This document shows, piece after piece, positions 1-64,000 of a stretch of DNA of 64,000 nt. How positions within the stretch are numbered: the stretch's first letter is position 1; the number at the start of each line of letters is the position of its first letter. Under the pieces are notes generated by a model. That model saw only the letters and a list, made by a program, of their open reading frames with translations, was not told where the DNA came from and ran no database searches. The stretch lies in contig NSGV01000002.1 of NCBI GenBank assembly GCA_002300355.1, positions 186,001 through 250,000 on the forward strand, given 5' to 3'. This DNA is from Streptomyces sp. TLI_235. Its GTDB lineage: Bacteria > Actinomycetota > Actinomycetes > Streptomycetales > Streptomycetaceae. The position numbers and the translations under genes were made by a program.

Positions 1-1
1 G

Positions 2-769
2 GTCGTCGCGCTGCTCGGCAGCGCGCTGACCCGGCGCCGCTACCCGCAGACCGCCAGCGGCGACCACAACGACATGGTGGGCGTGGTGCTCAGCATGTTC
101 GGCGCCATCTACGGCGTGATCCTCGCCTTCGTCATCGTCACGCTCTGGACGCAGCTGGAGAGCGCCGAGACCGTGGTGGCCACGGAGGCCACCGCCGCCG
201 CCCAGATCGTCCGGGACGCGCAGGCCTTTCCGCCGGCGCAGCGCGATCAGGTGAACCGGGCGGTCGACGGGTACGTGCATGCCGTGGTCGAGCAGCAGTG
301 GCCGCTGATGCGGGCGGGCGAGGGCGACTACAACCGCACCGCCGCCAAGCTGGAGGCCGTCTACCAGGCGCTGCAGGCCTACCAGCCGGACACGCACTCC
401 GAGCAGACCTTCTACGACCAGGCGGTGGAGAGCATCGGCCAGGTGGCCGGCCAGCGCCGGGCCAGGATCACCCAGAGCGGCCAGCAACTGCCGGTGCTGC
501 TGCAGGTGCTGGTGTACGGGGGTGCGGTGGTGATCCTGCCGCTGACCTTCCTGTACGGCATCCGCAGTCGGCGGATCCAGCTGCTGTTCGTGGGCTCGGT
601 GGCGGCGCTGATCGGCTTCGGTCTGCTGCTGGTGCTCGTCCTGGACCGGCCGCTCGCCGGGGAGTTGAGCGTGAGCCCGAGCCCGTTCAAGGAGGGGGCA
701 CTCTCGAAGTTCTGGGAGGGCCCGGTCGTGCCGGGGGCGGGGGTGGCGGACGCGCCGGCCGCGCGCTGA
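2..769 (+). CDS. DUF4239-type membrane protein, 5' end missing
   Basis: The reading frame is open from the left edge, so the true start lies outside the window; 255 residues are visible. A membrane helix (about residues 25-46, with LSMFGAIYGVILAFVIVTLW) is followed by a soluble, mainly helical part rich in Glu, Gln and Ala. Two more helices near the C terminus (about 160-180 and 185-210) flank an Arg-rich turn. This layout, with the early GAIYGVILAF motif, is that of the bestrophin-like DUF4239 family common in actinobacteria. Its function is unknown and a channel role is only inferred. The short tail after the last helix faces the cytoplasm or outside. It stands alone, convergent with the next gene. 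Confidence 0.75.
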   Translation, partial: VVALLGSALTRRRYPQTASGDHNDMVGVVLSMFGAIYGVILAFVIVTLWTQLESAETVVATEATAAAQIVRDAQAFPPAQRDQVNRAVDGYVHAVVEQQWPLMRAGEGDYNRTAAKLEAVYQALQAYQPDTHSEQTFYDQAVESIGQVAGQRRARITQSGQQLPVLLQVLVYGGAVVILPLTFLYGIRSRRIQLLFVGSVAALIGFGLLLVLVLDRPLAGELSVSPSPFKEGALSKFWEGPVVPGAGVADAPAAR

Positions 770-776
770 ACGCCGC

Positions 777-1295
777 TCAGGCGTCGGGCCCCTGGGCCCG
801 CAGCCGCCGGACGTTCTCCAGCGACTCGCGGAGTTCGTCCAGCCAGGTCTCGGAGTGCCGCTGGACGAGCCGGACGCACCAGGCCAGCGCGTCGCTGCGG
901 CTGCGGGCCACCCCGGCCTCGACGAGGGTGTCCAGCACCTGCCGTTCGGGCTGCCGGAGCCGGGTCATCACCGGCGCCGACACCGTGGTGAACATCCCGC
1001 GGACGCCGTCGCACTCGGCCCCCCACGAGACCTTGCGCCCGTACCGCCGCTCGGCCTCGCGCGCGACGGTCATCCGCGCCTCCCGGGTCCGCTCCCGGAA
1101 CTCGGCGATCCGCCCCTCCACCGCCGCCTCCCGCTCGCCCTCCGACACCCCGTCCGCCAACTCGGGCGGCGGGATGCGCCCGACCACCGTGATCTCCTCC
1201 CGGTCCACGGCGATCTCGACCAGCTCACTGAACAGCCCTTCCGGCAGCCGGCCGGTGAACCAGCCGCGCAGGGCCTCCTGCTCTGACGTAATCAT
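777..1295 (-). CDS. Small conserved actinobacterial protein with ribbon-helix-helix-like C terminus
   Basis: This 172-residue protein has no signal peptide or membrane segment. The start is placed at the ATG (MITSEQEALRGWF); an in-frame ATG seven codons upstream is possible. The N-terminal half is acidic with a VDREEITVVGR strand. The middle (about 60-100) is a charged helix. The C-terminal part (about 115-150, VLDTLVEAGVARSRSDALAWC) reads like the helix-turn-helix portion of a CopG/ribbon-helix-helix fold: a hydrophobic helix, a short turn, then SRSDALAW. From memory similar proteins are widespread in Streptomyces and uncharacterised. A DNA-binding role is inference. It faces the preceding gene tail to tail. 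Confidence 0.65.
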   Translation of the reverse strand: MITSEQEALRGWFTGRLPEGLFSELVEIAVDREEITVVGRIPPPELADGVSEGEREAAVEGRIAEFRERTREARMTVAREAERRYGRKVSWGAECDGVRGMFTTVSAPVMTRLRQPERQVLDTLVEAGVARSRSDALAWCVRLVQRHSETWLDELRESLENVRRLRAQGPDA

Positions 1296-1425
1296 GTAAT
1301 CATCATTACTCCGCATCGGACAGGCCGCAAGAGGTCGCCGGCCGAAGGACGCCGCCGTCCCTCTCGCCGGTCTCACCCCCCGGGGCACGCAGGCCCGGGA
1401 CGGGGACACGTGGCATCCTGCCCGG

Positions 1426-1791
1426 ATGGTCTCCGCCGTTTCCCAGCACCTCCGTCTCCTGCCCGGCGAGTACGTCATCGAGCACCTGGGCGACGGCGCC
1501 CCGCTGCCCGACGGCCAGTGGCTCGCCGTGGTCCGCGCCCCGGAGGGCCTGACCGCCATCCGCCCCGCTCGGCCCGAGGAAGCCGATCGCTGGTCCGCGC
1601 TCTACGGCGGCGACACCGCCCATGCGGTCGACGTGCCGGGCATGCTCGCCGCCCTGCTCACGCCGCTGGCCGCCGGCGGTATCCCGGTCTTCGTCACGTC
1701 GACCTTCCACGCCGACATCGTCCTGGTGCCCAGCGGATGCGTGTCCGCCGCGCAGGCCGCCCTCCGGGCAGCGGGCCACGTGGTCGCCTGA
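1426..1791 (+). CDS. ACT-domain protein (CASTOR/ACT_7-like), 121 aa
   Basis: The protein resembles stand-alone ACT-domain proteins. It has an N-terminal strand-rich half, with a conserved beta strand ending in WLAVVRAPEGLTAIRP, and a C-terminal half that carries GGIPVFVTSTFHADIVLVP. The latter motif is typical of the ACT_7 family, in which a small effector (often an amino acid) binds between ACT repeats. No catalytic domain is attached, so a ligand-sensing role is inferred. The start codon is ATG; no strong ribosome site is visible. The gene is monocistronic. After its stop the same frame stays open to 2196, which is discussed with the next entry. Confidence 0.7.
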   Translation: MVSAVSQHLRLLPGEYVIEHLGDGAPLPDGQWLAVVRAPEGLTAIRPARPEEADRWSALYGGDTAHAVDVPGMLAALLTPLAAGGIPVFVTSTFHADIVLVPSGCVSAAQAALRAAGHVVA

Positions 1792-1893
1792 CGCGGCGGG
1801 CCGCTCTTCGCCTCCGGAACGACGACACGACCTCCTGATCTCCCGCTCGCGCTGCCCGCTGCGCCGGAGCTCGACGAATGGCGGATCGGGCTG

Positions 1894-2196
1894 GTGACCT
1901 GGCGGCTGCTCGTCCCGCAGACGGCTCGTCCCGCCGTCGCGGCCGGCACGGCCAAGGGCCTCGCCGCCGCCGACAACCCATTGACGGACCGCGACTGCGT
2001 GATCCTCGGCGCGATCCTGTCCTGCGCCGCAGCCGTCGGCTGGCCGCTGGTCCTCATCTACATGATCCGCAGTGGTCTCGAGGATCGCCGGAGGCAACGC
2101 CCGGACGCCGGCGCCGGCCCCGCGCGGCTGCGAACTCGCCCGGCACCTACCGGGACCTCGCCGGACACCCCGGGCTCGACCACCCCCGGCAACTGA
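1894..2196 (+). CDS. Possible small membrane protein, 100 aa
   Basis: The only in-frame start I can propose is a GTG. Codons upstream of it (about 1801-1893) also look coding but hold no ATG, GTG or TTG, so the true start may be a rare codon or the gene may be decayed. The protein has one clear membrane helix (about residues 36-56, VILGAILSCAAAVGWPLVLI), followed by a basic stretch and a Pro/Thr/Gly-rich tail. I recognise no family. It precedes the PadR operator region, and its 3' end lies about 40 bases before that operator. Confidence 0.4.
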   Translation: MTWRLLVPQTARPAVAAGTAKGLAAADNPLTDRDCVILGAILSCAAAVGWPLVLIYMIRSGLEDRRRQRPDAGAGPARLRTRPAPTGTSPDTPGSTTPGN

Positions 2197-2237
2197 CCGC
2201 CCACCGTTCCCAGGCCCGGCCGACCCGAAAATCCTCT

Positions 2238-2273
2238 CGATGTATACACTCGATGTATACGCCTGATGTATGG
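2238..2273 (+). promoter_or_regulatory. Candidate PadR operator: three direct repeats at 13-bp spacing
   Basis: GATGTATAC occurs at 2239-2247 and 2252-2260, and GATGTATGG at 2265-2273. Each is exactly 13 bp from the last, and each GTATAC is itself palindromic. The block ends 7 bp before the ATG of the PadR gene. PadR proteins classically bind ATGT/ACAT half-sites over their own promoter, so autoregulation of the downstream operon is likely. The AT content is far above the neighbouring DNA. Confidence 0.75.
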
Positions 2274-2280
2274 TCAGCTC

Positions 2281-2805
2281 ATGAGTGTTCCTCTGACCCT
2301 TCTCGGGCTGCTGGAGCGAGAGCCCAGCCATGGATACGACCTCAAGCGCGACTACGACACGCTGTTCGGGCGGGACAAGCCGCTGCCGTACGGCCAGGTG
2401 TACGCGACGCTCAGCCGGCTCGCGCGGGACGGCAAGGTGGTGGCCGGCGAGGCCGAACCGGGCGGCGGGCCGGAGCGCAAGCGGTATGTCATCACCGAGG
2501 CGGGGGTGACCGAGTTCGAGACCTGGCTGGCGGAGCCGGTCGCTCCCGAACCCACCCTGCAGACGGTGCTGTTCACCAAGGTCGTACTGGCGCTGATGCT
2601 CGGCCGCGACGCCGGGCGGTACCTCGACACACAGCGGGCCGCACACATGCAGCGGATGCGCGAACTCACCGAGCTGCGCCGCACCGGCGCCCTCCTGGAC
2701 ACCCTACTGGCCGACCACGGCCTGTTCCGGCTGGAGGCCGACCTGCGCTGGATCGACCTGACGGTGGCCCGGCTGGACGCGATCGCCGAGGCGGTGCGGT
2801 CATGA
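2281..2805 (+). CDS. PadR-family transcriptional regulator
   Basis: This is a 174-residue winged-helix regulator. Residues 1-80 hold the PadR DNA-binding domain: LTLLGLLEREPSHGYDLKR, the recognition segment LPYGQVYATLSRLARDGKV, and the wing ERKRYVITEAG. The remainder is the C-terminal dimerisation helix region typical of the Vir_act_alpha_C type. An upstream in-frame ATG at 2266 lies inside the operator repeats, so the ATG at 2281 is preferred. Its stop overlaps the start of the ABC ATPase gene (ATGA), which indicates translational coupling. The role inferred from context is a ligand- or drug-responsive repressor of the linked ABC exporter. Confidence 0.88.
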   Translation: MSVPLTLLGLLEREPSHGYDLKRDYDTLFGRDKPLPYGQVYATLSRLARDGKVVAGEAEPGGGPERKRYVITEAGVTEFETWLAEPVAPEPTLQTVLFTKVVLALMLGRDAGRYLDTQRAAHMQRMRELTELRRTGALLDTLLADHGLFRLEADLRWIDLTVARLDAIAEAVRS

Positions 2806-3491
2806 CGGGCGCACTGATCGAGGCACGCGGGGTGACCCTCGCCTTCGGCGAGACCCCGGCGCTGCGCGGCGCGGACCTGACGGTCGGCGGGGGCGAGGTG
2901 CTCGCCGTGATGGGGCCGAGCGGCTCCGGCAAGTCCACGCTCCTGCACTGCCTGGCCGGCATCCTCACGCCGGACTCCGGCGAGGTCCTCTTCGACGGCC
3001 GGCGGATCGATCGCCTCGGCGAGTCCGAGCGCAGCGCGCTGCGCCGGGACCGGTTCGGCTTCGTCTTCCAGTTCGGCCAGCTCGTCCCCGAGTTGACCGC
3101 CGAGGAGAACGTCGCGCTGCCGTTGCTGCTGAGCGGCACCCGCCGTGCGGCAGCGCTCGCGGAGGCCCGGCCGTGGTTCGCCCGGCTCGGCCTGGACGGG
3201 CTGGAGCGGCGCAGGTCCGGGGAGCTGTCCGGCGGTCAGGCACAGCGGGTGGCGCTGGCGCGCGGCCTGGTGACCCGTCCGCGGGTGCTGTTCGCGGACG
3301 AGCCGACGGGTGCGCTGGACTCGTTGACCGGCGAGCAGGTGATGGAGCTGATGGTGGGTGCGGCGCGCGAACAGGGCACCACCGTGGTCCTGGTGACGCA
3401 CGAGCCGCGGGTGGCGGCGTACGCGCACCGGGAGGCGATCGTCCGTGACGGCCGGGTGACGTCGCTGTCGGTGGATCGGATCGCGTCGTGA
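2802..3491 (+). CDS. ABC transporter ATP-binding protein (MacB/LolD type)
   Basis: This 229-residue nucleotide-binding domain has Walker A GPSGSGKST (about residues 37-45), the signature LSGGQAQR, Walker B VLFADEPTGALDS and a switch histidine in VTHEPR. The length and the ADEPTGALD sequence are typical of ATPases that partner FtsX-like permeases (MacB/LolCDE/BceAB types). It overlaps both neighbours by 4 bp, so PadR, ATPase and permease form one translationally coupled operon. It should energise the permease at the inner face of the membrane for export of, or defence against, an unknown molecule. Confidence 0.92.
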   Translation: MTGALIEARGVTLAFGETPALRGADLTVGGGEVLAVMGPSGSGKSTLLHCLAGILTPDSGEVLFDGRRIDRLGESERSALRRDRFGFVFQFGQLVPELTAEENVALPLLLSGTRRAAALAEARPWFARLGLDGLERRRSGELSGGQAQRVALARGLVTRPRVLFADEPTGALDSLTGEQVMELMVGAAREQGTTVVLVTHEPRVAAYAHREAIVRDGRVTSLSVDRIAS

Positions 3492-5716
3492 TCACGCTGG
3501 CGCTGCGGCTCTCGGTGAGCGGCGGACGGGAGGCGCTGGCCAGGCTGGTCTCGATCGCGGCGGCGGTGGCGGTCGGCGTGGCGCTGCTGCTGTCGACGCT
3601 GGCCGGGATCAACGCGGTGGACGAGTCCAACGAACGGCAGTTGTGGTGGAACACCGGTGCGGCGGCCCGGACGGCGACCGCCCCGGTCGACCCGCTGTGG
3701 TGGCGGGCGCACGACGACCACTACGACGGCAAGCCGATCTTCGAGGTGGACGTGGCCGCGACCGGTCCGACCTCGCCGGTGCCACCGGGCATGGCCGCCG
3801 TGCCGGCGCCCGGGGAGTACTACGCCTCGCCCGCCCTGGCGAAGCTCGTCGCGGACGTCCCGGCGGCGGAGCTCGGCGACCGTTTCCCCGGCAGGCTCGC
3901 CGGGGAGCTGGGCGACGCCGCGCTGCCCTCGCCGGACTCGCTGATCGCGGTGGTGGGCCGCCCGGCGGAGCAGGTCCGGACCGCCCCGGGTGCCCGGGCG
4001 GTGACGACGATCGCGGACGCACTGCCGGCGAAGTGCGACAACGACTGCCCGGGCATGGGGGTGCGCGGCGACGCGATGACGCTGATCCTCTCCGTGGTGG
4101 CCGGTGCGCTGATCTTCCCGGTGCTGGTGTTCATCGGGACGGCGACGCGGCTGTCGGCGGCCCGCCGCGAGCAGCGGTTCGCAGCGATGCGGCTGGTGGG
4201 CGCCACTCCCGGCCAGGTGGCCCTGATCTCGGCGGTTGAGTCGACGCTGGCGGCGGTGGCGGGCACGGCGGCCGGCTTCGGACTGTTCGCGCTGCTCAGA
4301 CCACTGGTGGCGCAGGTGCCGTTCACCGGCGACCGGTATTTCGCAGGGGATCTGACCCTGCATGCGGTGCAGATGCTCACGGTGGCACTGGGCGTTCCGG
4401 TCGCGGCGGCGGCGGCAGCGCGGTTGGCGCTTCGCCGGGTGTCGGTGTCGCCGCTGGGGGTCAGCCGGCGGGTGACGCCGCGCCCGCCAAGGGTGAGGCG
4501 GCTGGTGCCGCTAGCGGCGGGAATCGGCGAGCTGGCCTGGTTCGTGGACCGGCGGCCGGATACGACAGACGGCCAGACCTGGGCGTACCTGTCCGGGTTC
4601 GTGCTGGTGATGCTGGCCCTGGTGGTGGCCGGGCCGTGGCTGACGATGGCCGCGGCACGGCTGGTGGCGCGGCGCACCTCGCGTCCTGCCTCGCTGATCG
4701 CGGTGCGGCGGCTGGCGGACGATCCGAAGGCGGGCTTCCGGTCGGTGAGCGGCCTGGTGCTGGCGCTCTTCGTGACCAGTGCGACGGTAGGGATCATCGG
4801 CACGATCAATGCCAACCGTGGTGTGCTGAGCGGCGACCCGCAGATGCGCGCGGCGGTGCAGCACGGTGCGCTGCTGGGCGATCCGCCGATGACGGACCGG
4901 GTGCCGGAGGTGGTGCTCACCCAGCTGAAGGCCGTGCCCGGGTACCGCGGTGCAGTGGTGGTGCACGCCAACCCGGCCGGGGTGGCGGCCGATCCGACGG
5001 ACCCGCGCCCGTGGGCGCCGGGCCTGGTGCTCTGCTCGGAGCTGGCGGGCGCCCCGGTGGTGGGTGGTTGCGCGCCGGCGGCAGAGGTCGCGGCCGTGCC
5101 GATGTACCAGTTCGTCGACCTGCAGACGGCGGCCACCCGGAAGTGGCCGGCTGCCCCCGTCTCGTCGGCGCAACTGGCCGCGCTGCCGGTGCAGATGGTG
5201 TACGTGACGACCGACGGCTCGACGGCGGCGACGGAGCGGGTGCGGACGGTGCTCGACCGGGCCTTCCCGGACCACGAGTCGCGGATGGTGAAGGACTGGG
5301 GCAGCGACCAGCAGCGGCAGTTGGCCGGCTTCCGGCAGCTGGCGAACGTGGTCATCCTGACCACCCTGCCGATCGCGGGCTGCAGTCTGGCGGTGAGTGT
5401 GGTGGCGGGGCTGTCGGACCGCAGGCGGCCGTTCGCGCTGCTGCGGCTCGGCGGGGCTCCGCTGGGCGTGCTGCGCTCGGTGGTGGCGCTGGAGAGTGCG
5501 CTGCCGCTGCTGGTGGTCGCGGGGGTGGCGACGGGGACGGGCCTGCTGGCGGCGCACCTGTTCCTGAAGTCCCAGATGCACTATGCGCTGGTGTCGCCCG
5601 GCGCGGTGTACTTCGCGCTGGTGGCACTGGGGCTGGTGGCCTCGCTCGGGATCATCGCCTCCACGCTGCCACTGCTGCGGCGGATCACCGGCCCGGAGGC
5701 GGCACGCAACGGCTGA
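3488..5716 (+). CDS. FtsX-like ABC transporter permease, 742 aa
   Basis: It starts with GTG, overlapping the ATPase stop. The first membrane helix is at about residues 20-43, followed by a roughly 150-residue extracytoplasmic domain. A first FtsX core follows (about 195-310) with the diagnostic RREQRFAAMRLVGATPGQV coupling segment. A second cluster of helices begins near 370, a second external domain spans about 440-610, and a second FtsX core (about 620-735) carries RRRPFALLRLGGAP. The duplicated FtsX layout is that of large actinobacterial permeases paired with MacB-like ATPases. The substrate is unknown; PadR control suggests a toxic or signalling compound. Confidence 0.88.
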   Translation: MITLALRLSVSGGREALARLVSIAAAVAVGVALLLSTLAGINAVDESNERQLWWNTGAAARTATAPVDPLWWRAHDDHYDGKPIFEVDVAATGPTSPVPPGMAAVPAPGEYYASPALAKLVADVPAAELGDRFPGRLAGELGDAALPSPDSLIAVVGRPAEQVRTAPGARAVTTIADALPAKCDNDCPGMGVRGDAMTLILSVVAGALIFPVLVFIGTATRLSAARREQRFAAMRLVGATPGQVALISAVESTLAAVAGTAAGFGLFALLRPLVAQVPFTGDRYFAGDLTLHAVQMLTVALGVPVAAAAAARLALRRVSVSPLGVSRRVTPRPPRVRRLVPLAAGIGELAWFVDRRPDTTDGQTWAYLSGFVLVMLALVVAGPWLTMAAARLVARRTSRPASLIAVRRLADDPKAGFRSVSGLVLALFVTSATVGIIGTINANRGVLSGDPQMRAAVQHGALLGDPPMTDRVPEVVLTQLKAVPGYRGAVVVHANPAGVAADPTDPRPWAPGLVLCSELAGAPVVGGCAPAAEVAAVPMYQFVDLQTAATRKWPAAPVSSAQLAALPVQMVYVTTDGSTAATERVRTVLDRAFPDHESRMVKDWGSDQQRQLAGFRQLANVVILTTLPIAGCSLAVSVVAGLSDRRRPFALLRLGGAPLGVLRSVVALESALPLLVVAGVATGTGLLAAHLFLKSQMHYALVSPGAVYFALVALGLVASLGIIASTLPLLRRITGPEAARNG

Positions 5717-6134
5717 ACTCGGCGGCCCGGTCCTCCCCCGCTGTGTCACGGCGGCGGGGGCCGGGCTGCCGTTCAGGGCAGGGCCGGAGCGGCAGGACGG
5801 TCCCGTGCGTCGGCTGCCGTCGACCCGCTGAACCCTCTGGCCTGGGGCGTCACATTCGGTCGCGGCCGGCGCGGCAGGTCGGCGGGCGTCGCCGGAATCG
5901 CCGTCAGGCGCCATGCCGGCGGTTGCGAGTTGACGAAGCGGAAGCATGCGGATGCCGGCGCGCGGGGCCACGGGCAGTGGCGCACGGCCCGCGCGCATCG
6001 CGCGTAGACATTGCGCGTAGAGTTTGCTTGACCTGCCTGGTTACCCGCCCGTACGTTCATCCCCGCATCGTGCGCGCCGGGCAGGTGGAACGACTCGCGT
6101 TCGCCCCTCCCGGCGGTAGAAAGGGCAGAACCAT
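5717..6134. other. 418-bp intergenic region before the HAD phosphatase gene
   Basis: The region contains the probable operon terminator, then about 240 bases in which I see no gene. Near 6000-6020 GCGCGTAGA is repeated twice within 15 bases. TTGACC at 6028-6033 with TACGTT at 6052-6057 (18-base spacer) is a plausible promoter for the phosphatase gene. A single GTTCATCCCCG at 6055 resembles one PhoP-box unit, but no second unit follows. Confidence 0.5.
5735..5760 (+). terminator. Probable terminator after the PadR-ABC-FtsX operon
   Basis: A 7-bp GC stem (CCCCCGC / GCGGGGG) with a 12-base loop lies 18 bases after the permease stop. There is no T-run, as is usual in this GC range. Confidence 0.5.
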
Positions 6135-6920
6135 ATGGTCAGGAAGACCCTCGGGAACCGCTCGAAGACCCTCGCCACCCTCGCCGTCGGCGTGGTCGTC
6201 GGCGGTGCGGTCGCGGGCGGCGGCTTCGCGGTCGCCGACACCAAGGCTCCGCGGAGCGACCGTCAGATCACCAACATGACCGACGAGGTCAACGACATCA
6301 AGGCGTACTACGGCGACACCGTCGACGCGCAGGGCGAGCACTGGCCGTCGGCGACCGGCAACTACGCCAAGCAGGTCGCCGGGATACAGAAGGACGCCAA
6401 GCAGTACCTGCAGAACCGCGCCCGCCACGACAAGGGCAAGAAGAAGGCGATCGTGCTCGACGTCGACGACACCTCGCTGTCGACGTACAACTACGAGCTG
6501 GAGACGACGTTCGTCTACAGCCCGGCGAGCAACGCCCAGTACATCGCCACCAAGACCATGCCTGCCGTCTTCGGCATGAACACCCTGGCGAAGTGGGCCG
6601 AGCAGCAGGGCTACACCGTCTTCTTCGTCACCGGCCGGCCGGAGTCCCAGCGCTCGTACACCGCGGCCAACCTGTCCGCCGTGGGCTTCCCGACCGCGGA
6701 CGCCACGCACCTGTACCTGAAGAACAAGGAGAACCCGCCGGCGTACCTGGCCTGCGGCTCGACCTGCACCACGATCGAGTACAAGTCCGGCACCCGCGCG
6801 CACATCGAGAGCCTCGGGTACCAGATCGTGGCCAACTTCGGCGACCAGTACAGCGACCTGTCCGGCGGCCACTCCGGCAAGACGTACAAGATCCCGAACC
6901 CGATGTACTACCTCCCCTGA
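6135..6920 (+). CDS. HAD-superfamily secreted acid phosphatase
   Basis: The protein is 261 residues. It has a basic N terminus and one hydrophobic segment (about residues 14-34) ending near AVA, consistent with a secretion signal. The HAD motif I VLDVDDTSLS (about 108-117) supplies the nucleophile Asp and the general acid Asp. Motif II is in FVTGRPESQRSYT. A late Asp in VANFGDQYSDL takes the motif IV position. This is the layout of the HAD acid phosphatase (HAD_2/LPP20-like, class B-type) family, which removes phosphate from organic esters outside the cell. The gene stands alone and is followed by a strong terminator. The substrate is unknown. Confidence 0.88.
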   Translation: MVRKTLGNRSKTLATLAVGVVVGGAVAGGGFAVADTKAPRSDRQITNMTDEVNDIKAYYGDTVDAQGEHWPSATGNYAKQVAGIQKDAKQYLQNRARHDKGKKKAIVLDVDDTSLSTYNYELETTFVYSPASNAQYIATKTMPAVFGMNTLAKWAEQQGYTVFFVTGRPESQRSYTAANLSAVGFPTADATHLYLKNKENPPAYLACGSTCTTIEYKSGTRAHIESLGYQIVANFGDQYSDLSGGHSGKTYKIPNPMYYLP

Positions 6921-6933
6921 CCTCTGGTCAGGG

Positions 6934-6975
6934 CGCCGGGCGCCGCTGTCGGAACCTCGACCGCGGCGCCCGGCG
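6934..6975 (+). terminator. Terminator hairpin after HAD phosphatase
   Basis: The arms are perfect 13-bp complements (6934-6946 and 6963-6975) with a 16-base loop, starting 13 bases after the stop codon. Confidence 0.75.
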
Positions 6976-7199
6976 TCGCCGGTCCCGGCCCTCTGTCCAC
7001 CGCGGTCTCCGCCCCACACTCGTACGAACGAGTGGTCTACCGCGAAAGCTGCGCCACCGCCCTGTTCGACCACGTCCTACGGCGTCGACGGATGCTAGCT
7101 TCGAACTCCTCGTCGGATTCGACCGACGCCTGCCGACGGCGCGAGGACAGTGCGTCCGTCGAACGGGTTCCCTGTCCGATCGGTGGTGGCCAGGTGGGT

Positions 7200-8687
7200 A
7201 TGTGGTCGCGGCGTGCCGTGCTGGCCGGCCTTGTCTCGTCGCCGGTGCTGACGGCCGGCTGCCTCGCCGGCACCGCCGGCAAGACGCCACCTCACGACGG
7301 AACCGGAAGCGGGCCGCTGCCCGAGGAGCACGGGCCCGCCGGCTACCGGCGGCTGCCGATCCCGCCGCTCGCGGAATCCCGCCTTGAGAACGGCGTGCGG
7401 TGGTTCACCCTGGAAGCGCGGCCCGGCAGCGCGAGCATCGTGCCCGGCACGTCCACCCCGACCTGGGGCTACTCGCAGGACCTCCTCGGTCCGACCCTGC
7501 GCGCCCGCACCGGCGAGACGGTGGGCGTCCGGGTCCGCAACCGCCTGCCCGAGACCACCTCGGTCCACTGGCACGGCATGCATCTGCCCGCACGCTTCGA
7601 CGGCGGCCCCCACCAACCGATCGCCCCGGACGCCATCTGGGAGCCCTCCTGGGTGATCGCCCAGCCCGCGGCGACCCTCTGGTACCACCCGCACCCCCAC
7701 GGGTCGACCCAGGTGCACGCCTACCGCGGCCTGGCCGGGCTGTTCCTCGTCGACGACGAGACCGGCGCGGGTCTGCCGCACGAGTACGGCATCGACGACC
7801 TCCCGGTGATCGTGCAGGACAAGAAGCTCAACCCCGACGGCACCCTGGACGAACGCGACGACGCCGGGACGGGGCTGCTCGGTCCCACGGTGACGGCGAA
7901 CGGGATCGCGGGAGCGTATGCCCCGGTCGCCACCGACCGGGTGCGCCTGCGCATCCTCAACGGCTCGACGATGCGGGTCTACAACCTCGGCCTGGACGAC
8001 GACGGCGAGTTCGAGATGGTGGCCTCCGACGGTGGGCTGCTCGCAGCCCCCGTCCGGCTCCGCCGCCTCGCACTGACGCCCGGCGAGCGGGCGGAGATCG
8101 TCGTCCGCATGCAGGCCGGCCGACCGCGTACCCTGCGTTCCTTCCCGTCCCCGCTGCCCGCCAGGAAGGGCCGCGGACCGTCCGCAGGCGCCGCCCGGAG
8201 CGAGGAGTTCGAGATCCTGCTCCTGAACCCGCGGCCGCAGCTCCGCACCGGCGCGGCGACGCCCTCAAAGCTGGCCGTGATTCCCCCGCCCGTCACGGCC
8301 GCCGCAGTGGCACGGACCTTCGAACTCGACGGCAACACGATCAACGGCCTGCCGATGGACATGGCCCGGATGGACCTCACCGCCACCGTCGACGTCCCGG
8401 AGATCTGGACGGTGACGAACACCCACAACCGGGTGCACAACTTCCACGTGCACGACAACCACTTCCAGGTCCTCGACGTCAACGGCAGCCCTCCCCCACC
8501 GGAACTGGCCGGCTGGAAGGACACGGTCGCCGTGCCGCCGTCGGGCTCGGTGCGCCTCGCCGTGGTCTTCCGCGACTACACCGACCCGCAGAACCCGTAC
8601 ATGTTCCACTGCCATCTGATGCGCCACGAGGACGACGGAATGATGGGCCAGTTCCTGGTCGTCGGTCCGGGACAGCGGAGCGGCTGA
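7200..8687 (+). CDS. Multicopper oxidase, Tat-exported lipoprotein
   Basis: The protein is 495 residues. The N terminus MWSRRAVLAG has a twin-arginine signal followed by a lipobox LTAGC, so the mature protein should be folded with copper in the cytoplasm, exported by Tat and lipidated. All copper-binding motifs are present: HWHGMH, WYHPHPHG, HNFHVHDNHF and FHCHLMRHEDDGMMG, the last with the type-1 copper Cys-His and axial Met. The order and length match CotA/CueO-like three-domain oxidases acting on cuprous ions, phenols or similar substrates with O2. The ATG at 7200 follows AGGTGG; the open frame upstream to 7032 lacks signal logic and is excluded. Confidence 0.93.
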   Translation: MWSRRAVLAGLVSSPVLTAGCLAGTAGKTPPHDGTGSGPLPEEHGPAGYRRLPIPPLAESRLENGVRWFTLEARPGSASIVPGTSTPTWGYSQDLLGPTLRARTGETVGVRVRNRLPETTSVHWHGMHLPARFDGGPHQPIAPDAIWEPSWVIAQPAATLWYHPHPHGSTQVHAYRGLAGLFLVDDETGAGLPHEYGIDDLPVIVQDKKLNPDGTLDERDDAGTGLLGPTVTANGIAGAYAPVATDRVRLRILNGSTMRVYNLGLDDDGEFEMVASDGGLLAAPVRLRRLALTPGERAEIVVRMQAGRPRTLRSFPSPLPARKGRGPSAGAARSEEFEILLLNPRPQLRTGAATPSKLAVIPPPVTAAAVARTFELDGNTINGLPMDMARMDLTATVDVPEIWTVTNTHNRVHNFHVHDNHFQVLDVNGSPPPPELAGWKDTVAVPPSGSVRLAVVFRDYTDPQNPYMFHCHLMRHEDDGMMGQFLVVGPGQRSG

Positions 8688-8891
8688 ACACACGCCGGCC
8701 AGCACCCCGCAGCCGGCGGCCGGGAGCGGGGTTGCCCCGCCCGTGCGGGTGCACGCCGTCCACCGCTCGGTCGATCGCAGACGAATCCGCTCGTGGCCCG
8801 GGCCGTGGGCGTGCCGGGGACGAGTCCCAGGTCGGCGGCCGGGACCGTGCCCGCGCCGGGGACGACGGCCGGAGCCCAGCTGTGGCGCGGG

Positions 8892-8921
8892 TGTCCGGCC
8901 CACCTGACACTGGGCCGGACA
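8892..8921 (+). repeat. Perfect 11-bp inverted repeat upstream of DUF3068 gene
   Basis: TGTCCGGCCCA at 8892-8902 is exactly complementary to 8911-8921, with an 8-base loop. It ends 37 bases before the next start codon, so it may be an operator or leader hairpin. It could also act as a distant terminator for the multicopper oxidase gene. Confidence 0.55.
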
Positions 8922-8958
8922 GGAGCGGCACGGATCGAGTTCAGTGGGAGAGCGGATC

Positions 8959-10116
8959 ATGCGGACGAACATGGTGCTCCGCGGCGTCGGCGTCGTGGTC
9001 GGTCTGGTCCTGATCGCCGGCGCGTTCGTCCTCACGTTCTTCGTCACGCCCACCTATGTGGCCCGGCTGCCCGACGACACCGACGTCACGCGCTCCTACA
9101 CCGGCAGCTTCAAGACGCTGCTCGACGCCCAGGAGGTGGCGAAGGGCAACCTGCTCTCGGCCGTCAAGCGGGATGTCCCGATGGCCGTCGAACGGACCGT
9201 CAAGGTGCTGGACACCTCGGACGACATCGCCCTGGTCAGCGACAGCCGGACGACGACCGCGGCGGGCCGTGCGGTCGAGAAGACCACCTGGCAGTACGCC
9301 GTCGACCGAAAGACCCTCGAACCGGCCACCGATCACCCGGCGAGCTGGACGGTGGTCGACGCCAAAGGCCTGACGGTGAGCTGGCCGATCGGCGCGAAGA
9401 AGCAGACGTACACCGGCTGGCGGCCGGAGACCGGGACCACCACCCCGCTGACGTACTCGCGCACCGAGAGCAGGTCCGGCGTCAGTACCTACGTGTACCT
9501 GGCGAGGCTGCCCGCCACCCGGATCACCGACACCCAGGTGCTCGCCGGACTCCCGCCGGCCGTCCCGAAGAGCACCCTGGCGCTGGTCGCCCAGGTCGGG
9601 ACCCTCTCGGCGGAGGCGAAGCAGAAACTGGCCGTGCTGCTGCCGACGCTGCCCGATCCGGTTCCGCTGAGCTACACGCTCCAGAGCGCCGACACGTTCT
9701 GGATCGAGCCCGAGACCGGCATCGTGGTCGACACCCAGCGGTCCCAGCAGCGCACGGCCGGGGTCGTCGCCCCGAGCGACGGCGCCTTCCTTCCGCTGCT
9801 GCCGGTCTCCGACGTCTCGTACCGGCAGACGCCCGACTCCGTGAAGGCTGCCGCGGACGACGCCAAGGACGGCCGTAACGCCATCTCGCTCGTCGGCACC
9901 ATCCTGCCCATCGTGCTGGGCGTGGTCGGTGCGGTGCTGGTGGCCGTGTCCCTGCTCGTCCGGCGCCGGGGCACCCGTGGCGGCGCGGCACCGGCCGGAC
10001 CGGCCGCGCCGAACGCTCCGGCCGCACCCGGTGGTCCGGGCGCACCGGGTGGTCCGAGCGCACCGCCCGGACCGACCGGACCGAATCCGCCGGCCGGGCC
10101 CGCCGCGGACGCCTGA
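8959..10116 (+). CDS. DUF3068 / PorA-family membrane-anchored protein
   Basis: The protein is 385 residues. A membrane helix (about residues 8-30) is followed by a large extracytoplasmic domain carrying YVARLPDDTDVTRSYTG and a strand-rich body, then a second helix (about 312-335) and a basic stop-transfer RRRG. The C-terminal 45 residues form a low-complexity tail of Ala, Pro and Gly triplets, collagen-like. The two-helix, external-domain layout matches the DUF3068 proteins annotated as PorA-family in actinobacteria; porin activity is not shown for them here. The ATG at 8959 follows GGGAGAG; an upstream GTG at 8944 is inside that ribosome site. Confidence 0.82.
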   Translation: MRTNMVLRGVGVVVGLVLIAGAFVLTFFVTPTYVARLPDDTDVTRSYTGSFKTLLDAQEVAKGNLLSAVKRDVPMAVERTVKVLDTSDDIALVSDSRTTTAAGRAVEKTTWQYAVDRKTLEPATDHPASWTVVDAKGLTVSWPIGAKKQTYTGWRPETGTTTPLTYSRTESRSGVSTYVYLARLPATRITDTQVLAGLPPAVPKSTLALVAQVGTLSAEAKQKLAVLLPTLPDPVPLSYTLQSADTFWIEPETGIVVDTQRSQQRTAGVVAPSDGAFLPLLPVSDVSYRQTPDSVKAAADDAKDGRNAISLVGTILPIVLGVVGAVLVAVSLLVRRRGTRGGAAPAGPAAPNAPAAPGGPGAPGGPSAPPGPTGPNPPAGPAADA

Positions 10117-10230
10117 CGTGACGGCCGCGCGGGACCCTGGGCAGCGATCCGGCATGCCGGCCACGGGCGATTCCGCGCACACCCGGGTGACCCGGACCGC
10201 TATCGCGGGATGCCGTCGCCGTTCACCCGG

Positions 10231-10647
10231 TCAGCGGAAGCGGCCGGTGACCTTGCCCCAGCCGTGCCAGCGGTCGACCTCGATCAGGGCGGTGACCCGG
10301 CCGCGGTCGCGCACGGGGTAGTCGCGGCCCAGGTACTGCCGGGAGAGCCGGTCGATGTCGGCGAGGTCCCTGTCCTCGTACATGTCGGCGACCCGGCCGA
10401 CCAGGGTGACGTGGGTGTACCAGGAGTGCTCGTCGAGCACGGTGAGGCTGACCCGGGGGTCGGTCCGCAGGTGGTGCAGGCGGATCCGGCCCTCGTCCAT
10501 GTTGACCAGGGCGCGGCCGTCCGCCTCCCAGAGGTACCAGGTGGCGGTGGAGACGGGCTGGCCGTCCGGGCGGACGGTGGCGATGACCGCGGGGTTCGCC
10601 TTGCGCAACAGCGCGACGGCCTTCTCGGGCAGCGGCGGCCTGGGCAT
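10231..10647 (-). CDS. PPOX-class flavin/F420-dependent oxidoreductase
   Basis: This is a 138-residue single-domain split beta-barrel protein. The motif AVIATVRPDGQPVSTATWYLWE is the cofactor-binding strand pair typical of pyridoxamine-phosphate-oxidase-like enzymes. It is followed by IRLHHLRTDPRVSLTVLD and HVTLVGRV. Members bind FMN or F420 and reduce small molecules or act in detoxification. The substrate cannot be told. The ATG at 10647 follows GGAAGGA at good spacing. It is divergent from the glycosyltransferase gene across a 325-bp gap. Confidence 0.82.
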   Translation of the reverse strand: MPRPPLPEKAVALLRKANPAVIATVRPDGQPVSTATWYLWEADGRALVNMDEGRIRLHHLRTDPRVSLTVLDEHSWYTHVTLVGRVADMYEDRDLADIDRLSRQYLGRDYPVRDRGRVTALIEVDRWHGWGKVTGRFR

Positions 10648-10972
10648 GAGGTCCTTCCTCCTCCGCACCGGTATCCTCCGGGCCGAGGGGCCCCTTTTCC
10701 GGTACTCCGCAGCCTAGGCCGCACCCGGTCGGTTGCGGCGGCGCAATGCCGAACGGGTCGTCGCCGGAGTGACGGGTCGTCAAGCGGATGCGCGACAGAG
10801 ATGGACGATCTGCCGGAATCCGTGTGTTCGACATGGTCGCCCGGCACGCCCCGCCCGTCACGGTCCGCACCGCCCCCGGACTCGAACGCTGACGGCCGCG
10901 CCCGCGCGGCCCCGGCCGGGAACGGCGCGCCGAAGGCCCGCCGAAACGGGATTCGGCGCGATACTGGTGGCC
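10648..10972. other. 325-bp divergent intergenic region
   Basis: It separates the divergent PPOX and glycosyltransferase genes and must hold both promoters, but I see no clear consensus. ACGGGTCGTC occurs twice (10753-10762 and 10772-10781), a direct repeat at 19-bp spacing that could be a regulator site. No gene is supported here. Confidence 0.4.
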
Positions 10973-12220
10973 ATGCGTGTCGCGCTCATGACGGCGGGTT
11001 CGCGGGGCGACGTCGCCCCGTTCACCGGGCTCGGGTCCGGGCTGGCCCGGGCCGGCCACCAGGTCACCCTCGTCACCCATGCGCGGTTCGCGCCGCTGGC
11101 GCAGGCCGCCGGCATCGGCTTCCACGCGCTGCCGGTGGACCCGCGCGAGGCCTTGGAGTCCGCCGCCGGGCAGGGCCTGCACCACAGTTCCAGTGGCGTC
11201 GGCAAGCTGGCCCGGCTGGTCTCGATGGCGCGGTCGCTGGTCGGGCGGATGGCGGACGGGCTGCTGGTCGCCGCGGACGGGCAGGACGTTCTGCTGTTGT
11301 CGGCCGCGCTGGCGCCGCTGGGGCACGCCGTTGCGGAGGGATCGGCGCTGCCCAGCATCGGCCTCCACCTGCAACCGCTCGCCGCGACGGCCGAGTTCGC
11401 ACCGCCGATGATCGGCGCGCGGTCCTGGGGCGCGGTCCCCAACCGGCTGGCCGGCCGCGCGGTGAACGCGGCCGTGGACAGCATCTTCACCGAGGCCGTC
11501 CGCCACACCCGCGCCCGCCTCGGGCTCCCCCGGCGCAGCCTGCGCTCATCCCGCCGGGCCCGCGAACGGGCCGACTGGCCCGTCTTCCACGGCTTCAGCG
11601 AGCTGGTGGTGCCGCGTCCCCGCGACTGGCGCCCGGGCCTGCGGGTGACCGGCTACTGGTGGCCCGGCGACCCGCCCGAGGCCGAACTCCCGCCGGAGCT
11701 ATGCGACTTCCTGGACTCCGGCGATCCGCCGGTCTTCGTCGGCCTGGGCAGCGCGGCGGTGCCCGATCCCGAACCGGTCTCCCGCACCGTCGTGGCGGCG
11801 CTGCGCGCGGCCGGGCTGCGCGGCGTGGTCCAGCGCGGCTGGAGCGAGCTGCAGGCCGACGGCCCGGACATGATCACCGTCGGCGAGGTCCCGCACAGCC
11901 TGCTCTTCCCGCGGACGGCCGCCGTCGTGCATCACGCCGGGGCCGGCACCACGGCGGCGGGCCTGCGTGCCGGCGTACCGGCCGTCCCCGTCCCGATCCA
12001 GTTCGACGCCGCGTTCTGGGCCGGCCGCCTCACCGGCCTCGGTGTGGCACCCGCGGCCGTCCCGCTGCGCCGGCTGACATCCGGCACCCTCGCCGCGGCG
12101 CTGCGCGCGGCCACCACCGACCCGGAGCACGCACGCCGGGCCCGGGCGCTGGCCGCGCGCCTGCGCGAGGAGGACGGCGTCGCCCCGGTGCTCGCCGCCG
12201 TCGACCGCCTCGCGGGCTGA
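10973..12220 (+). CDS. UGT/MurG-like glycosyltransferase (GT1, GT-B fold)
   Basis: The protein is 415 residues. The N-terminal domain opens with VALMTAGSRGDVAPFTGLGSGL, the acceptor-domain start of sterol-glucosyltransferase and macrolide-glycosyltransferase relatives. The C-terminal nucleotide-sugar domain has PPVFVGLGSAA and the donor signature region VVHHAGAGTTAAGLRAGVP. Length and motifs fit GT1 enzymes that glycosylate lipids or natural products, and similar genes also serve as antibiotic-glycosylating resistance enzymes. There is no biosynthetic cluster around it, so the acceptor is open. The ATG is chosen because the motif begins two residues later; the open frame upstream is shadow. 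Confidence 0.88.
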   Translation: MRVALMTAGSRGDVAPFTGLGSGLARAGHQVTLVTHARFAPLAQAAGIGFHALPVDPREALESAAGQGLHHSSSGVGKLARLVSMARSLVGRMADGLLVAADGQDVLLLSAALAPLGHAVAEGSALPSIGLHLQPLAATAEFAPPMIGARSWGAVPNRLAGRAVNAAVDSIFTEAVRHTRARLGLPRRSLRSSRRARERADWPVFHGFSELVVPRPRDWRPGLRVTGYWWPGDPPEAELPPELCDFLDSGDPPVFVGLGSAAVPDPEPVSRTVVAALRAAGLRGVVQRGWSELQADGPDMITVGEVPHSLLFPRTAAVVHHAGAGTTAAGLRAGVPAVPVPIQFDAAFWAGRLTGLGVAPAAVPLRRLTSGTLAAALRAATTDPEHARRARALAARLREEDGVAPVLAAVDRLAG

Positions 12221-12290
12221 GCCGGGCCGCCCCGCCCGCCGTCCGTGGTCGATCGACGGCGTGTCAGTTCCAGGTGCGATGGTGTGCCGC

Positions 12291-12581
12291 ATGAACGACA
12301 CCACTCCGCCCGGCGGAACACAGCCGACAGCCCTGCTCGACCAGGCCCCGCCGGGGCCGTGGTCGTTCCTGAACGTCCCGCCGCCGCTGACCGGCCGGGT
12401 GCTGCTCGCGGCCCTGCGGGAGGCCGAGCGGGCGGCGCACGGGGAGCTCCGCGAGCTGTGGGGCTTCGCCGCGATGAACGCCGAGGCGGCGATGAACGCG
12501 CTGCCCGGCACGCGGCCGGCCGCCGGGGAGCTGTGGGCCGCCGCCCAGGAGTACGCGCAGATCGCCGCGAGCGTGCGCTGA
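12291..12581 (+). CDS. Small protein of unknown function, 96 aa
   Basis: I do not recognise the family. The protein starts MNDTTPPGGTQ, has a Pro-rich first third, then a helical half with ALREAERAAHGELRELWGF and a final helix ending IAASVR. It has no membrane segment or Cys. Ten residues of frame upstream (GTG at 12261) are less likely. A terminator hairpin follows, shared with the convergent GH31 gene. Confidence 0.5.
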   Translation: MNDTTPPGGTQPTALLDQAPPGPWSFLNVPPPLTGRVLLAALREAERAAHGELRELWGFAAMNAEAAMNALPGTRPAAGELWAAAQEYAQIAASVR

Positions 12582-12601
12582 GCCGGCACCCCGGGGCCGC
12601 G

Positions 12602-12629
12602 GAACCCCGGGGCGCGGTGCCCGGGGTTC
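12602..12629. terminator. Bidirectional terminator between convergent genes
   Basis: GAACCCCGGG at 12602-12611 and its exact complement at 12620-12629 are separated by 8 bases. The hairpin lies between a plus-strand stop (12581) and the minus-strand GH31 stop (12643). Confidence 0.75.
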
Positions 12630-12642
12630 TACGGCCGGCGGG

Positions 12643-15600
12643 TCAGGGCGTCGTCGCCCAGCGCTGCGCGGCCGTGCCGGTGCACGTGGCGAGCAGCAGT
12701 GCGGTCCCGTTGGCGGTACCGGAGCCTTCGGGTGCGAGGCACTTCCCGCCGCTGACCAGGGCGAGTTGCGGGCCCTGTTGCCAGCGCTGCGCGGCGGAGC
12801 CGTTGCAGGGCTGGACGGCGGCGGTGCCGCCCGTGCCGTCGAGGCAGACCCCGGAGAGCCCGGTGAGCGTCCCGTCGCTGTGCAGTGTCCAGCGCTGGTT
12901 GCCGCCGCCGTGGCAGGTGTAGAGGGTCGGCCGGGTGCCGGGGGCGGTCGCGGAGCCCGGCAGGTCGACACAGGTGCCGGAGGCGCCGTTGACCAGGGTG
13001 GTGTCGGTCGGTGGCGGCAGGGCCCGGCCGGTCGCGCCGATCTCGGCGGCGCTGGTCCACGGGCCGCGGTTGCCGGCCTCGGTGAGGGCGCGCAGCCGCA
13101 GGTAGCGGCCGTTCTTGGCGGCGAAGGCGATCCGTTGCTGCGCCGCGCTGTCGGCGAAGGTGCCGGTCGCGACGGGGCTGCCCCAGTCGCCGGTGGTGTC
13201 GGAGACGTACACCTCGTAGCCGCCGATCCGGCCGTTGACGCCGCCGTCCTGCCGCGGCAGGTAGCTGAGGCCGTCGACGCTGTGGCGGGCGCCGAGGTCG
13301 ATCTGCAGCTCGTGCGGCAGCGGCGCGGCCGTGCCGGACCACCGGCTGTGCCAGATGGTGGCCGGGTTGCCGTCGATCGCGTTCGCCGCGGCGCCGTTCT
13401 CCGCGGCGGTCTCCTGGCTGTCGGTGGACACGACCGTCCAGTTCGCGGTCGGGATCGGGGTGGCGCCGGGGACGGCGCCGCCGGTGGGCAGGGTGAGTCC
13501 GGTGGCCGTCACGGTGAACGCCGAGGAGCGGGAGCCGGTCTTGATCCGCAGCACGCCGGAGCGGTCCGCCGGGTCGAAGTACCAGCCGGTGGTGGCCGTG
13601 TCGTAGGCGCTGCGGCTGGTCAGGGCGGGCAGCGCGGTGCCGCCGACGGAGACGCCGCTCGGGGCGGCGGCCGCGTGGACGGTGAACTCGTAGCCGCGGG
13701 AGGCGGGTTTGCCGGTGTAGCTGCCGGTGGCGGCGCCGACCGCGATGCTGACGTCGCCGGTGCCGGACTGGGGCGCGGTGACGTCCACCCGCTGCCGGGC
13801 GTAGGCGCCGCTCTGGTAGGCCCGGGTGGTGCCGTCGTCCTCGTACAGGCTGAAGGTGGAGGTTCCGCGGGGGTAGACGTCGTAGGTGAGGGTGTCGACG
13901 GGCTTCTCGCCGGCGTAGTTCATCTGCGGCCACATCGGCACGACGGCACCGGACTTGACGAACAGCGGCAGGGTGTCGAGCGGCGCGTTGTAGCCGCTGA
14001 ACCAGCCGGGGCCGGTGTACGCCCTGCCCGTCCAGTAGTCCGTCCAGGTGCCGGCGGGCAGGTAGATGCCGTCGCGGACGGAGGTGTCGGAGACCACCGG
14101 GGCGACCAGGAAGGAGTCGCCGGCCATGAACTGGCCGCTGGTCTGGTTGCCGCGGGCCACCGGGTCGTCCGGGTACTCCAGCACCATGGCCCGGGTGGCC
14201 GGGACGCCGGTGTCGGTGGCGTTGCGGCTCATCGAGTACAGGTACGGGGTGAGCCGCATCTTCAGCTGCAGGTACTTCCGGTTGATGGACAGGTAGGGCT
14301 CGGCGAACCGCCAGGGCTGCTTGTCCTGGTACCCGGCGGACGGGTTGGTGGCCCCCCAGCCGGACATCGTCATGAAGGCCGGGGTGAAGGCCTTCCACTG
14401 CAGGTCGCGGACGTAGGTCCGGGGGCTGCCGCCGAAGATGCCGTCGATGTCGCCGGAGGCGTAGTTGAGGCCGGACAGGCCCGCACCGGCGATCGACGGG
14501 ACGTGCCAGCGCATGGCGTCCCAGGTGCCGCTGGTGTCGCCGGTCCAGACGACGGCGTTGCGCTGGGTGCCGGCCCAGCCGTCGACCGTCCAGACGAAGC
14601 GGCGGGCGTCCGAGTTGTTCTCGATGCCCGCCACGGCCTGCTGGACGCCGGTGAAGGCGCTCTTGTAGCCGCCGCCGATCCAGGCGACGTCGGTCTTCAC
14701 CGCCCGTGAACCGGCTGTTCCCACCTCCCAGTTGATGTTGGCGAGTCCGGTGGAGGTCCACAGCCCGGTGTGCACGCCCTTGGCGGCGAGGCCGGAGACG
14801 GTGGTCGGCAGGTCGGTGTAGCCGCAGCCGTAGCCGTCGTTGGGCAGGAACCAGCCCGAGGGCATGTCGGCGGCCCGGGCGTCGGTGGCGTAGCCGACCG
14901 CGTCGGGCGTGGTCTGGTGGCGCAGCCGGTCGTGGTCGCCGCTGTAGGCGGGGTTGGAGGCGTTGAAGCAGTCGGCGTTGCCGAGTTCGAGGCCCCAGAT
15001 GGGTGCGAGGAAGGGCTTGCCGGTGACGTCGGTGTAGCCGTTGAGGACGTCCTTGAGCGAGTTGCCGGCGAAGTACCAGGCGTCGAAGCGCTTTTCGTCG
15101 TGGGCGAGGGTGGTGGGCGCGCCGAAGGAGTACGAGCCGGGCGCCCAGGTGTTGCGCATCACGCCGTAGCCGTTGGTGGACATGTAGAACGGGGCCGGGC
15201 TGGCGTTGGTCCCCTCCGTCCACTGGTTGGTGACGGCGACCGGCACGGTCTTGTCGCGCAGTGCCCAGTCGCCGAGGTGCAGGCCGGTGCCGTAGAACTG
15301 CTCGTCGGCGCCGCGGGCGAGGTACTGGGTGGTCCGGTTGGCGGTCCAACTGGTGGGCTGGGACTCGGCCCAGAGCAGGGTGGTGTTGTCGGCCCGGTAG
15401 AGCGCGAAGGTGAGCGGTGACTTGTTGACGCGCAGGGAGACGGCCGAGGTGGCGATCCGCCAGTAGCCGCCGGCGTCGGTGAGGGTGGCGTCGACGGTGC
15501 CGAAGTCGGTGGTGATCGCGAGGTCGTGGCCGGCCGGGTCGTCGGCGAAGGTGCCGTCGGGCGAGATCCGGACGCGCAGGACGTCGGCCCGGGCGAGGAC

Positions 15601-15816
15601 GACCCGGGCGGCGGAGCCGCCGGAGGCGGTCACCGTGAAGGTGTTGCCGGTTCGGCTCATCGCGGTGGCGTTGCCGGGAGTTGCCGCGGCGGCGGGCTGC
15701 GCGGGGCCGAGGACGGCGGCGAGAGCGGCGACGAGCAGCAGGGCGAGGGTCAGTGCCGTGCCGCGGTTGCCGGGACTACCCGGCCGCGGTCGGACGGCGG
15801 GCGGAGCGGATCGCAC
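12643..15816 (-). CDS. Secreted GH31 glycosidase with F5/8C and ricin-B domains
   Basis: The protein is 1057 residues. A GTG start is set by AGGAGG eight bases upstream, followed by a signal peptide (hydrophobic about 20-40, cleavage near PAAAA). Residues about 45-690 form the GH31 N-terminal and catalytic domains. The nucleophile region is KTDVAWIGGGYKSAF and the acid/base is in VVWTGDTSGTWDAM. VDGWAGTQRNA is typical of the alpha-galactosidase-like GH31 branch rather than classic alpha-glucosidases. An F5/8 type C (CBM32-like) domain follows at about 760-900. A ricin-type beta-trefoil (about 915-1057) has repeated QRW motifs. It likely acts on a plant, fungal or microbial glycan outside the cell; the exact linkage is unknown. 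Confidence 0.9.
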   Translation of the reverse strand: MRSAPPAVRPRPGSPGNRGTALTLALLLVAALAAVLGPAQPAAAATPGNATAMSRTGNTFTVTASGGSAARVVLARADVLRVRISPDGTFADDPAGHDLAITTDFGTVDATLTDAGGYWRIATSAVSLRVNKSPLTFALYRADNTTLLWAESQPTSWTANRTTQYLARGADEQFYGTGLHLGDWALRDKTVPVAVTNQWTEGTNASPAPFYMSTNGYGVMRNTWAPGSYSFGAPTTLAHDEKRFDAWYFAGNSLKDVLNGYTDVTGKPFLAPIWGLELGNADCFNASNPAYSGDHDRLRHQTTPDAVGYATDARAADMPSGWFLPNDGYGCGYTDLPTTVSGLAAKGVHTGLWTSTGLANINWEVGTAGSRAVKTDVAWIGGGYKSAFTGVQQAVAGIENNSDARRFVWTVDGWAGTQRNAVVWTGDTSGTWDAMRWHVPSIAGAGLSGLNYASGDIDGIFGGSPRTYVRDLQWKAFTPAFMTMSGWGATNPSAGYQDKQPWRFAEPYLSINRKYLQLKMRLTPYLYSMSRNATDTGVPATRAMVLEYPDDPVARGNQTSGQFMAGDSFLVAPVVSDTSVRDGIYLPAGTWTDYWTGRAYTGPGWFSGYNAPLDTLPLFVKSGAVVPMWPQMNYAGEKPVDTLTYDVYPRGTSTFSLYEDDGTTRAYQSGAYARQRVDVTAPQSGTGDVSIAVGAATGSYTGKPASRGYEFTVHAAAAPSGVSVGGTALPALTSRSAYDTATTGWYFDPADRSGVLRIKTGSRSSAFTVTATGLTLPTGGAVPGATPIPTANWTVVSTDSQETAAENGAAANAIDGNPATIWHSRWSGTAAPLPHELQIDLGARHSVDGLSYLPRQDGGVNGRIGGYEVYVSDTTGDWGSPVATGTFADSAAQQRIAFAAKNGRYLRLRALTEAGNRGPWTSAAEIGATGRALPPPTDTTLVNGASGTCVDLPGSATAPGTRPTLYTCHGGGNQRWTLHSDGTLTGLSGVCLDGTGGTAAVQPCNGSAAQRWQQGPQLALVSGGKCLAPEGSGTANGTALLLATCTGTAAQRWATTP

Positions 15817-15908
15817 GGGGGTGCCTCCTGGGAGGTCTGCGGGGTCCGATGGCTCGGTGGTGCGCCGCGGCACGTGGCATGTCCGCGGGCAGGTGCGGTC
15901 GAGCACTG

Positions 15909-15977
15909 CACATCAGAGCAGAGCCCTGATGTGACGTCAATTGCGCGAACAAGCCGATGTCCGCGCACAATTGCGCA
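15909..15977 (-). promoter_or_regulatory. Operator-like repeats upstream of the GH31 gene
   Basis: CACATCAG at 15909-15916 is a perfect inverted repeat with 15926-15933 (9-base spacer), about 93 bases upstream of the start. CAATTGCGC occurs at 15938-15946 and again at 15968-15976, 30 bp apart. The second copy sits in the dyad GCGCA-N4-TGCGC, when read from the minus strand. Such sites suit a LacI- or GntR-type sugar repressor; no such regulator gene is adjacent. Confidence 0.55.
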
Positions 15978-16064
15978 TCAGCGCGCGTTCACTGTGTGTT
16001 CGGTGTGTTCGGTGAGCGCGGCAGCGCAGCACTCACCGCCCGGCCCGGCCCCGGACCTCGCGGA

Positions 16065-16108
16065 ACGGCCGGGGCCGGTGCGGTCCCACCCGCACCGGCC
16101 CCGGCCGT
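16065..16108 (-). terminator. Terminator after cytochrome P450, perfect 19-bp stem
   Basis: 16065-16083 is exactly complementary to 16090-16108 with a 6-base loop, lying 15 bases beyond the P450 stop codon. It isolates the P450 transcript from the GH31 promoter. Confidence 0.85.
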
Positions 16109-16123
16109 CCTCGCAGCGGCGGC

Positions 16124-17350
16124 TCAGAACCGCACGGGCAGCTCCAGAAGTCCGCGGGCGCGCAGCGAGGGCCGGTGGCGCAACTGCTCCTCGGGCACGT
16201 CCAGTTCGAGACGGGGGAAGCGCCGCAGCAGCGCGGTGAGCGCGACCGCGGTCTCCATCCGGGCGAGCGGGGCGCCCAGGCAGTAGTGGATGCCGTGGCC
16301 GAGGGCGAGGTGGCCGTTGTCGCGGCGGCGCACGTCGAGCCGGTCCGGGTCGGGGAACTGCTCGCCGTCGCGGTTGGCCGAGGCGAGTGCGCACAGCACG
16401 GTCTCGCCCGCCGGAACGGTGACGCCGCCGAAGGCCACCGCCTCGCGGGTGAAACGGCGGATCGCCAGCGGGGCCGGCCCGTCGAAGCGGGCGAACTCCT
16501 CGACGGCGCCCGGGATCAGGCTCTCGTCGGCGCGCAGCGCGGCGAGCTGCCCAGGGTGGCGCAGCAGGGCGAGGACGGCGTTGCCGATGAGGTGGACGGT
16601 GTTCTCGTAGCCGGCGAAGAGGATCAGGAAGGCGAGCGAGGTGAGTTCGTCCTCACCGAGGCGGTCCTGCCGGTCCTGTTCGTCGCGGACGGCGATCAGG
16701 TCGGAGAGCAGGTCGTCGGCGGGTTCGGCGCGCTTGCGCCGGATCAGCGCGGTGAAGAACGCGAGCATCGCGCCGACGGCGGCCCCGGCGTCCTGCGGGC
16801 GGGCCGGGTCGGGGGCGACCAGGCTGTCCGTCCAGGCGCGGAAGTCACGGCGGTCCTCGGCGGGTACGCCGAGCAGGTCGCAGATCACGGTGATCGGCAG
16901 CGGCGCGGCGTACGCGGTGATCAGGTCGGCCCGGCCGTGCGGGGCCATCGCGTCGAGGAGCTTGTCGGCGACCTGCTCGACCGGGGCGCGCAGCGCGGCG
17001 ATCCGCCTGGGGGTGAAGGCCTGCGAGACGAGCCGGCGGATCCGGGTGTGATCCGGCGGGTCCATGTTCAGCAGGTTGGCGTCCAGGGCGGGCGGCAGCG
17101 CGAACCCGCGGTAGTTGCCGGGCGTGGCGTGCCGCTTGTCGAGGGCGAACCGCGGGTCGGCGAGCACCTGCCGGACGTCGGCGTACCGGGTGACCAGCCA
17201 GACCGGCAGCCCGTCCGGTCCGGTGATCCGGTGGACGGGTCCTGCGGCGCGCAGCCGCGCGTAGCCGGTGTACGGGTCGGCGATCAGCGCGGCGGACGGG
17301 TCCTGCGGCGTACGCTCGCCGGCGGCTCGCGCGAGGTCGGGTGAGGTCAC
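16124..17350 (-). CDS. Cytochrome P450 (CYP105-like class I)
   Basis: This 408-residue soluble bacterial P450 starts with GTG. Visible landmarks are the I-helix oxygen-binding segment FAGYENTVH (Gly-Tyr-Glu-Asn-Thr in place of the usual AGxxT), the K-helix EEFARFDGPAPLAIRR region, and the haem-ligand loop LGHGIHYCLGAPLAR with the proximal Cys. The family needs a ferredoxin and a reductase, and none is adjacent. The only close neighbour is a RibD/DHFR-like reductase gene 28 bases upstream on the same strand, probably co-transcribed. Residues DPARPQDAG in the middle suggest a substrate-recognition loop. Substrate is unknown. Confidence 0.93.
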   Translation of the reverse strand: MTSPDLARAAGERTPQDPSAALIADPYTGYARLRAAGPVHRITGPDGLPVWLVTRYADVRQVLADPRFALDKRHATPGNYRGFALPPALDANLLNMDPPDHTRIRRLVSQAFTPRRIAALRAPVEQVADKLLDAMAPHGRADLITAYAAPLPITVICDLLGVPAEDRRDFRAWTDSLVAPDPARPQDAGAAVGAMLAFFTALIRRKRAEPADDLLSDLIAVRDEQDRQDRLGEDELTSLAFLILFAGYENTVHLIGNAVLALLRHPGQLAALRADESLIPGAVEEFARFDGPAPLAIRRFTREAVAFGGVTVPAGETVLCALASANRDGEQFPDPDRLDVRRRDNGHLALGHGIHYCLGAPLARMETAVALTALLRRFPRLELDVPEEQLRHRPSLRARGLLELPVRF

Positions 17351-17378
17351 CCGGTCAGCCTAGTCGTCCGACCGCACG

Positions 17379-18023
17379 TCAGATCTTGGTGAAGGTCAGG
17401 TGGGTGACGCCGCTGGGGCTGGCGACCGTTTCGGTGCGGAAGCGCTGCTCCATCCCTTCGAGGCCGTCCCAGAGCCGCACGCCGCGCCCGAGGACGATCG
17501 GCACGACGACGACGTGCAGATGGTCGACCAGGTCCTCGGCGAGGAAGGCCCGCACGGTGCTCGGCCCGCCGCCGATCCGCACGTCCAGCCCGCCGGCGGC
17601 CTCGCGGGCCTGCCGGAGCACCTCCCGCGGCGGGGCGTCGACGAAGTGGAAGGTTGTGCCGCCCTGCATCTCGACGGCGGGCCGCGGATGGTGGGTCATC
17701 ACGAAGACCGGTGTGCGGAAGGGCGGTTCGGGCCCCCACCAGCCGTTCCACTCGTGGTCCTGCCACGGGCCGTGCTGCGGGCCGAACTTGCCGCGCCCCA
17801 TGATCTCCGCGCCGATGCCGTCGGCCCAGGCCCGGGCCATGGCGTTGTCCACGCCCAGGTCGCCACCCTCCTCGCCGATCATGGCGCGGAAGGTCCTGGT
17901 CGGGAAGAACCAGCTGTGCAGGCGGTCGCCGGCGTGCCCGAACGGCGCGTCGAGGCTCAGCCCCTCCCCCGTGCCGTAGCCGTCGAGCGACACCGAGAAG
18001 TTGTGGACCCGTACCTGCGACAC
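17379..18023 (-). CDS. Dihydrofolate-reductase-fold protein (RibD C-terminal family)
   Basis: The protein is 214 residues; the GTG start is fixed by GGAGG. The N terminus reads VRVHNFSVSLDGYGTGEG, the usual opening of RibD_C proteins (SxDG). MGRGKFGP and VFVMTHHPRPAVEMQGGTTF follow, and the NADPH-binding GGPSTVRAFLAEDLVDHLHVVVVPIVLGRG is split over the C-terminal third. These proteins resemble bacterial riboflavin-pathway reductase and DHFR but are usually of unknown substrate. It sits upstream of the P450 gene in the same direction with a 28-base gap, so the two likely share a transcript. Confidence 0.85.
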   Translation of the reverse strand: MSQVRVHNFSVSLDGYGTGEGLSLDAPFGHAGDRLHSWFFPTRTFRAMIGEEGGDLGVDNAMARAWADGIGAEIMGRGKFGPQHGPWQDHEWNGWWGPEPPFRTPVFVMTHHPRPAVEMQGGTTFHFVDAPPREVLRQAREAAGGLDVRIGGGPSTVRAFLAEDLVDHLHVVVVPIVLGRGVRLWDGLEGMEQRFRTETVASPSGVTHLTFTKI

Positions 18024-18183
18024 GCGAGACCTCCGGCAGTCGGTGTTCGGGTGCGGCCCGGCCGCACCCTCCGACCGAATCTATCGCCGGGGTGGGACAG
18101 ATCCCGGGAGCGCCGGTCGGCGGGCCGCGGGAACGCGTGCGGGCCGGGATGCGGCACTGCGCCGAACGGGGCAAGGTCGAGGC

Positions 18184-18459
18184 ATGACGGATGTCGTCGT
18201 ACTCCTCGAACTGGAACCGTCCACCGAGGTCCTGGACAACGGAGAGGTCGACGTCGGCGCGCGCATCCGCTGGGTCCATGCCGCACCCGCCGACCCGCAG
18301 GACCCGGAGCGGCCCGCCGGCACGACCTTCTGCGGCCTCGCCACCGGCGACCTCGAACCCGAGCCCTACCGGCCCGCCGCCCCGGGCGACACCTGGTACC
18401 CGCCGTCCCAGACCACCCGGCACTGTCTCGACTGCGACACCGCGCTGGCCGCCCGCTGA
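18184..18459 (+). CDS. Small Cys-containing protein, paralogue of the 21.3-kb gene
   Basis: The protein is 91 residues and I recognise no named family. It has an N-terminal strand VVVLLELEP, then HAAPADPQDP, a TTFCG segment, TWYPPSQ and a C-terminal HCLDCDTALA. The single Cys of FCG plus the CxxC pair could bind a metal. The same ordered elements (HAAP, TFCG, W-x-P, CxxCD-x-A) occur in the protein at 21255-21512, so the two are paralogues. It is divergent from the reductase gene and convergent with the arginase gene. Confidence 0.65.
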   Translation: MTDVVVLLELEPSTEVLDNGEVDVGARIRWVHAAPADPQDPERPAGTTFCGLATGDLEPEPYRPAAPGDTWYPPSQTTRHCLDCDTALAAR

Positions 18460-18539
18460 GGCCCCACCGCCGGGTGCCGCGCCCGACGCGGACGACGTGC
18501 CGCGGGTTGTGCCGGTGACGCCGGTCAGGCGGTGTCCGG

Positions 18540-19460
18540 TCAGGCGGTGTCCGGTGCGGCGGCGGCGAGGGCGCGGACCAGGCCGTCGGTGAGGGTGCGC
18601 AGCAGGCTGCCGTCCGGGTCGCGGTGGGGGTTGATCTCGGTGACGACCACGGCGGCGAGCTGCGGGGCCCGGGCGAACTCGGCGAGGCAGTCCAGGGCCA
18701 CGGCCAGCGGCAGCCCCTGGTTGAAGTGCGGGAAGTCGGCCAGCGGGAGGTCGGTGGAGTCGATCACGTCGACGTCGAAGTGCAGCAGGAGCCGCGAGTG
18801 CCCCTCGGCCAGGGCGCGGCGGGCCGCGCGGGCGGCGGCGACCGGGTCGGTGCCCGGGGCGGTGACCTCGGTGCACGGGTGGGTGCGCAGTCCGTAGCGG
18901 GTGAGCAGTTCCACCTCGGCCGGGCCGAGCTCCACGGGGTCGTAGCCGAAGGCCGTCAGGGCGTCGGCGGGGAGCAGCGGGGTGCGAGGGCCGAGGCCGG
19001 TCAGCTCCGGCGCGCCCTCGCCGAGCAGGTGGGCGCCGACCATCGTGTCGAGGATGCCGGAGAGGGTGGTGGCGGGCACCGACAGGTCGAGGTCGCCGTC
19101 GAAGTAGATCAGTCCGGCGTCGGGGTGCCGCGCGACCAGCGCGGCGGTGACGCCGAGCGTGATGGTGCAGTCCCCGCCGATCACCAGCGGCAGCGCGCCG
19201 TCGTCGAGCAGGGCGCCGACCTTCCCGGCCACGGACCGGGCGACCTCCGCGACCGAGTCGAGGTTCTGCCGGTTGCGGTGCGCGGGGTCGGTGCGGAAGG
19301 GCACCGCCGGCAGGTCGCCGTGGTCGTGGACGCTCAGCCCGGCGCCGCGCAGTCCCTCGACCAGCCCGGCCGCGCGGACGGCGGCCGGTGCCTTCTCCTG
19401 GCCCGGTCCGTGCGTTCCGGCGCAGGACGGTACTCCCAGCAGGGCGATCTCGCGCGGCAT
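18540..19460 (-). CDS. Divergent arginase/agmatinase-family protein
   Basis: This 306-residue ureohydrolase-fold protein starts at ATG after GAGAGG. The opening IALLGVPSCAGTHGPGQEKAPAAVR is the family's guanidino-side loop. Three metal-site motifs are recognisable but altered: GGDCTITLG where GGDH is usual, FDGDLDLSVP where DAHxD is usual, and FDVDVIDSTDLP where SxDxDxxDP is usual. So one His ligand is Cys and another is Asp. From memory actinobacteria hold a divergent subgroup with GGDC. Ureohydrolase activity is therefore uncertain; another amidino substrate or a non-catalytic role is possible. It is monocistronic. Confidence 0.82.
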   Translation of the reverse strand: MPREIALLGVPSCAGTHGPGQEKAPAAVRAAGLVEGLRGAGLSVHDHGDLPAVPFRTDPAHRNRQNLDSVAEVARSVAGKVGALLDDGALPLVIGGDCTITLGVTAALVARHPDAGLIYFDGDLDLSVPATTLSGILDTMVGAHLLGEGAPELTGLGPRTPLLPADALTAFGYDPVELGPAEVELLTRYGLRTHPCTEVTAPGTDPVAAARAARRALAEGHSRLLLHFDVDVIDSTDLPLADFPHFNQGLPLAVALDCLAEFARAPQLAAVVVTEINPHRDPDGSLLRTLTDGLVRALAAAAPDTA

Positions 19461-19722
19461 CGAACGGCCTCTCTCCGCTTGGGCGGCCGGGAGCGGGAGC
19501 CCGGCCCGATCCGTGAGGCACATCCTAGGGCGGGCGGTGCGGCTCGGGCCGTCGCGGCGCGCGACCCGCGCGGAGGTTCAGCCGTCCTAGCCGAGCAGCA
19601 TCCCGCGCCCGTGGCTGCGACCGGGCCCCGGGTACCCGCACCGAGCAGCCGGAACCGGCCGCCGAGGGCCGTCTCGCTCTCCGGCCGGCCCGTGACACCG
19701 CCCCCGCGGCCCGTCCTGTGCG

Positions 19723-20280
19723 CTACTGGCGGATCGTCACCACGGCGGCGGCGCCGTCGACCTGCAGGAGGTCGCCGCCGTCGCGGATCAGCACGGCGTC
19801 GAGGCGGTCCAGGAAGAGTCCGGCGGACGCCAGGGCGGTGGTGCCGTCGAGGCAGACGACCAGCAGGGTGTCGCCCTCCGCGGCCCGGACCGGGCGCGGG
19901 GCGTCGGCGGTCTCGACCCGGGCCGTCGCACGGCCGCGCCGGGTCATCACGTTGAAATCGACCACCGGGCCGGCCGACAGCCGGCAGTCGGTGGTCACGT
20001 CACCGGGGAAGGCGAACGGCCGGAGCGGCTCGGTGAGCGCATGCTCGGCACCGGCCACGGTCAGCACCATCCCGGGCCCGTCGACCAGGGTGATCACCCG
20101 GTCGATGTCGGCGAAGACGGAGAACGGCCCGCCCCGGGCGACGTCCGCGAGGCTGACCCGCCAGTCGAAGTCGGTCATCCCGGCGCCGGGCGGCCAGGCC
20201 GCGACCTCGCGCGTCACCCCGCCGCCGTTCAGCCACGGCACCGCCGTCCGCTCCGCCGCCCGCAGTACCTCGATGGCCAC
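19723..20280 (-). CDS. HutD-family cupin protein
   Basis: The protein is 185 residues, with a GTG start just before IEVLRAAERTAVPWLNGGG. The N-terminal WLNGGGVTREVA motif, then FDWRVSLADVARGGPFSVF and TLVDGPGMVL, are hallmarks of the HutD/Ves family, a bicupin linked in many bacteria to histidine utilisation and proposed to set formylglutamate levels. No hut genes are adjacent here, so its pathway is uncertain. The frame continues upstream but lacks family similarity there. Confidence 0.88.
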   Translation of the reverse strand: MAIEVLRAAERTAVPWLNGGGVTREVAAWPPGAGMTDFDWRVSLADVARGGPFSVFADIDRVITLVDGPGMVLTVAGAEHALTEPLRPFAFPGDVTTDCRLSAGPVVDFNVMTRRGRATARVETADAPRPVRAAEGDTLLVVCLDGTTALASAGLFLDRLDAVLIRDGGDLLQVDGAAAVVTIRQ

Positions 20281-20687
20281 GCTGTCCGCCCCGTTCCGCT
20301 CGCCGGTCCGCTTCGCCGCGATTCTGTCACGCGGGCCCGCCCGTGCCGGGCACCGCAGGGCGCTGGCTCTGCGTGGGATACAGGCAGGCCGCGGACCGGC
20401 GGCACAGGTATTTTGCCGGTCCACGAACGGTCCCCGGCGTTGGCTGGGGAGAGGCCTCCCGGAGTGCCCTGCGCCGCTCCCGAAACGGCGTCAACTCCGC
20501 CGCCCCGTGCGGGCACCGCGGGCGGGCGGTGGCCGGCGACGCGCCGGGGGCCGGCGCGGCGGTCGGGCGGTCGACGGCACGGGTGTCTGAGCGCGGTAGC
20601 GGGCGGGGAGAGCTGAGTCACAGACGTTTGGTCGGAAATCATGACAAGCTGGATGGAAGTGATACCGCTCTACAGAGGACATCACCC
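20281..20687. other. 407-bp intergenic region
   Basis: It separates the HutD gene (minus strand) from a zinc-ribbon-like microprotein (plus strand). AGAGGAC at about 20674-20680 is the ribosome site for the latter. I see no other gene, clear promoter consensus or strong hairpin. Confidence 0.4.
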
Positions 20688-20909
20688 ATGCATCACGGAG
20701 CCCACCCTGCTCCCACCCCTGCCCCCCGTGCCGACGTCGCCCTCGCCCGAGGCTGTACCGAATGCCGTGGCTGGGGCAGCGTCATCACCGACTCCGGCCG
20801 GCACGAGCTGTGCCCGGCCTGCCAGCGCACCACCGAGGAGGCTCTGCCGGGCGACGAGGACCCCTCACCGGCACACACCGTCCTTCAGCCGGCCACGCCG
20901 GCCCTCTGA
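20688..20909 (+). CDS. Zinc-ribbon-like microprotein, 73 aa
   Basis: This small protein has a His/Ala/Pro-rich start followed by CTECRGWGSV and LCPACQRTTEEA. The CxxC-x17-CxxC spacing is that of a DnaJ-type or zinc-ribbon knuckle binding one Zn. The tail is acidic. The ATG has AGAGGAC 8-14 bases upstream. Similar small proteins are scattered in streptomycetes without known role. It lies among two other Cys-containing small proteins (18.2 and 21.3 kb). Confidence 0.65.
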   Translation: MHHGAHPAPTPAPRADVALARGCTECRGWGSVITDSGRHELCPACQRTTEEALPGDEDPSPAHTVLQPATPAL

Positions 20910-21254
20910 ACGCCCGCGGCCCGGACGCCCCCGGCCGACCGGCCCCCGCCGGTTCCGGCCGACCGCCCAGGGCCGCTTGCGGATCGCGACCGCGACGAAC
21001 GCAGCCGCTCGAAGAACTCACCTTCGTGGGCCGGCCGCCGTCCTCGCCATGCTGCGTGAACGCCCCCGCACCTGGTCGACGGCCGCCTGCCCGTTCGCAT
21101 CCGCAACCCCGTCCACCGGCTGGTAGCCCTCCAGCGCCCCGACGAGCCTGAACTCCGCCGCGAGGCGGCCGACAGGCTGCACGGGCACGCCGCCGCGCCC
21201 GCCCACCACTGTGTCGGCGTCGCCGGGGCCGGCGTGCCGCGCCACAGTGGAGGT
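20910..21254. other. 345-bp region with decayed-looking coding sequence
   Basis: No intact gene is present. Three short plus-strand stretches in different frames read coherently when joined: LEELTFVGRP (about 21010-21040), VLAMLRERP (about 21040-21068) and DGRLPVRIRNPVHRLVALQ (about 21078-21134), the last continuing through REAADRLHGH. This looks like one ancestral gene broken by at least two frameshifts. I cannot name its family. Confidence 0.35.
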
Positions 21255-21512
21255 ATGAGCATCGTCGTTCTGCACGAGCCGGTGACCGAACATGCGGTGG
21301 ACCTGCGCGCCGGGGCGGGTGGCACCACCCTGCATGCGGCGCCGACCGATGTCCCGCTCACCCGGACGTTCTGCGGGCAGGAGGCCCAGGGCATGAGCCA
21401 GGTGGACATGGAGGCCGCGGGTGTCCCTGCCTGGGATCCGTCGCCGGAGTCCTCCCGGGTCTGCCCCGTGTGCGACCGGGCCGTGACCACCGGGCACTGG
21501 GACGTCCACTGA
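21255..21512 (+). CDS. Small Cys-containing protein, paralogue of the 18.2-kb gene
   Basis: The protein is 85 residues. It shares with the 18184-18459 product the order LHAAPTDVP, RTFCGQ, a WDP motif, and a terminal VCPVCDRAV. The three Cys could form a zinc site with a nearby His. The ATG follows GGAGG closely. No transport signal or membrane segment is present. Function is unknown. The same frame is open upstream for about 190 bases into the decayed region, but without a start codon. Confidence 0.65.
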   Translation: MSIVVLHEPVTEHAVDLRAGAGGTTLHAAPTDVPLTRTFCGQEAQGMSQVDMEAAGVPAWDPSPESSRVCPVCDRAVTTGHWDVH

Positions 21513-21598
21513 CAGCCGGCCCCGGGCTTCACACGACGGACCGCACCCCGCCGACGACCGGCGGCCGGCGGCCGCGTCGCCGTGCCCCGGACCCGAGG

Positions 21599-22291
21599 TC
21601 AGGTGGTCAGGCCGTCGGCCGTCCACCACGCCCGGGGGGTGTCGCAGCTGCCGACGACCGGGGCCGCTGCCGGGCCGCGGTCGGTGAGGCAGCCCCCGCC
21701 GTCCGCACGGATCGTGAAGCGGGCCCGGGCGGGCTGCGACTCCCGGTGCCAGGGGTCGGCGGCGCCGACCCGGACGAAGGACCAGACCTGGGCGGGGTCG
21801 TCGACCATGGGGCCGGCCCGCTCGGTCCGCAGGTGGACCGTGCCGTCCGGTTCCGCGGTGAGGAGCAGCGGGCCGGCCGTGTCGTCGCCGGCCAGCAGGG
21901 ACTGGACGAGCAGCCGTCCGTCCGCCGCCGGGCGCACCAGCCACTCCTGGGCGTCGGCGCCGGTGACGGGTGCGGTACGGAGCTCCGCACCGTCCGCGGC
22001 CCGGGAGGAGCCGAGGTCGTCGGCCTGCAGGCGCAGTCCGGTGGCGTGCGCGGTGATGACGCCGAGGCCCCGGTCGGGCAGCGGGTCGGCGGTGGCGTGG
22101 AGCGGCCGCAGGGGCGCAGCGGCGTCGGCCGAGCGGTGCCCCGGGTCCTCGTACGGCGCGGCGGCCGGCACGGGGTCGTCGGCCGCGGACGCCGCGGCGG
22201 GGCCGGCCGGCGACCCGCCGAGCAGCACGCCCGGGACGAGGGCGAGGGCCGCGGTGGCCTTCGCGGCGCTGAGGGCAGGACGGTAGGACAA
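21599..22291 (-). CDS. Secreted ricin-like beta-trefoil protein
   Basis: The protein is about 230 residues if it starts at TTG (SYRPALSAAKATAAL); the start is uncertain. A hydrophobic core (ALALVPGVLLGG) and AAASA give a secretion signal. The mature part has loose repeats, GLRLQADDLG, QEWLVRPAADGRLLVQS and a C-terminal GGGCLTDRG with SCDTPRAWW. This resembles RICIN/beta-trefoil lectin repeats (Q-x-W-like) with one likely disulfide. No enzyme domain is attached. Sugar binding or an inhibitor role is inferred only. Confidence 0.6.
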   Translation of the reverse strand: MSYRPALSAAKATAALALVPGVLLGGSPAGPAAASAADDPVPAAAPYEDPGHRSADAAAPLRPLHATADPLPDRGLGVITAHATGLRLQADDLGSSRAADGAELRTAPVTGADAQEWLVRPAADGRLLVQSLLAGDDTAGPLLLTAEPDGTVHLRTERAGPMVDDPAQVWSFVRVGAADPWHRESQPARARFTIRADGGGCLTDRGPAAAPVVGSCDTPRAWWTADGLTT

Positions 22292-22549
22292 GGTGGGGAA
22301 CCCCCGTGAGGCTGGTGCGGTCGGTCCGGCCGGCTGCCCCGGGCAGGGACGGGGGAACGCGCCGTCGGTCGCACCGGTCGCACGGAGCTCGGGAGCCGCG
22401 GTCCGGCTCTCGTCACGGCGCCGGGCCACCGACCTCCCCCGCATGGGCACTGCCCCTCGCTCTTCCGGGGCTCGCTCGCGCCCGCCGACCCGTCTCGCTC
22501 ACCAACGAGCAGCCGTCGTAAACGTCACGCCGGGCGGGGCCCGCCGGGG

Positions 22550-22915
22550 TCAGCTGCCGCCGGTGGCCGCCCAGGCGACGGCGTCGGCGCGCTGCGCGAG
22601 GGGGAAGGTCTTCGTTTCGCCGGGGGTCATCCAGCCGAAGAGCGCGGTCAGGTGGGTCATCCACTCGATGTCGGTCACCAGCGCGATGCGCTTCCAGGCG
22701 CCCAGGTGCTCCACGCCCACCTTGAGGTCCTGCCACAGGGCGCCGCCGGTCATGCCGTGCCACTCGGGGACGACGATGACCAACCGGACCTCGCCGCCCT
22801 CCGCGGCCTCGGCCAACGCCGGCAGCAGGACGTCCCGGTAGTCCTCGGCCGACAGCGTGCCGGCCGTCTCGAACCCGATCACGCCCGCGGGCAGGTCCTC
22901 GAGCTTCGTGATCAC
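22550..22915 (-). CDS. SpoIIAA-like (STAS/SEC14-fold) protein
   Basis: This 121-residue protein has a GTG start. The pattern IGFETAGTLSAEDYRDVLLPAL, VRLVIVVPEWHGMTGGALWQDLK and RIALVTDIEWM matches the SpoIIAA-like family (DUF3478). It is a STAS/Cral-Trio-like fold thought to bind lipids or act in stress signalling; no phosphorylatable Ser is evident. It stands alone, transcribed toward the ricin-like gene. Confidence 0.82.
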   Translation of the reverse strand: MITKLEDLPAGVIGFETAGTLSAEDYRDVLLPALAEAAEGGEVRLVIVVPEWHGMTGGALWQDLKVGVEHLGAWKRIALVTDIEWMTHLTALFGWMTPGETKTFPLAQRADAVAWAATGGS

Positions 22916-23059
22916 AGCGCCTCCAAGTGCCCGTCGCGGGTGCGACGCTCCCGACCGGAATCCGCCGCCCCGTCCATGCTGAGCCGGAGCCGCCGGCGGG
23001 GCACCTCCTCGGACGTGTCCGCGGGCATCGGGCTGTCGTCATCCGGCCGGGGGCGGCCG

Positions 23060-23635
23060 TCAGGATTCGGCGCCGGGCCAGGGGCCGGGGGTGGGGGTGG
23101 CGGGCTTGTCGGTGGTCTCGGTGCGGGCGATGCGGAAGCCGGCGGCCTGGTAGGTGCGCAGTGCGGCCGGGCCGTCGAGCGAGCAGGTGTTGACGGTGAC
23201 GGCGGTGGTCGCGGGGAGCGCCGGGTGACGGTCGGCGAGGTCCCAGGCGCGGGCCAGGCCGGTGCCGAGCAGGTGGCGGCCGAGGCCGCGGCCGATGAAG
23301 CGGGGCAGCAGGCCGAAGTAGGCGACCTCGACCCGGCCGTCCTCGTGCGGCTCCAGCTGGACGTACCCCGCCGGGGTGCCCGCCACGTAGGCGACCCAGG
23401 TCTCCACGCCCTCGCGGTCCAGCCACTGCTGCCACTGCCGGTAGGTCCAGGGAAGACGGTCGGTCCACGTCCACGGGCCGCCGACGGCGGTGTAGAGGAA
23501 GCGGGCGAACTCCGGTCCGATCTCCTCCGCCCGGAGGATCTGCAGCGGGGTGTCCCGGGGGGCGGGGGCCTCGGCCAGGTCGCCGCGGGAGGTCTGCTCC
23601 AGGTACCAGGTGGTGAGGGTGATCGTCTCGGTCAT
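23060..23635 (-). CDS. GNAT-family N-acetyltransferase
   Basis: The protein is 191 residues. The acetyl-CoA signature is LLPRFIGRGLGRHLL, preceded by GYVQLEPHEDGRVEVAYFG and followed by a C-terminal TVNTCSLDGPAALRTYQAAGF, the usual motif B. ATG at 23635 and a GTG nine bases upstream are both possible starts. The substrate is unknown; the WTWTDRLPW segment suggests an aromatic pocket. Confidence 0.85.
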   Translation of the reverse strand: MTETITLTTWYLEQTSRGDLAEAPAPRDTPLQILRAEEIGPEFARFLYTAVGGPWTWTDRLPWTYRQWQQWLDREGVETWVAYVAGTPAGYVQLEPHEDGRVEVAYFGLLPRFIGRGLGRHLLGTGLARAWDLADRHPALPATTAVTVNTCSLDGPAALRTYQAAGFRIARTETTDKPATPTPGPWPGAES

Positions 23636-23683
23636 GCCGCTCACACTCTCACGCGCTCCGCAGAGGGCGGTCCGGGGGGCGAC

Positions 23684-24100
23684 TCAGCGGGTCTCGCGGC
23701 GTTCGTGCATCTCGGCCTCGGCGATGTGGTCCCGGCCGGGGGCGAGGCTCTCGCGGATCCGCCGCTCCACCTCGACGAACGTCCGGTAGTAGTCGTCGTT
23801 GTAGGTCTCGACGATCTGGTACGTCCACATGCCCGGCAGGACGTCGCGGCCCTGGACCTCGCGGACCACCAGGTCGGCGCACTCGACGTGGCCGGCGGCC
23901 CGCAGGGCGTGCACGGCGAGCGCGACGATCCGGTCGGCCCCGCCGGTGAGCTGGTGGAAGTCGTACAGCCGGCCCCGGGCCCGCTCGGTCATCTCCAGGG
24001 CCTCGGAGAGCAGGCCGAGGGCCTCGACCGTCGCATCGTCCATGCCGGCGGGGCGGTCGTGCCGGCGGTCCGGCGGCCGCTGCTGCGCGTCGTCGCTCAT
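23684..24100 (-). CDS. Conserved hypothetical protein, 138 aa
   Basis: The start is set by GGAGGGA before the ATG (MSDDAQQRPP). After a charged, disordered N terminus (about 25 residues) comes a helical body, LGLLSEALEMTERARGRLYDFH, with a central HVECADLVVREVQG and the very regular YQIVETYNDDYYRTFVEVE. Its family is known to me only as hypothetical in streptomycetes. No membrane segment is present. It is divergent from the FAD hydroxylase gene across the iteron region. Confidence 0.65.
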   Translation of the reverse strand: MSDDAQQRPPDRRHDRPAGMDDATVEALGLLSEALEMTERARGRLYDFHQLTGGADRIVALAVHALRAAGHVECADLVVREVQGRDVLPGMWTYQIVETYNDDYYRTFVEVERRIRESLAPGRDHIAEAEMHERRETR

Positions 24101-24205
24101 GGTCGTCCCTCCGGCGGGCCGGGTGCGGCGTCCCGCTCCTCCAAGCTTCGCCGCGCGGCCGGGCGCCCCGCCACCGCCGACCCCGCCGGGGGGCCTTCCG
24201 CGGTC

Positions 24206-24238
24206 GGCAATCGGACGGCAATCGGACGTCAATCGGCG
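24206..24238 (+). promoter_or_regulatory. Three tandem 11-bp iterons, SARP-type binding site candidate
   Basis: GGCAATCGGAC is at 24206-24216 and again at 24217-24227, followed by GTCAATCGGCG at 24228-24238. Each contains the heptamer CAATCGG, repeated at one helical turn with 4-base spacers, which is the layout of SARP (OmpR-like winged-helix) activator sites. CAGGCT at 24244-24249 lies 7 bases past the last heptamer, a plausible -10. The start codon of the FAD hydroxylase follows at 24277. Confidence 0.6.
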
Positions 24239-24276
24239 TCGGGCAGGCTGGCTCGGTCGAGGACGAGGGGGACACC

Positions 24277-25683
24277 GTGCGGGACGGGGACGGAACGGAA
24301 CGGGGCCACGCGGTCGTGGCGGGGGCGGGGATCGGCGGACTGCTGGCGGCGCGGGTGCTGAGCGAGCGCTTCGCCCGGGTCACGGTGGTCGACCGGGACG
24401 CGCTGCCGGCGGGCGGCGGGCCGCGGCGCGGGGTGCCGCAGAGCCACCACGCGCACGGCATGCTGTCGAAGGGCTTCGAGGTGCTGCAGGACCTCTTCCC
24501 GGGGCTGCGCGAGGACCTGGTCGCGGGCGGTGCGCTCGTCCGGGACGTGCAGGGGGACGTGAACTGGTTCAACGACGGCCGGCGGCTGCGCCGGGCGCCG
24601 TCCGGGATCCCGTGCCTGATGGTGAGCCGGCCCGAGTTGGAGCGGTACCTGCGCTCCCGGGTGGCGGCGCTGCCGGGGGTGGAGATCCTGCAGCGGACGG
24701 AGGTCCTGGAGCCGGTCGCGGCGGGCCGCCGGGTGACGGGGGTGCGGCTGCTGCGGGTCAACGCCGAGCCGGAGGTGCTCGCGGCCGACCTGGTGGTGGA
24801 CGCCACCGGCCGCAGCAATCGCGGCGCGACCTGGCTGCGGGCGCTGGGCTACGCGCCGGCGCCGGAGGAGCGGGTGGACTCCGGGCTGGTGTACGTCTCG
24901 CGCGAGTACCGGCGCCGCCCGGGCGACGCGGACGCGGACGCCTTCGTCGTCGGCGCCTCGGCGGACGCCCCGCGCGGCGGCGTGGCGCTCAGCGGCGAGG
25001 GCGACCGCTGGCTGGTGACGCTCTTCGGCATGAACGGCGACGTGCCGCCGGTCGACCCGGCGGGCTACCACCGTTTCGCCGCGCGGCTGCCCGTGCCCGA
25101 CCTGCACGGGCTGCTGGAGCGCCTGGAGCCGCTGACCGACCCGCGGCTGATGCGCAGCCCGGTGTCGGTCCGCCGCCGGTACGAGCGGCTCGACCGCTTC
25201 CCGGAGGGCTACCTGGTCGTCGCGGACGCGCTCTGCCAGTTCAACCCGACGTACGGGCAGGGGATGACGGTGGCGGCCTGCGAGGCGGCGGCGCTGCGGG
25301 AGTGCCTGGCGGAGGCGTCCGGGGAGCCGCTGGCGCGGCGGTTCTTCCGGCGGGCCGCCGCGATCACCGACGTGGCCTGGGACATGTCGGTCGGCGGCGA
25401 TCTGCGCTTCCCGTTCGTGGCGGGCCGCCGCTCGCCGCGGGTGCGGCTGCTCAACCGGTACGTGGCGCGGGTCCACCGGGCGGCCGAGGCCGATGCCGCG
25501 GTCGGGCGGGCCTTCCTGGCGGTCGCGAACCTGGAGGAGCCGCCGCAGCGGCTGCTGGCGCCCGCGGTGCTGGCCCGGGTGGTGCGTCCGGCGCGGCCGG
25601 TCCGCGCGGCGGCCCCGCTGCGCAGCGTTCCGTCCGTCGGGGCGGGCCCGGGCGCGGAGCAGCAGGAACGTGCGGCGTCCTGA
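24277..25683 (+). CDS. FAD-dependent hydroxylase/oxidoreductase (PHBH-like)
   Basis: The protein is 468 residues with a GTG start after GAGGGGG. The Rossmann dinucleotide motif AVVAGAGIGGLLAARVL (about residues 12-28) is followed by VVDRDALP. DLVVDATGR (about 170-180) and a late VVADALCQFNPTYGQGMTVAAC (GD-like motif binding the FAD ribityl) complete the flavin monooxygenase pattern. Related enzymes hydroxylate or epoxidise aromatic or polyene substrates, often in secondary metabolism. No biosynthetic cluster is present. The upstream iterons suggest pathway-specific activation by a distant regulator. Confidence 0.85.
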   Translation: MRDGDGTERGHAVVAGAGIGGLLAARVLSERFARVTVVDRDALPAGGGPRRGVPQSHHAHGMLSKGFEVLQDLFPGLREDLVAGGALVRDVQGDVNWFNDGRRLRRAPSGIPCLMVSRPELERYLRSRVAALPGVEILQRTEVLEPVAAGRRVTGVRLLRVNAEPEVLAADLVVDATGRSNRGATWLRALGYAPAPEERVDSGLVYVSREYRRRPGDADADAFVVGASADAPRGGVALSGEGDRWLVTLFGMNGDVPPVDPAGYHRFAARLPVPDLHGLLERLEPLTDPRLMRSPVSVRRRYERLDRFPEGYLVVADALCQFNPTYGQGMTVAACEAAALRECLAEASGEPLARRFFRRAAAITDVAWDMSVGGDLRFPFVAGRRSPRVRLLNRYVARVHRAAEADAAVGRAFLAVANLEEPPQRLLAPAVLARVVRPARPVRAAAPLRSVPSVGAGPGAEQQERAAS

Positions 25684-25734
25684 CCTGGTCACGGGTCTGG
25701 ACAGCGGTGCGGGAGTCGGTCAGTCTTCACCACC

Positions 25735-26553
25735 ATGACCCTCCCGCTCCCCCGGCACTCCCCCGGTGCCGCGCGCACGACGCTCTTCGAGGCGGTCACC
25801 GCGGTCGGTGACGAGGCCGTGGCCCTGCTCGCCGGCTGCCGCGGCGACACCCCGATACCCGGCGCCGAGTGGACGGTCGCCGAGGCGGCCAATCACCTGG
25901 CGATGGCCAACGAGCTGATGGCCGCGCTGGCCGCCGGTGAGGAGCGGCCGTACGGGGACGGTTCGCCGGGTTCGCTGGCCGCCGCCAACGCGGCCTCGCT
26001 GGCCGCGCTGCCGGAGCGGGAGCCGGCCGTCCTCGCCGAGGAGATCGCCCGGCAGGCACGGGAGTTCACCGCGGCGGCCGGCCCGCGTGTGGGCACCGAC
26101 CCGGTGCTGACCCCGCTCGGCCCGATGGATCTGGACACCCTCGGCGCCTATCTGCTGACCCACATGCTCGGTCACCTCTACGACATCGCCGTCGCCCTCG
26201 GGCGGCCGCACCCGATCGACCGTCACCGGGTCGAGCTGGCCATGCCCTTCCTGCGGACGGCGATGCCGCGGGTGGTCGACCCGCGGTCCGCGGCCGGCCA
26301 CAACGCCTGCTACCGGCTGAGGGTGCGCGGCGGCGGCGGGTTCGCGGTGACCTTCACGGACGGCGTCGCCGTGGTCGGCCAGGAGCCGCCGCGGCGCGTC
26401 GACTGCACGATCCTCACCGAGCCGGTGGCGTTCTTCCTCATCGCGCTGGGCCGGTACACCGCGACCACCGCGCTCGCCCGCGGCAAGGTCCTCGCCTGGG
26501 GCCGTCGGCCGTGGCTCGCCCCGGCCTTCCCCGGGCTGTTCGCCGCCCCCTGA
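25735..26553 (+). CDS. Mycothiol-dependent maleylpyruvate isomerase-family enzyme (DinB fold)
   Basis: The protein is 272 residues. The N-terminal DinB/MDMPI four-helix domain (about 15-170) includes EWTVAEAANHLAMANELMAAL and THMLGHLYDIAVALGRPH, whose His residues match the metal triad of the family. The C-terminal part (about 190-265) resembles an SCP2-like domain. Mycothiol use is inferred from family membership and actinobacterial setting; the substrate is unknown. It follows the FAD hydroxylase gene by 51 bases in the same direction and may share its transcript. Confidence 0.8.
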   Translation: MTLPLPRHSPGAARTTLFEAVTAVGDEAVALLAGCRGDTPIPGAEWTVAEAANHLAMANELMAALAAGEERPYGDGSPGSLAAANAASLAALPEREPAVLAEEIARQAREFTAAAGPRVGTDPVLTPLGPMDLDTLGAYLLTHMLGHLYDIAVALGRPHPIDRHRVELAMPFLRTAMPRVVDPRSAAGHNACYRLRVRGGGGFAVTFTDGVAVVGQEPPRRVDCTILTEPVAFFLIALGRYTATTALARGKVLAWGRRPWLAPAFPGLFAAP

Positions 26554-26622
26554 GCGCGGCCCGCGGCCCGGCGTGTGGGACGATCCGCTCCCCGGCGGTC
26601 GCCGGGCGACGACGGCAAGGGG

Positions 26623-26904
26623 ATGGCTTCGGTGGGTTCGTTCCGGATGTCGTGCACGGTGGCGGTCTGGCTGGTGGTGGTGATCCAGGCGGTACCGGCG
26701 CTGGCGCGCGGGCGCGCTCCCCGGTGGTTCGGCGACCGCGTGGCGGCGCCGCGGCTGTGGGCGCTGGGCGGCGTCCTGGTCGCCGTCGGCTGCACGCTGG
26801 GCCTCCTGCTGTCCACGTGGTGGCCCGGCCCGACCCTCGTCCTCCTCGGACTGGTCGTCACCGAGGTGGCGTGCCGCGTCGGCCGTGGGCGGGACGCCGC
26901 CTGA
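26623..26904 (+). CDS. Small membrane protein, 93 aa
   Basis: The start is uncertain: ATG at 26623 or at 26647 (MSCTVAVWL). There are two or three membrane helices, TVAVWLVVVIQAVPAL near the start, then LWALGGVLVAVGCTLGLLL and TLVLLGLVVTEV, with a basic RGRAPRW loop between the first two. The family is unknown to me. It is followed by the PlsC gene. Confidence 0.6.
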   Translation: MASVGSFRMSCTVAVWLVVVIQAVPALARGRAPRWFGDRVAAPRLWALGGVLVAVGCTLGLLLSTWWPGPTLVLLGLVVTEVACRVGRGRDAA

Positions 26905-27016
26905 CGCCGCGTTGAGCCCTCCGCGGCAGGCTCTGAGTACGGCGACTCAGGCGGCCGGCGTCGGCGGGCCGGGAGGATGGCGGTACCACGCCGCCACCAG
27001 GGACGAAGGAACACCC

Positions 27017-27682
27017 ATGCTCAGCCGGATCGCCAGCGCGCTGGTGCCCGTTCTCGGCCGTCTGTCCGTCAGCTCCGAGACCCCCGGGCCGGTCGCCGCG
27101 GGCAGCATCGTCGCGGCCAACCACAGCTCGCTCGCCGACCCTGGCGTGGTGCTTGCGGCGCTGCACCGGCTGGGCACCGAGCCGGTGGTGATGGCGACCG
27201 CCGGCCTGTGGCGGGTGCCCGTGCTCGGCGGGGTGCTGCGCGCCGGCGGGCACATCCCCGTCCACCGCGGGACGGCCCGGGCGGCCGGGGCACTGGACCT
27301 GGCGGCCGAGGCGCTCGCGGCCGGCCGGGTCGTCCTCATCTACGGCGAGGGCGGCCTGCCGAAGCGCCGGGACGCCCGCGACGCGGCGCCCGGCACCTTC
27401 CGCACCGGCCTCGCCCGTCTCGCGACGGCGAGCGGTGCCCCGGTGGTGCCGCTCGGACAGTGCGGCGCCCGCCGTCTGAGCTCGGGCGGCACGGCCAAGC
27501 AGTTCGCCGGATTCGTGACCGCGCCGCTGCGCCGTCCGGCCCTGCACGTCCACCTCGGTGCGCCCCTCCGGCTGGAGGGCGACACCGCCGCGGCGACGGA
27601 GGCCGCCCGGCAGGCCGTCACCGCCGCGTGGCGCACCGCCGAGCAGTGGCTGCACGGCGGCGAACCGGTGCTGTCGGGCTGA
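27017..27682 (+). CDS. 1-acyl-glycerol-phosphate acyltransferase (PlsC family)
   Basis: The protein is 221 residues. NHSSLADPGVV contains the catalytic HxxxxD motif (about residue 37). YGEGGLPKRR occupies the place of the family's FPEGTRS substrate-phosphate motif in a modified form, and VPLGQCGARRL follows. The ATG follows GAAGGA. It transfers acyl groups to lysophosphatidate-like acceptors at the membrane; the altered second motif suggests a non-standard acceptor. Confidence 0.85.
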   Translation: MLSRIASALVPVLGRLSVSSETPGPVAAGSIVAANHSSLADPGVVLAALHRLGTEPVVMATAGLWRVPVLGGVLRAGGHIPVHRGTARAAGALDLAAEALAAGRVVLIYGEGGLPKRRDARDAAPGTFRTGLARLATASGAPVVPLGQCGARRLSSGGTAKQFAGFVTAPLRRPALHVHLGAPLRLEGDTAAATEAARQAVTAAWRTAEQWLHGGEPVLSG

Positions 27683-27703
27683 TCGGTCCGGGAGCGGCCC
27701 GGG

Positions 27704-28237
27704 TCACCAGACCTCGCCGTCGCGCCAGTCGGCGACCAGGTCCCCGGTGAGATCCAGGGGCACGGCGAGCGGGAGGACGTAGATGCCGTCGTCCTCCTCC
27801 GGGGTGCGCCGGACGCCGTCCGGGCTGAGGGCGAAGGTGCGTCCCTGCCACGGCTGCCAGCCGCGGTCGGTGTAGAAGGGGACGGCGGTGTCGGTGCTGC
27901 CGAGTGCGGCCAGGTCGTAGGCGCCGCGGGCGATCCGGGCGACCTCGGCCATCATCGCGGCGCCGATCCCCCGGCGCTGCCGGTCGGCGCGGACGGCGAC
28001 GCCCTCGACGTAGCCGGTGCGCAGCGCCCGTCCGCCGTGCAGCAGGCGGCGCTGGACGACGGCGGCGTGGCCGACCAGTTCGGCGCCGTCCCGGACCAGG
28101 ATGTGCAGGCCGCCCAGGCAGTGCTCCCAGTCCTCGTCCGTCATGTCGGGGGCGAAGACCTCGTCGAGCAGCCGGCGGGCGTCGGTGAGGGCGGCGCTGT
28201 CGAGATCGGCGGTGTGGGCGACGCGTACGGGCAGCAT
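27704..28237 (-). CDS. AAC(2')-I-like aminoglycoside 2'-N-acetyltransferase
   Basis: The protein is 177 residues, GNAT fold. The sequence follows the mycobacterial AAC(2')-Ic/Id pattern over its whole length: VAHTADLDS, DWEHCLGGLH, GHAAVVQRRLL, LRTGYVEGVAVRADRQRRG, RGAYDLAALGS, YTDRGWQPWQG, RTPEEDDG and a terminal DWRDGEVW. That is much closer than to generic GNATs (from memory, not a search). Members acetylate the 2'-amino group of gentamicin- and tobramycin-class drugs. The ATG at 28237 is chosen because AGGATG lies 6 bases upstream; ATG at 28246 is an alternative. Confidence 0.85.
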   Translation of the reverse strand: MLPVRVAHTADLDSAALTDARRLLDEVFAPDMTDEDWEHCLGGLHILVRDGAELVGHAAVVQRRLLHGGRALRTGYVEGVAVRADRQRRGIGAAMMAEVARIARGAYDLAALGSTDTAVPFYTDRGWQPWQGRTFALSPDGVRRTPEEDDGIYVLPLAVPLDLTGDLVADWRDGEVW

Positions 28238-28295
28238 GTGCGCCATCCTGGCATGCAGCGGTGTGCGCACGGCGGCGCGGCGGAAGGTTCCGAGG

Positions 28296-28375
28296 TGGGC
28301 GAGGACGGATTCGAACCGTCACAGCCGAAGCGGGGGCTTTACAGGCCCTTGGGCTCGCCGATGCCCGGCTCGCCC
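28296..28375 (-). tRNA. tRNA-Tyr (anticodon GTA), atypical
   Basis: An 80-nucleotide cloverleaf on the minus strand can be drawn by hand. It has a perfect 7-bp acceptor stem (GGGCGAG/CTCGCCC, discriminator A), a 4-bp D stem GGGC/GCCC with loop ATCGGCGA, and an anticodon stem AGGGC/GCCCC (outermost pair A-C). The loop is CTGTAAA (anticodon GTA), with a class-II variable arm closed by a TTCG tetraloop, and the T arm is GACGG-TTCGAAT-CCGTC. Oddities are C at position 8 in place of U8, the A-C pair, and no encoded CCA (CCT follows). The T arm's translation (GEDGFEPS) explains a spurious open frame here. Confidence 0.82.
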
Positions 28376-28596
28376 TCGGTGGCGCGCGGCGTCGGAGCGG
28401 GCGGACGCCCGGTCAACGCGCGGTCGGGAAGCGGTGGTTCGCCGTGCGCGGATACCAGGAGCGGCCACGGTCGATGGTGGTCACGGTGCGCTCCTCTCCT
28501 GAGCCCGGTCGGCGGTGCGCCCACTCTGCCGCTCACCGGGCCGGCGCCGCAAACGGGATTTCCGCCCGCGCCTCGACGCGATGGCATGACTGATCG

Positions 28597-29301
28597 TCAA
28601 AGATGCTGGGAGAGCTGCCGTGCGGCGCTGTCGAGCAGCATGTCGAGGGCGACCGGGTAGGCACTGTCGGTCATCCGGGCGGCGAGCAGTCCCGAGGTGG
28701 CCGCGATGTGCGGGTGGGTGTCCTCGGGCAGCCGGGCGTAGGTCGACTCCCACATCCGCTCGTCGGCCTCGCGGGCCTCGCCGGGCAAGGCGAGCGAGGC
28801 GGCGTCCAGGGCTGCGAAGGCGAGCGCCTGGTCGATGAAGGCGTGGTAGACCCGGACGGCCGCCGGGTCGGGGAAGCCGGCGGTGCGCAGGATGCCGAGG
28901 ATCGTCTCGTCGGCGGCGATCTCCCGGGCCCGGCCGGTGACCCGGCTGGCGGTGAGCGCGGCGGCCTGCGGGTGGTCGAGGTAGGAGCGGTGGATGCGCA
29001 GGCCGAGCTCGCGCAGGTCGTCCTGCCAGCGGCCGCCCGCCTGCCAGCCCTCCAGGGCGCGGCCGATGAGCTCGTCGCCGATGGCGAGGGTCAGGTCGTC
29101 CATGCCGCGGAAGTAGCGGTAGAGGGCGCTCGGGTCGCAGCCGAGCGCGAGGCCGAGGCGGCGGGCGGTGAGGCCGCTGCCGCCGTGCTCGCGCAGCATC
29201 CGCAGCGCCGTCCGCACGATCAGCTGCTCGGAGAGCACGGCGCCCTGCTTGGTCGGGCGGCGCCTGCGGCGCTGCGACTCGGGCACGACCTGCTTCGGCA
29301 C
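28597..29301 (-). CDS. TetR/AcrR-family transcriptional regulator
   Basis: The protein is 234 residues; the GTG start is fixed by GAGGGGAG. The DNA-binding helix-turn-helix spans ALRMLREHGGSGLTARRLG, then ALGCDPSALYRYFRGMDDL, preceded by a basic tail RRRRRPTKQG. The C-terminal ligand domain (about 95-230) is helical and of the TetR_C type. It is divergent from the saccharopine-dehydrogenase-like gene with 120 bases between them, so it probably represses that gene and itself. Confidence 0.88.
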   Translation of the reverse strand: MPKQVVPESQRRRRRPTKQGAVLSEQLIVRTALRMLREHGGSGLTARRLGLALGCDPSALYRYFRGMDDLTLAIGDELIGRALEGWQAGGRWQDDLRELGLRIHRSYLDHPQAAALTASRVTGRAREIAADETILGILRTAGFPDPAAVRVYHAFIDQALAFAALDAASLALPGEAREADERMWESTYARLPEDTHPHIAATSGLLAARMTDSAYPVALDMLLDSAARQLSQHL

Positions 29302-29421
29302 GGCACTGCTCCCCTCGGACTGCTGTGCGGGTGAGCTTATGCCAACGCCATTGACCTTGCGCAACCACCGGGGGTTTCCTTCCGACAGGCGGGAACCCGC
29401 CAGGGAAGGAAGAGTTCTGCC

Positions 29422-30642
29422 ATGCGAGTACTGCTTGTGGGAGCCGGCGGCGTCGGCACGGCCGTGACCCGGATCGCGGCCCGCCGCCCGTTCTTCGACC
29501 ACATGGTCGTCGCCGACTACGACCTCTCCCGGGCCGAGGCCGCGGTCGCCGCGCTCGGCGAGGCCGGCGACCGGTTCAGCGCCCGGCAGGTGGACGCCTC
29601 CGACGAGGCCGCCGTCCGCGCGCTGCTCACCCACCACCGCTGCGACGTCCTGCTGAACGCCACCGACCCGCGCTTCGTCATGCCGCTGTTCGAGGCCGCC
29701 CTGGCGGCGGGCTCTCACTATGTCGACATGGCGATGTCGCTGTCCAAGCCGCACCCCGAGCGGCCCTACGAGCTGTGCGGGGTGAAACTCGGCGACCGCC
29801 AGTTCGAGCGCGCCGAGGAGTGGGAGAAGTCCGGACGGCTCGCGCTGGTGGGCATGGGTGTGGAGCCCGGCCTCTCCGACGTCTTCGCCCGGTACGCCGC
29901 GGATGAGCTCTTCGACGAGATCGAGGAGATCGGCATCCGCGACGGCGCCAACCTCACCGTCGAGGGCTACGACTTCGCCCCGTCGTTCAGCATCTGGACC
30001 ACCATCGAGGAGTGCCTCAACCCGCCGGTGGTCTACGAGGCCGACCGCGGCTGGTTCACCACCGCGCCGTTCAGCGAGCCGGAGGTCTTCGACTTCCCGG
30101 AGGGCATTGGCCCGGTCGAGTGCGTCAACGTGGAGCACGAGGAGGTGCTGCTGGTGCCGCGCTGGGTCGACGCCAAGCGGGTTACCTTCAAGTACGGGCT
30201 CGGTGACGACTTCATCGACAAGCTGAAGACCCTGCACGCGCTCGGCCTGGACAGCACCGCCCCCGTCACCGTGGGCAGCGACCTCGGCCCGGCGAAGGTC
30301 TCGCCGCGGGACGTGGTCGCCGCCGTCCTGCCCAACCCCGCCGACCTCGGCGAGCGGATGCACGGCAAGACCTGCGCCGGCACCTGGGTCAAGGGCACCA
30401 AGGACGGCCGGCCCCGCGAGGTGTACCTGTACCACGTGGTCGACAACCAGTGGTCGATGCGCGAGTACGGCTCGCAGGCCGTGGTCTGGCAGACGGCGAT
30501 CAACCCGGTGATCGCCCTGGAGCTCGTCGCCACCGGCGCGTGGTCCGGCTCCGGCGTGCTCGGCCCGGAGGCGCAGCCCGCGCAGCCCTTCCTCGACCTG
30601 CTCACCGACTACGGCTCCCCGTGGGGCCTGCGCGAGGACTGA
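29422..30642 (+). CDS. Saccharopine dehydrogenase-family reductase
   Basis: The protein is 406 residues. The Rossmann motif VLLVGAGGVGTAVTRIAA is at the N terminus, followed by VADYDLSRA (ribose Asp) and LLNATDPRFVMPLFEAAL. MGVEPGLSDVFARY starts the saccharopine-dehydrogenase catalytic domain. It resembles carboxynorspermidine or saccharopine reductases that condense or cleave an amino acid and a keto acid. The start follows GGAAGGAAG. The gene is divergent from a TetR regulator and convergent with the ABC gene. Confidence 0.85.
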   Translation: MRVLLVGAGGVGTAVTRIAARRPFFDHMVVADYDLSRAEAAVAALGEAGDRFSARQVDASDEAAVRALLTHHRCDVLLNATDPRFVMPLFEAALAAGSHYVDMAMSLSKPHPERPYELCGVKLGDRQFERAEEWEKSGRLALVGMGVEPGLSDVFARYAADELFDEIEEIGIRDGANLTVEGYDFAPSFSIWTTIEECLNPPVVYEADRGWFTTAPFSEPEVFDFPEGIGPVECVNVEHEEVLLVPRWVDAKRVTFKYGLGDDFIDKLKTLHALGLDSTAPVTVGSDLGPAKVSPRDVVAAVLPNPADLGERMHGKTCAGTWVKGTKDGRPREVYLYHVVDNQWSMREYGSQAVVWQTAINPVIALELVATGAWSGSGVLGPEAQPAQPFLDLLTDYGSPWGLRED

Positions 30643-30669
30643 CCCCAGGGCGCCGCCGCGCGACCCGGC

Positions 30670-32640
30670 TCAGTGAACGGGATCGGTGACGGTCCGCGGG
30701 GCGGGGACGGTGCGGTCCCGCTGGAGGTCCAGGAGCTCACGGAACAGTCCGTCCGACTGCTCCGCGAGCTCCGTCCAGGTGCCGGTCTGCACCACCCGGC
30801 CGCGGTCCATCACCACCACCCGGTCGGCGACCCTCGCGTTGGCGATGTTGTGGGTGACCAGCAGCGTGATCCGCTCCGGCGCGTACTCGCGCAGGACGTG
30901 CAGGATGCGGTGCTCGGCGCGCGGGTCGAGGTCGGACGTCGGCTCGTCGAGGATCAGCAGACCGGGGTTGAGCGCGGTGCGGTACAGCGCCCGGGCGACG
31001 GCCGCGCGCTGCCAGCCGCCGCCGGAGAGCTCCGCGCCGCCGAGCCAGCCCTGGGCGAGCAGGGTGCCCCAGCCGGAGCGCAGGCGGGCGACCACCTCGT
31101 CGAAGCCCGTCCGGGCGGCGGCCTGCCGCACCCCGTCCGTCCGGCTCTCCGGTCCGTGGCCGAGGTGGATGTTCTCGGCGGCCCGCAGCGGCCAGCGGGC
31201 GAACTCCTGCGGGACCCGGGCCACCCGGGTCCACATCCCTTCGGCGTCCAGCTGCTCGACCGGCACGCCGTCCCAGGCGATCCGGCCGGACTGCGGCAGA
31301 TAGAGGCCGGCCAGCAGTTTGAGCAGGGTGGACTTGCCGCTGCCGTTCTGCCCGATGACCGCCACCACCTCGCCGCGCCGCAGCGTCATGCTGACCCGGT
31401 CCAGTGCCGGTTCCTGCTGGTCGCCGGGGTAGGTGTAGGAGACGTCCTCGACCTCCACCACCGCGGGGGCACCCGGCACCACGTCGCCGCGCCGGATGCG
31501 GTGGCCGCCGGCCTCGTCGAGGAAGGTGAAGAAGTCGTCCAGGTACAGGCCCGTCCGGTAGAGGCGGGCGCCGTTGCCGACCATGCCCTGGACGCCGGTC
31601 GCGGCGGTGCGCAGCGCGAACGCGGCGCCGCCGGCGGCGGCGAGGCCGATCCGGCCGGAGGCGACCAGGTACAGCAGGGCGCCCCAGATCAGGGCACTGC
31701 CGGCGCCGCTGCCGAGGGCGGCCACCAGGGACACCCGGGCCGCCTGCCGGGCGGCCCGGTCGGTGGCGGCCGCGATGCGCGCCTCGACCTCCCGGTAGGT
31801 CGCCATCATGAACGGGGTGACCTGGTCGGAGCGGACCTGGTCGGCCCGCAACTTGTCGATCAGGAACCAGCGGTAGATCCGCAGCGCCTGCCGCTCCTCG
31901 TTGGTGGTGACGGCGGCCAGGTAGTGGATCCGGGCGGTGCGGACGGCGGCGACACCGCTCGGCACCGAACCGAGCAGCAGGAAGGGCACCAGCCACAGGT
32001 GCAGGGTCGCCAGCACACCGGCCGCCGAGACCAGGGAGACGGTGGAGGCGATCAGGTCCTGGGCGTTGGAGAGCAGGTCCGGGGTGGTGGCCGCGCCGCG
32101 GTCTGCGGACTCCCACTGCTCGTTGTAGGCGGGCTCGTCGTAGGCCTTGAGCTCGGCGGCACAGCCGGCGGCGATCAGTGCGAGGTCGGCCTCCCGGTTG
32201 ACCCGCGGCGAGACCCGGGCGGCCAGTGCGGCGACCGCGATGCCGAGCACCGCGTGCAGACCGGCGGAGACCGCGAGCAGCGTCAACGAGGGTGCGGCGT
32301 CCACCAGATGGGCGTCGACCGGGCCGGGGACGAGCAGCGCGTCCAGGGTACGGGTGGTGGCGTACAGCGCCAGGGCGCCGAACACGCCGGAGAGCAGCTG
32401 GCAGACCAGCAGCCAGCCGGTCGAGGCGCGGTCGGCGGCCCAGGCCAACGCCATGGCGCGGCGCACGAGTTCGGGCATCCGGCGCAGCATCGCCGCGGTG
32501 GACATGGTGGCCCCGGCGGTGACGCTCTGGTCGCCGGGGAAGCGGGCGCGGATCTGCTCGTCGCGCGGGTGGTCCCCCTCCGGCGGCTGCGGGGCGGACG
32601 GCGCCGGCTGGTCGTCGGGGGTCACACTCGGCTCGGACAT
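30670..32640 (-). CDS. ABC transporter, fused permease-ATPase (half transporter)
   Basis: The protein is 656 residues. A Pro/acidic leader (about 1-45) is followed by a six-helix permease (about 60-370; e.g. WLLVCQLLSGVFGALALY and LWLVPFLLLGSVPSGV). The ATPase (about 400-650) has Walker A GQNGSGKST, the signature LSGGGWQRAAVARALY and Walker B LLILDEPTSDLDP. LSGGGWQ is a variant signature also seen in exporters of modified peptides and signals in streptomycetes. It could act as a homodimer. I see no peptide precursor or modifying enzyme nearby. Confidence 0.88.
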   Translation of the reverse strand: MSEPSVTPDDQPAPSAPQPPEGDHPRDEQIRARFPGDQSVTAGATMSTAAMLRRMPELVRRAMALAWAADRASTGWLLVCQLLSGVFGALALYATTRTLDALLVPGPVDAHLVDAAPSLTLLAVSAGLHAVLGIAVAALAARVSPRVNREADLALIAAGCAAELKAYDEPAYNEQWESADRGAATTPDLLSNAQDLIASTVSLVSAAGVLATLHLWLVPFLLLGSVPSGVAAVRTARIHYLAAVTTNEERQALRIYRWFLIDKLRADQVRSDQVTPFMMATYREVEARIAAATDRAARQAARVSLVAALGSGAGSALIWGALLYLVASGRIGLAAAGGAAFALRTAATGVQGMVGNGARLYRTGLYLDDFFTFLDEAGGHRIRRGDVVPGAPAVVEVEDVSYTYPGDQQEPALDRVSMTLRRGEVVAVIGQNGSGKSTLLKLLAGLYLPQSGRIAWDGVPVEQLDAEGMWTRVARVPQEFARWPLRAAENIHLGHGPESRTDGVRQAAARTGFDEVVARLRSGWGTLLAQGWLGGAELSGGGWQRAAVARALYRTALNPGLLILDEPTSDLDPRAEHRILHVLREYAPERITLLVTHNIANARVADRVVVMDRGRVVQTGTWTELAEQSDGLFRELLDLQRDRTVPAPRTVTDPVH

Positions 32641-33026
32641 GCTGCTCCTCGGGTCGGCGTTCGGGCTGCCGGTCTGGTGCGGCGAGGCGATGCGGTGCGG
32701 GACGGGCGGGATCTGCGGGACGTGCGGGTTGCGCGGTGCGGGAGGCGCGCGCGGGCGGCAGGTGCCTGGCCGGTCGGAGGATCGGTGCGGACACGATCCT
32801 TCCAGGAGGCCGGCGGTGTGCTCGGCATGTCCGGCCGCAGGTCACTCGATCCGGGTAAATCCGTGTCACTGTCGGCGAGTTGGTGGCATCGGACAGCGAG
32901 AAGGGTACGTGCGGCGGCGCCGTCGGGCGCGTGACTTCCGGCGACGAGGGCCCGCTCGACGGCCGGGGGCGCGTCCCGCCCGTCGCAGCCGCCGTGCGGG
33001 CCGGTGTTCGCGAACCGATCCGGCCG
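32641..33026. other. 386-bp intergenic region with an inverted repeat
   Basis: It is the upstream region of the ABC gene and lies beyond the MarR stop. AGGATCG at 32778-32784 is the perfect inverse complement of 32794-32800 (9-base spacer), a possible operator. G-rich runs occupy 32700-32760. No gene is supported. Confidence 0.45.
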
Positions 33027-33548
33027 TCAGGGCCCGTCCGGCGGCCGCGGGGTCTCCACGCGGGCGAGCCACGAGGTGAGCAGCGCTTCGAGGGAGGCCG
33101 CCTCGGCGGGGGTGAGCGCCTCGACGAGGCGGTGCTCGTTGCGCATGTGCTCGGCGAAGGCCCGGTCGATCAGATCGCGGCCGACGGGGGTGAGGGCGAC
33201 CACCCGGCCGCGGGCGTCGGCCTCGCTGCGGCGGCGGGTGACGAGCCCGGCCCGCTCCAGGCGGTCGATCCGCTTGGTCATGGCGCCGGTGGTGACCATG
33301 GTGTGCGCGGCCAGCTCGCCCGGGGCGCGTTCGAAAGGGTCCCCGGCGCGGCGGAGCGCGGCCAGGACGTCGAACTCGCCCTCGCCGAGGCCGTAGCGGC
33401 GGTAGACGAGGCAGAGCTCCTCGGTGAGGAGTGCGGCGAGGCGGTGCAGGCGCCCGATGACGCCCTGGGGCCCCACGTCGAGGTCGGGGCGTTCGCGGGC
33501 CCATTCGGCCTGGATGCGGGCTACGTGGTCGAGCGGCTGCCGGTCCAT
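33027..33548 (-). CDS. MarR-family transcriptional regulator
   Basis: The protein is 173 residues. The winged helix covers YGLGEGEFDVLAALRRAGDP, LAAHTMVTTGAMTKRIDRLE and the wing RRRSEADARGRVVALTPVG. The mRNA is probably leaderless: a TATAAT on the minus strand (33555-33560) is only 7 bases from the ATG. It is divergent from an EamA exporter gene, with two operator palindromes between the start codons. Confidence 0.9.
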   Translation of the reverse strand: MDRQPLDHVARIQAEWARERPDLDVGPQGVIGRLHRLAALLTEELCLVYRRYGLGEGEFDVLAALRRAGDPFERAPGELAAHTMVTTGAMTKRIDRLERAGLVTRRRSEADARGRVVALTPVGRDLIDRAFAEHMRNEHRLVEALTPAEAASLEALLTSWLARVETPRPPDGP

Positions 33549-33554
33549 GCCGCG

Positions 33555-33594
33555 ATTATATCTTCCAGGGAAGCTATATTGTCTTCCATGGAAG
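33555..33594. promoter_or_regulatory. Shared MarR/EamA promoter with two operator palindromes
   Basis: CTTCCAGGGAAG (33562-33573) and CTTCCATGGAAG (33583-33594) are near-identical palindromes whose centres are 21 bp apart, two helical turns. The second contains the EamA ATG (33588-33590). TATATT at 33575-33580 (plus strand) and TATAAT at 33555-33560 (minus strand) are the likely -10 elements, each under 10 bases from its start codon. Confidence 0.8.
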
Positions 33595-34556
33595 CCAATC
33601 TGCGGTGGATCCTGGTCACGGCGGTCGCACCGGCGGCCTGGGGGGTCAACTACTTCGTCACCCAGCGGTTCCTGCCGCCGGACCATCCGCTGTTCGGCGC
33701 GGCCGTCCGCGCGCTGCCCGCCGGGCTGCTCCTGCTGGCCCTCGCCAGGGCGCTGCCGCGCGGCGCCTGGTGGTGGCGGTCCGTGGTGCTCGGGCTGCTC
33801 AACACCAGCGCCTTCTTCGTGCTCGTCTACACCGCCTCGCAGCTGCTGGCGACCAGCGTGGCGTCCACCGTGATGGCGCTCGCCCCGGTGGTGATGATGC
33901 TGGCCGGCTGGGCCCTGCTCGGCGAGCGGCCCCGACCCGCCCACCTGGCCGGGGCCGGGATCGGCCTGGGCGGGGTGTGCCTGATGCTGCTGGGCGGGAC
34001 GGGCCGGGTGAGCCTGCCGGGGGTGCTGGCCTCGGCGGCGGCGATGCTGGTCTCCTCGCTCGGCTTCGTGCTCGGCAAGCGGTGGGGCGCCGGCGCCGGG
34101 CTGCTGGCCTCCACCGCGTGGCAGCTGGTCGCCGGCGGACTGCTCCTGCTGCCGGTCGCCGCGGCCGTCGAGGGGCCGCCGCCGGCGCTCGGCGCGTCCG
34201 AGCTGCTGGCCTTCGGCTACGTGACGGTGGTGGCCACCGCCCTGGCCTTTGTCGCCTGGTTCGCCGGCCTGCGGCACCTGCCGGCCGGGACGGTGGGGCT
34301 GGTCGGCCTGCTCAACCCGGTGACGGGCGTGGTGCTGGGCACCTCGCTCGCCGGGGAGGTGCTGACGCCGCGCCAGCTGGCAGGGACGGCACTGATCCTG
34401 GCCGGCATCCTGCTGGGCCGCCCGGTGAAGGCCGGGCGGGCCCGACCGGCCGTCAGTCCTCCCAGGCTCCGTACTCCTCCTCCAGGCTCGTCAGCAGGTG
34501 CTCCCAGAACGACGAATCGCCCGGCCCCTGGCCCAACTCCGCCAGCAGGGCGGTGA
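33588..34556 (+). CDS. EamA/DMT-family exporter
   Basis: The protein is about 322 residues with ten membrane helices in two EamA repeats, the second starting near residue 155 (VLASAAAMLVSSLGFVLG). Typical motifs are YTASQLLATSVASTVMALAPVVMMLAGWALLGERP and its C-terminal counterpart. It exports small metabolites or drugs. Translation is probably leaderless. The basic, Pro-rich C-terminal 40 residues overlap the SUKH-like gene by 104 bp on the opposite strand and are unlike the family, suggesting a lost stop codon. Confidence 0.85.
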   Translation: MEANLRWILVTAVAPAAWGVNYFVTQRFLPPDHPLFGAAVRALPAGLLLLALARALPRGAWWWRSVVLGLLNTSAFFVLVYTASQLLATSVASTVMALAPVVMMLAGWALLGERPRPAHLAGAGIGLGGVCLMLLGGTGRVSLPGVLASAAAMLVSSLGFVLGKRWGAGAGLLASTAWQLVAGGLLLLPVAAAVEGPPPALGASELLAFGYVTVVATALAFVAWFAGLRHLPAGTVGLVGLLNPVTGVVLGTSLAGEVLTPRQLAGTALILAGILLGRPVKAGRARPAVSPPRLRTPPPGSSAGAPRTTNRPAPGPTPPAGR

Positions 34557-35058
34557 ACTCGGCGCGGGCGGCATCCGCGTCGTCGCCGGTGAGGCCGGCC
34601 TCGTAGCGGGCGAGCAGGCCGAGGGCGCCGACCAGTTCGGGCAGCGCACCGGCCGCGTGGCCGCCGTAGCCGCACGCGTGGTCCCAGCCGTCGGGGTCGT
34701 AGACCTCGACGGTGCCGGTGTCGCCCCGGAGCATCAGGTGCCGCGCCTGGTGGGTGCCGATGCTGTACGCGAGGCGGACGGGCGGCGAGTCGTCGTCCGG
34801 CGTGCGGTTGCCGAAGAGCTCGTCCGGGTCCTCCTCCCACATGCCGTCCGCGGGCAGGCCGGTGGAGTCCCAGTCCGCGAAGGCGAGGCTGACGGCGGGC
34901 AGCCCGACCGTGGTGAGGAAGGCCCGCGCCCCGGCGTCCGCCAGCCGCTGCGGCAGCTCGGCCTCGGCCGGCCGCCAGACCGTCCCCGGGCCGAAGCAGG
35001 ACTCCAGCCATTCGGTCGTCGGCCGCCGCGCGGCCGCCACCAGTTCGTCCCCGTTCAC
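34453..35058 (-). CDS. SUKH-4-like immunity-type protein
   Basis: The protein is 201 residues with a GTG start after GGGGGAG. The order EWLESCFGPGTVWRPAEAELPQRLADAGARAFLTTVGLP, then VRLAYSIGTHQARHLMLRGDTGTVEVYDPDGW, and a C-terminal LGLLARYEAGL fits the SUKH-4 family, whose members are usually immunity proteins for contact or polymorphic toxins in streptomycetes. No toxin gene is beside it. It overlaps the EamA 3' end. Assignment is moderate. Confidence 0.6.
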   Translation of the reverse strand: MNGDELVAAARRPTTEWLESCFGPGTVWRPAEAELPQRLADAGARAFLTTVGLPAVSLAFADWDSTGLPADGMWEEDPDELFGNRTPDDDSPPVRLAYSIGTHQARHLMLRGDTGTVEVYDPDGWDHACGYGGHAAGALPELVGALGLLARYEAGLTGDDADAARAEFTALLAELGQGPGDSSFWEHLLTSLEEEYGAWED

Positions 35059-35116
35059 GCCACTCCCCCGTTCCGTCGGTGAAACGGCCATTCAATCGCA
35101 CCGCGGTGACACCCCC

Positions 35117-36334
35117 TCACCTGCTCGCGGCGGCCCGGTCGTGGCGGGCGTAGCGGGCGGCCAGCGGGCCGTAGGTCAGGCCGTGCAGGACGAGGCTCAT
35201 CAGCACGGTCATGGTCATGAGTTGGCCGACCAGGTCGGCGGCGTGCGGGTCGACCGGGGCGAGGCTGCTGAAGGCGAGCAGGCCGTAGACGATGGTGGCC
35301 ATGCCGCGCGGGCCGAGCCAGGCGAGCAGCAGCCGGTCGGCGCGGTCGAGGCCGCTGCCGGTCAGGGCGAGCAGGACGGGGACCAGGCGGACGACGGTCA
35401 GCGAGAGGGCGGCGTAGGCCACCACCCGGCCGTCGAAGTCGCCGGTGAACGCCTGGGTGACGAGCTCGCCGAAGACGAACCAGAGGGCGAGCGAGAGCAG
35501 GGCGCCGACGTCCTCGACCAGGTGCAGGGCCTTGGGCGGCAGCGCCCGTGCGTCGGGCGCGAAGCACAGTCCGGCGATGAACGCGGCGATGAAGCCGCTG
35601 CCGTCCAGCACGATGCCCAGCCCGTAGGCGGCGAGCGGCAGTGCGAGGATGCCGAGCCGGACGGCGGACGGCCTGGTCCAGCCGGCCTGCCAGGCGCGGC
35701 GCAGCAGCACGCCGCCCGGTCTGCCGACCAGGGCGCCCGCGACGACGGCCCAGAGCACGGCGTTGAGGGCGTCGCCGAGCGGGTCGCCGGAGGGCCGGGG
35801 GATGTCGCCGTAGGCCTCGGCGCCGGCCAGGCAGAGCAGGAACACGGGGGCGAGGATGCCGTCGTTGAGGCCGGTCTCGACGGTGAGGACGCCGCGCAGC
35901 CAGGCGGGCAGCCGGCTGTCCTTGATCAGTTCGGCGGCGGGCGCCAGGTCGACGGCCACGGTGACGGCGGCGAACAGCGCGACCAGCCACCAGCGGCCGG
36001 ACGGGAAGAGCAGGCCGCCGACGAGCACGCCGGTGAGGACGGTGAGCGGCAGCGCGACCAGGAGCAGCCGGGCGAGCAGGCGGCGGTGGCCGCGGACGAT
36101 GCCCTTCGGTACGGCGGTGGCGTCGGTGAAGAGCAGCACCGCGAGGATGATCTCGACGGCGCGTTCGGCGTCCGCGGTGGTGAGGGTGACGGTCACCAGC
36201 GGGTGCGGGCCGACGGTGAGCGCCACGCCGGCGGCGGTCATCGCGACGGGCGCGGTGACGCTCCAGCGGGCCAGCCGGCCGGCCACCAGGGCCCAGGCGA
36301 AGAGCGTCCCCATGCTGACGACCAGCGCGATCAC
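35117..36334 (-). CDS. CPA1-type cation:proton antiporter
   Basis: The protein is 405 residues (GTG start assumed) with about twelve membrane helices. LFAAVTVAVDLAPAAELIKDSRLP resembles the ATDP/VDP core and TGLNDGILAPVFLLCLAG carries the ND pair typical of CPA1 Na+/H+ exchangers. ExAgly-rich LGPRGMATIVYGLLAFS is the conserved helix-10-like segment. It should exchange Na+ or K+ for protons. It stands alone, in the same direction as the SUKH-like gene. Confidence 0.88.
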   Translation of the reverse strand: MIALVVSMGTLFAWALVAGRLARWSVTAPVAMTAAGVALTVGPHPLVTVTLTTADAERAVEIILAVLLFTDATAVPKGIVRGHRRLLARLLLVALPLTVLTGVLVGGLLFPSGRWWLVALFAAVTVAVDLAPAAELIKDSRLPAWLRGVLTVETGLNDGILAPVFLLCLAGAEAYGDIPRPSGDPLGDALNAVLWAVVAGALVGRPGGVLLRRAWQAGWTRPSAVRLGILALPLAAYGLGIVLDGSGFIAAFIAGLCFAPDARALPPKALHLVEDVGALLSLALWFVFGELVTQAFTGDFDGRVVAYAALSLTVVRLVPVLLALTGSGLDRADRLLLAWLGPRGMATIVYGLLAFSSLAPVDPHAADLVGQLMTMTVLMSLVLHGLTYGPLAARYARHDRAAASR

Positions 36335-36456
36335 GCGCGCACCTGTCTTCCCCCGGTGCGCGACCGGACGGCGGCCCAGTGCTCCCGATCGTATGCGCGG
36401 GGCGGGTCTCCGCCGGGCCGGGCGGTTCTCCCCCGCGTGTCCCGCCGGCGGCCGCC

Positions 36457-36822
36457 TCAGGATCCGGCGAGGCGCAGGGCGCGCTCGGCCTCCTCGGGGT
36501 TCGGCGTGCCCGGGGCCGCGTCCAGCAGCCGCCAGCGGGAGCGGGCGCCGTCGGGCCCGGTCAGGCTGCCGCGGCGCAGGGCGGTCTCGATGCGTGTCCG
36601 GGCCTCGTGCTCGTCGGCGGGGTCGGCGGCGAAGAGGATGCGCAGCCGGTGCCGGCCGGGTCCGTCCGCGGGCTCGGTGGCGGTGTGGTGCGGGGCGATC
36701 GGGCACGGCGGTTCGTGCTCCCAGCCGCCGCAGAGCCCGACGGTGACGGCGGCGCCGGGGGCGCGCGGGTCGCCGCCCGGTTCGAGGGCGACGAGCGCCT
36801 CGTGGACGAAGGCTCGGTGCAC
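36457..36822 (-). CDS. Conserved hypothetical protein, 121 aa
   Basis: A GTG start at 36822 (HRAFVHEALVALEPGGD) is preferred over a GTG five codons upstream. The protein carries a Cys/His-bearing LCGGWEHEPPCPIAPHHT that could bind metal, then RILFAADPADEHEAR, a typical ferredoxin-like strand-turn. From memory it belongs to a widespread but unnamed streptomycete family. It is followed by the GH3 gene in the opposite sense of regulation but on the same strand. Confidence 0.65.
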   Translation of the reverse strand: MHRAFVHEALVALEPGGDPRAPGAAVTVGLCGGWEHEPPCPIAPHHTATEPADGPGRHRLRILFAADPADEHEARTRIETALRRGSLTGPDGARSRWRLLDAAPGTPNPEEAERALRLAGS

Positions 36823-36895
36823 GGCTCCAGTCTGCACCGCCGTGCCGGGTGTGCGGAGGACCCTCCCTGCGCCGGGAGGGCCCTCCGCCCGGTCC

Positions 36896-36922
36896 CCGCC
36901 GCCGCCGGGTCGGCGGCGGCGG
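36896..36922 (-). terminator. Candidate GC-rich hairpin between hypothetical and GH3 genes
   Basis: CCGCCGCCGCCG at 36896-36907 pairs perfectly with 36911-36922 (3-base loop). It lies 30 bases beyond the GH3 stop, so it is read as its terminator. A smaller CCCTCCC/GGGAGGG stem lies just beyond it. Confidence 0.55.
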
Positions 36923-36954
36923 CGGGTGGCTCGTGACCGTCCGCCGGTGTGCGG

Positions 36955-38895
36955 TCAGCGGCGGGTGGTGAGGCCGAAGCCGTACGCGAAGAGCGGGTCG
37001 TAGTGGCGGTCGCCGATGTTGATCGGCTCCTGGGCCTCGCTGCGCGGCCAGCTGACCGGGAGCTTGCCGGTGAAGGGACGCTTGCCGAAGAGCACGTCGG
37101 CGACGCCAGCGCCCTCGCTGCCGGGCAGCCAGGACATCACGAAGGCGTCCGTCTTGGGCAGCTCGCCGGTGATGATCTGCGGGCGGCCGGCCACGTCGAG
37201 GACGACGCAGGTGGGAACGGCGGAGCAGACGCGGTCGATGGTCGCCCGGTCGGTGTCGGAGAGGTCCAGGGTGTGGCCGTTGCCGACGTCGCCCATGCCC
37301 TCGGCGTACGGCGTCTCGCCGACGACGACGACGCCGACGTCGTAGCCTGCGGCGGGCGCGGAGGCGTCGCGGCTGTAGGCGGCGTCCGGGGCGTACTGCC
37401 GGATGCCCTGGAGGATCGTGGTGCCGGGGATGGCGGCGCCGCTCTGGCCCTGCCAGGTGACGGTCCATCCGCCGGCCTGGTTGCCGATGTCGTCGGCGTT
37501 GACGCCGGCGACGTAGATCTTCTGGTGGGGCTTCAGCGGCAGGGCGCGGTCGGCGTTCTTGAGCAGCACCTGGGACTCGGCGACGGCCCGGCGGGCGACC
37601 GCGCGGTGGGCGGCGGAGCCGATCGCGGAGGCGTTGCCGCGGTCGGTGTACGGGTGCTCGAAGAGGCCGAGTTCGAACTTGGCGCGCAGGATGCGGCGCA
37701 CCGCGTCGTCGATCCGCGCGGTCGGGACGCGGCCGGCCTGCACCTCGGCGAGCAGGGCCTGCTCGAACTTCCCGGCGCTGTACGGGACCATGAACATGTC
37801 GAGGCCGGCGTTGACGGCCGTGCGCACCTGGGTGGGGTAGTCGCCGGGGATCTGGTTGATGGCGTCCCAGTCGCTGATCAGGAAGCCGTCGAAGCCGATC
37901 TTCTGCTTGAGGACGTCGGTGAGCAGTTCCTTGTTGGCGCTCATCTTGACGGGGTTTCCGATGCCGTCCTCCGTCCAGTCGACGCTGGAGTAGGAGGGCA
38001 TGATGCTGCCGACGTGGTGCTTGCGGACGGCCGTGACGTAGGGGGCGAGGTCGACGGTGCGGAAGTGCTCCCGGTCGGTGATCGTGACGCCCTGGTCGAG
38101 CTTGTAACTTCCGCTGGTGGAACTGCCGTAGGCGGTGTCGCCGTCGCCGGCGTAGTGCTTGACGGTGGCGAGCACCCGGTCGGGGCGGGCCAGGTCCCGG
38201 CGGCCCTCGCCCTGGAAGCCGTCGACGGCGGTCTCCATCCGGGAGACCAGGTCCGGGTCCTCGCCGTAGCTCTCGTAGGTGCGGCCCCACCGGTCGTCGC
38301 GGGCCACGCAGACGCACGGCGCGAACACCCACTGCGGGCCGGTCGCGCGGGTCTCTGCGGCGGTGATGTGGGCGGCGTCCTCGACGAGGTCCGGGTCGCG
38401 GGTGGCGCCCATCGCGATGTTGTGCGGGAAGACGGTGGTGCCGACCAGGTTGTTGTGGCCGTGCACCGAGTCGACGCCGTAGATCAGCGGGATGTGCAGG
38501 CGGGTGGCGAGGGCGCGCTCCTGGTAGGCGTCGACCATGTCGGCCCAGGCCGCAGGGGTGTTCGGGGTGGGTGTCGAGCCGCCGCCGGACAGCAGGGAGC
38601 CGAGCCCGAGGTCGGTGATCTGCGCCCGGTTCGCGTCGACGGCGTTCCGCTCGGCCTGGGTCATCTGGCCGATCTTCTCGTCCAGGGTCATCCGTGCGAG
38701 CAGGTCGGAGACCCGCTGCTGCACGGGCAGCCGCGCGTCGAGGTACGGCAGCGGGCGGCCGCCGGCCCGGTCGGCGGCCTGCGCCGCGCCGAGCGGCACG
38801 GTGCCCGCGGCCAGGGCGGACGCGGCAAGTACGGCGCCGGCGAGCAGGGCCCGGCGACGCGGGCGGCGGGTGGGGCCGAAGCGGGTGGGTTCCAC
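36955..38895 (-). CDS. Secreted GH3 beta-glucosidase
   Basis: The protein is 646 residues. The GTG start follows GGAGAG. A Tat-like RRPRRRALLAG leader and a hydrophobic stretch end near AQAADR. The GH3 N-terminal barrel has MTLDEKIGQMTQAERNAV, GVDSVHGHNN, RWGRTYESYGEDPDLV, KHYAGDG and the nucleophile in GFLISDWDAI. The C-terminal alpha/beta sandwich carries SQVLLKNADRALPL and LPGSEGAGVADVLFG. The length and the ExoP-type pattern point to a glucan exohydrolase or beta-glucosidase acting on cello- or beta-1,3-oligomers. The likely regulator is the divergent TetR gene. Confidence 0.92.
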   Translation of the reverse strand: MEPTRFGPTRRPRRRALLAGAVLAASALAAGTVPLGAAQAADRAGGRPLPYLDARLPVQQRVSDLLARMTLDEKIGQMTQAERNAVDANRAQITDLGLGSLLSGGGSTPTPNTPAAWADMVDAYQERALATRLHIPLIYGVDSVHGHNNLVGTTVFPHNIAMGATRDPDLVEDAAHITAAETRATGPQWVFAPCVCVARDDRWGRTYESYGEDPDLVSRMETAVDGFQGEGRRDLARPDRVLATVKHYAGDGDTAYGSSTSGSYKLDQGVTITDREHFRTVDLAPYVTAVRKHHVGSIMPSYSSVDWTEDGIGNPVKMSANKELLTDVLKQKIGFDGFLISDWDAINQIPGDYPTQVRTAVNAGLDMFMVPYSAGKFEQALLAEVQAGRVPTARIDDAVRRILRAKFELGLFEHPYTDRGNASAIGSAAHRAVARRAVAESQVLLKNADRALPLKPHQKIYVAGVNADDIGNQAGGWTVTWQGQSGAAIPGTTILQGIRQYAPDAAYSRDASAPAAGYDVGVVVVGETPYAEGMGDVGNGHTLDLSDTDRATIDRVCSAVPTCVVLDVAGRPQIITGELPKTDAFVMSWLPGSEGAGVADVLFGKRPFTGKLPVSWPRSEAQEPINIGDRHYDPLFAYGFGLTTRR

Positions 38896-39006
38896 GTGGC
38901 TCTCCGTCTCACGGTGGATGGGCGGACACGCGCACACAGGCGCGTCCGGCGGCGGCGAACGGGCCGCGCCGGTGGTGCACAGCCGAGGGCAGCTGACATG
39001 CAATCA

Positions 39007-39030
39007 GACCTACCGACCACTAGGTAAGTC
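39007..39030. promoter_or_regulatory. TetR-type operator between GH3 and TetR genes
   Basis: GACCTACC at 39007-39014 and GGTAAGTC at 39023-39030 are inverted repeats matching at seven of eight positions, with an 8-base spacer. The site lies in the divergent promoter region, about 110 bases before the GH3 start and 95 bases before the TetR start. It suits a TetR dimer, or two dimers, binding over both promoters. Confidence 0.7.
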
Positions 39031-39124
39031 TCCTGCGCCACTTTTTTCACAGCGTGACGGATCGTCGGGAGCCGGCGCCGCCACCGGCACGCCGGGCCGG
39101 CCGGGCGGCTCGTACACTCACCCG

Positions 39125-39778
39125 GTGACCCTCGACCGCACCGCCGACCACCCGGCCGACCGGGCCTCCGGCACCCGCTCCCCCCGCGCCGGCGGCGCCC
39201 GCCGCCGCGAGGAGATCCTGGCCATCGCCGTGGAGACCTTCGCGACCCGCGGCTACCACCACGCCTCGCTCGCCGAGATCGCCGAACGGGCCGGCCTCAC
39301 CCAGCCCGGTCTGCTGCACCACTTCCGCTCCAAGACCGCCCTGCTGAGCGGCGTCCTGGAGCTGCGCGACACCTCGGAGATGGCGCAGCTCGGCCCGGAA
39401 CGCCCGCGCGGCCTGGCCTTCCTCGACCACCTGGTGGAGACGGTGCGGCGCAACACCGAACGCGAGGGCATCGTCCGGCTGTACGCGGTGCTCTCCGCCG
39501 AGAGCGTCACCGAGGGCCACCCCGCCCAGGACTTCTTCCGCAGCCGCTACGCCGGCCTGCGCGCGATGGTGGCGGAGGCGCTGACGGAGGCCTGCGAGCT
39601 GGGTGAGACCCGCGCCGACACGGACGTGGAGTCGGTCGCCAACGCGATCATCGCGGTGATGGACGGCCTCCAGCTGCAGTGGCTGCTGGCCCCGCAGTCC
39701 GTCGACATGGCCGCCACCACCCGCCGCACCATCGACACCCTGCTCGCAGGCCTGCGCACCGGCGACCGACACGGCTGA
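39125..39778 (+). CDS. TetR/AcrR-family regulator, probable repressor of GH3 gene
   Basis: The protein is 217 residues starting at GTG (VTLDRTADHP). The HTH is ILAIAVETFATRGYHHAS, LAEIAERAGLTQPGLLHHFRSK, a near-consensus TetR recognition helix. The C-terminal domain (about 85-215) includes IVRLYAVLSAESV and a long RRTIDTLLAGL helix. Its position divergent to the secreted beta-glucosidase, with an operator between, points to sugar-responsive control of that enzyme. Confidence 0.9.
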   Translation: MTLDRTADHPADRASGTRSPRAGGARRREEILAIAVETFATRGYHHASLAEIAERAGLTQPGLLHHFRSKTALLSGVLELRDTSEMAQLGPERPRGLAFLDHLVETVRRNTEREGIVRLYAVLSAESVTEGHPAQDFFRSRYAGLRAMVAEALTEACELGETRADTDVESVANAIIAVMDGLQLQWLLAPQSVDMAATTRRTIDTLLAGLRTGDRHG

Positions 39779-39852
39779 ACGCTGCCCGGGCCAGCGGCCC
39801 GGCGCCGGTTAGGCTCGGAGCGGCGTGATCCGGGAACGGCGGGAGGAATGCG

Positions 39853-40272
39853 GTGGAGTACCGGACCGACCCGCGGGTGGACGCGTACATCGACGCACTG
39901 CCCGCCTGGCAGCAGAAGATCTGCCGGCGAGTCAGGGACCTGGTGCACGGCGCCGATCCGGAGGTCGAGGAGACGGTCAAGCGGACGGTCCAGCCGTATT
40001 TCGTGCTGCAGGGCAACATCTGCGCCCTGCTGGCGGCCAAGGACCACGTGAACGTGTTCCTGTACGACGGCGGGATCGTGCCGGACCCGGAGGGCATCAT
40101 CACCGCCAGACACGGCAACACCACCGGCCGCACGGTCGCCTACCGCGAGGGCGAGGAGATCAACGCACCCGCCCTGCAGGCGATGTTCCGCCAGATCGCC
40201 GCGGACAACCGGGCGGGCGGCTGGCGCGTCCTCCTGCGCGAAGGCAGGGCACAACGCCAGGACGGCGGCTGA
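39853..40272 (+). CDS. DUF1801 (YdhG-like) protein
   Basis: The protein is 139 residues with a GTG start after GGGAGGAA. The N-terminal VDAYIDALPAWQQKICRRVRDLVHGADPEVEETVKRTVQPYF is the diagnostic DUF1801 opening, then VNVFLYDGGIVPDPEGI and a C-terminal RQIAADNRAGGW. The domain is similar to a Fe-S/flavin-free heterodimer-like fold with no assigned reaction. It overlaps nothing and is convergent with the following membrane protein. Confidence 0.8.
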   Translation: MEYRTDPRVDAYIDALPAWQQKICRRVRDLVHGADPEVEETVKRTVQPYFVLQGNICALLAAKDHVNVFLYDGGIVPDPEGIITARHGNTTGRTVAYREGEEINAPALQAMFRQIAADNRAGGWRVLLREGRAQRQDGG

Positions 40273-40293
40273 GCGCCCGGTGCGGTCACGTGG

Positions 40294-40701
40294 TCAGAAG
40301 ACGAGCCTCGGCGGATGGACGAGGATCGCGACGACCAGTAGGCCCAGCAGCAGGAGGTGGGCCGCCAGTGCCCCCACCGCCGCGTTGCGCCAGCGACGCG
40401 CTGCCGTCTCGTTCCGCCCGGCGAACCCGCCGCACAGGGCTCCGAGGAAGACCGCGCCGCACAGCAGCGCGGAGGCGAGCAGCGCCGACTTCTCCTGGCC
40501 GTGCACGGCCGACAGGTCCCATCCCTGGGCGGTCGCACGCCGGTAGCCGCTCCAGATCGCTCCGAGCAGCCAGCTGTCGAGCCCGACGACGACCCCCCAC
40601 ATGAACAGCGCGACCACCCCGTCGGCCGCGGATCCGATGCCGCGCCCTTCCCTCTGCGGTGTTCCCACGATGTCGTCCCCCTGTTCTCCGGCAGGCTCCA
40701 T
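40294..40701 (-). CDS. Small integral membrane protein, 135 aa
   Basis: The start is at ATG (MEPAGEQGDDIV). There are three membrane helices: VVALFMWGVVVGLDSWLL (about 30-47), SALLASALLCGAVFLGALCGGF (about 70-91) and AAVGALAAHLLLLGLLVVAIL (about 108-128), joined by short basic loops (ARRWR). Function and family are unknown; it may belong to the DUF6234-type streptomycete proteins, but I cannot confirm this. Confidence 0.7.
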   Translation of the reverse strand: MEPAGEQGDDIVGTPQREGRGIGSAADGVVALFMWGVVVGLDSWLLGAIWSGYRRATAQGWDLSAVHGQEKSALLASALLCGAVFLGALCGGFAGRNETAARRWRNAAVGALAAHLLLLGLLVVAILVHPPRLVF

Positions 40702-40824
40702 CGTGCCGACTGCCGGGCGGGACGGAGCCGGACGAGACGACACCGTTGCCGAGTCGAGAGGTCGCGCGCGCCGCAACGGGCCGGAACGATGACCTCCGGG
40801 GTCGCCCGGCTCAGGTCCGGTGCC

Positions 40825-41940
40825 TCAGGTCCGGCGACCGAAGAGCGGCCCGAGGACGAGTTCGGCGGCGCCGACGGCGACGGCGAGGGGGCCGGCGGTG
40901 CTGAGGGTGACCGGGACGGGCTGCCACTCGGGGTCGGGGATGCGGGCCTTGAGCTGGGCGGTGACGCCGTCGAGGTAGGTGTCGGGGGCGGCCAGGACGG
41001 CCCGTCCGCCGAGGACGACGCGGTCGATGTCGAGCAGCCGGACGAGGTTGGCGACGCCCACGCCCATCAGCCGGGCGGCGGCGGCGTGGTCGCCGCGCCG
41101 CAGTTCGGCGAGGCAGAGCACCTCCAGGCAGCCGTGGTTGCCGCAGGCGCAGCGCGGTCCGTCGACCTGCACGGTCTGGTGGCCGAACTCGCCGGCGTTG
41201 GTGCGGGTGCCGCGGTGGAGGGCGCCGTCGAGGAGGAGGCCGGCGCCGAGTCCGGCGGCGAGGTGGACGTAGGCGAGGCCGCCACCGGGTCGCGGGGTGG
41301 CGGGGGCCTCGGCGAGGGCCGCGGTGTTGGTGTCCTTGTCGACGATGACGGGCAGTCCGTCGAGGTGGGCGGCGAGTTCGTCGCGCAGCGGGTAGTGGTG
41401 CCAGTCGGAGGAGCCGCGGGGGCCGACGGGCGTGAACCAGTGCAGTACGCCGGCGGCGTGGTCGAGCGGTCCGCGGCAGCCGATCCCGGCGCCGAGCAGT
41501 CGGGCGCCGGGGGGCAGTGCCCCGGCGGCTCGGTGGATCTCGTCGGCGACGAGGCGGACGGCGTCCGCGGGGGCGGCCGCCTCGTCCACCGGCCGGGTGT
41601 GCAGGTGGTGGTGGCGGCCGGCCAGGTCGACGAGCAGGACGGTGAGTTCGTCCCGTTCGAGGTGGACGCCGACGGCGCAGGCGGCCTCGGCGCGCAGCCG
41701 GAGCAGGGTGCGCGGTTTGCCGCCGGTGGAGGCGGACTGGCCGGCCTCCTCGATCATGCCGTCGGCGAGCAGCCGGCCGGTGATCTTGCCGATGGCCTGC
41801 GGGGTGAGGCCCGTCCGGGCGGCGAGTTCGACCCGGCTGCCGCCCTGCGGGGCGGCGCGGAGCAGGGCGAGGACGAGCGCGGCGTTGTGGTCGCGCAGTC
41901 CGGCCAGGTTGGTGCCGGTCGGGCCGGAGGGCGTCGTCAT
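40825..41940 (-). CDS. ROK-family transcriptional regulator
   Basis: The protein is 371 residues. The N-terminal MarR-like HTH is ALVLALLRAAPQGGSRVELAARTGLTPQAIGKITGRLL. The ROK sugar-kinase-like domain follows with CGVHLERDELTVLLVDLAG replaced in part, GAGIGCRGPLD, DKDTNTAALAEA, GEFGHQTV and the zinc motif CACGNHGCLE. Such proteins repress genes for sugar or sugar-acid use, released by a sugar ligand. It is divergent from a Gfo/Idh/MocA oxidoreductase across 68 bases that hold a dyad and a promoter. Confidence 0.92.
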   Translation of the reverse strand: MTTPSGPTGTNLAGLRDHNAALVLALLRAAPQGGSRVELAARTGLTPQAIGKITGRLLADGMIEEAGQSASTGGKPRTLLRLRAEAACAVGVHLERDELTVLLVDLAGRHHHLHTRPVDEAAAPADAVRLVADEIHRAAGALPPGARLLGAGIGCRGPLDHAAGVLHWFTPVGPRGSSDWHHYPLRDELAAHLDGLPVIVDKDTNTAALAEAPATPRPGGGLAYVHLAAGLGAGLLLDGALHRGTRTNAGEFGHQTVQVDGPRCACGNHGCLEVLCLAELRRGDHAAAARLMGVGVANLVRLLDIDRVVLGGRAVLAAPDTYLDGVTAQLKARIPDPEWQPVPVTLSTAGPLAVAVGAAELVLGPLFGRRT

Positions 41941-41973
41941 GGGGCCATTGTGCCCGGCTCCGGTCAATGGGAC

Positions 41974-42002
41974 TTGCACTTAGGAAACACTGTTGTTTAA
42001 AT
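41974..42002 (+). promoter_or_regulatory. Leaderless promoter with ROK operator dyad
   Basis: TTGCAC (41974-41979) and TTAAAT (41997-42002) are spaced 17 bases and lie just 6 bases before the ATG at 42009, so the transcript should be leaderless. Between them AAACA-N4-TGTTT (41985-41998) forms a dyad that would be covered by the ROK repressor. Confidence 0.65.
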
Positions 42003-42008
42003 GTCGTC

Positions 42009-43148
42009 ATGACCATCGAGAGCGCCCCGACCACCGAGGGCACCCCGAGCACCGAGCACCCCGCACTCCGCGTCGGCCTGGTCGGCTACGGCATGGCCGG
42101 CGCCGCCTTCCACGCCCCGCTGATCGCCACCGCCCCGGGCCTGCGGCTGGACGCCGTGGTCACGGCCGACCCCGAGCGCCGCGAGCAGCTGCGCCGCGAG
42201 CACCCGCAGGCCCGCGCCGTCGACACCGCCGAGCAGTTGCTCGCCGACCCGGCCGCGCTGGACCTCGTGGTCGTCGCCTCCCCCAACCGCAGCCACGTGC
42301 CGATCGCCCGCGCCGCCCTGGAGGCCGGCCTGCCCGTGGTGGTGGACAAGCCGCTGGCCGCCACCGCCGCCGAGGCCGCCGCGCTGGCCGACCTCGCCGA
42401 GGCCCGCGGCCTGCTGCTGACGGTCTTCCAGAACCGCCGCTGGGACGCCGACTTCCGCACCGTGCGGCAGCTGCTCGCCGACGGCGCGCTCGGCACCGTG
42501 CACCGGTACGAGTCCCGCTTCGAGCGGTGGCGCCCCGAGCTCAAGGAGGGCTGGCGCGAGTCCGCCGACCCGGCCGACGCCGGCGGCATCCTCTACGACC
42601 TCGGCAGCCACCTGGTCGACCAGGCGCTCACCCTGTTCGGCCCGGCCACCCACGTGCACGCCGAGGTGAACGCCCGCCGCACCGGCGCCGCCGTCGACGA
42701 CGACGCCTTCGTCGCCCTCACCCACGCCTCCGGCGTCCGCTCCCACCTGTGGATGAGCGCCCTCGCCGGGCAGCTCGGCCCACGCCTGCGGGTCCTCGGC
42801 GACCGGTCCGCGTACACCGTGCACGGCATGGACCCGCAGGAGGACGCGCTGCGCGCCGGGCAGCGCCCCGGCCCCGGCTGGGGCGAGGTCGCCGAGGCCG
42901 GCCGCGGCCTGCTCGGCACCGTGGACGGCGCCGCCCCGCACCCCTCGCTGCCCGGCGACTACCCGGCCTTCTACGCCGGCGTGGTCCGCGCCCTGCGGGA
43001 CGGCGCGCCCGCGCCGGTCGACCCGCGCGACGCGGTCGCCGCGCTCACCGTCCTGGAGGCCGCCCGCCGCTCCTCCGCCGAGGGCCGCACCGTCGCGCTG
43101 ACCGCCGAGGCCGGCCCGCCCGCTCCGGCCGCCGAGGCCGCCCGATGA
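42009..43148 (+). CDS. Gfo/Idh/MocA-family oxidoreductase
   Basis: The protein is 379 residues. The NAD(P)-binding motif VGLVGYGMAGAAFHAP is at about residue 25. VVDKPLAAT is the catalytic-Lys segment (usual EKP), and RWDADFRTVRQL and HLVDQALTLFGPATHVHAEV follow. The length and the sequence fit sugar or inositol dehydrogenases. The ROK repressor gene and the operator suggest regulation by the substrate sugar. It overlaps the next gene by 4 bp (ATGA). Confidence 0.88.
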   Translation: MTIESAPTTEGTPSTEHPALRVGLVGYGMAGAAFHAPLIATAPGLRLDAVVTADPERREQLRREHPQARAVDTAEQLLADPAALDLVVVASPNRSHVPIARAALEAGLPVVVDKPLAATAAEAAALADLAEARGLLLTVFQNRRWDADFRTVRQLLADGALGTVHRYESRFERWRPELKEGWRESADPADAGGILYDLGSHLVDQALTLFGPATHVHAEVNARRTGAAVDDDAFVALTHASGVRSHLWMSALAGQLGPRLRVLGDRSAYTVHGMDPQEDALRAGQRPGPGWGEVAEAGRGLLGTVDGAAPHPSLPGDYPAFYAGVVRALRDGAPAPVDPRDAVAALTVLEAARRSSAEGRTVALTAEAGPPAPAAEAAR

Positions 43149-43636
43149 GCCGTCCGACCACCCCCGAGGAGATCGCCGCCCTGATCCACCGGATCGAGGA
43201 CGAGGAGCGCCGGCTGCGGCTGCCGCACTTCGACAACGACGACGCCTGGCGGCTCGGCACCCTGCTGGTCGAGCTGGCCCGGGCCGAGAACGCGCCGGTG
43301 GCGATCGACATCCGCCGCAACGGACAGCAGCTCTTCCACTGCGCACTGCCCGGCAGTTCGGCCGACAACGACGCCTGGCTGCTGCGCAAGACCCGCACCG
43401 TGGACCGCTACGGCTGCTCGTCCTACCTGGTGGGCCTGCGGTTCGCGGCGAAGGGCGAGACGTTCGAGGAGAAATCCCGGCTCGACCCGGACACCTACGC
43501 CGCGCACGGCGGCGCCTTCCCGGTCACCGTGGAGGGTGTCGGGGTCGTCGGCACGGTCGCCGTCTCCGGCCTCCCGCAGGCCGACGACCACCGCCTGGTC
43601 GTCACCGCCCTGGAGCGGCACCTCGCCGCCGCCTGA
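43145..43636 (+). CDS. Heme-degrading domain/UPF0303-like protein, 163 aa
   Basis: The protein is translationally coupled to the upstream oxidoreductase gene. RLPHFDNDDAWRLGTLLVELARAENAPVAIDIRRNGQQLFHCALPG fits the GlcG/HbpS-like (DUF336) or UPF0303 fold. The C-terminal LPQADDHRLVVTALERHLA is the usual end. Members bind heme or cobalamin-like ligands or act as accessory proteins in sugar use. The close genetic coupling suggests a role in the same sugar pathway. Confidence 0.82.
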   Translation: MSRPTTPEEIAALIHRIEDEERRLRLPHFDNDDAWRLGTLLVELARAENAPVAIDIRRNGQQLFHCALPGSSADNDAWLLRKTRTVDRYGCSSYLVGLRFAAKGETFEEKSRLDPDTYAAHGGAFPVTVEGVGVVGTVAVSGLPQADDHRLVVTALERHLAAA

Positions 43637-43652
43637 CGCTCCGCCACTCCCC

Positions 43653-43681
43653 GGGCGACCCCGGGCCGCCCCGGGTCGCCC
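43653..43681. terminator. Terminator between convergent genes
   Basis: GGGCGACCC (43653-43661) pairs with GGGTCGCCC (43673-43681), with an inner GGG/CCC step. It sits between the heme-degrading-type gene (+) and the MBL gene (-). Confidence 0.7.
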
Positions 43682-43694
43682 ACGCCGGACGCCG

Positions 43695-44599
43695 TCAGAC
43701 CGTGCCCGGCGGCACCGGCTGCAGGCGGTAGGCCGCGCCGTCGCTCCGCACCAGGCCCGCGGTGGGCGGCGGGAAGTGGCTGCCGAGCAGCAGGGTGTCG
43801 GTGTCGGCCATGGCTGCGAGCAGCTCGCGGCGGGTCTCCCCCGCCCGGGCGGGGTCGATGTCGACGTGGCTGTGGATGCCGGGCTCGGCGAGCTGGACCG
43901 GGTGGTGGATGCAGTCCCCGGTGATGACCGCAGCGGCGCCGCCGCTGCCGAGCCGGACGGCGACCTGCCCGGGGTGTGGCCCGGCGCCGGGACGAGGGTG
44001 ACCCCGGGGGCGATCTCCAGGCCGTCGGCGGGCACGTCGACCAGGTCGAGGAGGCCGTGCTCGGCGACGGGGTGGACGGAGTCGCGGAACATCTGGCGGC
44101 GCGGCCCGTCCATCTCCGCGGAGGCCCAGTGGTCCCACTCGGCCCGGTCGGCGAGGTAGCGGGCGTTGGGGAAGGTGGGCACCCAGGCGTCCCCCTCCCG
44201 GCGGGTGTTCCAGCCGACGTGGTCGGTGTGCAGGTGGGTGAGGACGACCAGGTCGACCGCCTCGGGGGCGAAGCCGGCATGTTCCAGGCGCCGGAGGTAG
44301 TCGGTGTCGAGGCGGTGCCAGGCGGGGTTGGCGCGGTCCTTGCCGTTGCCGACGCCGGTGTCGACGAGGATCCGCAGGCCGCCGGCCTCCACCGCGAAGC
44401 TGTGGCTGGCCAGGCGCAGCGCCCGGTCGGCGCCGGCGAAGTCGGGCTGCAGCCAGGGGTGGCCGGCGACCACCTCGGGGGTGGCGCCGGGCAGCAGCCA
44501 CGCACCGGTCTCCGGCGCCAGTTCGACCTCGTCGATGCGGCGGACGACGATCTCCCCCACCGTCCAGGCAGGGCTCGGTGCGGTGTGCTGCGCGGACAT
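43695..44599 (-). pseudogene. MBL-fold metallohydrolase gene with a -1 frameshift
   Basis: Two frames together form one complete protein of about 300 residues. Frame one (start ATG 44599) carries GEIVVRRIDEVELAPETGAWLL, the metal motif LTHLHTDHVGWN and LVDVPADGLEIAPGVTLVPAPGHTPG. Near 43966-43974 the frame must change for the protein to continue as QVAVRLGSG, AAVITGDCIHHP and LLLGSHFPPP. One C is missing from the run that codes HTPGQ. Lactonase-like family; likely inactivated, or a sequencing error. Confidence 0.75.
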
Positions 44600-44628
44600 G
44601 GCGCCCCTCCGATTAAAGCTCAGATGTT

Positions 44629-44660
44629 GCGTTAAGCGTACCGGTCCCGGCGCTTAACGC
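44629..44660. promoter_or_regulatory. Perfect 10-bp inverted repeat upstream of the MBL gene
   Basis: GCGTTAAGCG at 44629-44638 is an exact inverse of CGCTTAACGC at 44651-44660, with a 12-base spacer. It begins 30 bases upstream of the MBL start and lies after the TetR stop. There is no T-run, so an operator is more likely than a terminator. Confidence 0.65.
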
Positions 44661-44683
44661 GAAAACTTTGCTTCAAGCCGCGG

Positions 44684-45388
44684 CTACCGTTCGATGTACG
44701 ACTCGAGTCCGCGCAGGAAGACCTCGACCTTGAAGTCGAAGCGCTCGTCGCCGGCACCGACGACCATCGTCTCCGCCATGCCCTTGATCAGCGGGAAGCT
44801 GTCCTCCGGGAGCCGGCCGAGGTACTCCCGGACCCTGTCGAAGTAGGCGTCGACGTCCACGCCCGCCGCGATCCTGGTCGTGTAGAGCGAGGCCTCGAAG
44901 GCGTCCGCGTCGACCAGCTGGCCGAGGCCGTCGATCGCCCAGGCGGCGACCTGCCGCGGGATGCCGGCCGAGATCATCAGGCCGACCACGAACTCCGCGA
45001 CCTTCAACTTGTTCGGGCCGAGCTGGATGCCGCCGAGCGAGACCACGGTGATGTCCCGGTGCGCGGTGTAGACCCGCTGGGCCTCCCGGCAGATCTCCTT
45101 GACCTGCTCCTTCCAGCGCTCCGGCTCGGGTCGCTCGGGCAGCCGGATCTCACCGGAGATGCGCTCCAGCATCAGCTCCAGCAGCTCGTCCTTGCCGGAG
45201 ACGTGCGCGTAGAGCGAGGCGGGGCCGGTGCCGAGCTCCTGCGCGACCCGGCGCATCGTGAGGCCCTCGAGCCCCTCGCGGTCGAGGACCGCGATCCCCG
45301 CCTCGACGACGGCCTCGGGCGTGAGCGGCTGGCGGCTGTCCGCCTTGCGCACCTTGTGCCACGGGATCGCGGGCATCTCCGAGGCCAC
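44684..45388 (-). CDS. TetR-family regulator (TetR_C-type), divergent to MFS exporter
   Basis: The protein is 234 residues. A GTG start at 45388 follows GGAGGAGG; ATG at 45376 is an alternative. The HTH has AGIAVLDREGLEGLTMRRVAQELGTGPASLYAHVSGKDEL. The C-terminal domain includes ICREAQRVYTAHRDITVVSLGGIQLGPNKLKVAEFVVGL, the pattern of TetR(C) regulators of tetracycline- or drug-type efflux. It is divergent from the MFS exporter gene with two operators between. Confidence 0.92.
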   Translation of the reverse strand: MASEMPAIPWHKVRKADSRQPLTPEAVVEAGIAVLDREGLEGLTMRRVAQELGTGPASLYAHVSGKDELLELMLERISGEIRLPERPEPERWKEQVKEICREAQRVYTAHRDITVVSLGGIQLGPNKLKVAEFVVGLMISAGIPRQVAAWAIDGLGQLVDADAFEASLYTTRIAAGVDVDAYFDRVREYLGRLPEDSFPLIKGMAETMVVGAGDERFDFKVEVFLRGLESYIER

Positions 45389-45454
45389 GGCCACCTCCTC
45401 CAGATCGACGGACGCCCAGGTCGACGGGCGTCGACGAACATCGTAACCGAGGAC

Positions 45455-45519
45455 GAACATCGTTCGCCGCCACGAATACTGTTTGACAGAACGGCGATCG
45501 CGTCCGTAGAACGTTGTTC
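45455..45519. promoter_or_regulatory. TetR operators and promoter for the MFS exporter
   Basis: GAACATCGTTC at 45455-45465 and GAACGTTGTTC at 45509-45519 share the palindrome GAAC-N3-GTTC. TTGACA at 45483-45488 and TAGAAC at 45507-45512 (18-base spacer) form a promoter for the exporter, its -10 overlapping the second operator, so repressor binding would block RNA polymerase. Confidence 0.75.
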
Positions 45520-45558
45520 GTTCGATGAAAACGCTGTTCCCCGTCCTCTGGAGATGCC

Positions 45559-47037
45559 ATGACCGACACCCCCGCCCCGTACCGATGGCGGTGGGCCGCG
45601 CTGTTCGTGATCCTCGCCGCCGAGGTCATGGACCTCCTCGACTCGCTGGTCACCAACATCGCCGCACCGTCCATCCGTGCCGACATCGGCGGCGGTGAGA
45701 GCACCATCCAGTGGATGGGCGCCGCCTACACCCTCGCCATGGCGATCGGCCTGATCACCGGCGGACGGCTCGGCGACATCTTCGGCCGCCGCCGGATGTT
45801 CCTGATCGGCGCCGTCGGCTTCACCCTCGGCTCGATCGGCTGCGGCCTCGCCCAGGGCCCGGACCAGCTGATCGCCGCCCGGGTCTTCCAGGGCCTGCTG
45901 GGCGCCGTGATGCTGCCGCAGGGCCTCGGCATGCTCAAGGAGATGTTCTCCGAGAAGGAGCAGGCCACCGCGTTCGGCCTGTTCGGGCCGGTCATGGGCC
46001 TGTCCACGGTCGGCGGCCCGATCCTGGCCGGCTGGCTGGTCGACGCCGACCTGTTCGGCACCGGCTGGCGCATGATCTTCCTGATCAACATCCCGCTCGG
46101 CCTGTTCGCCATCGTCGGCGGCCTGACCTTCCTGCCGGAGTGGAAGAGCGCCCGTGCCGTCCGTCTCGACCTGCTCGGCGCGCTGCTCGCCGCGGTCGGT
46201 TCGGCCCTGATGATCTTCCCGCTGGTGCAGGGCCGCGAGCACGACTGGCCGGTCTGGGCCTTCGCCCTGATCGCCGCCTCCGTCGCCGTCTTCGGTCTCT
46301 TCGGCTGGTACGAGGGCCGGCGCAGCCGCACCGGCGGCGACCCGCTGGTGGAGCCCAGCCTGTTCGCCAAGCGCGGCTTCAGCGGCGGTATGGTCCTCGG
46401 TCTGCTGTTCTTCTCCGCGATGACCGGCTTCTGGCTGACCTTCAGCCTGTACACCCAGATCGGCCTGCACTACTCGCCGTTCAAGGCCGGCCTCGCGGGC
46501 ATCCCGTCCTCGCTCGGCATGGTGGTCGCGTTCGTCGCCTCGCAGGCGCTGCAGCGCTTCGGCCGCAAGGTCATGCACGGCGGCCTGCTGGTGATGGCGC
46601 TCGGCGTGGGCGGCATCATGCTCACCCTGCACCTCCAGGGCCTGACGGTCACCCCGTGGCAGCTCGCCCCGGCGCTGACCGTCACCGGCCTCGGCATGGG
46701 CTTCGTGATGGCGCCGTTCTTCGACACCGTGCTCGCCTCGGTGGAGCCGCACGAGACCGGTTCCGCCTCCGGCACGCTCACCTCGGTGCAGCAGTTCGGT
46801 GCCGCGCTGGGCACCGCGATCCTCGGCACGGTCTTCTTCGAGCAGGTGAAGAGCGGCGACTTCGTGCACGCCGAGCAGATCACCCTCGTCGTCGAGCTCG
46901 CCATGATGGCGGTCGTCTTCGTCGCGATCTTCCTGCTGCCGAAGCACGCCCGCCCGCAGGGCGGCCACGGCGCGGCGGAGGACACGGCGGAGGACGCGAC
47001 GGAGACCGGCGAGCCGGCCGCCGCGGCCCACGCCTGA
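45559..47037 (+). CDS. MFS drug/H+ antiporter, EmrB/QacA (DHA2) family
   Basis: The protein is 492 residues with 14 predicted membrane helices. LDSLVTNIAAPSIRADIG is the DHA2 motif C-like start, then GRLGDIFGRRRMFLIG is motif A in the loop between helices 2 and 3. FGPVMGLSTVGGPILAGWLV is the antiporter motif. The C-terminal tail is acidic and Ala-rich. It should export a drug or metabolite in exchange for protons, controlled by the divergent TetR protein. The ATG follows GGAG. Confidence 0.93.
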   Translation: MTDTPAPYRWRWAALFVILAAEVMDLLDSLVTNIAAPSIRADIGGGESTIQWMGAAYTLAMAIGLITGGRLGDIFGRRRMFLIGAVGFTLGSIGCGLAQGPDQLIAARVFQGLLGAVMLPQGLGMLKEMFSEKEQATAFGLFGPVMGLSTVGGPILAGWLVDADLFGTGWRMIFLINIPLGLFAIVGGLTFLPEWKSARAVRLDLLGALLAAVGSALMIFPLVQGREHDWPVWAFALIAASVAVFGLFGWYEGRRSRTGGDPLVEPSLFAKRGFSGGMVLGLLFFSAMTGFWLTFSLYTQIGLHYSPFKAGLAGIPSSLGMVVAFVASQALQRFGRKVMHGGLLVMALGVGGIMLTLHLQGLTVTPWQLAPALTVTGLGMGFVMAPFFDTVLASVEPHETGSASGTLTSVQQFGAALGTAILGTVFFEQVKSGDFVHAEQITLVVELAMMAVVFVAIFLLPKHARPQGGHGAAEDTAEDATETGEPAAAAHA

Positions 47038-47061
47038 TCCGCCGGCCCCGGTGCCGGACGG

Positions 47062-47094
47062 CCGCGGCCACCCGCCCCGCGCGGGTGGCCGCGG
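47062..47094 (+). terminator. Terminator after the MFS exporter
   Basis: A 13-bp perfect stem (47062-47074 with 47082-47094, loop 7 bases) is followed by a T-enriched stretch, 25 bases after the stop codon. Confidence 0.8.
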
Positions 47095-47213
47095 TCGTTC
47101 CCGTTTCCCCGCCGCCCGGCGTGTCGCGGGGCCGGGAGCCGGGCAGGAGCCCGCCGGGAGGGGAATGCCCGTGCGGTGTCCGCCGCCGGGCGCACCCGAG
47201 GAGGAGCGCCGCC

Positions 47214-47765
47214 ATGTCCACCACGTTGCCCCGGCTCACCGGGGAGTACGTCCTCGATCCCACCCACACCCGGCTCGGCTTCGTCGCCCGCCACGCCATG
47301 GTGACCAAGGTCCACGGCTCCTTCCAGGAGTTCGAGGGCAGCGCGCACCTGGACAGCGAGGACCCGGGCCAATCGAACGCCCGCGTCACCATCCGGGCCG
47401 GCAGCATCGACACCGGCAACCAGCAGCGGGACCAGCACCTGCGCACCAACGACTTCCTCGACGTGCCGCACCACCCCGAGATCACCTTCGTGACGACCGC
47501 CGTCGAGCAGGTCGGCACCATCAGCTACCACGTCACCGGCGACCTCACCGTGAAGGCCACCACCCGCCCCGTCACCATCGAGCTCGAGTACACCGGCAAC
47601 GCCGTCGACCCCTACGGCAACCTCCGGGTCGGCCTGGAGGGCTCGGTGGCCATCTCCCGCAAGGACTTCGGCGTCAACTGGAACGCCGCGCTGGAGGGCG
47701 GCGGCGTCCTGGTCTCCGACCGGATCGTCCTCGAGTTCGACATCTCCGCGGTCAAGCAGAAGTGA
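47214..47765 (+). CDS. YceI-family lipid-binding protein
   Basis: The protein is 183 residues. The ATG follows GAGGAGGAGC. The pattern GEYVLDPTHTRLGFVARHAMVTKVHG, FQEFEG, RDQHLRTNDFLDVPHHPEITFV, VTGDLTVKATTRPVTIELEY and RKDFGVNWN is complete for the YceI beta-barrel, which binds polyisoprenoid-like lipids. No signal peptide is present, as in many actinobacterial members. It is a stress-linked single gene. Confidence 0.93.
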   Translation: MSTTLPRLTGEYVLDPTHTRLGFVARHAMVTKVHGSFQEFEGSAHLDSEDPGQSNARVTIRAGSIDTGNQQRDQHLRTNDFLDVPHHPEITFVTTAVEQVGTISYHVTGDLTVKATTRPVTIELEYTGNAVDPYGNLRVGLEGSVAISRKDFGVNWNAALEGGGVLVSDRIVLEFDISAVKQK

Positions 47766-47850
47766 TCCGCCCCGCACCGCCGGGCCGGCCGCACGAAATC
47801 ACCGGCCGCCGCCCGGCTTGAACCGGCCCCGCAGCGGACAGACGGTCGGT

Positions 47851-49356
47851 ATGACGACCGTGCACGAAGAGATCGAGCGCAAGTACGACGGCGCTCCGCG
47901 GCAGCCGCTCACCGCGGACGGGCTGCCCCGGGTGGCACGGGCCGTCCCCGGCGGCACCGAGCGCCTCGACGCCGTCTACTTCGACACCCCGGACCTGCGG
48001 CTGCTGCGCGGCGGCATCACCCTGCGCCGCCGCAAGGGCGGCCACGACGCCGGCTGGCACCTGAAGACTCCCGCCTCGGACGGCATCCGGATCGAGACCC
48101 GGCTGCCGCTGGACGCCGGCCGCGGCCGCACACCCCCGAAGGAACTCCTGCGGCTCACCCGCGGCGCGGCCCGCGGCGGACCGCTCGCGCCGGTCGCCCG
48201 GCTGCGCACCCGGCGGGAGATCACCCTGCTGATCGACGCCGACGACCGCACGCTCGCCGAGGTGGTCCGCGACCAGGTGTCCGCCCGGACGCTGGGCGGC
48301 CCCGACCGCCCACCGGGCGAGGTCAGCCGCTGGCTGGAGACCGAGGTGGAGCTGGCCGAGGGCACCACCGAGCTGTTGGACGCGGTCGAGCACCGGCTGC
48401 GCGAGGAGGGCCTGCGCCCGGCCGCCGCGAGCTCCAAGCTCGGCCGGGTGCTCGGCGACCGGCTGTCCGCCGGGCCGCGGCCGGCCGAGCCGCCCGCCGG
48501 CAGCGTCGGCGCCGCGCTCACCGCCTACCTGCGCGAGCAGGCGGCCGGACTCCGCGCACTCGACCCGGCCGTCCGCCGCGACGCGCCGGACGCGGTGCAC
48601 CGGATGCGCGTCCGGGTCCGCCGGCTGCGCAGCGCGCTGGCCGCGCACCGCAAACTGCTGGACGGGCGGACCGTCGACCGGCTGGACGCCGAGCTGCGCT
48701 GGTTCGGCCGGGTGCTCGGCCGGGCCCGCGATCCGGAGGTGCTCGGGCAGCGGCTCGCCGCCCAGGCCGCCGAACTGCCCGCCGCCGCTCGGCCCGCGGA
48801 GGTCCGCGCACGCCTGCGCGCCCGCTTCGGACTCCGCTACGCGCGAGCGCACCGCGCCGCCCTGAAGGCCATGGGTAGCCGCCGCTACTACGCCCTGCTG
48901 AACGCGGTCGAGGAGCTCGCCGCCCGCCCGCCGCTGACCGACCGGGCCCGCCGCGGCGGGCGCGAGGCGCGGCGGGTGCTGGAGCGGCAGCGCAGGCGCG
49001 TGCTGCGGCGGCTCGGCCCCGCCCTCGACCTGCCGCCCGGCCCGGCCCGGGACAAGGCGCTGCACCGTGCCCGCAAGGCGGCCAAACGGGCCCGCTACGC
49101 GGCGGAGAGCGTCACCCCGCTCACGCAGAAGCGGGCCGGTCGGCTGCGCAAGGACATGAAGCGCGTCCAGCAGCCGCTGGGCGACCACCAGGACGGCGTG
49201 GTCGCCGAGACCGCACTGCTGGAGATCGCCGCCAGGGCGCGCCGCCGCGGCGAGGACGCCTTCGGCTGCGGCATGCTGTTCGCGGCGCAGCGGGCCCACG
49301 AGCAGGAGCAGCTCGCGCGGGCCGCGCGGGCCTGCACGAAGGCCCGGAAGGAGTGA
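47851..49356 (+). CDS. CYTH-CHAD domain protein
   Basis: The protein is 501 residues. The N-terminal CYTH domain (about 1-200) has EIERKYDGA (ExExK), AVYFDTPDLRLLRGGITLRRRKGG and SGRGRTPPK. The C-terminal CHAD domain (about 215-495) has AVHRMRVRVRRLRSALAAHRKLLDG, RWFGRVLGRARDPEVLGQRL, and basic helices such as LHRARKAAKRARYAAESV. CYTH domains hydrolyse or bind triphosphates and CHAD binds polyphosphate granules, so this protein probably links to polyphosphate. The ATG at 47851 is chosen; 11 upstream codons are excess. Confidence 0.93.
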   Translation: MTTVHEEIERKYDGAPRQPLTADGLPRVARAVPGGTERLDAVYFDTPDLRLLRGGITLRRRKGGHDAGWHLKTPASDGIRIETRLPLDAGRGRTPPKELLRLTRGAARGGPLAPVARLRTRREITLLIDADDRTLAEVVRDQVSARTLGGPDRPPGEVSRWLETEVELAEGTTELLDAVEHRLREEGLRPAAASSKLGRVLGDRLSAGPRPAEPPAGSVGAALTAYLREQAAGLRALDPAVRRDAPDAVHRMRVRVRRLRSALAAHRKLLDGRTVDRLDAELRWFGRVLGRARDPEVLGQRLAAQAAELPAAARPAEVRARLRARFGLRYARAHRAALKAMGSRRYYALLNAVEELAARPPLTDRARRGGREARRVLERQRRRVLRRLGPALDLPPGPARDKALHRARKAAKRARYAAESVTPLTQKRAGRLRKDMKRVQQPLGDHQDGVVAETALLEIAARARRRGEDAFGCGMLFAAQRAHEQEQLARAARACTKARKE

Positions 49357-49357
49357 G

Positions 49358-49684
49358 ATGGCCGACGGGGAGGAGCCCGGCGCACCGTATCCGGCGGTGG
49401 TGCGGGACGCCGTGACGAACTGGTTCACCGACCGGGTGACCGAGGCCGAGGTGGCGCTGGCGCGTGCCCTTCGGCAGGCCGAGGTGCTGCGCGAACGACG
49501 GGCCGCCTGCCGGGACGGCGCCCGGCTGACCGACGAGGAGGCCCGGCAGGTCGCCGAGGGCGCCGAGCAGCGTGCCGCCCGGATCGCCGCCGCCACCGAC
49601 GCCCGCCCGGAGGCCCATGCGGGCGCCGTCACCGCGGCCCTCGCCGTCCGCGAGGGCCTCCGATCGGCCGGCCACCCGGTGTAG
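49358..49684 (+). CDS. Small helical protein linked to the CHAD gene, 108 aa
   Basis: The start ATG is two bases after the CYTH-CHAD stop with GGAGTGAG as the ribosome site, so the two are co-translated. The protein is rich in Ala, Glu and Arg and mostly helical: AVTNWFTDRVTEAEVALARALRQAEVLRERR, then EARQVAEGAEQRAARIAA, suggesting a coiled coil. It has no named family. Its role is probably linked to that of the CHAD protein. Confidence 0.65.
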   Translation: MADGEEPGAPYPAVVRDAVTNWFTDRVTEAEVALARALRQAEVLRERRAACRDGARLTDEEARQVAEGAEQRAARIAAATDARPEAHAGAVTAALAVREGLRSAGHPV

Positions 49685-49910
49685 CCCGCCGCACCGGCCG
49701 AGGACGGCGCCGGCGCGCCGGATGCCGTCTCATTCTCCCCGCCACCTGCGGTCCGACCTCGGCCGCCGCTCGGCGCGATACGCCCGCGACACGGGGGCTC
49801 GGCAAGATCATTTCGCGGTGCGGGGCCTGTGTCACCGGGCCTGACGGCCGGTGAGGCGGGATACGCCCGTGCCGTCGGGCGCCCCCGTGTACGACAGCGA
49901 GGTCCACCCC

Positions 49911-50394
49911 ATGATGCGCACGTTGTCGCGGCGGCTCGCCCTGAGCGGGGCCGTGGCCCTGTTCGCGGGCCGCACGCTCGCCGTGGTGACCACCACCCCG
50001 GCGGCGGCGGGCGGATGGGGGGTGCTCTGGGTCCGAGGTGAGTGGCTCGCCGTACGCGGTGAAGACCGACTCGGGGGCCGTGTACAGCTACGCGCACCTC
50101 TTCTACGACGGCTCGACGGGCAAGAACTGCGCCGTGAACGTCAAGGTGGGCAGCCTCTACGGCACCCCGACCACGACCCTGGTCACCCTGATCGAGTGCC
50201 AGCAGACGACCCCGGGCCCGTGCAACGAGCGGCAGGAGGTCTACGATCCGGTGAACGACGTCGACTACCGCTACTACGCCGGGCCGGTGACGGTCCAGGG
50301 CAAGGGGCACTGCATCTACCTCAACGCCCAGACCGACGACACCGCGCACCGCCACGCCTTCTTCAACTCCGTCACCGGATTCCACTGCGGCTGA
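49911..50394 (+). pseudogene. Secreted small protein, frameshifted in a G6 run
   Basis: A signal peptide begins at ATG 49911 (MMRTLSRRLALSGAVALF, ending TTTPAAAGG) and the mature part continues in a different frame as CSGSEVSGSPYAVKT, YSYAHLFYDGSTGKNCAVNV and a terminal GKGHCIYLNAQTDD and FHCG. The two join if one G is removed from the run at 50017-50022. The mature part, about 120 residues with four Cys, matches from memory a small secreted streptomycete family. Either a +1 mutation, polymerase slippage, or a sequence error. Confidence 0.7.
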
Positions 50395-50494
50395 CCGGAC
50401 GCGTCGGGTCCCCCGCCCGTCGAAGAATGGATCTTGCCAGGACCTCCCCGGGCTGGTTCGATGTGCGCTCATCGAAGCAGCCCGGGGAGTACGC

Positions 50495-51148
50495 ATGTCG
50501 TCGCCGCAGACGCCGCCCGTCCAGGACACACCGCCGGCCGACGAGGCATCACCTCTCGCCGTGGCGGGCCCGGCCCCGGCCCCGTCGCGGCACCGCCGCC
50601 GGTGGCTGATCGCCGGGGCGGCCGTCGTGCTGGTCCTGGCCGGGGCGGGGTACGCCACCGCGGACCGCTTCGCCGCCCTCGGCGCCTACCGGTACGTCAC
50701 CCCGGCGGAGTTCAACGGCATGCCCGCCGACACGGACAACCCGCTGGTGCGGCGGGTGCAGAGTGACGCGGCCTCGGGCTTGGCGAGCCCCAAGGCGTTC
50801 GCGGCGGTCTACGGGACCCCGAGCACCGGGTACGTCATGGTGACGGGGTACCAGCGGCACGACTTCGCGCCGGCCTGGTCGGTGGACGAGGCGATCAAGA
50901 AGGGCGCCGCCTCGGGACAGCCGGTCCAGGAGATGCACCGCGCCGACCCCGGCCCGCGGGGCGGCGCGATGAAGTGCGGCCTCCAGCCGGCCGAGCAGCT
51001 GGGCGGCTTCCCCGGCGGGCTCTGCCTCTGGGCGGACGGCAGCATGCAGGCGATGTTCAGCGAGGTCGGCACCGGTCGTGCCCTCGACCTCGACCGGATC
51101 GAGGCGGACGCACGGGCGTTCCGGCTGCTCGCCGAGCAGCCCGACTGA
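50495..51148 (+). CDS. Membrane-anchored protein of unknown function, 217 aa
   Basis: A Pro-rich cytosolic leader (about 1-30) with a basic RHRRR stop is followed by one helix (WLIAGAAVVLVLAGAGYATA, about 35-55) and an external domain of about 160 residues with YRYVTPAEFNGMPADTDN, MVTGYQRHDFAPAW, two Cys (MKCGLQPAEQ, GLCLWADG) probably in a disulfide. The family is common in streptomycetes without assigned role. Confidence 0.7.
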   Translation: MSSPQTPPVQDTPPADEASPLAVAGPAPAPSRHRRRWLIAGAAVVLVLAGAGYATADRFAALGAYRYVTPAEFNGMPADTDNPLVRRVQSDAASGLASPKAFAAVYGTPSTGYVMVTGYQRHDFAPAWSVDEAIKKGAASGQPVQEMHRADPGPRGGAMKCGLQPAEQLGGFPGGLCLWADGSMQAMFSEVGTGRALDLDRIEADARAFRLLAEQPD

Positions 51149-51156
51149 CCCCAGCC

Positions 51157-51181
51157 GACGGCCGCGGCGGCCGCGGCCGTC
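51157..51181. terminator. Bidirectional terminator
   Basis: GACGGCCGCGG at 51157-51167 pairs perfectly with 51171-51181 (3-base loop) between the two convergent stops; its last bases overlap the stop of the minus-strand receptor gene. Confidence 0.75.
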
Positions 51182-54104
51182 ACGGGGTGCACCCGGTGAG
51201 CGGACGGGGGTCGCCGGCCGGGCGGCCGCAGATGTGCTCGATGAGGGGCGCGCCCTCGGCGGCCCGGCGGACCCGGATGACGTGCAGGCCGTGGCCGGGC
51301 TGCGGGCCGGTGGCGAGCGGCCGGGTGTCCCGGAAGTCGACGGTGCCGGTGGCGCGGTTCTTCATCTCCACCGCGCGCAGGCCCGCCATGACCGAGCCGA
51401 CCCCGCCCTTCTGGGAGGCGCCGGCCTTGGCCGCGCCGGCCTGGAGGGCGGCGGTGGCGTCGTAGCCGAGGGCGAGCGCGCCGTCGGAGAACACGTCGTC
51501 CTCGTACGGGTTGTCGCCGCGCGGGGCGAGCCGGAGCCCGGCCGCTGCGACCTCGGCGAGGTCGGAGGCCCGGGCCGTGACGGACGGGTCGGTGAGCGCG
51601 GTGTAGTAGAGGGTGGCCTGCGGCGCCATCCAGGTGGCACCGGTGCGGAACTGGGCCTTCGTCAGGTCGTCGCCGGTGAGCACGGTGAGCGGGCGGCTGC
51701 AGCCGGCGTCCGCGGCGAGGCGCCGCATCAGCTGGTTGACGTCGTCGGCCCGGCCGGCCAGGTAGAGCACGGCCGGCTGGTGCTCGGAGTGGCAGCTGGT
51801 GCTGAGCGCCGCCTCGAAGTCGGGGTCGCCGTTGCTGGTGAGCCCGTACTCGAGGGGGTGGCCGCCGATCAGCTGGAACCCGGCGTCCTTGAGCATCGCG
51901 GAGCCGTACTGGGCCTGTTCCGGGCTGTACCGGTCGTCGCGGCTGGGGATGCGGGTGAGCACGGCGGCCCAGCGGTCGGCGGTCGGCAGGGCGAGGCCGT
52001 CGACGATCTGCCGCAGGGCGGCGGCCTCCTCCTGGTCGGTGGCGGCCAGGCCGAAGTAGTTGACGTGGCCCTTGGCGAGGTAGGTGGCGGAGTTGGTGGT
52101 GCTGACCACGGCGAGGCCGGCCTGCTGGAGGAGGGTGAGGGAGCTGTCGCTGTCGGAGGTGTCGCGGCCGAGGCCGACCACACCGACGATCGAGCGGTCC
52201 CGTCGGGCGACGTCGACGATCCGCCGGACCATCTCGGTCTGGAAGTACATGTCCTGCCCGCCGTTGGCGAGCAGCACCTTGATCTTCAACGGGTCGCCGG
52301 CGTTGTTGCGCAGCTGGGCGAGGTGGACGCCGGTCAGCTCCTTCAGGCTGTTGAGGGCGCGCGGCTGCTGGCCGGCCGTGGTGGTGAGCGAGCCGGCGTA
52401 CACGACGGTCACGTAGCGGACGTCGGGGAGCGCGTCGACGCGGGCGTTCTCCCGCCGGATCGCGGCCTCCAGGGTGGCCAGGTCGACGTCGGCGCCGGTG
52501 CGGTCGGTTCCCTCGCCGGCCAGCGTGCCGCTGAGGCGGATGCCGTCGCCGTCGCCGGCGAGGGAGACGCCGCCGGTGGCGACGCCGACGCACTCGCGGG
52601 TGCCGCCGGGGTCGGTCCGCCACACCGCGTCCGGGTTGGAGCCGAGCAGCCGGGCCTCGCAGTAGTGCCCGCCGAGCTGCTGCACCCGCAGCACGCCGCC
52701 GCAGGCGGCGAGGACGAGGACGGCGAGCACCGTCCAGCGGGACCAGAGGAACCACCAGGAGCGCCGGACGGGCACCGCGGTGAGCCGGGTGGTCTCGCCG
52801 GCGCTCAGCTGGAGCCGGGTGAGCCGCACCGGCAGGGTCCAGGCCAGGGCGCGGCCGCGGCTCGGCGCCTGGCGCACCCGCAGGTCGCTGACCCAGTTCT
52901 CGTACGGGCCGCGGCGGCGGGAGCCGACGGCGTGCACGGTGCCGGGGTCGGTGCCGGCGTCCTCCTGCCAGGCGGCGACGTCGGCGTGCGCGACCGCGGC
53001 GAGGACGAGCAGCGGGTCCTGCTCGCTGCGGCGGCTGCGGACGTCGGAGATCGCGCCGAGCACCCGGAGGGCGCCGTTGCGGGCGTCCGCGCGGGGCACG
53101 AACACCACCGGCGGGACGCGGCGCTTGCGGCCGCGCAGGTCGGGCGCCCAGGAGCGGTGCGCCCAGCGGAGGTCCTCCAGCAGGGCGAGGGTGCGCAGCT
53201 GCAGGTGGAACTGCTGGGCGCGGTCCTTCTCCTCGGCGGGTGTGTCGGGCAGCTGGGCCTTGAGTATCTCGCCGGCGACCTCGCGGGCGCGGGCCCGGGT
53301 GACGTCCCAGGACATCCGGGGCCGCCAGAGCGACCAGGCGGCGGCCTGCCGGCCGGAGGCGGCGAGGAAGGTGGTGGTGGCGAACCAGCGGCTGGCCCGG
53401 CCGAGCCAGGAGAGCGGCGCGGTGTTGCGGCGCACGAAGCCGGTGACGCCGAGCAGCAGCAGCGCGGCGAGCAGGACGAGCACGACGACCTGCCACCTGG
53501 CCTGGGTGAGCAGGCTGGTGAGCCCGGCGAGGACGAAGGCGCCGATCAGGGTGGTGGAGTTGAGCACCGGCGACAGCAGCCGCTGCACCTCACCGCCGCT
53601 GGTGCGCGGCTCGGGCCGCCAGTGCAGGTCGCGGAGCCGGCCGAGGACGGACTCGACGAGGTCGTCGAGGGAGCGCCCGGCGGCGTCCGGAGTGGTGAGG
53701 GTGTGCCGGGCGGCCGCCTCGATCGCGGCGACGAGGCGGGAGCGCGGCGCGGGGTAGGCCCGGTACCAGGACGGCCCGCGGCGGGCCCAGGGGCCCTTGG
53801 CGAGGCCGTCGATGATGCCGACGGCGTTACGGTGCGGGTCGTCGCCGTCGGCGCCGGAGACCACCCGGTGCGGCAGCCCGCCGCTCTCCTGGGCCTCCTG
53901 GACGGCGTGCACCACGCCCCGGACCTCGCGGTCGAGCTCCGGGTCGTCGTCCTCGGCGTACAGCACGACGACCGGCATCGGCAGCCGGGCGCCGCTGAAC
54001 TGGTCGATGAGGTCCTTGACCAGCGCGTCGACCTCGTACTTGGCGGTGGTACGCACACCGCCGATCCGGGCGCTCTCGCGCGCCGACCCCTGAGCCACCT
54101 GCAC
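51180..54104 (-). CDS. Three-TM receptor with type-1 periplasmic-binding ectodomain, 974 aa
   Basis: A GTG start at 54104 (VQVAQGSARES) is assumed; GTG at 54056 (VRTTAKYEVD) is an alternative. In the first case the order is: cytosolic domain 1-180 (PVVVLYAEDDDPELDREV and SWYRAYPAPRSRLVAAIEAA); a membrane hairpin about 181-222; a second cytosolic domain about 225-450 (VVFVPRADARNGALRVLGAI and DPLLVLAAVAHADVA); a third helix about 455-471; then an extracellular ANF/Leu-binding-type domain to the end (VYAGSLTTT, IVGVVGLGRDTSDSDSSLTLLQQAGL, STTNSATYL, AVLYLAGRADDV). No Walker motif or kinase is present. It may be a ligand sensor; no partner gene is obvious. Confidence 0.75.
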   Translation of the reverse strand: MQVAQGSARESARIGGVRTTAKYEVDALVKDLIDQFSGARLPMPVVVLYAEDDDPELDREVRGVVHAVQEAQESGGLPHRVVSGADGDDPHRNAVGIIDGLAKGPWARRGPSWYRAYPAPRSRLVAAIEAAARHTLTTPDAAGRSLDDLVESVLGRLRDLHWRPEPRTSGGEVQRLLSPVLNSTTLIGAFVLAGLTSLLTQARWQVVVLVLLAALLLLGVTGFVRRNTAPLSWLGRASRWFATTTFLAASGRQAAAWSLWRPRMSWDVTRARAREVAGEILKAQLPDTPAEEKDRAQQFHLQLRTLALLEDLRWAHRSWAPDLRGRKRRVPPVVFVPRADARNGALRVLGAISDVRSRRSEQDPLLVLAAVAHADVAAWQEDAGTDPGTVHAVGSRRRGPYENWVSDLRVRQAPSRGRALAWTLPVRLTRLQLSAGETTRLTAVPVRRSWWFLWSRWTVLAVLVLAACGGVLRVQQLGGHYCEARLLGSNPDAVWRTDPGGTRECVGVATGGVSLAGDGDGIRLSGTLAGEGTDRTGADVDLATLEAAIRRENARVDALPDVRYVTVVYAGSLTTTAGQQPRALNSLKELTGVHLAQLRNNAGDPLKIKVLLANGGQDMYFQTEMVRRIVDVARRDRSIVGVVGLGRDTSDSDSSLTLLQQAGLAVVSTTNSATYLAKGHVNYFGLAATDQEEAAALRQIVDGLALPTADRWAAVLTRIPSRDDRYSPEQAQYGSAMLKDAGFQLIGGHPLEYGLTSNGDPDFEAALSTSCHSEHQPAVLYLAGRADDVNQLMRRLAADAGCSRPLTVLTGDDLTKAQFRTGATWMAPQATLYYTALTDPSVTARASDLAEVAAAGLRLAPRGDNPYEDDVFSDGALALGYDATAALQAGAAKAGASQKGGVGSVMAGLRAVEMKNRATGTVDFRDTRPLATGPQPGHGLHVIRVRRAAEGAPLIEHICGRPAGDPRPLTGCTP

Positions 54105-54387
54105 CCCCGTAGCCGCCCCCCGCGGGACGCGCACCGCGCCCCGGCCTGACCTGGCGTCAGACCGTGAGTGTAGACCGGGGGTGTGACGGCGCACACGGGG
54201 TCGAACACGCAGGGTGCGGGCGCCGCGGATGGGCCGTCGGGGGGACAGCGCTCACTCCGACGGCGCAGTGCCGCGAGCCGTGGCCTGCGCTCCGGGCGCG
54301 GCGGCGGAAGGCTGGCGCGGGCCACCGCGCGGGGCGCGTGCGCCCGGCGGTGCCGCCTGCTGTCGGGTTCGAGCTTCCGAGGGCCGC
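54105..54387. other. 283-bp region between receptor and cyd-like genes
   Basis: It is the divergent promoter region for the receptor gene and the truncated cydA gene. I see no conserved operator, for example no Rex-type TTGTGA dyad. GAGGG near 54380 is the ribosome site for the latter. Confidence 0.4.
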
Positions 54388-54900
54388 ATGACGACCGCAC
54401 CATTCCTGCCGGCGGGCACGCCGGCGCAGCTGCTGCCCGCCCGCGAGCTCGTGGCGTTCACCCCGGCCGCGCACATCACCCTGGTGCCGCCGGGTGTGGC
54501 GCTGCCGTTCGTCACCCCGGTGATGCACCACCGGGGGCTTCGCCGAAACGACCCGGTGGCGGTGCTGCCGGCCCGCCGCCGGTCGGCGGTGACGGCGGTA
54601 CGGTTCGCGGTCGGCATCGTGACGGGCACGGTGCCGTCCTTCGAGTTCGGGCTGCTGTGGCCGGGCATGACGGGCCGCCGGGGGGACGTCCCGACCGCCG
54701 CCGCCTCACTGCGGACGATGTCCGGCGTCGTGGTCGGCGTCCACCTGCTGCTCTTCGCGGCCTTCCGGACGGTGCTGCCGAAGATGCGCACCCGCCGGCG
54801 GGCGGCCGGCACCGGCCCGCCGCCCGGCGACGGACGGGAGGCCGACACCCCGTACGGGCCCCGCCCGGCGACCGCGGCGGGCGGCGGGGGCGCCCCGTGA
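54388..54900 (+). pseudogene. cydA: cydA remnant with internal deletion, 170 aa
   Basis: Full-length CydA is about 500 residues; this frame has 170. Residues 16-101 read as the CydA N terminus: LLPARELVAFTPAAHITLVPPG (residue His-29 aligned to the haem b595 ligand) and GTVPSFEFGLLWPGMTGRRGD. From residue 102 it jumps to a C-terminal helix SGVVVGVHLLLFAAF and tail. The Q loop and the b558 ligands are absent. Several L-to-P-like changes (VLPARRR, TVPSFE) also look like decay. Start, ribosome site and stop remain, and the stop overlaps the cydB GTG. Confidence 0.8.
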
Positions 54901-55946
54901 CCGCGGACGTCCTGGCCTGGATCCTGCTGGCCGCGGTGGCCGCCTACGCCTGCGGCGGCGGGGTCGACTACGGCGCGGGCTTCTGGGACCTGGTCGCGGG
55001 CGGCGCGGAGCGCGGCCGCCGGCCCCGGTGGCTGATCGACCACGCGATGGCCCCGGTGTGGGAGGTCAACAACGTCTGGCTGATCTTCGTCCTGGTGCTG
55101 ATGTGGACGGGCTTCCCGGTCTTCTTCCAGACGGTGTTCACCGCGATGTGGCTGCCGCTGGCGCTGGCCGCGGTCGGCCTGCTGCTGCGCGGCGCGGGCT
55201 TCGCCCTGAGAAAGCCCGCCCGGCGGCTGGCGGCCCGGCGGGTGTACGGCGCGGTGTTCGCCGTCTCCTCGGTGGTCACCCCGTTCTTCTTCGGCGCGGT
55301 GGTCGGCGGGGTGGCCTCCGGCCGGGTCGCCCCCGGCACGACCGCCTCCGCGGACGTCTGGGCGAACACCGCCTCGGTGCAGACCGGGCTCCTCACCGTC
55401 GCCGCCACCGCCTACCTGGGGGCGGTGTTCCTCACCGCCGACGCCGGCCGATTCGACGCGCCCGACCTCGTGCGGTACTTCCGGCTGCGGGCCTGGGCGG
55501 GCCTCGCCGCCGTCGCCGTCCTGGCGCTGATCGGGCTGACGGTGACCGACGACCACGCCTCCTACGTCCACCACGGGCTCACCCACGGGATCGGGCTCGC
55601 GCTGCTGGCCGCCGCGGTGGTGGCGGCCGCGGCCACCGGATGGCTGGTCGCGGGGCGGTCCGCCGGCTGGGCGCGGTACAGCTCGGTCGCCTCGGTGGTA
55701 CTGGTGGTCGCCGCGTGGGGCTTCGCCCAGAAGCCGTACCTGCTGCCGACCTCGCTGACGGTGCAGCGGGCCGCCGGCGCGGACGGGCCGCTGAAGTGGC
55801 TGCTGTTCGTCAGCGCGGTCGCCGTGGTGCTGATCGGTCCGGCCCTGGTGGTGCTCTACCGGCTGGACACCCACGGCGTGCTGGAGCCGCTGACCGACGC
55901 CGACGTGGCGGGCGGCCGCGGCCCGGGCGAGGGGGCCGCCCCGTGA
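54897..55946 (+). CDS. cydB: Cytochrome bd-type quinol oxidase subunit II
   Basis: The protein is 349 residues with eight or nine membrane helices. AVAAYACGGGVDYGAGFWDL and PVWEVNNVWLIFVLVLMWTGFPVFF are diagnostic of CydB. FAQKPYLLPTSLTV ends the C-terminal family segment. It starts at a GTG overlapping the cydA remnant stop, and its own stop overlaps the next GTG. CydB alone does not oxidise quinol, so without CydA it may be non-functional, or serve with CydA from elsewhere. Confidence 0.92.
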   Translation: MTADVLAWILLAAVAAYACGGGVDYGAGFWDLVAGGAERGRRPRWLIDHAMAPVWEVNNVWLIFVLVLMWTGFPVFFQTVFTAMWLPLALAAVGLLLRGAGFALRKPARRLAARRVYGAVFAVSSVVTPFFFGAVVGGVASGRVAPGTTASADVWANTASVQTGLLTVAATAYLGAVFLTADAGRFDAPDLVRYFRLRAWAGLAAVAVLALIGLTVTDDHASYVHHGLTHGIGLALLAAAVVAAAATGWLVAGRSAGWARYSSVASVVLVVAAWGFAQKPYLLPTSLTVQRAAGADGPLKWLLFVSAVAVVLIGPALVVLYRLDTHGVLEPLTDADVAGGRGPGEGAAP

Positions 55947-57700
55947 CGGCCGATCAGATCCTGGTCGGCACCGGGCTGATCGTGGTGCTCGCCGCCGCCT
56001 CCCAGCTGCTCGCCGCCCGGCTGCGGATCCCGGCGCTGCTGGTGCTGCTGCCCGTCGGCTTCACCGCCGGGGCGCTCACCGACACCGTCGATCCGCAGCT
56101 GCTGCTGGGCCCGGCGTTCTCCCCGCTGGTCTCGCTCGCCGTCGCGGTCATCCTCTACGACTCCGGCCTCGGTCTGGAGTTGCGCCGCCTGCAGGGGCAC
56201 ACCCGCCGGACGGTGGTCCGGCTGATCTGGCTCGGCACCATCGTCACCTGGGCGGCCGCGACCGCCCTCGCGGCGCCGCTGCTCGACATGTCCGAGCGCT
56301 CCGCGGTGATGCTCGGGGCGATCCTGGTCGTCTCCGGGCCGACGGTCGTCGGGCCGCTGCTGAACTTCGTCCGGCCCACCGAGCGGCTGCAGCGCATCCT
56401 GATCTGGGAGGGCACGCTGATCGACCCGGTCGGCGGCATCCTCGGCGCCTTCGTCTTCCACGGCGTCGTCTCCTCCGGGGAGGACGGGCTGCGCGGCCAG
56501 CTCGGCGGGTTCTGGCTCAGCGTCCTGGTCGGCTGCGCGGGCGGCGCCGTCGGCGCCGCGGCGCTCTGGCTGGTGCTGCGCCGGCTGCGGCCGAACGAGA
56601 TCCTCGGCACCACCGCCCAGCTCGCCGCCGTGATCGGGGCGGCGGCGGGCTGCGACGCGCTGCGCGACGACACCGGGCTGATCGCCGCGGTGGTGATGGG
56701 CATGGCGATGGCGAACCTGCCGGGCCTCGACCTGCCGGCCCGCCGGCCGTTCCTGGAGACCCTGGTCTCGCTGATCATCGGCCTGCTCTTCGTCTCCATC
56801 TCGGCCACCGTCACCCCGGACTCGCTGCGGCACGTGGTGCTGCCCACCCTGGGTCTGGCCGCGGCGCTGGTCCTGGTCGTCCGCCCGGCGGTCGCGCTGC
56901 TGGCGACGCTCCGCACCGACGTGTCCCGCGGCGAGCGGCTGTTCGTCGGCTGGATGGCGCCCCGCGGCATCGTGGCCGCGGCCACCGCCTCCACGTTCTC
57001 CGCCACCCTGATCGCCAAGGGCGTCGACGGCGCGGAACGGCTGCTGCCCGCCACCTTCGTGGTGATCGTCGCCACCGTCACCGTGTACGGGCTGACGGCC
57101 TATCCGGTCGCCGAACGGCTCGGCGTCCTGCGGCCGGCCCGCTCGCGGCCGCTGCTGGTCGGCGGCGACGCGTTCGCCGTCGACCTCGGACGGGCGCTGC
57201 GCTCGCTCGGCCTGGACGTGCTGATGTGGGCCGGCGCGGACGCGGAGCGGGCCCGCATCACCGAGGCCGGACTGGAGCTGGCGCCGGGCGAACTGCTCGC
57301 CGCGGCAACCGGCGCGGGCGCCGAACTCGAGGGCATCACCGGCGTGCTGCTGCTCACCGAGGAGGACGACTTCAACGCGCTGGCCTCGATGACCCTGCAC
57401 GAGACGCTCGAGGGCGCGGTGTACCGGCTGGCGCCGGCCGCGGGCAGCCGCGGCGTGGTGGCGCCGTACACCGGCGGCGAGGCACTCTTCGGCGGCGGCC
57501 TGACCCGCCCGGAGGTGGCCCGGCACTACGCGGACGGCGCCCGCGTCACCACCCGTCCGGTGAACGGCGGCCTGCCCGACGGCCACCGTCTCCTCTGCCT
57601 GGTGAAACCCGACGGCCGCCTCCTCCCGGTGACCGACGACCGCACCCCCACCCCGGCCCCGGGCGACAGGGCCGTCCTGCTGAGCCCGCCCACGTCGTAG
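55943..57700 (+). CDS. Cation:proton antiporter (CPA family) with C-terminal soluble domain
   Basis: The protein is 585 residues. The first 390 are a 12-13-helix exchanger (LVLLPVGFTAGALTDTVDP, LGAILVVSGPTVVGPLLNFVRP, LIWEGTLIDPVGGILGAFVFH, APRGIVAAATASTFSATL). The C-terminal 190 residues form a soluble TrkA-like domain (SRPLLVGGDAFAVDLGRALRSLGLDVLMW and VLLLTEEDDFNALASMTLHE). It should exchange Na+ or K+ for protons and sense nucleotides. It is coupled by 4-bp overlap to cydB, which points to energy and pH homeostasis as a shared task. Confidence 0.9.
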   Translation: MTADQILVGTGLIVVLAAASQLLAARLRIPALLVLLPVGFTAGALTDTVDPQLLLGPAFSPLVSLAVAVILYDSGLGLELRRLQGHTRRTVVRLIWLGTIVTWAAATALAAPLLDMSERSAVMLGAILVVSGPTVVGPLLNFVRPTERLQRILIWEGTLIDPVGGILGAFVFHGVVSSGEDGLRGQLGGFWLSVLVGCAGGAVGAAALWLVLRRLRPNEILGTTAQLAAVIGAAAGCDALRDDTGLIAAVVMGMAMANLPGLDLPARRPFLETLVSLIIGLLFVSISATVTPDSLRHVVLPTLGLAAALVLVVRPAVALLATLRTDVSRGERLFVGWMAPRGIVAAATASTFSATLIAKGVDGAERLLPATFVVIVATVTVYGLTAYPVAERLGVLRPARSRPLLVGGDAFAVDLGRALRSLGLDVLMWAGADAERARITEAGLELAPGELLAAATGAGAELEGITGVLLLTEEDDFNALASMTLHETLEGAVYRLAPAAGSRGVVAPYTGGEALFGGGLTRPEVARHYADGARVTTRPVNGGLPDGHRLLCLVKPDGRLLPVTDDRTPTPAPGDRAVLLSPPTS

Positions 57701-57712
57701 GGAGGCCGCGGC

Positions 57713-58054
57713 TCAGCGGCGCAGCCGGTCGAGCGCGTCGTCCAGGGTGGTGGCCGCCATGATCAGCGACAGATGGGTGAACGCCTGCGGGAAGTTGCCG
57801 CGTTGCTCGCCGGTGGGCCCGATCTCCTCGGCGAACAGGCCGACGTGGTTGGCGTAGGTGAGCATCTTCTCGAAGGTGTAGCGGGCCTGCCGCAGCCTCC
57901 CGGCGCGGGCGAGCGCGTCGACGTACAGGAAGGTGCAGAGGCTGAACGTGCCCTCGGAGCCGCGCAGTCCGTCCGGCGAGGCGGCCGGGTCGTAGCGGTA
58001 GACCAGGCTGTCGCCCACCAGCCCGTGGTCGGCGATCGGCGGGTAGCGGTCCAT
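57713..58054 (-). pseudogene. GH15 gene remnant with internal deletion, 113 aa
   Basis: GH15 glucoamylase/trehalase-like enzymes have about 600 residues. Residues 1-16 ([16 protein letters not shown]) are the family N terminus. From residue 17 the text is the family C terminus: [67 protein letters not shown]. About 480 residues, including one catalytic Glu region, are missing in frame. The ribosome site AGGGGA, start and stop are kept. It could be expressed as a small protein but cannot be a glycosidase. Confidence 0.85.
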
Positions 58055-58206
58055 GAAGGTCCCCTCTCGGGCTGTCCCCCGCTCGGTCCACTATCCACCG
58101 GACGGCCCAGCCGCGCCCGCCGCGGCCCGGCGCGCCTGCACGCCCGGGGCCGCGAACTGCGGTGTTACTGGAGGCCGGAGGCGGGTCGGAACGGCGGGAG
58201 GTCCGG

Positions 58207-59160
58207 GTGGACTCGATCCATGTCCGTGCGGTGAGTCCGCCGGACCTGACCGGGCGGGTCGTGGAGCTGCTCGCGGGCGACCTGTGCGTGCTGAACCTGG
58301 TGGTGCAGCCGGGCGCGGCCCGGCACCCGGACGGCGACGCGCTGGCCTTCGACGTGCTGGCGGGCCGCGCCAACGAGGTGCTGCGCGGCCTGCACGGGCT
58401 GGGCCTGGACAGCCGCGGGTCGGTGGTGATCGAACCGGTGGACCTGGCGTACTACGGCACCGCCGCCGAGGCCGGCCGGCGCAGTCTCGGCCGGCGCGCG
58501 CACGCGCCGATCTGGGCTGCGGTGGAGGCGCGGATCCGTGCCCAGCGCGGCTACGCGCCGAGTTTCTACCTGTACCTGGTGGTGGCGGCGCTGATCGGCG
58601 CGGTCGGCATCGTCACCAACTCGCAGATCCTGATCGTGGGGGCGATGGTGGTCGGCCCGGAGTACGGGGCGATCGTCGGGGTGGCGCTGGGTCTGGACCG
58701 CGGCGACCGGGGGGCCGTCCGGCGCGGGCTCACCGCACTGGTCTGCGGCTTCCTGGCGGCGATGCTGATCACGTTTCTGTTCGCGCTGCTGATCCGGGGT
58801 TTCGGCCTGCAGTCGCGGGCGTACGACCTGGGTCTGCAGCCGGTGTCCCATCTGATCGGCACGCCGGACTTCTTCTCGGTCGTCGTCGCCTGCCTGGCGG
58901 GCGTGGTGGGGATCGTCTCGCTGACCGAGGCGCGCACCGGCGCGCTGCTCGGGGTGTTCATCTCTGTGACGACCATTCCGGCGGCCGCGGACGTCAGCGT
59001 CTCGGCGGCGTTCGAGGACTGGGACAAGTCCTGGGGGTCGTTCCTGCAGCTGCTGCTGAACGTCGGGGTGCTGGTGGTGGTCGGAACGCTCGCGCTCCGC
59101 GCCCAGCGGGCGGCGTGGCAGCGGATCGGACGACGGCGCGCCGGGCGTGGAACGGACTGA
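58207..59160 (+). CDS. DUF389 membrane protein
   Basis: The protein is 317 residues. A GTG start follows GGGAGG. An N-terminal soluble part (about 1-120) has a ferredoxin-like strand-helix pattern ([19 protein letters not shown]), then five or six helices with [48 protein letters not shown], the DUF389 signature region. The family is of unknown function. It is convergent with a strand-opposite membrane protein gene through a strong hairpin. Confidence 0.85.
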
Positions 59161-59163
59161 GCG

Positions 59164-59190
59164 GGGGGCGGGGCGGTCGGCCCCGCCCCC
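59164..59190. terminator. Bidirectional terminator
   Basis: GGGGGCGGGGC (59164-59174) pairs perfectly with 59180-59190, with a 5-base loop, between convergent stop codons. Confidence 0.8.
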
Positions 59191-59197
59191 GGGGCGG

Positions 59198-60676
59198 TCA
59201 GGCGGTGGCGGGCGGCGGTCCGCCCGTCCGGGCGGGCGGTGCTCCGCGGTCGCCCTCGGGACCGGTGTCCAGGAACTCCCTGATGGCGAAGGCGATCGCC
59301 ACGACCACGGTGATCCACACCACCACGGCCCAGGTCGGGTAGCTCCAGGTGGCCAGCACCACGGCCGCGACCACGAGGATCAGCACTCCCAGCCACCGCT
59401 TCCAGCGGTGCACGAACGGGCCGACCGGGCCGAGCTTCATGCCGAGCGAGTACAGCGATTCGCGCACGGCGCCGATGACGCGCCGGCAGGCGGTGCGCAC
59501 GGCGACGGCGGCCTTCGACGGCCCGATCAGGAAGGCGCCGACGGCGGTGACCACGGCGACGGCACCGACCGCCCGGATTCCGGCACGCATGAACCGGATC
59601 AGGGTGTCGTAGACCGTGCCCGCGGCCGCCTGGTTGGCGCTCGGCGGCAGGTGGTCCAGGTAGATCGCCCGGAAGATCGTCAGGGCGACGCCGATCAGCA
59701 GCATCGCGAGGGCGATGCCGACCGCCGCGCCGATCAGCGCCCGGCGGCGGTTGACGGCAAGGAAGACGCCGCCCGCGGCAACCAGCACCGTGACGATCGG
59801 CAGCCAGTTGCCCATGATCTCCAGCACCCGGAAGTACGTCCGGATCTTGCCGACGTCCTTGGAGGAGAAGATCACGAAGTTGGTGTGGACGTCCGGGATC
59901 TTCGAGGCGACGGAGAGTCCGGAGTCGACCAGTTGGGTCTTCACCTTCTCGATGAGGGGCGCCAGGTCGATGGAGACCTGGTTGTTCTCGAGTTTGACGG
60001 CGCCGCCGCCCTTGCCGGTGAGCGCCTTGTCGAGCGTGCTGTGGATCAGGCGGTTGGCGTCGGCCCAGATGGTGGCGAACTGCTCGCTGGTCACCACCTT
60101 GTGGACGGTCGAGCTGACCAGGTCGGTGAGGCCGCTCTTGATGGGGCCGCTGAGGTTGCCGATCAGCCCGGCCAGGTTCTCCGGCACGCCTTGCTGGGCG
60201 GCGGCGTCCGAGAGCTGCTTCACCAGGGCGTTCACGTCGATCTGGTCGAGCACGACGGTGGTGACCCGGTTGGTGATGGCGTCCTGGACGTCCGGCTCGG
60301 TGGCGAGCGGGGCGACGGTCTGGACGTACCGGTCGGTGTCGCCGACGAAGTTGGCCGTCCACACCGCCATCACGGACAGCATGGAGAGCAGCGAGGCGAT
60401 GACGATGAGCACCACGGCGCCGGAGGTCCGCCACCGGTGGTGCTCCCTCTTGTGCGGCGGAGTGGTTGCCTCCAGGGTGGCGAGCCGGGCCTTCAGCTCG
60501 GCCACCTCGTCCGTGCCGCCGCGGGTCACCACGGTGGGCTGCTCGGCGGCGGGCGGCTGCGGGGTGGTGCCGCCGGGGGGCGGTCCGCCCGGCGGGGCGG
60601 GTTCCGGCGGCTTGCCCTGGCCAGGCCCGCCGGCCGCGGATTCGCCGGGGCCGGGCTCGGATTCGCTCGACGCCAT
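59198..60676 (-). CDS. Conserved multi-helix membrane protein, 492 aa
   Basis: The ATG at 60676 follows GAGGAGAG. The N-terminal 75 residues are Pro/Gly/Glu-rich and cytosolic, with a helix ELKARLATLEATT before the first membrane helix (about 83-105). A large extracytoplasmic domain (about 105-300) with DRYVQTVAPLATEPDVQDAI and several helices follows. Four more membrane helices lie at about 305-455 (e.g. IVTVLVAAGGVFLAV, VGIALAMLLIGVALTIF, ILVVAAVVLATWSYP). The family is conserved in streptomycetes with unknown role. Confidence 0.75.
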   Translation of the reverse strand: MASSESEPGPGESAAGGPGQGKPPEPAPPGGPPPGGTTPQPPAAEQPTVVTRGGTDEVAELKARLATLEATTPPHKREHHRWRTSGAVVLIVIASLLSMLSVMAVWTANFVGDTDRYVQTVAPLATEPDVQDAITNRVTTVVLDQIDVNALVKQLSDAAAQQGVPENLAGLIGNLSGPIKSGLTDLVSSTVHKVVTSEQFATIWADANRLIHSTLDKALTGKGGGAVKLENNQVSIDLAPLIEKVKTQLVDSGLSVASKIPDVHTNFVIFSSKDVGKIRTYFRVLEIMGNWLPIVTVLVAAGGVFLAVNRRRALIGAAVGIALAMLLIGVALTIFRAIYLDHLPPSANQAAAGTVYDTLIRFMRAGIRAVGAVAVVTAVGAFLIGPSKAAVAVRTACRRVIGAVRESLYSLGMKLGPVGPFVHRWKRWLGVLILVVAAVVLATWSYPTWAVVVWITVVVAIAFAIREFLDTGPEGDRGAPPARTGGPPPATA

Positions 60677-60882
60677 CGCACTCTCCTCGGGTCGGGGCCT
60701 GCGGCAGTTCGCCCTCCCAGGAGAAGCGCGGCCCGGTACGGCCACCACCGGGGGTGGGCGTACGGGTGGCGGCGGCCGCACGGCAGGCCGGATCGGACGG
60801 GGGCGGCGATGATCGGAGGGTCTGTGCGCGGCCGCCCCGCGCGGCGGCGTTCGGCCGCACCCCTTCAGTGCAGGAGGCCCTC

Positions 60883-62316
60883 ATGGCGAAGGACCAGAGC
60901 ACGGCGACCCCGGCGGCGCATGCCACGCCGGAGGAGCGCGCGGCGCGCGGGCGCGAGGCCCGGCGGACGGCGCCGCGCTCCAGCCATGCCGAGTACCGGC
61001 CGGGCCCCGAGCGGCCGGATCCGCTGGCGATCCTGGAGGCGCAGTCGGCCAAGCGGGTGAGCGAGCTGGTGCCGATCCGCTACAGCCGGATGTCCGAGTC
61101 GCCCTTCCGCTTCTACCGCGGCGCCGCCGCGATCATGGCCTCCGACCTGGCGGGCAGCCCCGACTCCGGGATCCACGCCCAACTCTGCGGTGACGCCCAC
61201 ATGCTGAACTTCCGGCTGCTGGCCTCCCCGGAGCGCCAGCTGCTGTTCGACATCAACGACTTCGACGAGACCCTGCCCGGGCCCTGGGAGTGGGACGTCA
61301 AGCGGCTCTCGGCGAGCCTGGTCATCGCGGGACGGGCGAACGGCTTCGACGACGCCGAGCGGTCGGACATCGTGCGGGCCACCGTGCGTCAGTACCGTGA
61401 GTCGATGGCCCGGTTCGCCGAGATGCGGAACCTGGACGTCTGGTATGCCCGGATGGACGCGGACACCCTGCAGGAGCTGGCCGCCGAGCACGCCCCGAAG
61501 CGGGGCCAGCGCGGCCTCGCCCAGGCGATGGCGAAGGCCCGGACGCGGGACAGCCTGCAGGCCTTCGAGAAGCTCACCGAGACCATCGACGGCATGCCGC
61601 GGATCGCCGCGGACCCGCCGCTGCTCACGCCGATCTCCGAGCTCCTGCCGGATCTCGAGCGCGACGCGCTGATGGAGCTCTTCCGCAGTCTGGTCGGGCG
61701 CTACGGCAAGACCATTCCCTCCGACCGACGCTACCTGCTGGAGAACTTCCGGCTGGTGGACGTGGCGCGCAAGGTGGTCGGCGTGGGCAGTGTCGGGACC
61801 CGCTGCTGGATCTTCCTGCTGCTCGGCCGGGACGGGCGCGACCCGCTCTTCCTGCAGGCCAAGGAGGCGGACACCTCGGTGCTCGCCCCGCACGTCGGCG
61901 CCAGCCTCTACCGCAACCAGGGCGAACGCGTGGTGTCCGGCCAGCGGCTGATGCAGGCGGCCAGCGACATCTTCCTCGGCTGGGAACGGGTGGACGGCAT
62001 CGACGGCAAGCGCCGTGACTTCTACGTCCGCCAGCTGCGCGACTGGAAGGGCATCGCGGTCGCCGAGCAGATGCAGCCCCGCGGCATGCAGGCCTTCGGC
62101 CAGCTCTGCGGCTTCACCCTGGCCCGCGCCCACGCCCGCTCCGGGGACCGGATCGCCATCGCCGCCTACCTCGGCGGCAAGGACGTCTTCGACCGGGCGC
62201 TCGCCGACTTCGCCGAGGCGTACGCCGACCAGAACGAGCGCGACCACAAGGCGCTGCTCAAGGCCGTCCGCGCGGGCCGGCTCCCGGCGGCGGACCCGGC
62301 CGCCGAGTCCGACTGA
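60883..62316 (+). CDS. DUF2252 family protein
   Basis: The protein is 477 residues. The ATG follows AGGAGG. After a disordered charged leader, the body has IRYSRMSESPFRFYRGAAAIMASDLA, QLCGDAHMLNFRLLASPERQLLFDINDFDETLPGPWEWDVKRLSASLVIAG, and QAKEADTSVLAPHVG. This is the DUF2252 pattern, distantly kinase-like in its GDAH-xN and DFD motifs. No reaction is known. A promoter lies between it and the divergent membrane protein gene. Confidence 0.88.
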   Translation: MAKDQSTATPAAHATPEERAARGREARRTAPRSSHAEYRPGPERPDPLAILEAQSAKRVSELVPIRYSRMSESPFRFYRGAAAIMASDLAGSPDSGIHAQLCGDAHMLNFRLLASPERQLLFDINDFDETLPGPWEWDVKRLSASLVIAGRANGFDDAERSDIVRATVRQYRESMARFAEMRNLDVWYARMDADTLQELAAEHAPKRGQRGLAQAMAKARTRDSLQAFEKLTETIDGMPRIAADPPLLTPISELLPDLERDALMELFRSLVGRYGKTIPSDRRYLLENFRLVDVARKVVGVGSVGTRCWIFLLLGRDGRDPLFLQAKEADTSVLAPHVGASLYRNQGERVVSGQRLMQAASDIFLGWERVDGIDGKRRDFYVRQLRDWKGIAVAEQMQPRGMQAFGQLCGFTLARAHARSGDRIAIAAYLGGKDVFDRALADFAEAYADQNERDHKALLKAVRAGRLPAADPAAESD

Positions 62317-62468
62317 CCGTCTGCCGGCGCCGCCCGCGACCGTGACCGGGCGCGGCCGGACGGATGACCGCGGCGCGCAGCGGCCCGGACGGCCGGGCAT
62401 GACGTGGTATCACCTGACACAGGCGCGGGCGCCCGGCGTTCCCGCCGGGCCCTGACGCCGAGGAGACG

Positions 62469-63821
62469 ATGCACATGCCGGCCGGACCGCCCGCGGAACC
62501 CGATCCCGCGTCGCAGGACCCGTTCGCGATCGTCCGCACCCGGGGCTACGTCGCGGTGCTGGTGTTCGCGGCGCTGCTGGGTGTGCCGATCTCGGCCGGG
62601 GCGTTCGGCTTCCTCGCCCTCGTCTCCGAACTCCAGTCGCTGGTCTACGACGATCTGCCGAAGGGGCTCGGCTTCGACGGCACGCCGGACTGGTGGGCGG
62701 TGCCGCTGCTCGCCGTGGCGGGTGTGGTGGTCGCCCTGACCATCCGGTACCTGCCGGGCGGCGGAGGCCACAAGCCGGCCGAGGGGCTCAAGACCGGTGG
62801 CACGCCCTCGTTCGCGACGGTGCCCGGGGTGGCCATCGCCGCGATCGTCGGACTCAGCCTCGGCATCGTGCTCGGCCCGGAGGCGCCGCTGATCGCCCTC
62901 GGCGGCGGGATCGCGGTCGGCGCGATCAGGCTGCTGAAGCGCGACGCGCCGCCGACCGCGGTCAGCGTGCTGGGCGCGGCCGGCAGCTTCGCGGCGATCA
63001 GCGAACTGCTCGGCTCCCCGCTGATCGGGGCGTTCCTGCTGATGGAGGCCTCCGGGCTGGGCGGCCCGATGCTCGGCGTGGTGCTCGTACCCGGCCTGCT
63101 CTCGGCCGGCGTCGGCTCGCTGATCTTCACCGGCCTCGGCAACTGGACCGGTCTCGGCACCTACTCGCTGACCCTGCACCAGGTGCCGCAGGCCAACCGG
63201 CCGACCTTCTCCGAGTTCGGCTGGGCGCTGCTGGTCGGCCTGGTCGCGGCGTTCCTGGGCGAGGGCATCCGCCGGTCCTCGCTGCGGCTGCAACCGGTGG
63301 TGGAGCGGCGGCGGCTGCCGCTCACCGTGCTGGTCGGCGTGCTCGTCGGCCTGCTCGCCCTGCTGTTCGCGGCGATCTCCGACAAGCCGATCTCGATGGT
63401 GCTGTACTCCGGCGAGTCCACGATCGGGCCGTTGCTTGACGACCATGCGGCGTACACGGCGGGCGTCCTGGTGCTGTTGGTGGTCTGCAAGTCGCTGGCG
63501 TACGGCCTGTCGCTCGGCGCCTTCCGCGGCGGTCCCGTCTTCCCGGCGGTGTTCATCGGCGGGGCGGGCGGGATGGCGCTGGCCCACCTGCCCGGGGTGG
63601 ACACCACCACCGGGTTCGCCATGGGCGTGGGGGCGATGAGCGTGGCGATGCTGAAGCTGCCGATGACCTGCGTACTGCTGGCCAGCCTGCTGCTCGGCGC
63701 GGAGGGGCTCACCGTGATGCCGCTGGTGATCGTCGCGGTGGTGGTCTCCTACGTGGTGACGCTCAGGCTCGCGCCGAGGCCGGAACCCGCCCCGCCGGAG
63801 CCCGCGCGGTCCACCGTCTGA
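62469..63821 (+). CDS. ClC-family chloride channel/transporter
   Basis: The protein is 450 residues with ten or more helices. GPEAPLIALGGGIAVG carries the gating-glutamate motif (usual GREGP), ELLGSPLIGAFLLMEA follows, and GGPVFPAVFIGGAGG is the GxFxP-like selectivity motif. It is either a chloride channel or H+/Cl- antiporter. The ATG follows GAGGAGACG; a second start two codons later (ATGCCG) is possible. Confidence 0.92.
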   Translation: MHMPAGPPAEPDPASQDPFAIVRTRGYVAVLVFAALLGVPISAGAFGFLALVSELQSLVYDDLPKGLGFDGTPDWWAVPLLAVAGVVVALTIRYLPGGGGHKPAEGLKTGGTPSFATVPGVAIAAIVGLSLGIVLGPEAPLIALGGGIAVGAIRLLKRDAPPTAVSVLGAAGSFAAISELLGSPLIGAFLLMEASGLGGPMLGVVLVPGLLSAGVGSLIFTGLGNWTGLGTYSLTLHQVPQANRPTFSEFGWALLVGLVAAFLGEGIRRSSLRLQPVVERRRLPLTVLVGVLVGLLALLFAAISDKPISMVLYSGESTIGPLLDDHAAYTAGVLVLLVVCKSLAYGLSLGAFRGGPVFPAVFIGGAGGMALAHLPGVDTTTGFAMGVGAMSVAMLKLPMTCVLLASLLLGAEGLTVMPLVIVAVVVSYVVTLRLAPRPEPAPPEPARSTV

Positions 63822-63833
63822 GCGGGCCGGCGG

Positions 63834-63870
63834 CTCCCCGCACCCGCCCGGCGCGGGCGGGTGCGGGGAG
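63834..63870. terminator. Bidirectional terminator, perfect 17-bp stem
   Basis: 63834-63850 is exactly complementary to 63854-63870 with a 3-base loop, between the ClC stop (63821) and the opposite stop at 63882. Confidence 0.9.
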
Positions 63871-63881
63871 CTGGTGCGGCG

Positions 63882-64000
63882 TCAGGCCGCGGCGCGCTCG
63901 GCGGCGGCGAGGCGGACGCAGACGGCCACGCCCTCCATGGCGGAACGCACCTCGTCCACCGAGGGGAAGGACGGCGCCAGCCGGATCTGGCTGTCCCGCG
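63882..64000 (-). CDS. PLP-dependent aminotransferase, C-terminal end only
   Basis: Only the last 39 residues are in the window. The text RDSQIRLAPSFPSVDEV, then RSAMEGVAVCVRLAAAE is the usual C terminus of class I/II aminotransferases of the alanine or aromatic type, where the first Arg lies near the substrate carboxylate. The gene runs off the right edge. Confidence 0.7.
   Translation of the reverse strand, partial: RDSQIRLAPSFPSVDEVRSAMEGVAVCVRLAAAERAAA

Follow-up and report, generated by a model that had tools for sequence, protein, structure and literature searches.

The window, as we call the whole stretch of 64,000 nucleotides that was analysed, carries on its minus strand a reading frame open throughout from 51180 to 54194, and within it lies a gene, present as a single copy in its own genome, which encodes a putative membrane receptor. 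The preliminary description began this gene at 54104, a valid GTG that our gene caller, a home-made program, also selects in the window. In six of the eight named ortholog loci, however, the same caller starts at the residue matching a GTG at 54056 (M[RP]TTAKYEVD), which is therefore the preferred start, with an uncertainty of 16 codons. It should be noted that in 8 of 132 loci the PBP gene escaped the caller and was read by open frame.

A search of the genus found matches to the receptor at E<=1e-50 in 17 of 70 genomes, the window's own included. The receptor is encoded in one frame, with 67-92% identity, in 15 of the 69 other genomes, and in a 16th (G069) the coding sequence extends over two overlapping frames. 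The presence of orthologs in 16 of 69 other genomes argues that the reading frame is not a product of chance. The eight named orthologs comprise seven Kitasatospora records and one 'Streptomyces sp.'. The divided ortholog (locus L051, 7970-10884, plus strand) possibly reflects a frameshift or a sequencing error. The features of the gene are the following:

51180 to 54056, minus strand: receptor gene, whole; GTG start at 54056 (alternative GTG at 54104), about 958 amino acids
53565 to 53990, minus strand: putative degenerate P-loop NTPase, N-terminal half, residues ~23-164, from profile comparison
53433 to 53558, minus strand: predicted membrane hairpin, from hydropathy; second helix clear, first slightly below threshold in the window
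52821 to 53432, minus strand: putative degenerate NTPase, C-terminal half, residues ~209-412, from profile comparison
52674 to 52730, minus strand: predicted single transmembrane helix joining the ectodomain, residues ~443-461, from hydropathy
51183 to 52655, minus strand: extracellular type-1 (LIV/ANF-type) ligand-binding module, residues ~468-958, with a conserved ECVGV motif near its start

The order proposed in the preliminary description, namely cytosolic part, membrane hairpin, cytosolic part, membrane helix and extracellular type-1 domain, agrees with hydropathy and with the module profile. Hydropathy places transmembrane helices at residues ~190-208 and ~443-461, while the first helix of the hairpin (~167-186) falls just below threshold in the window protein and above it in several orthologs. 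Lysines plus arginines number two before the hairpin, one in its loop and four after it, and three before and one after the last helix, a distribution weakly consistent with an N-in, PBP-out topology. It is from hydropathy and charge together that we infer this topology.

Concerning the external domain, a profile built from an alignment of the module (A1, 17 rows) matched Leu/Ile/Val-binding proteins in the PDB (4gnr, E 2.9e-10; 4n0q, E 1.1e-9) and, weakly, mGluR5 (E 2.4e-5), so that its earlier assignment to the type-1 ANF/Leu type was borne out. By profile, the module has the type-1 binding fold in common with Leu/Ile/Val-type solute-binding proteins and with class C receptor ectodomains such as mGluR. 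It differs from them in being tethered at its N-terminus, via a membrane helix, to a cytosolic part, and in having no importer genes nearby. Of 394 genomes drawn class-wide, 87 contained the binding module at E<=1e-10; in a phylum-wide draw, of which the out-of-class share is unstated, it was found in 6 of 296 genomes (E<=1e-20), all six belonging to the window's class. The set of loci discussed below leaves out the ~15 weakest class-wide places (E above 1e-27).

The relatives follow two main plans. In the split plan a protein, mostly of 620-740 amino acids, is encoded immediately 5' of a gene for a TM-PBP protein of ~500 amino acids; in the fused plan a shortened core is followed by a transmembrane helix and the PBP. 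Many split proteins contain P-x(5)-G-x(4)-GK[ST], and the Walker A motif GxxxxGK[ST] is retained in 17 of 29. An alignment of 21 of these NTPases revealed that the Walker A glycines, the Phe of an FPRL motif and the Walker B Asp are invariant, as is G408 of a G-x-P motif whose P410 is nearly so. At E<=0.1, AAA_16 matched 20 of the 21, nSTAND_NTPase5 eight and NACHT seven, and in all five NTPases scored individually the AAA_16 match lay below the curated cut-off. Against the PDB, the 60 matches listed of 266 were mainly AAA+/Clp P-loops covering about the first 70 profile positions, with the NACHT of NLRP9 (E 0.015) among them; this supports the term P-loop for the split NTPases, and not STAND in particular.

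The association of NTPase and sensor also holds when the search is reversed. Scoring three candidates in each genome gave 29 NTPase places, of which 28 were directly upstream of, or fused to, a PBP module; 18 of the 29 were already rows of the profile, and 10 of the other 11 adjoin or contain a PBP module. An orphan NTPase with GxxxxGKS was observed at locus L194 (G160, 3169-5274, plus strand), where a PBP gene is absent from the surrounding 11 kb. A protein of 1291 amino acids (L175) bridges the two plans, with an intact NTPase (GPGGSGKT, LLLLDDID) fused to the TM-PBP part. These arrangements suggest a history that would have led from operon to fusion and then to decay with gain of the hairpin, in an order not proven by the tree, which is not rooted. 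Hydropathy found no transmembrane segment at the hairpin position in the 25 split NTPases scanned, 22 of which lack any TM-like segment; in the remaining three there is one, near residues 490-530. The 61 fused proteins have three TM-like segments before the PBP in 25 cases, two in 15, one in 19 and none in 2, and fused relatives without a hairpin do occur.

The cytosolic part of the window protein had been described as two unknown domains in which no Walker, HTH or kinase motif was visible. The latter statement stands, since a Pfam scan gave no significant match, and no significant family was found in NCBIfam or PADLOC scans either. The two parts are, however, most likely the halves of one degenerate P-loop NTPase with the hairpin between them. 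Profile-profile comparison linked the window clade (14 rows) to the cytosolic domains of the other fused proteins (26 rows) with a probability of 98.4% (E 8e-15), and the latter to the split NTPases (25 rows) with 99.3% (E 5e-20), while 27 unrelated families used as control scored at most 1.5%. The direct comparison of window clade and split NTPases gave 68.7% (E 5e-5), and 95.9% (E 6e-9) when four near relatives were added to the clade; all these E-values are for single comparisons. Through the stepwise profiles the two halves match a single NTPase in collinear order, over a stretch that runs from the Walker A strand to Walker B and the next strand. In the N-terminal half the strand PMPVVVLYAEDDDPE occupies the Walker A position and YRAYPAPRSRL stands at the place of the relatives' FPRL motif; the C-terminal half contains LALLEDLRWAHR, VPPVVFVPRAD at the Walker B position and DPLLVLAAV.

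HMMER searches with split-NTPase models, iterated runs included, never reached the window protein; the link to NTPases rests on profile-profile steps via relatives. The class-wide search with the NTPase profile likewise did not recover the window gene in its own genome at E<=1e-25. The split-NTPase HMM recovered 12 of the 26 fused proteins outside the window clade directly and 23 after iteration; of 21 held-out rows it recovered between 0 and 3, depending on the round. Among its controls, 200 shuffles and 1056 background proteins, a single match fell below 1e-3, namely the upstream fragment of the same NTPase at L136.

Motif residues of the NTPase are lost in many of the fused proteins. The Walker A lysine is found in 1 of 61 fused rows, 38 of which are gapped at the position, and in none of the 14 window-clade rows, each of which has a gap there. 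The Walker B Asp is present in 25 of 25 split rows, 26 of 61 fused rows and none of the 14 window-clade rows, where all 14 have P instead. Having lost both the lysine and the acid, the proteins of the window clade should not be expected to hydrolyse NTP. STAND NTPases have a GxP motif and a winged-helix domain after the NTPase core; the alignment of the window protein to the split NTPases stops short of the GxP region. Profile homology, by way of the relatives, nonetheless points to a STAND-like NTPase core. We regard an active STAND assignment of the window protein as unjustified, given the missing Walker A lysine, Walker B aspartate and GxP.

The loss of both nucleotide-binding residues raises the question of whether the NTPase decayed after fusion and left an inert anchored binding protein, as might also be indicated by the small share of genus genomes that have it (17 of 70) and by the two-frame gene in one of them. 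In the eight named orthologs, however, the cytosolic part is 75-91% conserved against 69-93% for the ectodomain; being about as conserved as the sensor, it seems to be under constraint, which makes such a relic unlikely. We consider it decidedly unlikely, too, that the N-terminal and middle parts are two independent output domains unrelated to NTPases. This would account for the missing matches in the HMM libraries, for the failure of the HMMER models and for the modest direct comparison, but not for the collinear alignment of both halves with one NTPase by stepwise profiles, nor for the existence of hairpin-free fused relatives. A degenerate NTPase interrupted by a hairpin remains the reading that we prefer for the cytosolic part.

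The binding module is also found on proteins with other cytosolic domains, namely TIR, kinase, EAD1 and DUF4062; TIR_2, Pkinase, EAD1 and DUF4062 pass the Pfam cut-offs, while NB-ARC falls below. TIR_2 fusions were identified at L037 (E 2e-34) and L189 (E 4.5e-9), by likeness at L190 and by eye at L186, and a TIR together with an NB-ARC-like NTPase (below cut-off) at L104. TIR and kinase occur together on the module at L129 (Pfam) and L127 (by eye), and a kinase at L041 (own model) and L174 (by eye). EAD1 is carried by proteins of L135, L141 and L147 and by both of L138, one of these two barely above the cut-off, and DUF4062 by L153 and L155 (Pfam) and by four more proteins according to our own model. 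A distant relative at L193 (G115, 3623-6211, minus strand) combines TPR-like repeats with a type-1 binding domain (Peripla_BP_6) and a match to the transmembrane domain of neurotransmitter-gated ion channels (Neur_chan_memb, E 7e-8). PADLOC matches on L129 were considered as a sign of a defence role and rejected, as they correspond to the kinase domain of that protein. The statement that neither kinase nor chemoreceptor accompanies the module is thus valid for the window protein and fails for the family, whose ectodomain occurs on kinases as well as on TIR, EAD1, DUF4062 and NTPase proteins.

A tree of the module was calculated from 128 rows by a quick method with midpoint root, after removal of five duplicates, three short or weak rows and L042; L122 was relabelled 'split' and L166 'fused' (by eye), and 11 rows stayed 'other'. 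On this tree the nine output labels, two of which ('other' and a single-row label) carry little meaning, require 17 changes against a mean of 57.6 after shuffling, suggesting that sensor and output are for the most part passed on together, with an occasional exchange of the output. One five-member clade (SH-aLRT 99) unites a kinase, a TIR-NTPase and three pseudo-NTPases. Since the same outer part is found on intact ATPases, TIR domains, kinases and adaptors, the sensor would seem to serve bacterial signalling or defence as an interchangeable front end. The four genomes with EAD1-PBP proteins have 9, 10, 25 and 26 EAD1 matches and the window's own genome has one; the counts fit an adaptor network for the EAD1-PBP relatives and are silent on the window protein.

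Around the gene little is conserved. Among 14 ortholog loci the window's neighbours are kept in the two nearest relatives, and a third has three of these genes, all on one side; five others, forming one subclade (L046, L084, L085, L086 and L051), have in common a divergent gene of ~340 residues (338-348), immediately upstream on the opposite strand, and the remainder share little. This neighbour is of the ROK family in both members scanned (L046 and L051), and we take it as shared descent of the site; a role as partner is not favoured. Pfam scans of 10 window neighbours revealed, among others, MFS, YceI, CHAD/CYTH, cytochrome bd subunits, a Na+/H+ exchanger and DUF389, and left three without a match. 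The convergent neighbour (50495-51148, plus strand) encodes 217 amino acids; inspection by eye shows one TM-like stretch, and Pfam gave no match. On the other side lies a truncated or odd oxidase pair, in which cytochrome bd subunit I (54388-54900, plus strand, 170 amino acids) covers positions 2-88 of a 418-position Pfam model and subunit II, which follows it (54897-55946, plus strand), matches nearly the whole of its model.

As the module resembles LIV-type importer proteins, the protein could be thought of as a tethered solute-binding protein supplying an ABC importer encoded elsewhere. We find this very improbable, because a long cytosolic part and a transmembrane helix precede the module, the relatives bear TIR, kinase, EAD1 and NTPase domains, and scans of 10 window neighbours and 20 ortholog neighbours turned up no ABC-transporter gene. 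The preliminary description had named membership in an ABC importer as a possible refutation, and these neighbours do not supply it. A receptor whose pseudo-NTPase acts as scaffold or regulator is probably the better description. KAP P-loop NTPases also have a TM hairpin inserted inside the NTPase, but a KAP-type protein is the least credible reading and an assignment to KAP unjustified, given that the window protein has no Pfam KAP match, that KAP is absent from the 25 commonest Pfam families listed for the 21 NTPases, and that the split relatives are without a hairpin at that place, so that the insertion looks independent.

Several known systems resemble the receptor in part. The EACC1/caspase two-gene 'System 4' (Kaur et al. 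2020, PMC7159879) is an actinobacterial membrane conflict system in which, in some instances, the caspase protein has TM helices and an extracellular PBP domain in a C-terminal variable position. It shares with the window receptor the actinobacterial host, the association with membranes and domains of conflict type. It differs in that the constant part of the window family is the PBP module while the cytosolic part varies, and the window protein has a pseudo-NTPase; no Pfam caspase match was found in the window protein or the relatives scanned. The same paper describes iSTAND, the inactive STAND component of MoxR-vWA ternary systems (PMC7159879), which is alike in being a catalytically dead STAND NTPase (in our case as predicted from sequence), and to which TIR or EAD are fused just as they occur on the same ectodomain in the window family. 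The window pseudo-NTPase is instead fused to an extracellular binding module, and no MoxR or vWA match was obtained among the 10 window neighbours scanned. In GlnH-GlnX-PknG of Corynebacterium glutamicum (PMC9769921) an outside binding protein has been proposed to govern, through a transmembrane protein, a signalling protein in the cytosol; the likeness lies in an actinobacterial extracellular binding protein, a transmembrane link and cytosolic signalling, whereas that system consists of three separate proteins and has a kinase output.

Taken together, we regard it as reasonably probable that the gene encodes a ligand-gated membrane receptor, composed of a type-1 module, a TM helix and a degenerate STAND-like NTPase with a hairpin, which signals non-catalytically; the signalling role is inferred from the family context. 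The outer domain would close on a small solute, perhaps amino-acid-like, and its closure would shift the TM helix and the pseudo-NTPase, which may then signal without catalysis, either through a change in oligomeric state or through a partner bound in trans. Where the Walker motif is intact, relatives would follow the same mechanism with a working NTPase switch, and others would use TIR, kinase, EAD1 or DUF4062 instead. Of the 'new class of transmembrane sensor' announced in the preliminary description, the transmembrane sensor stands, with no evident transporter and with no description of the receptor family found among the literature matches listed, which are part of large result sets; the two unknown cytosolic domains probably do not.

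Bacterial TIR, STAND and EAD domains are mostly treated as intracellular sensors or effectors. With a conserved extracellular binding domain attached to several of them, such switches would in some cases sense chemicals outside the cell. It is possible, if still doubtful, that Actinobacteria possess modular cell-surface 'danger' receptors, in which one ectodomain and a TM helix are combined with interchangeable outputs of immune or cell-death type, and an extracellular cue triggers defence or suicide. If true, these would be a bacterial counterpart of Toll-like receptors in layout, with separate ancestry, and the window clade would be their pseudo-NTPase regulator or adaptor branch. The family offers testable proteins in this respect, namely a soluble ectodomain for ligands and relatives fused to TIR or kinase, in which enzymatic activity may report activation.
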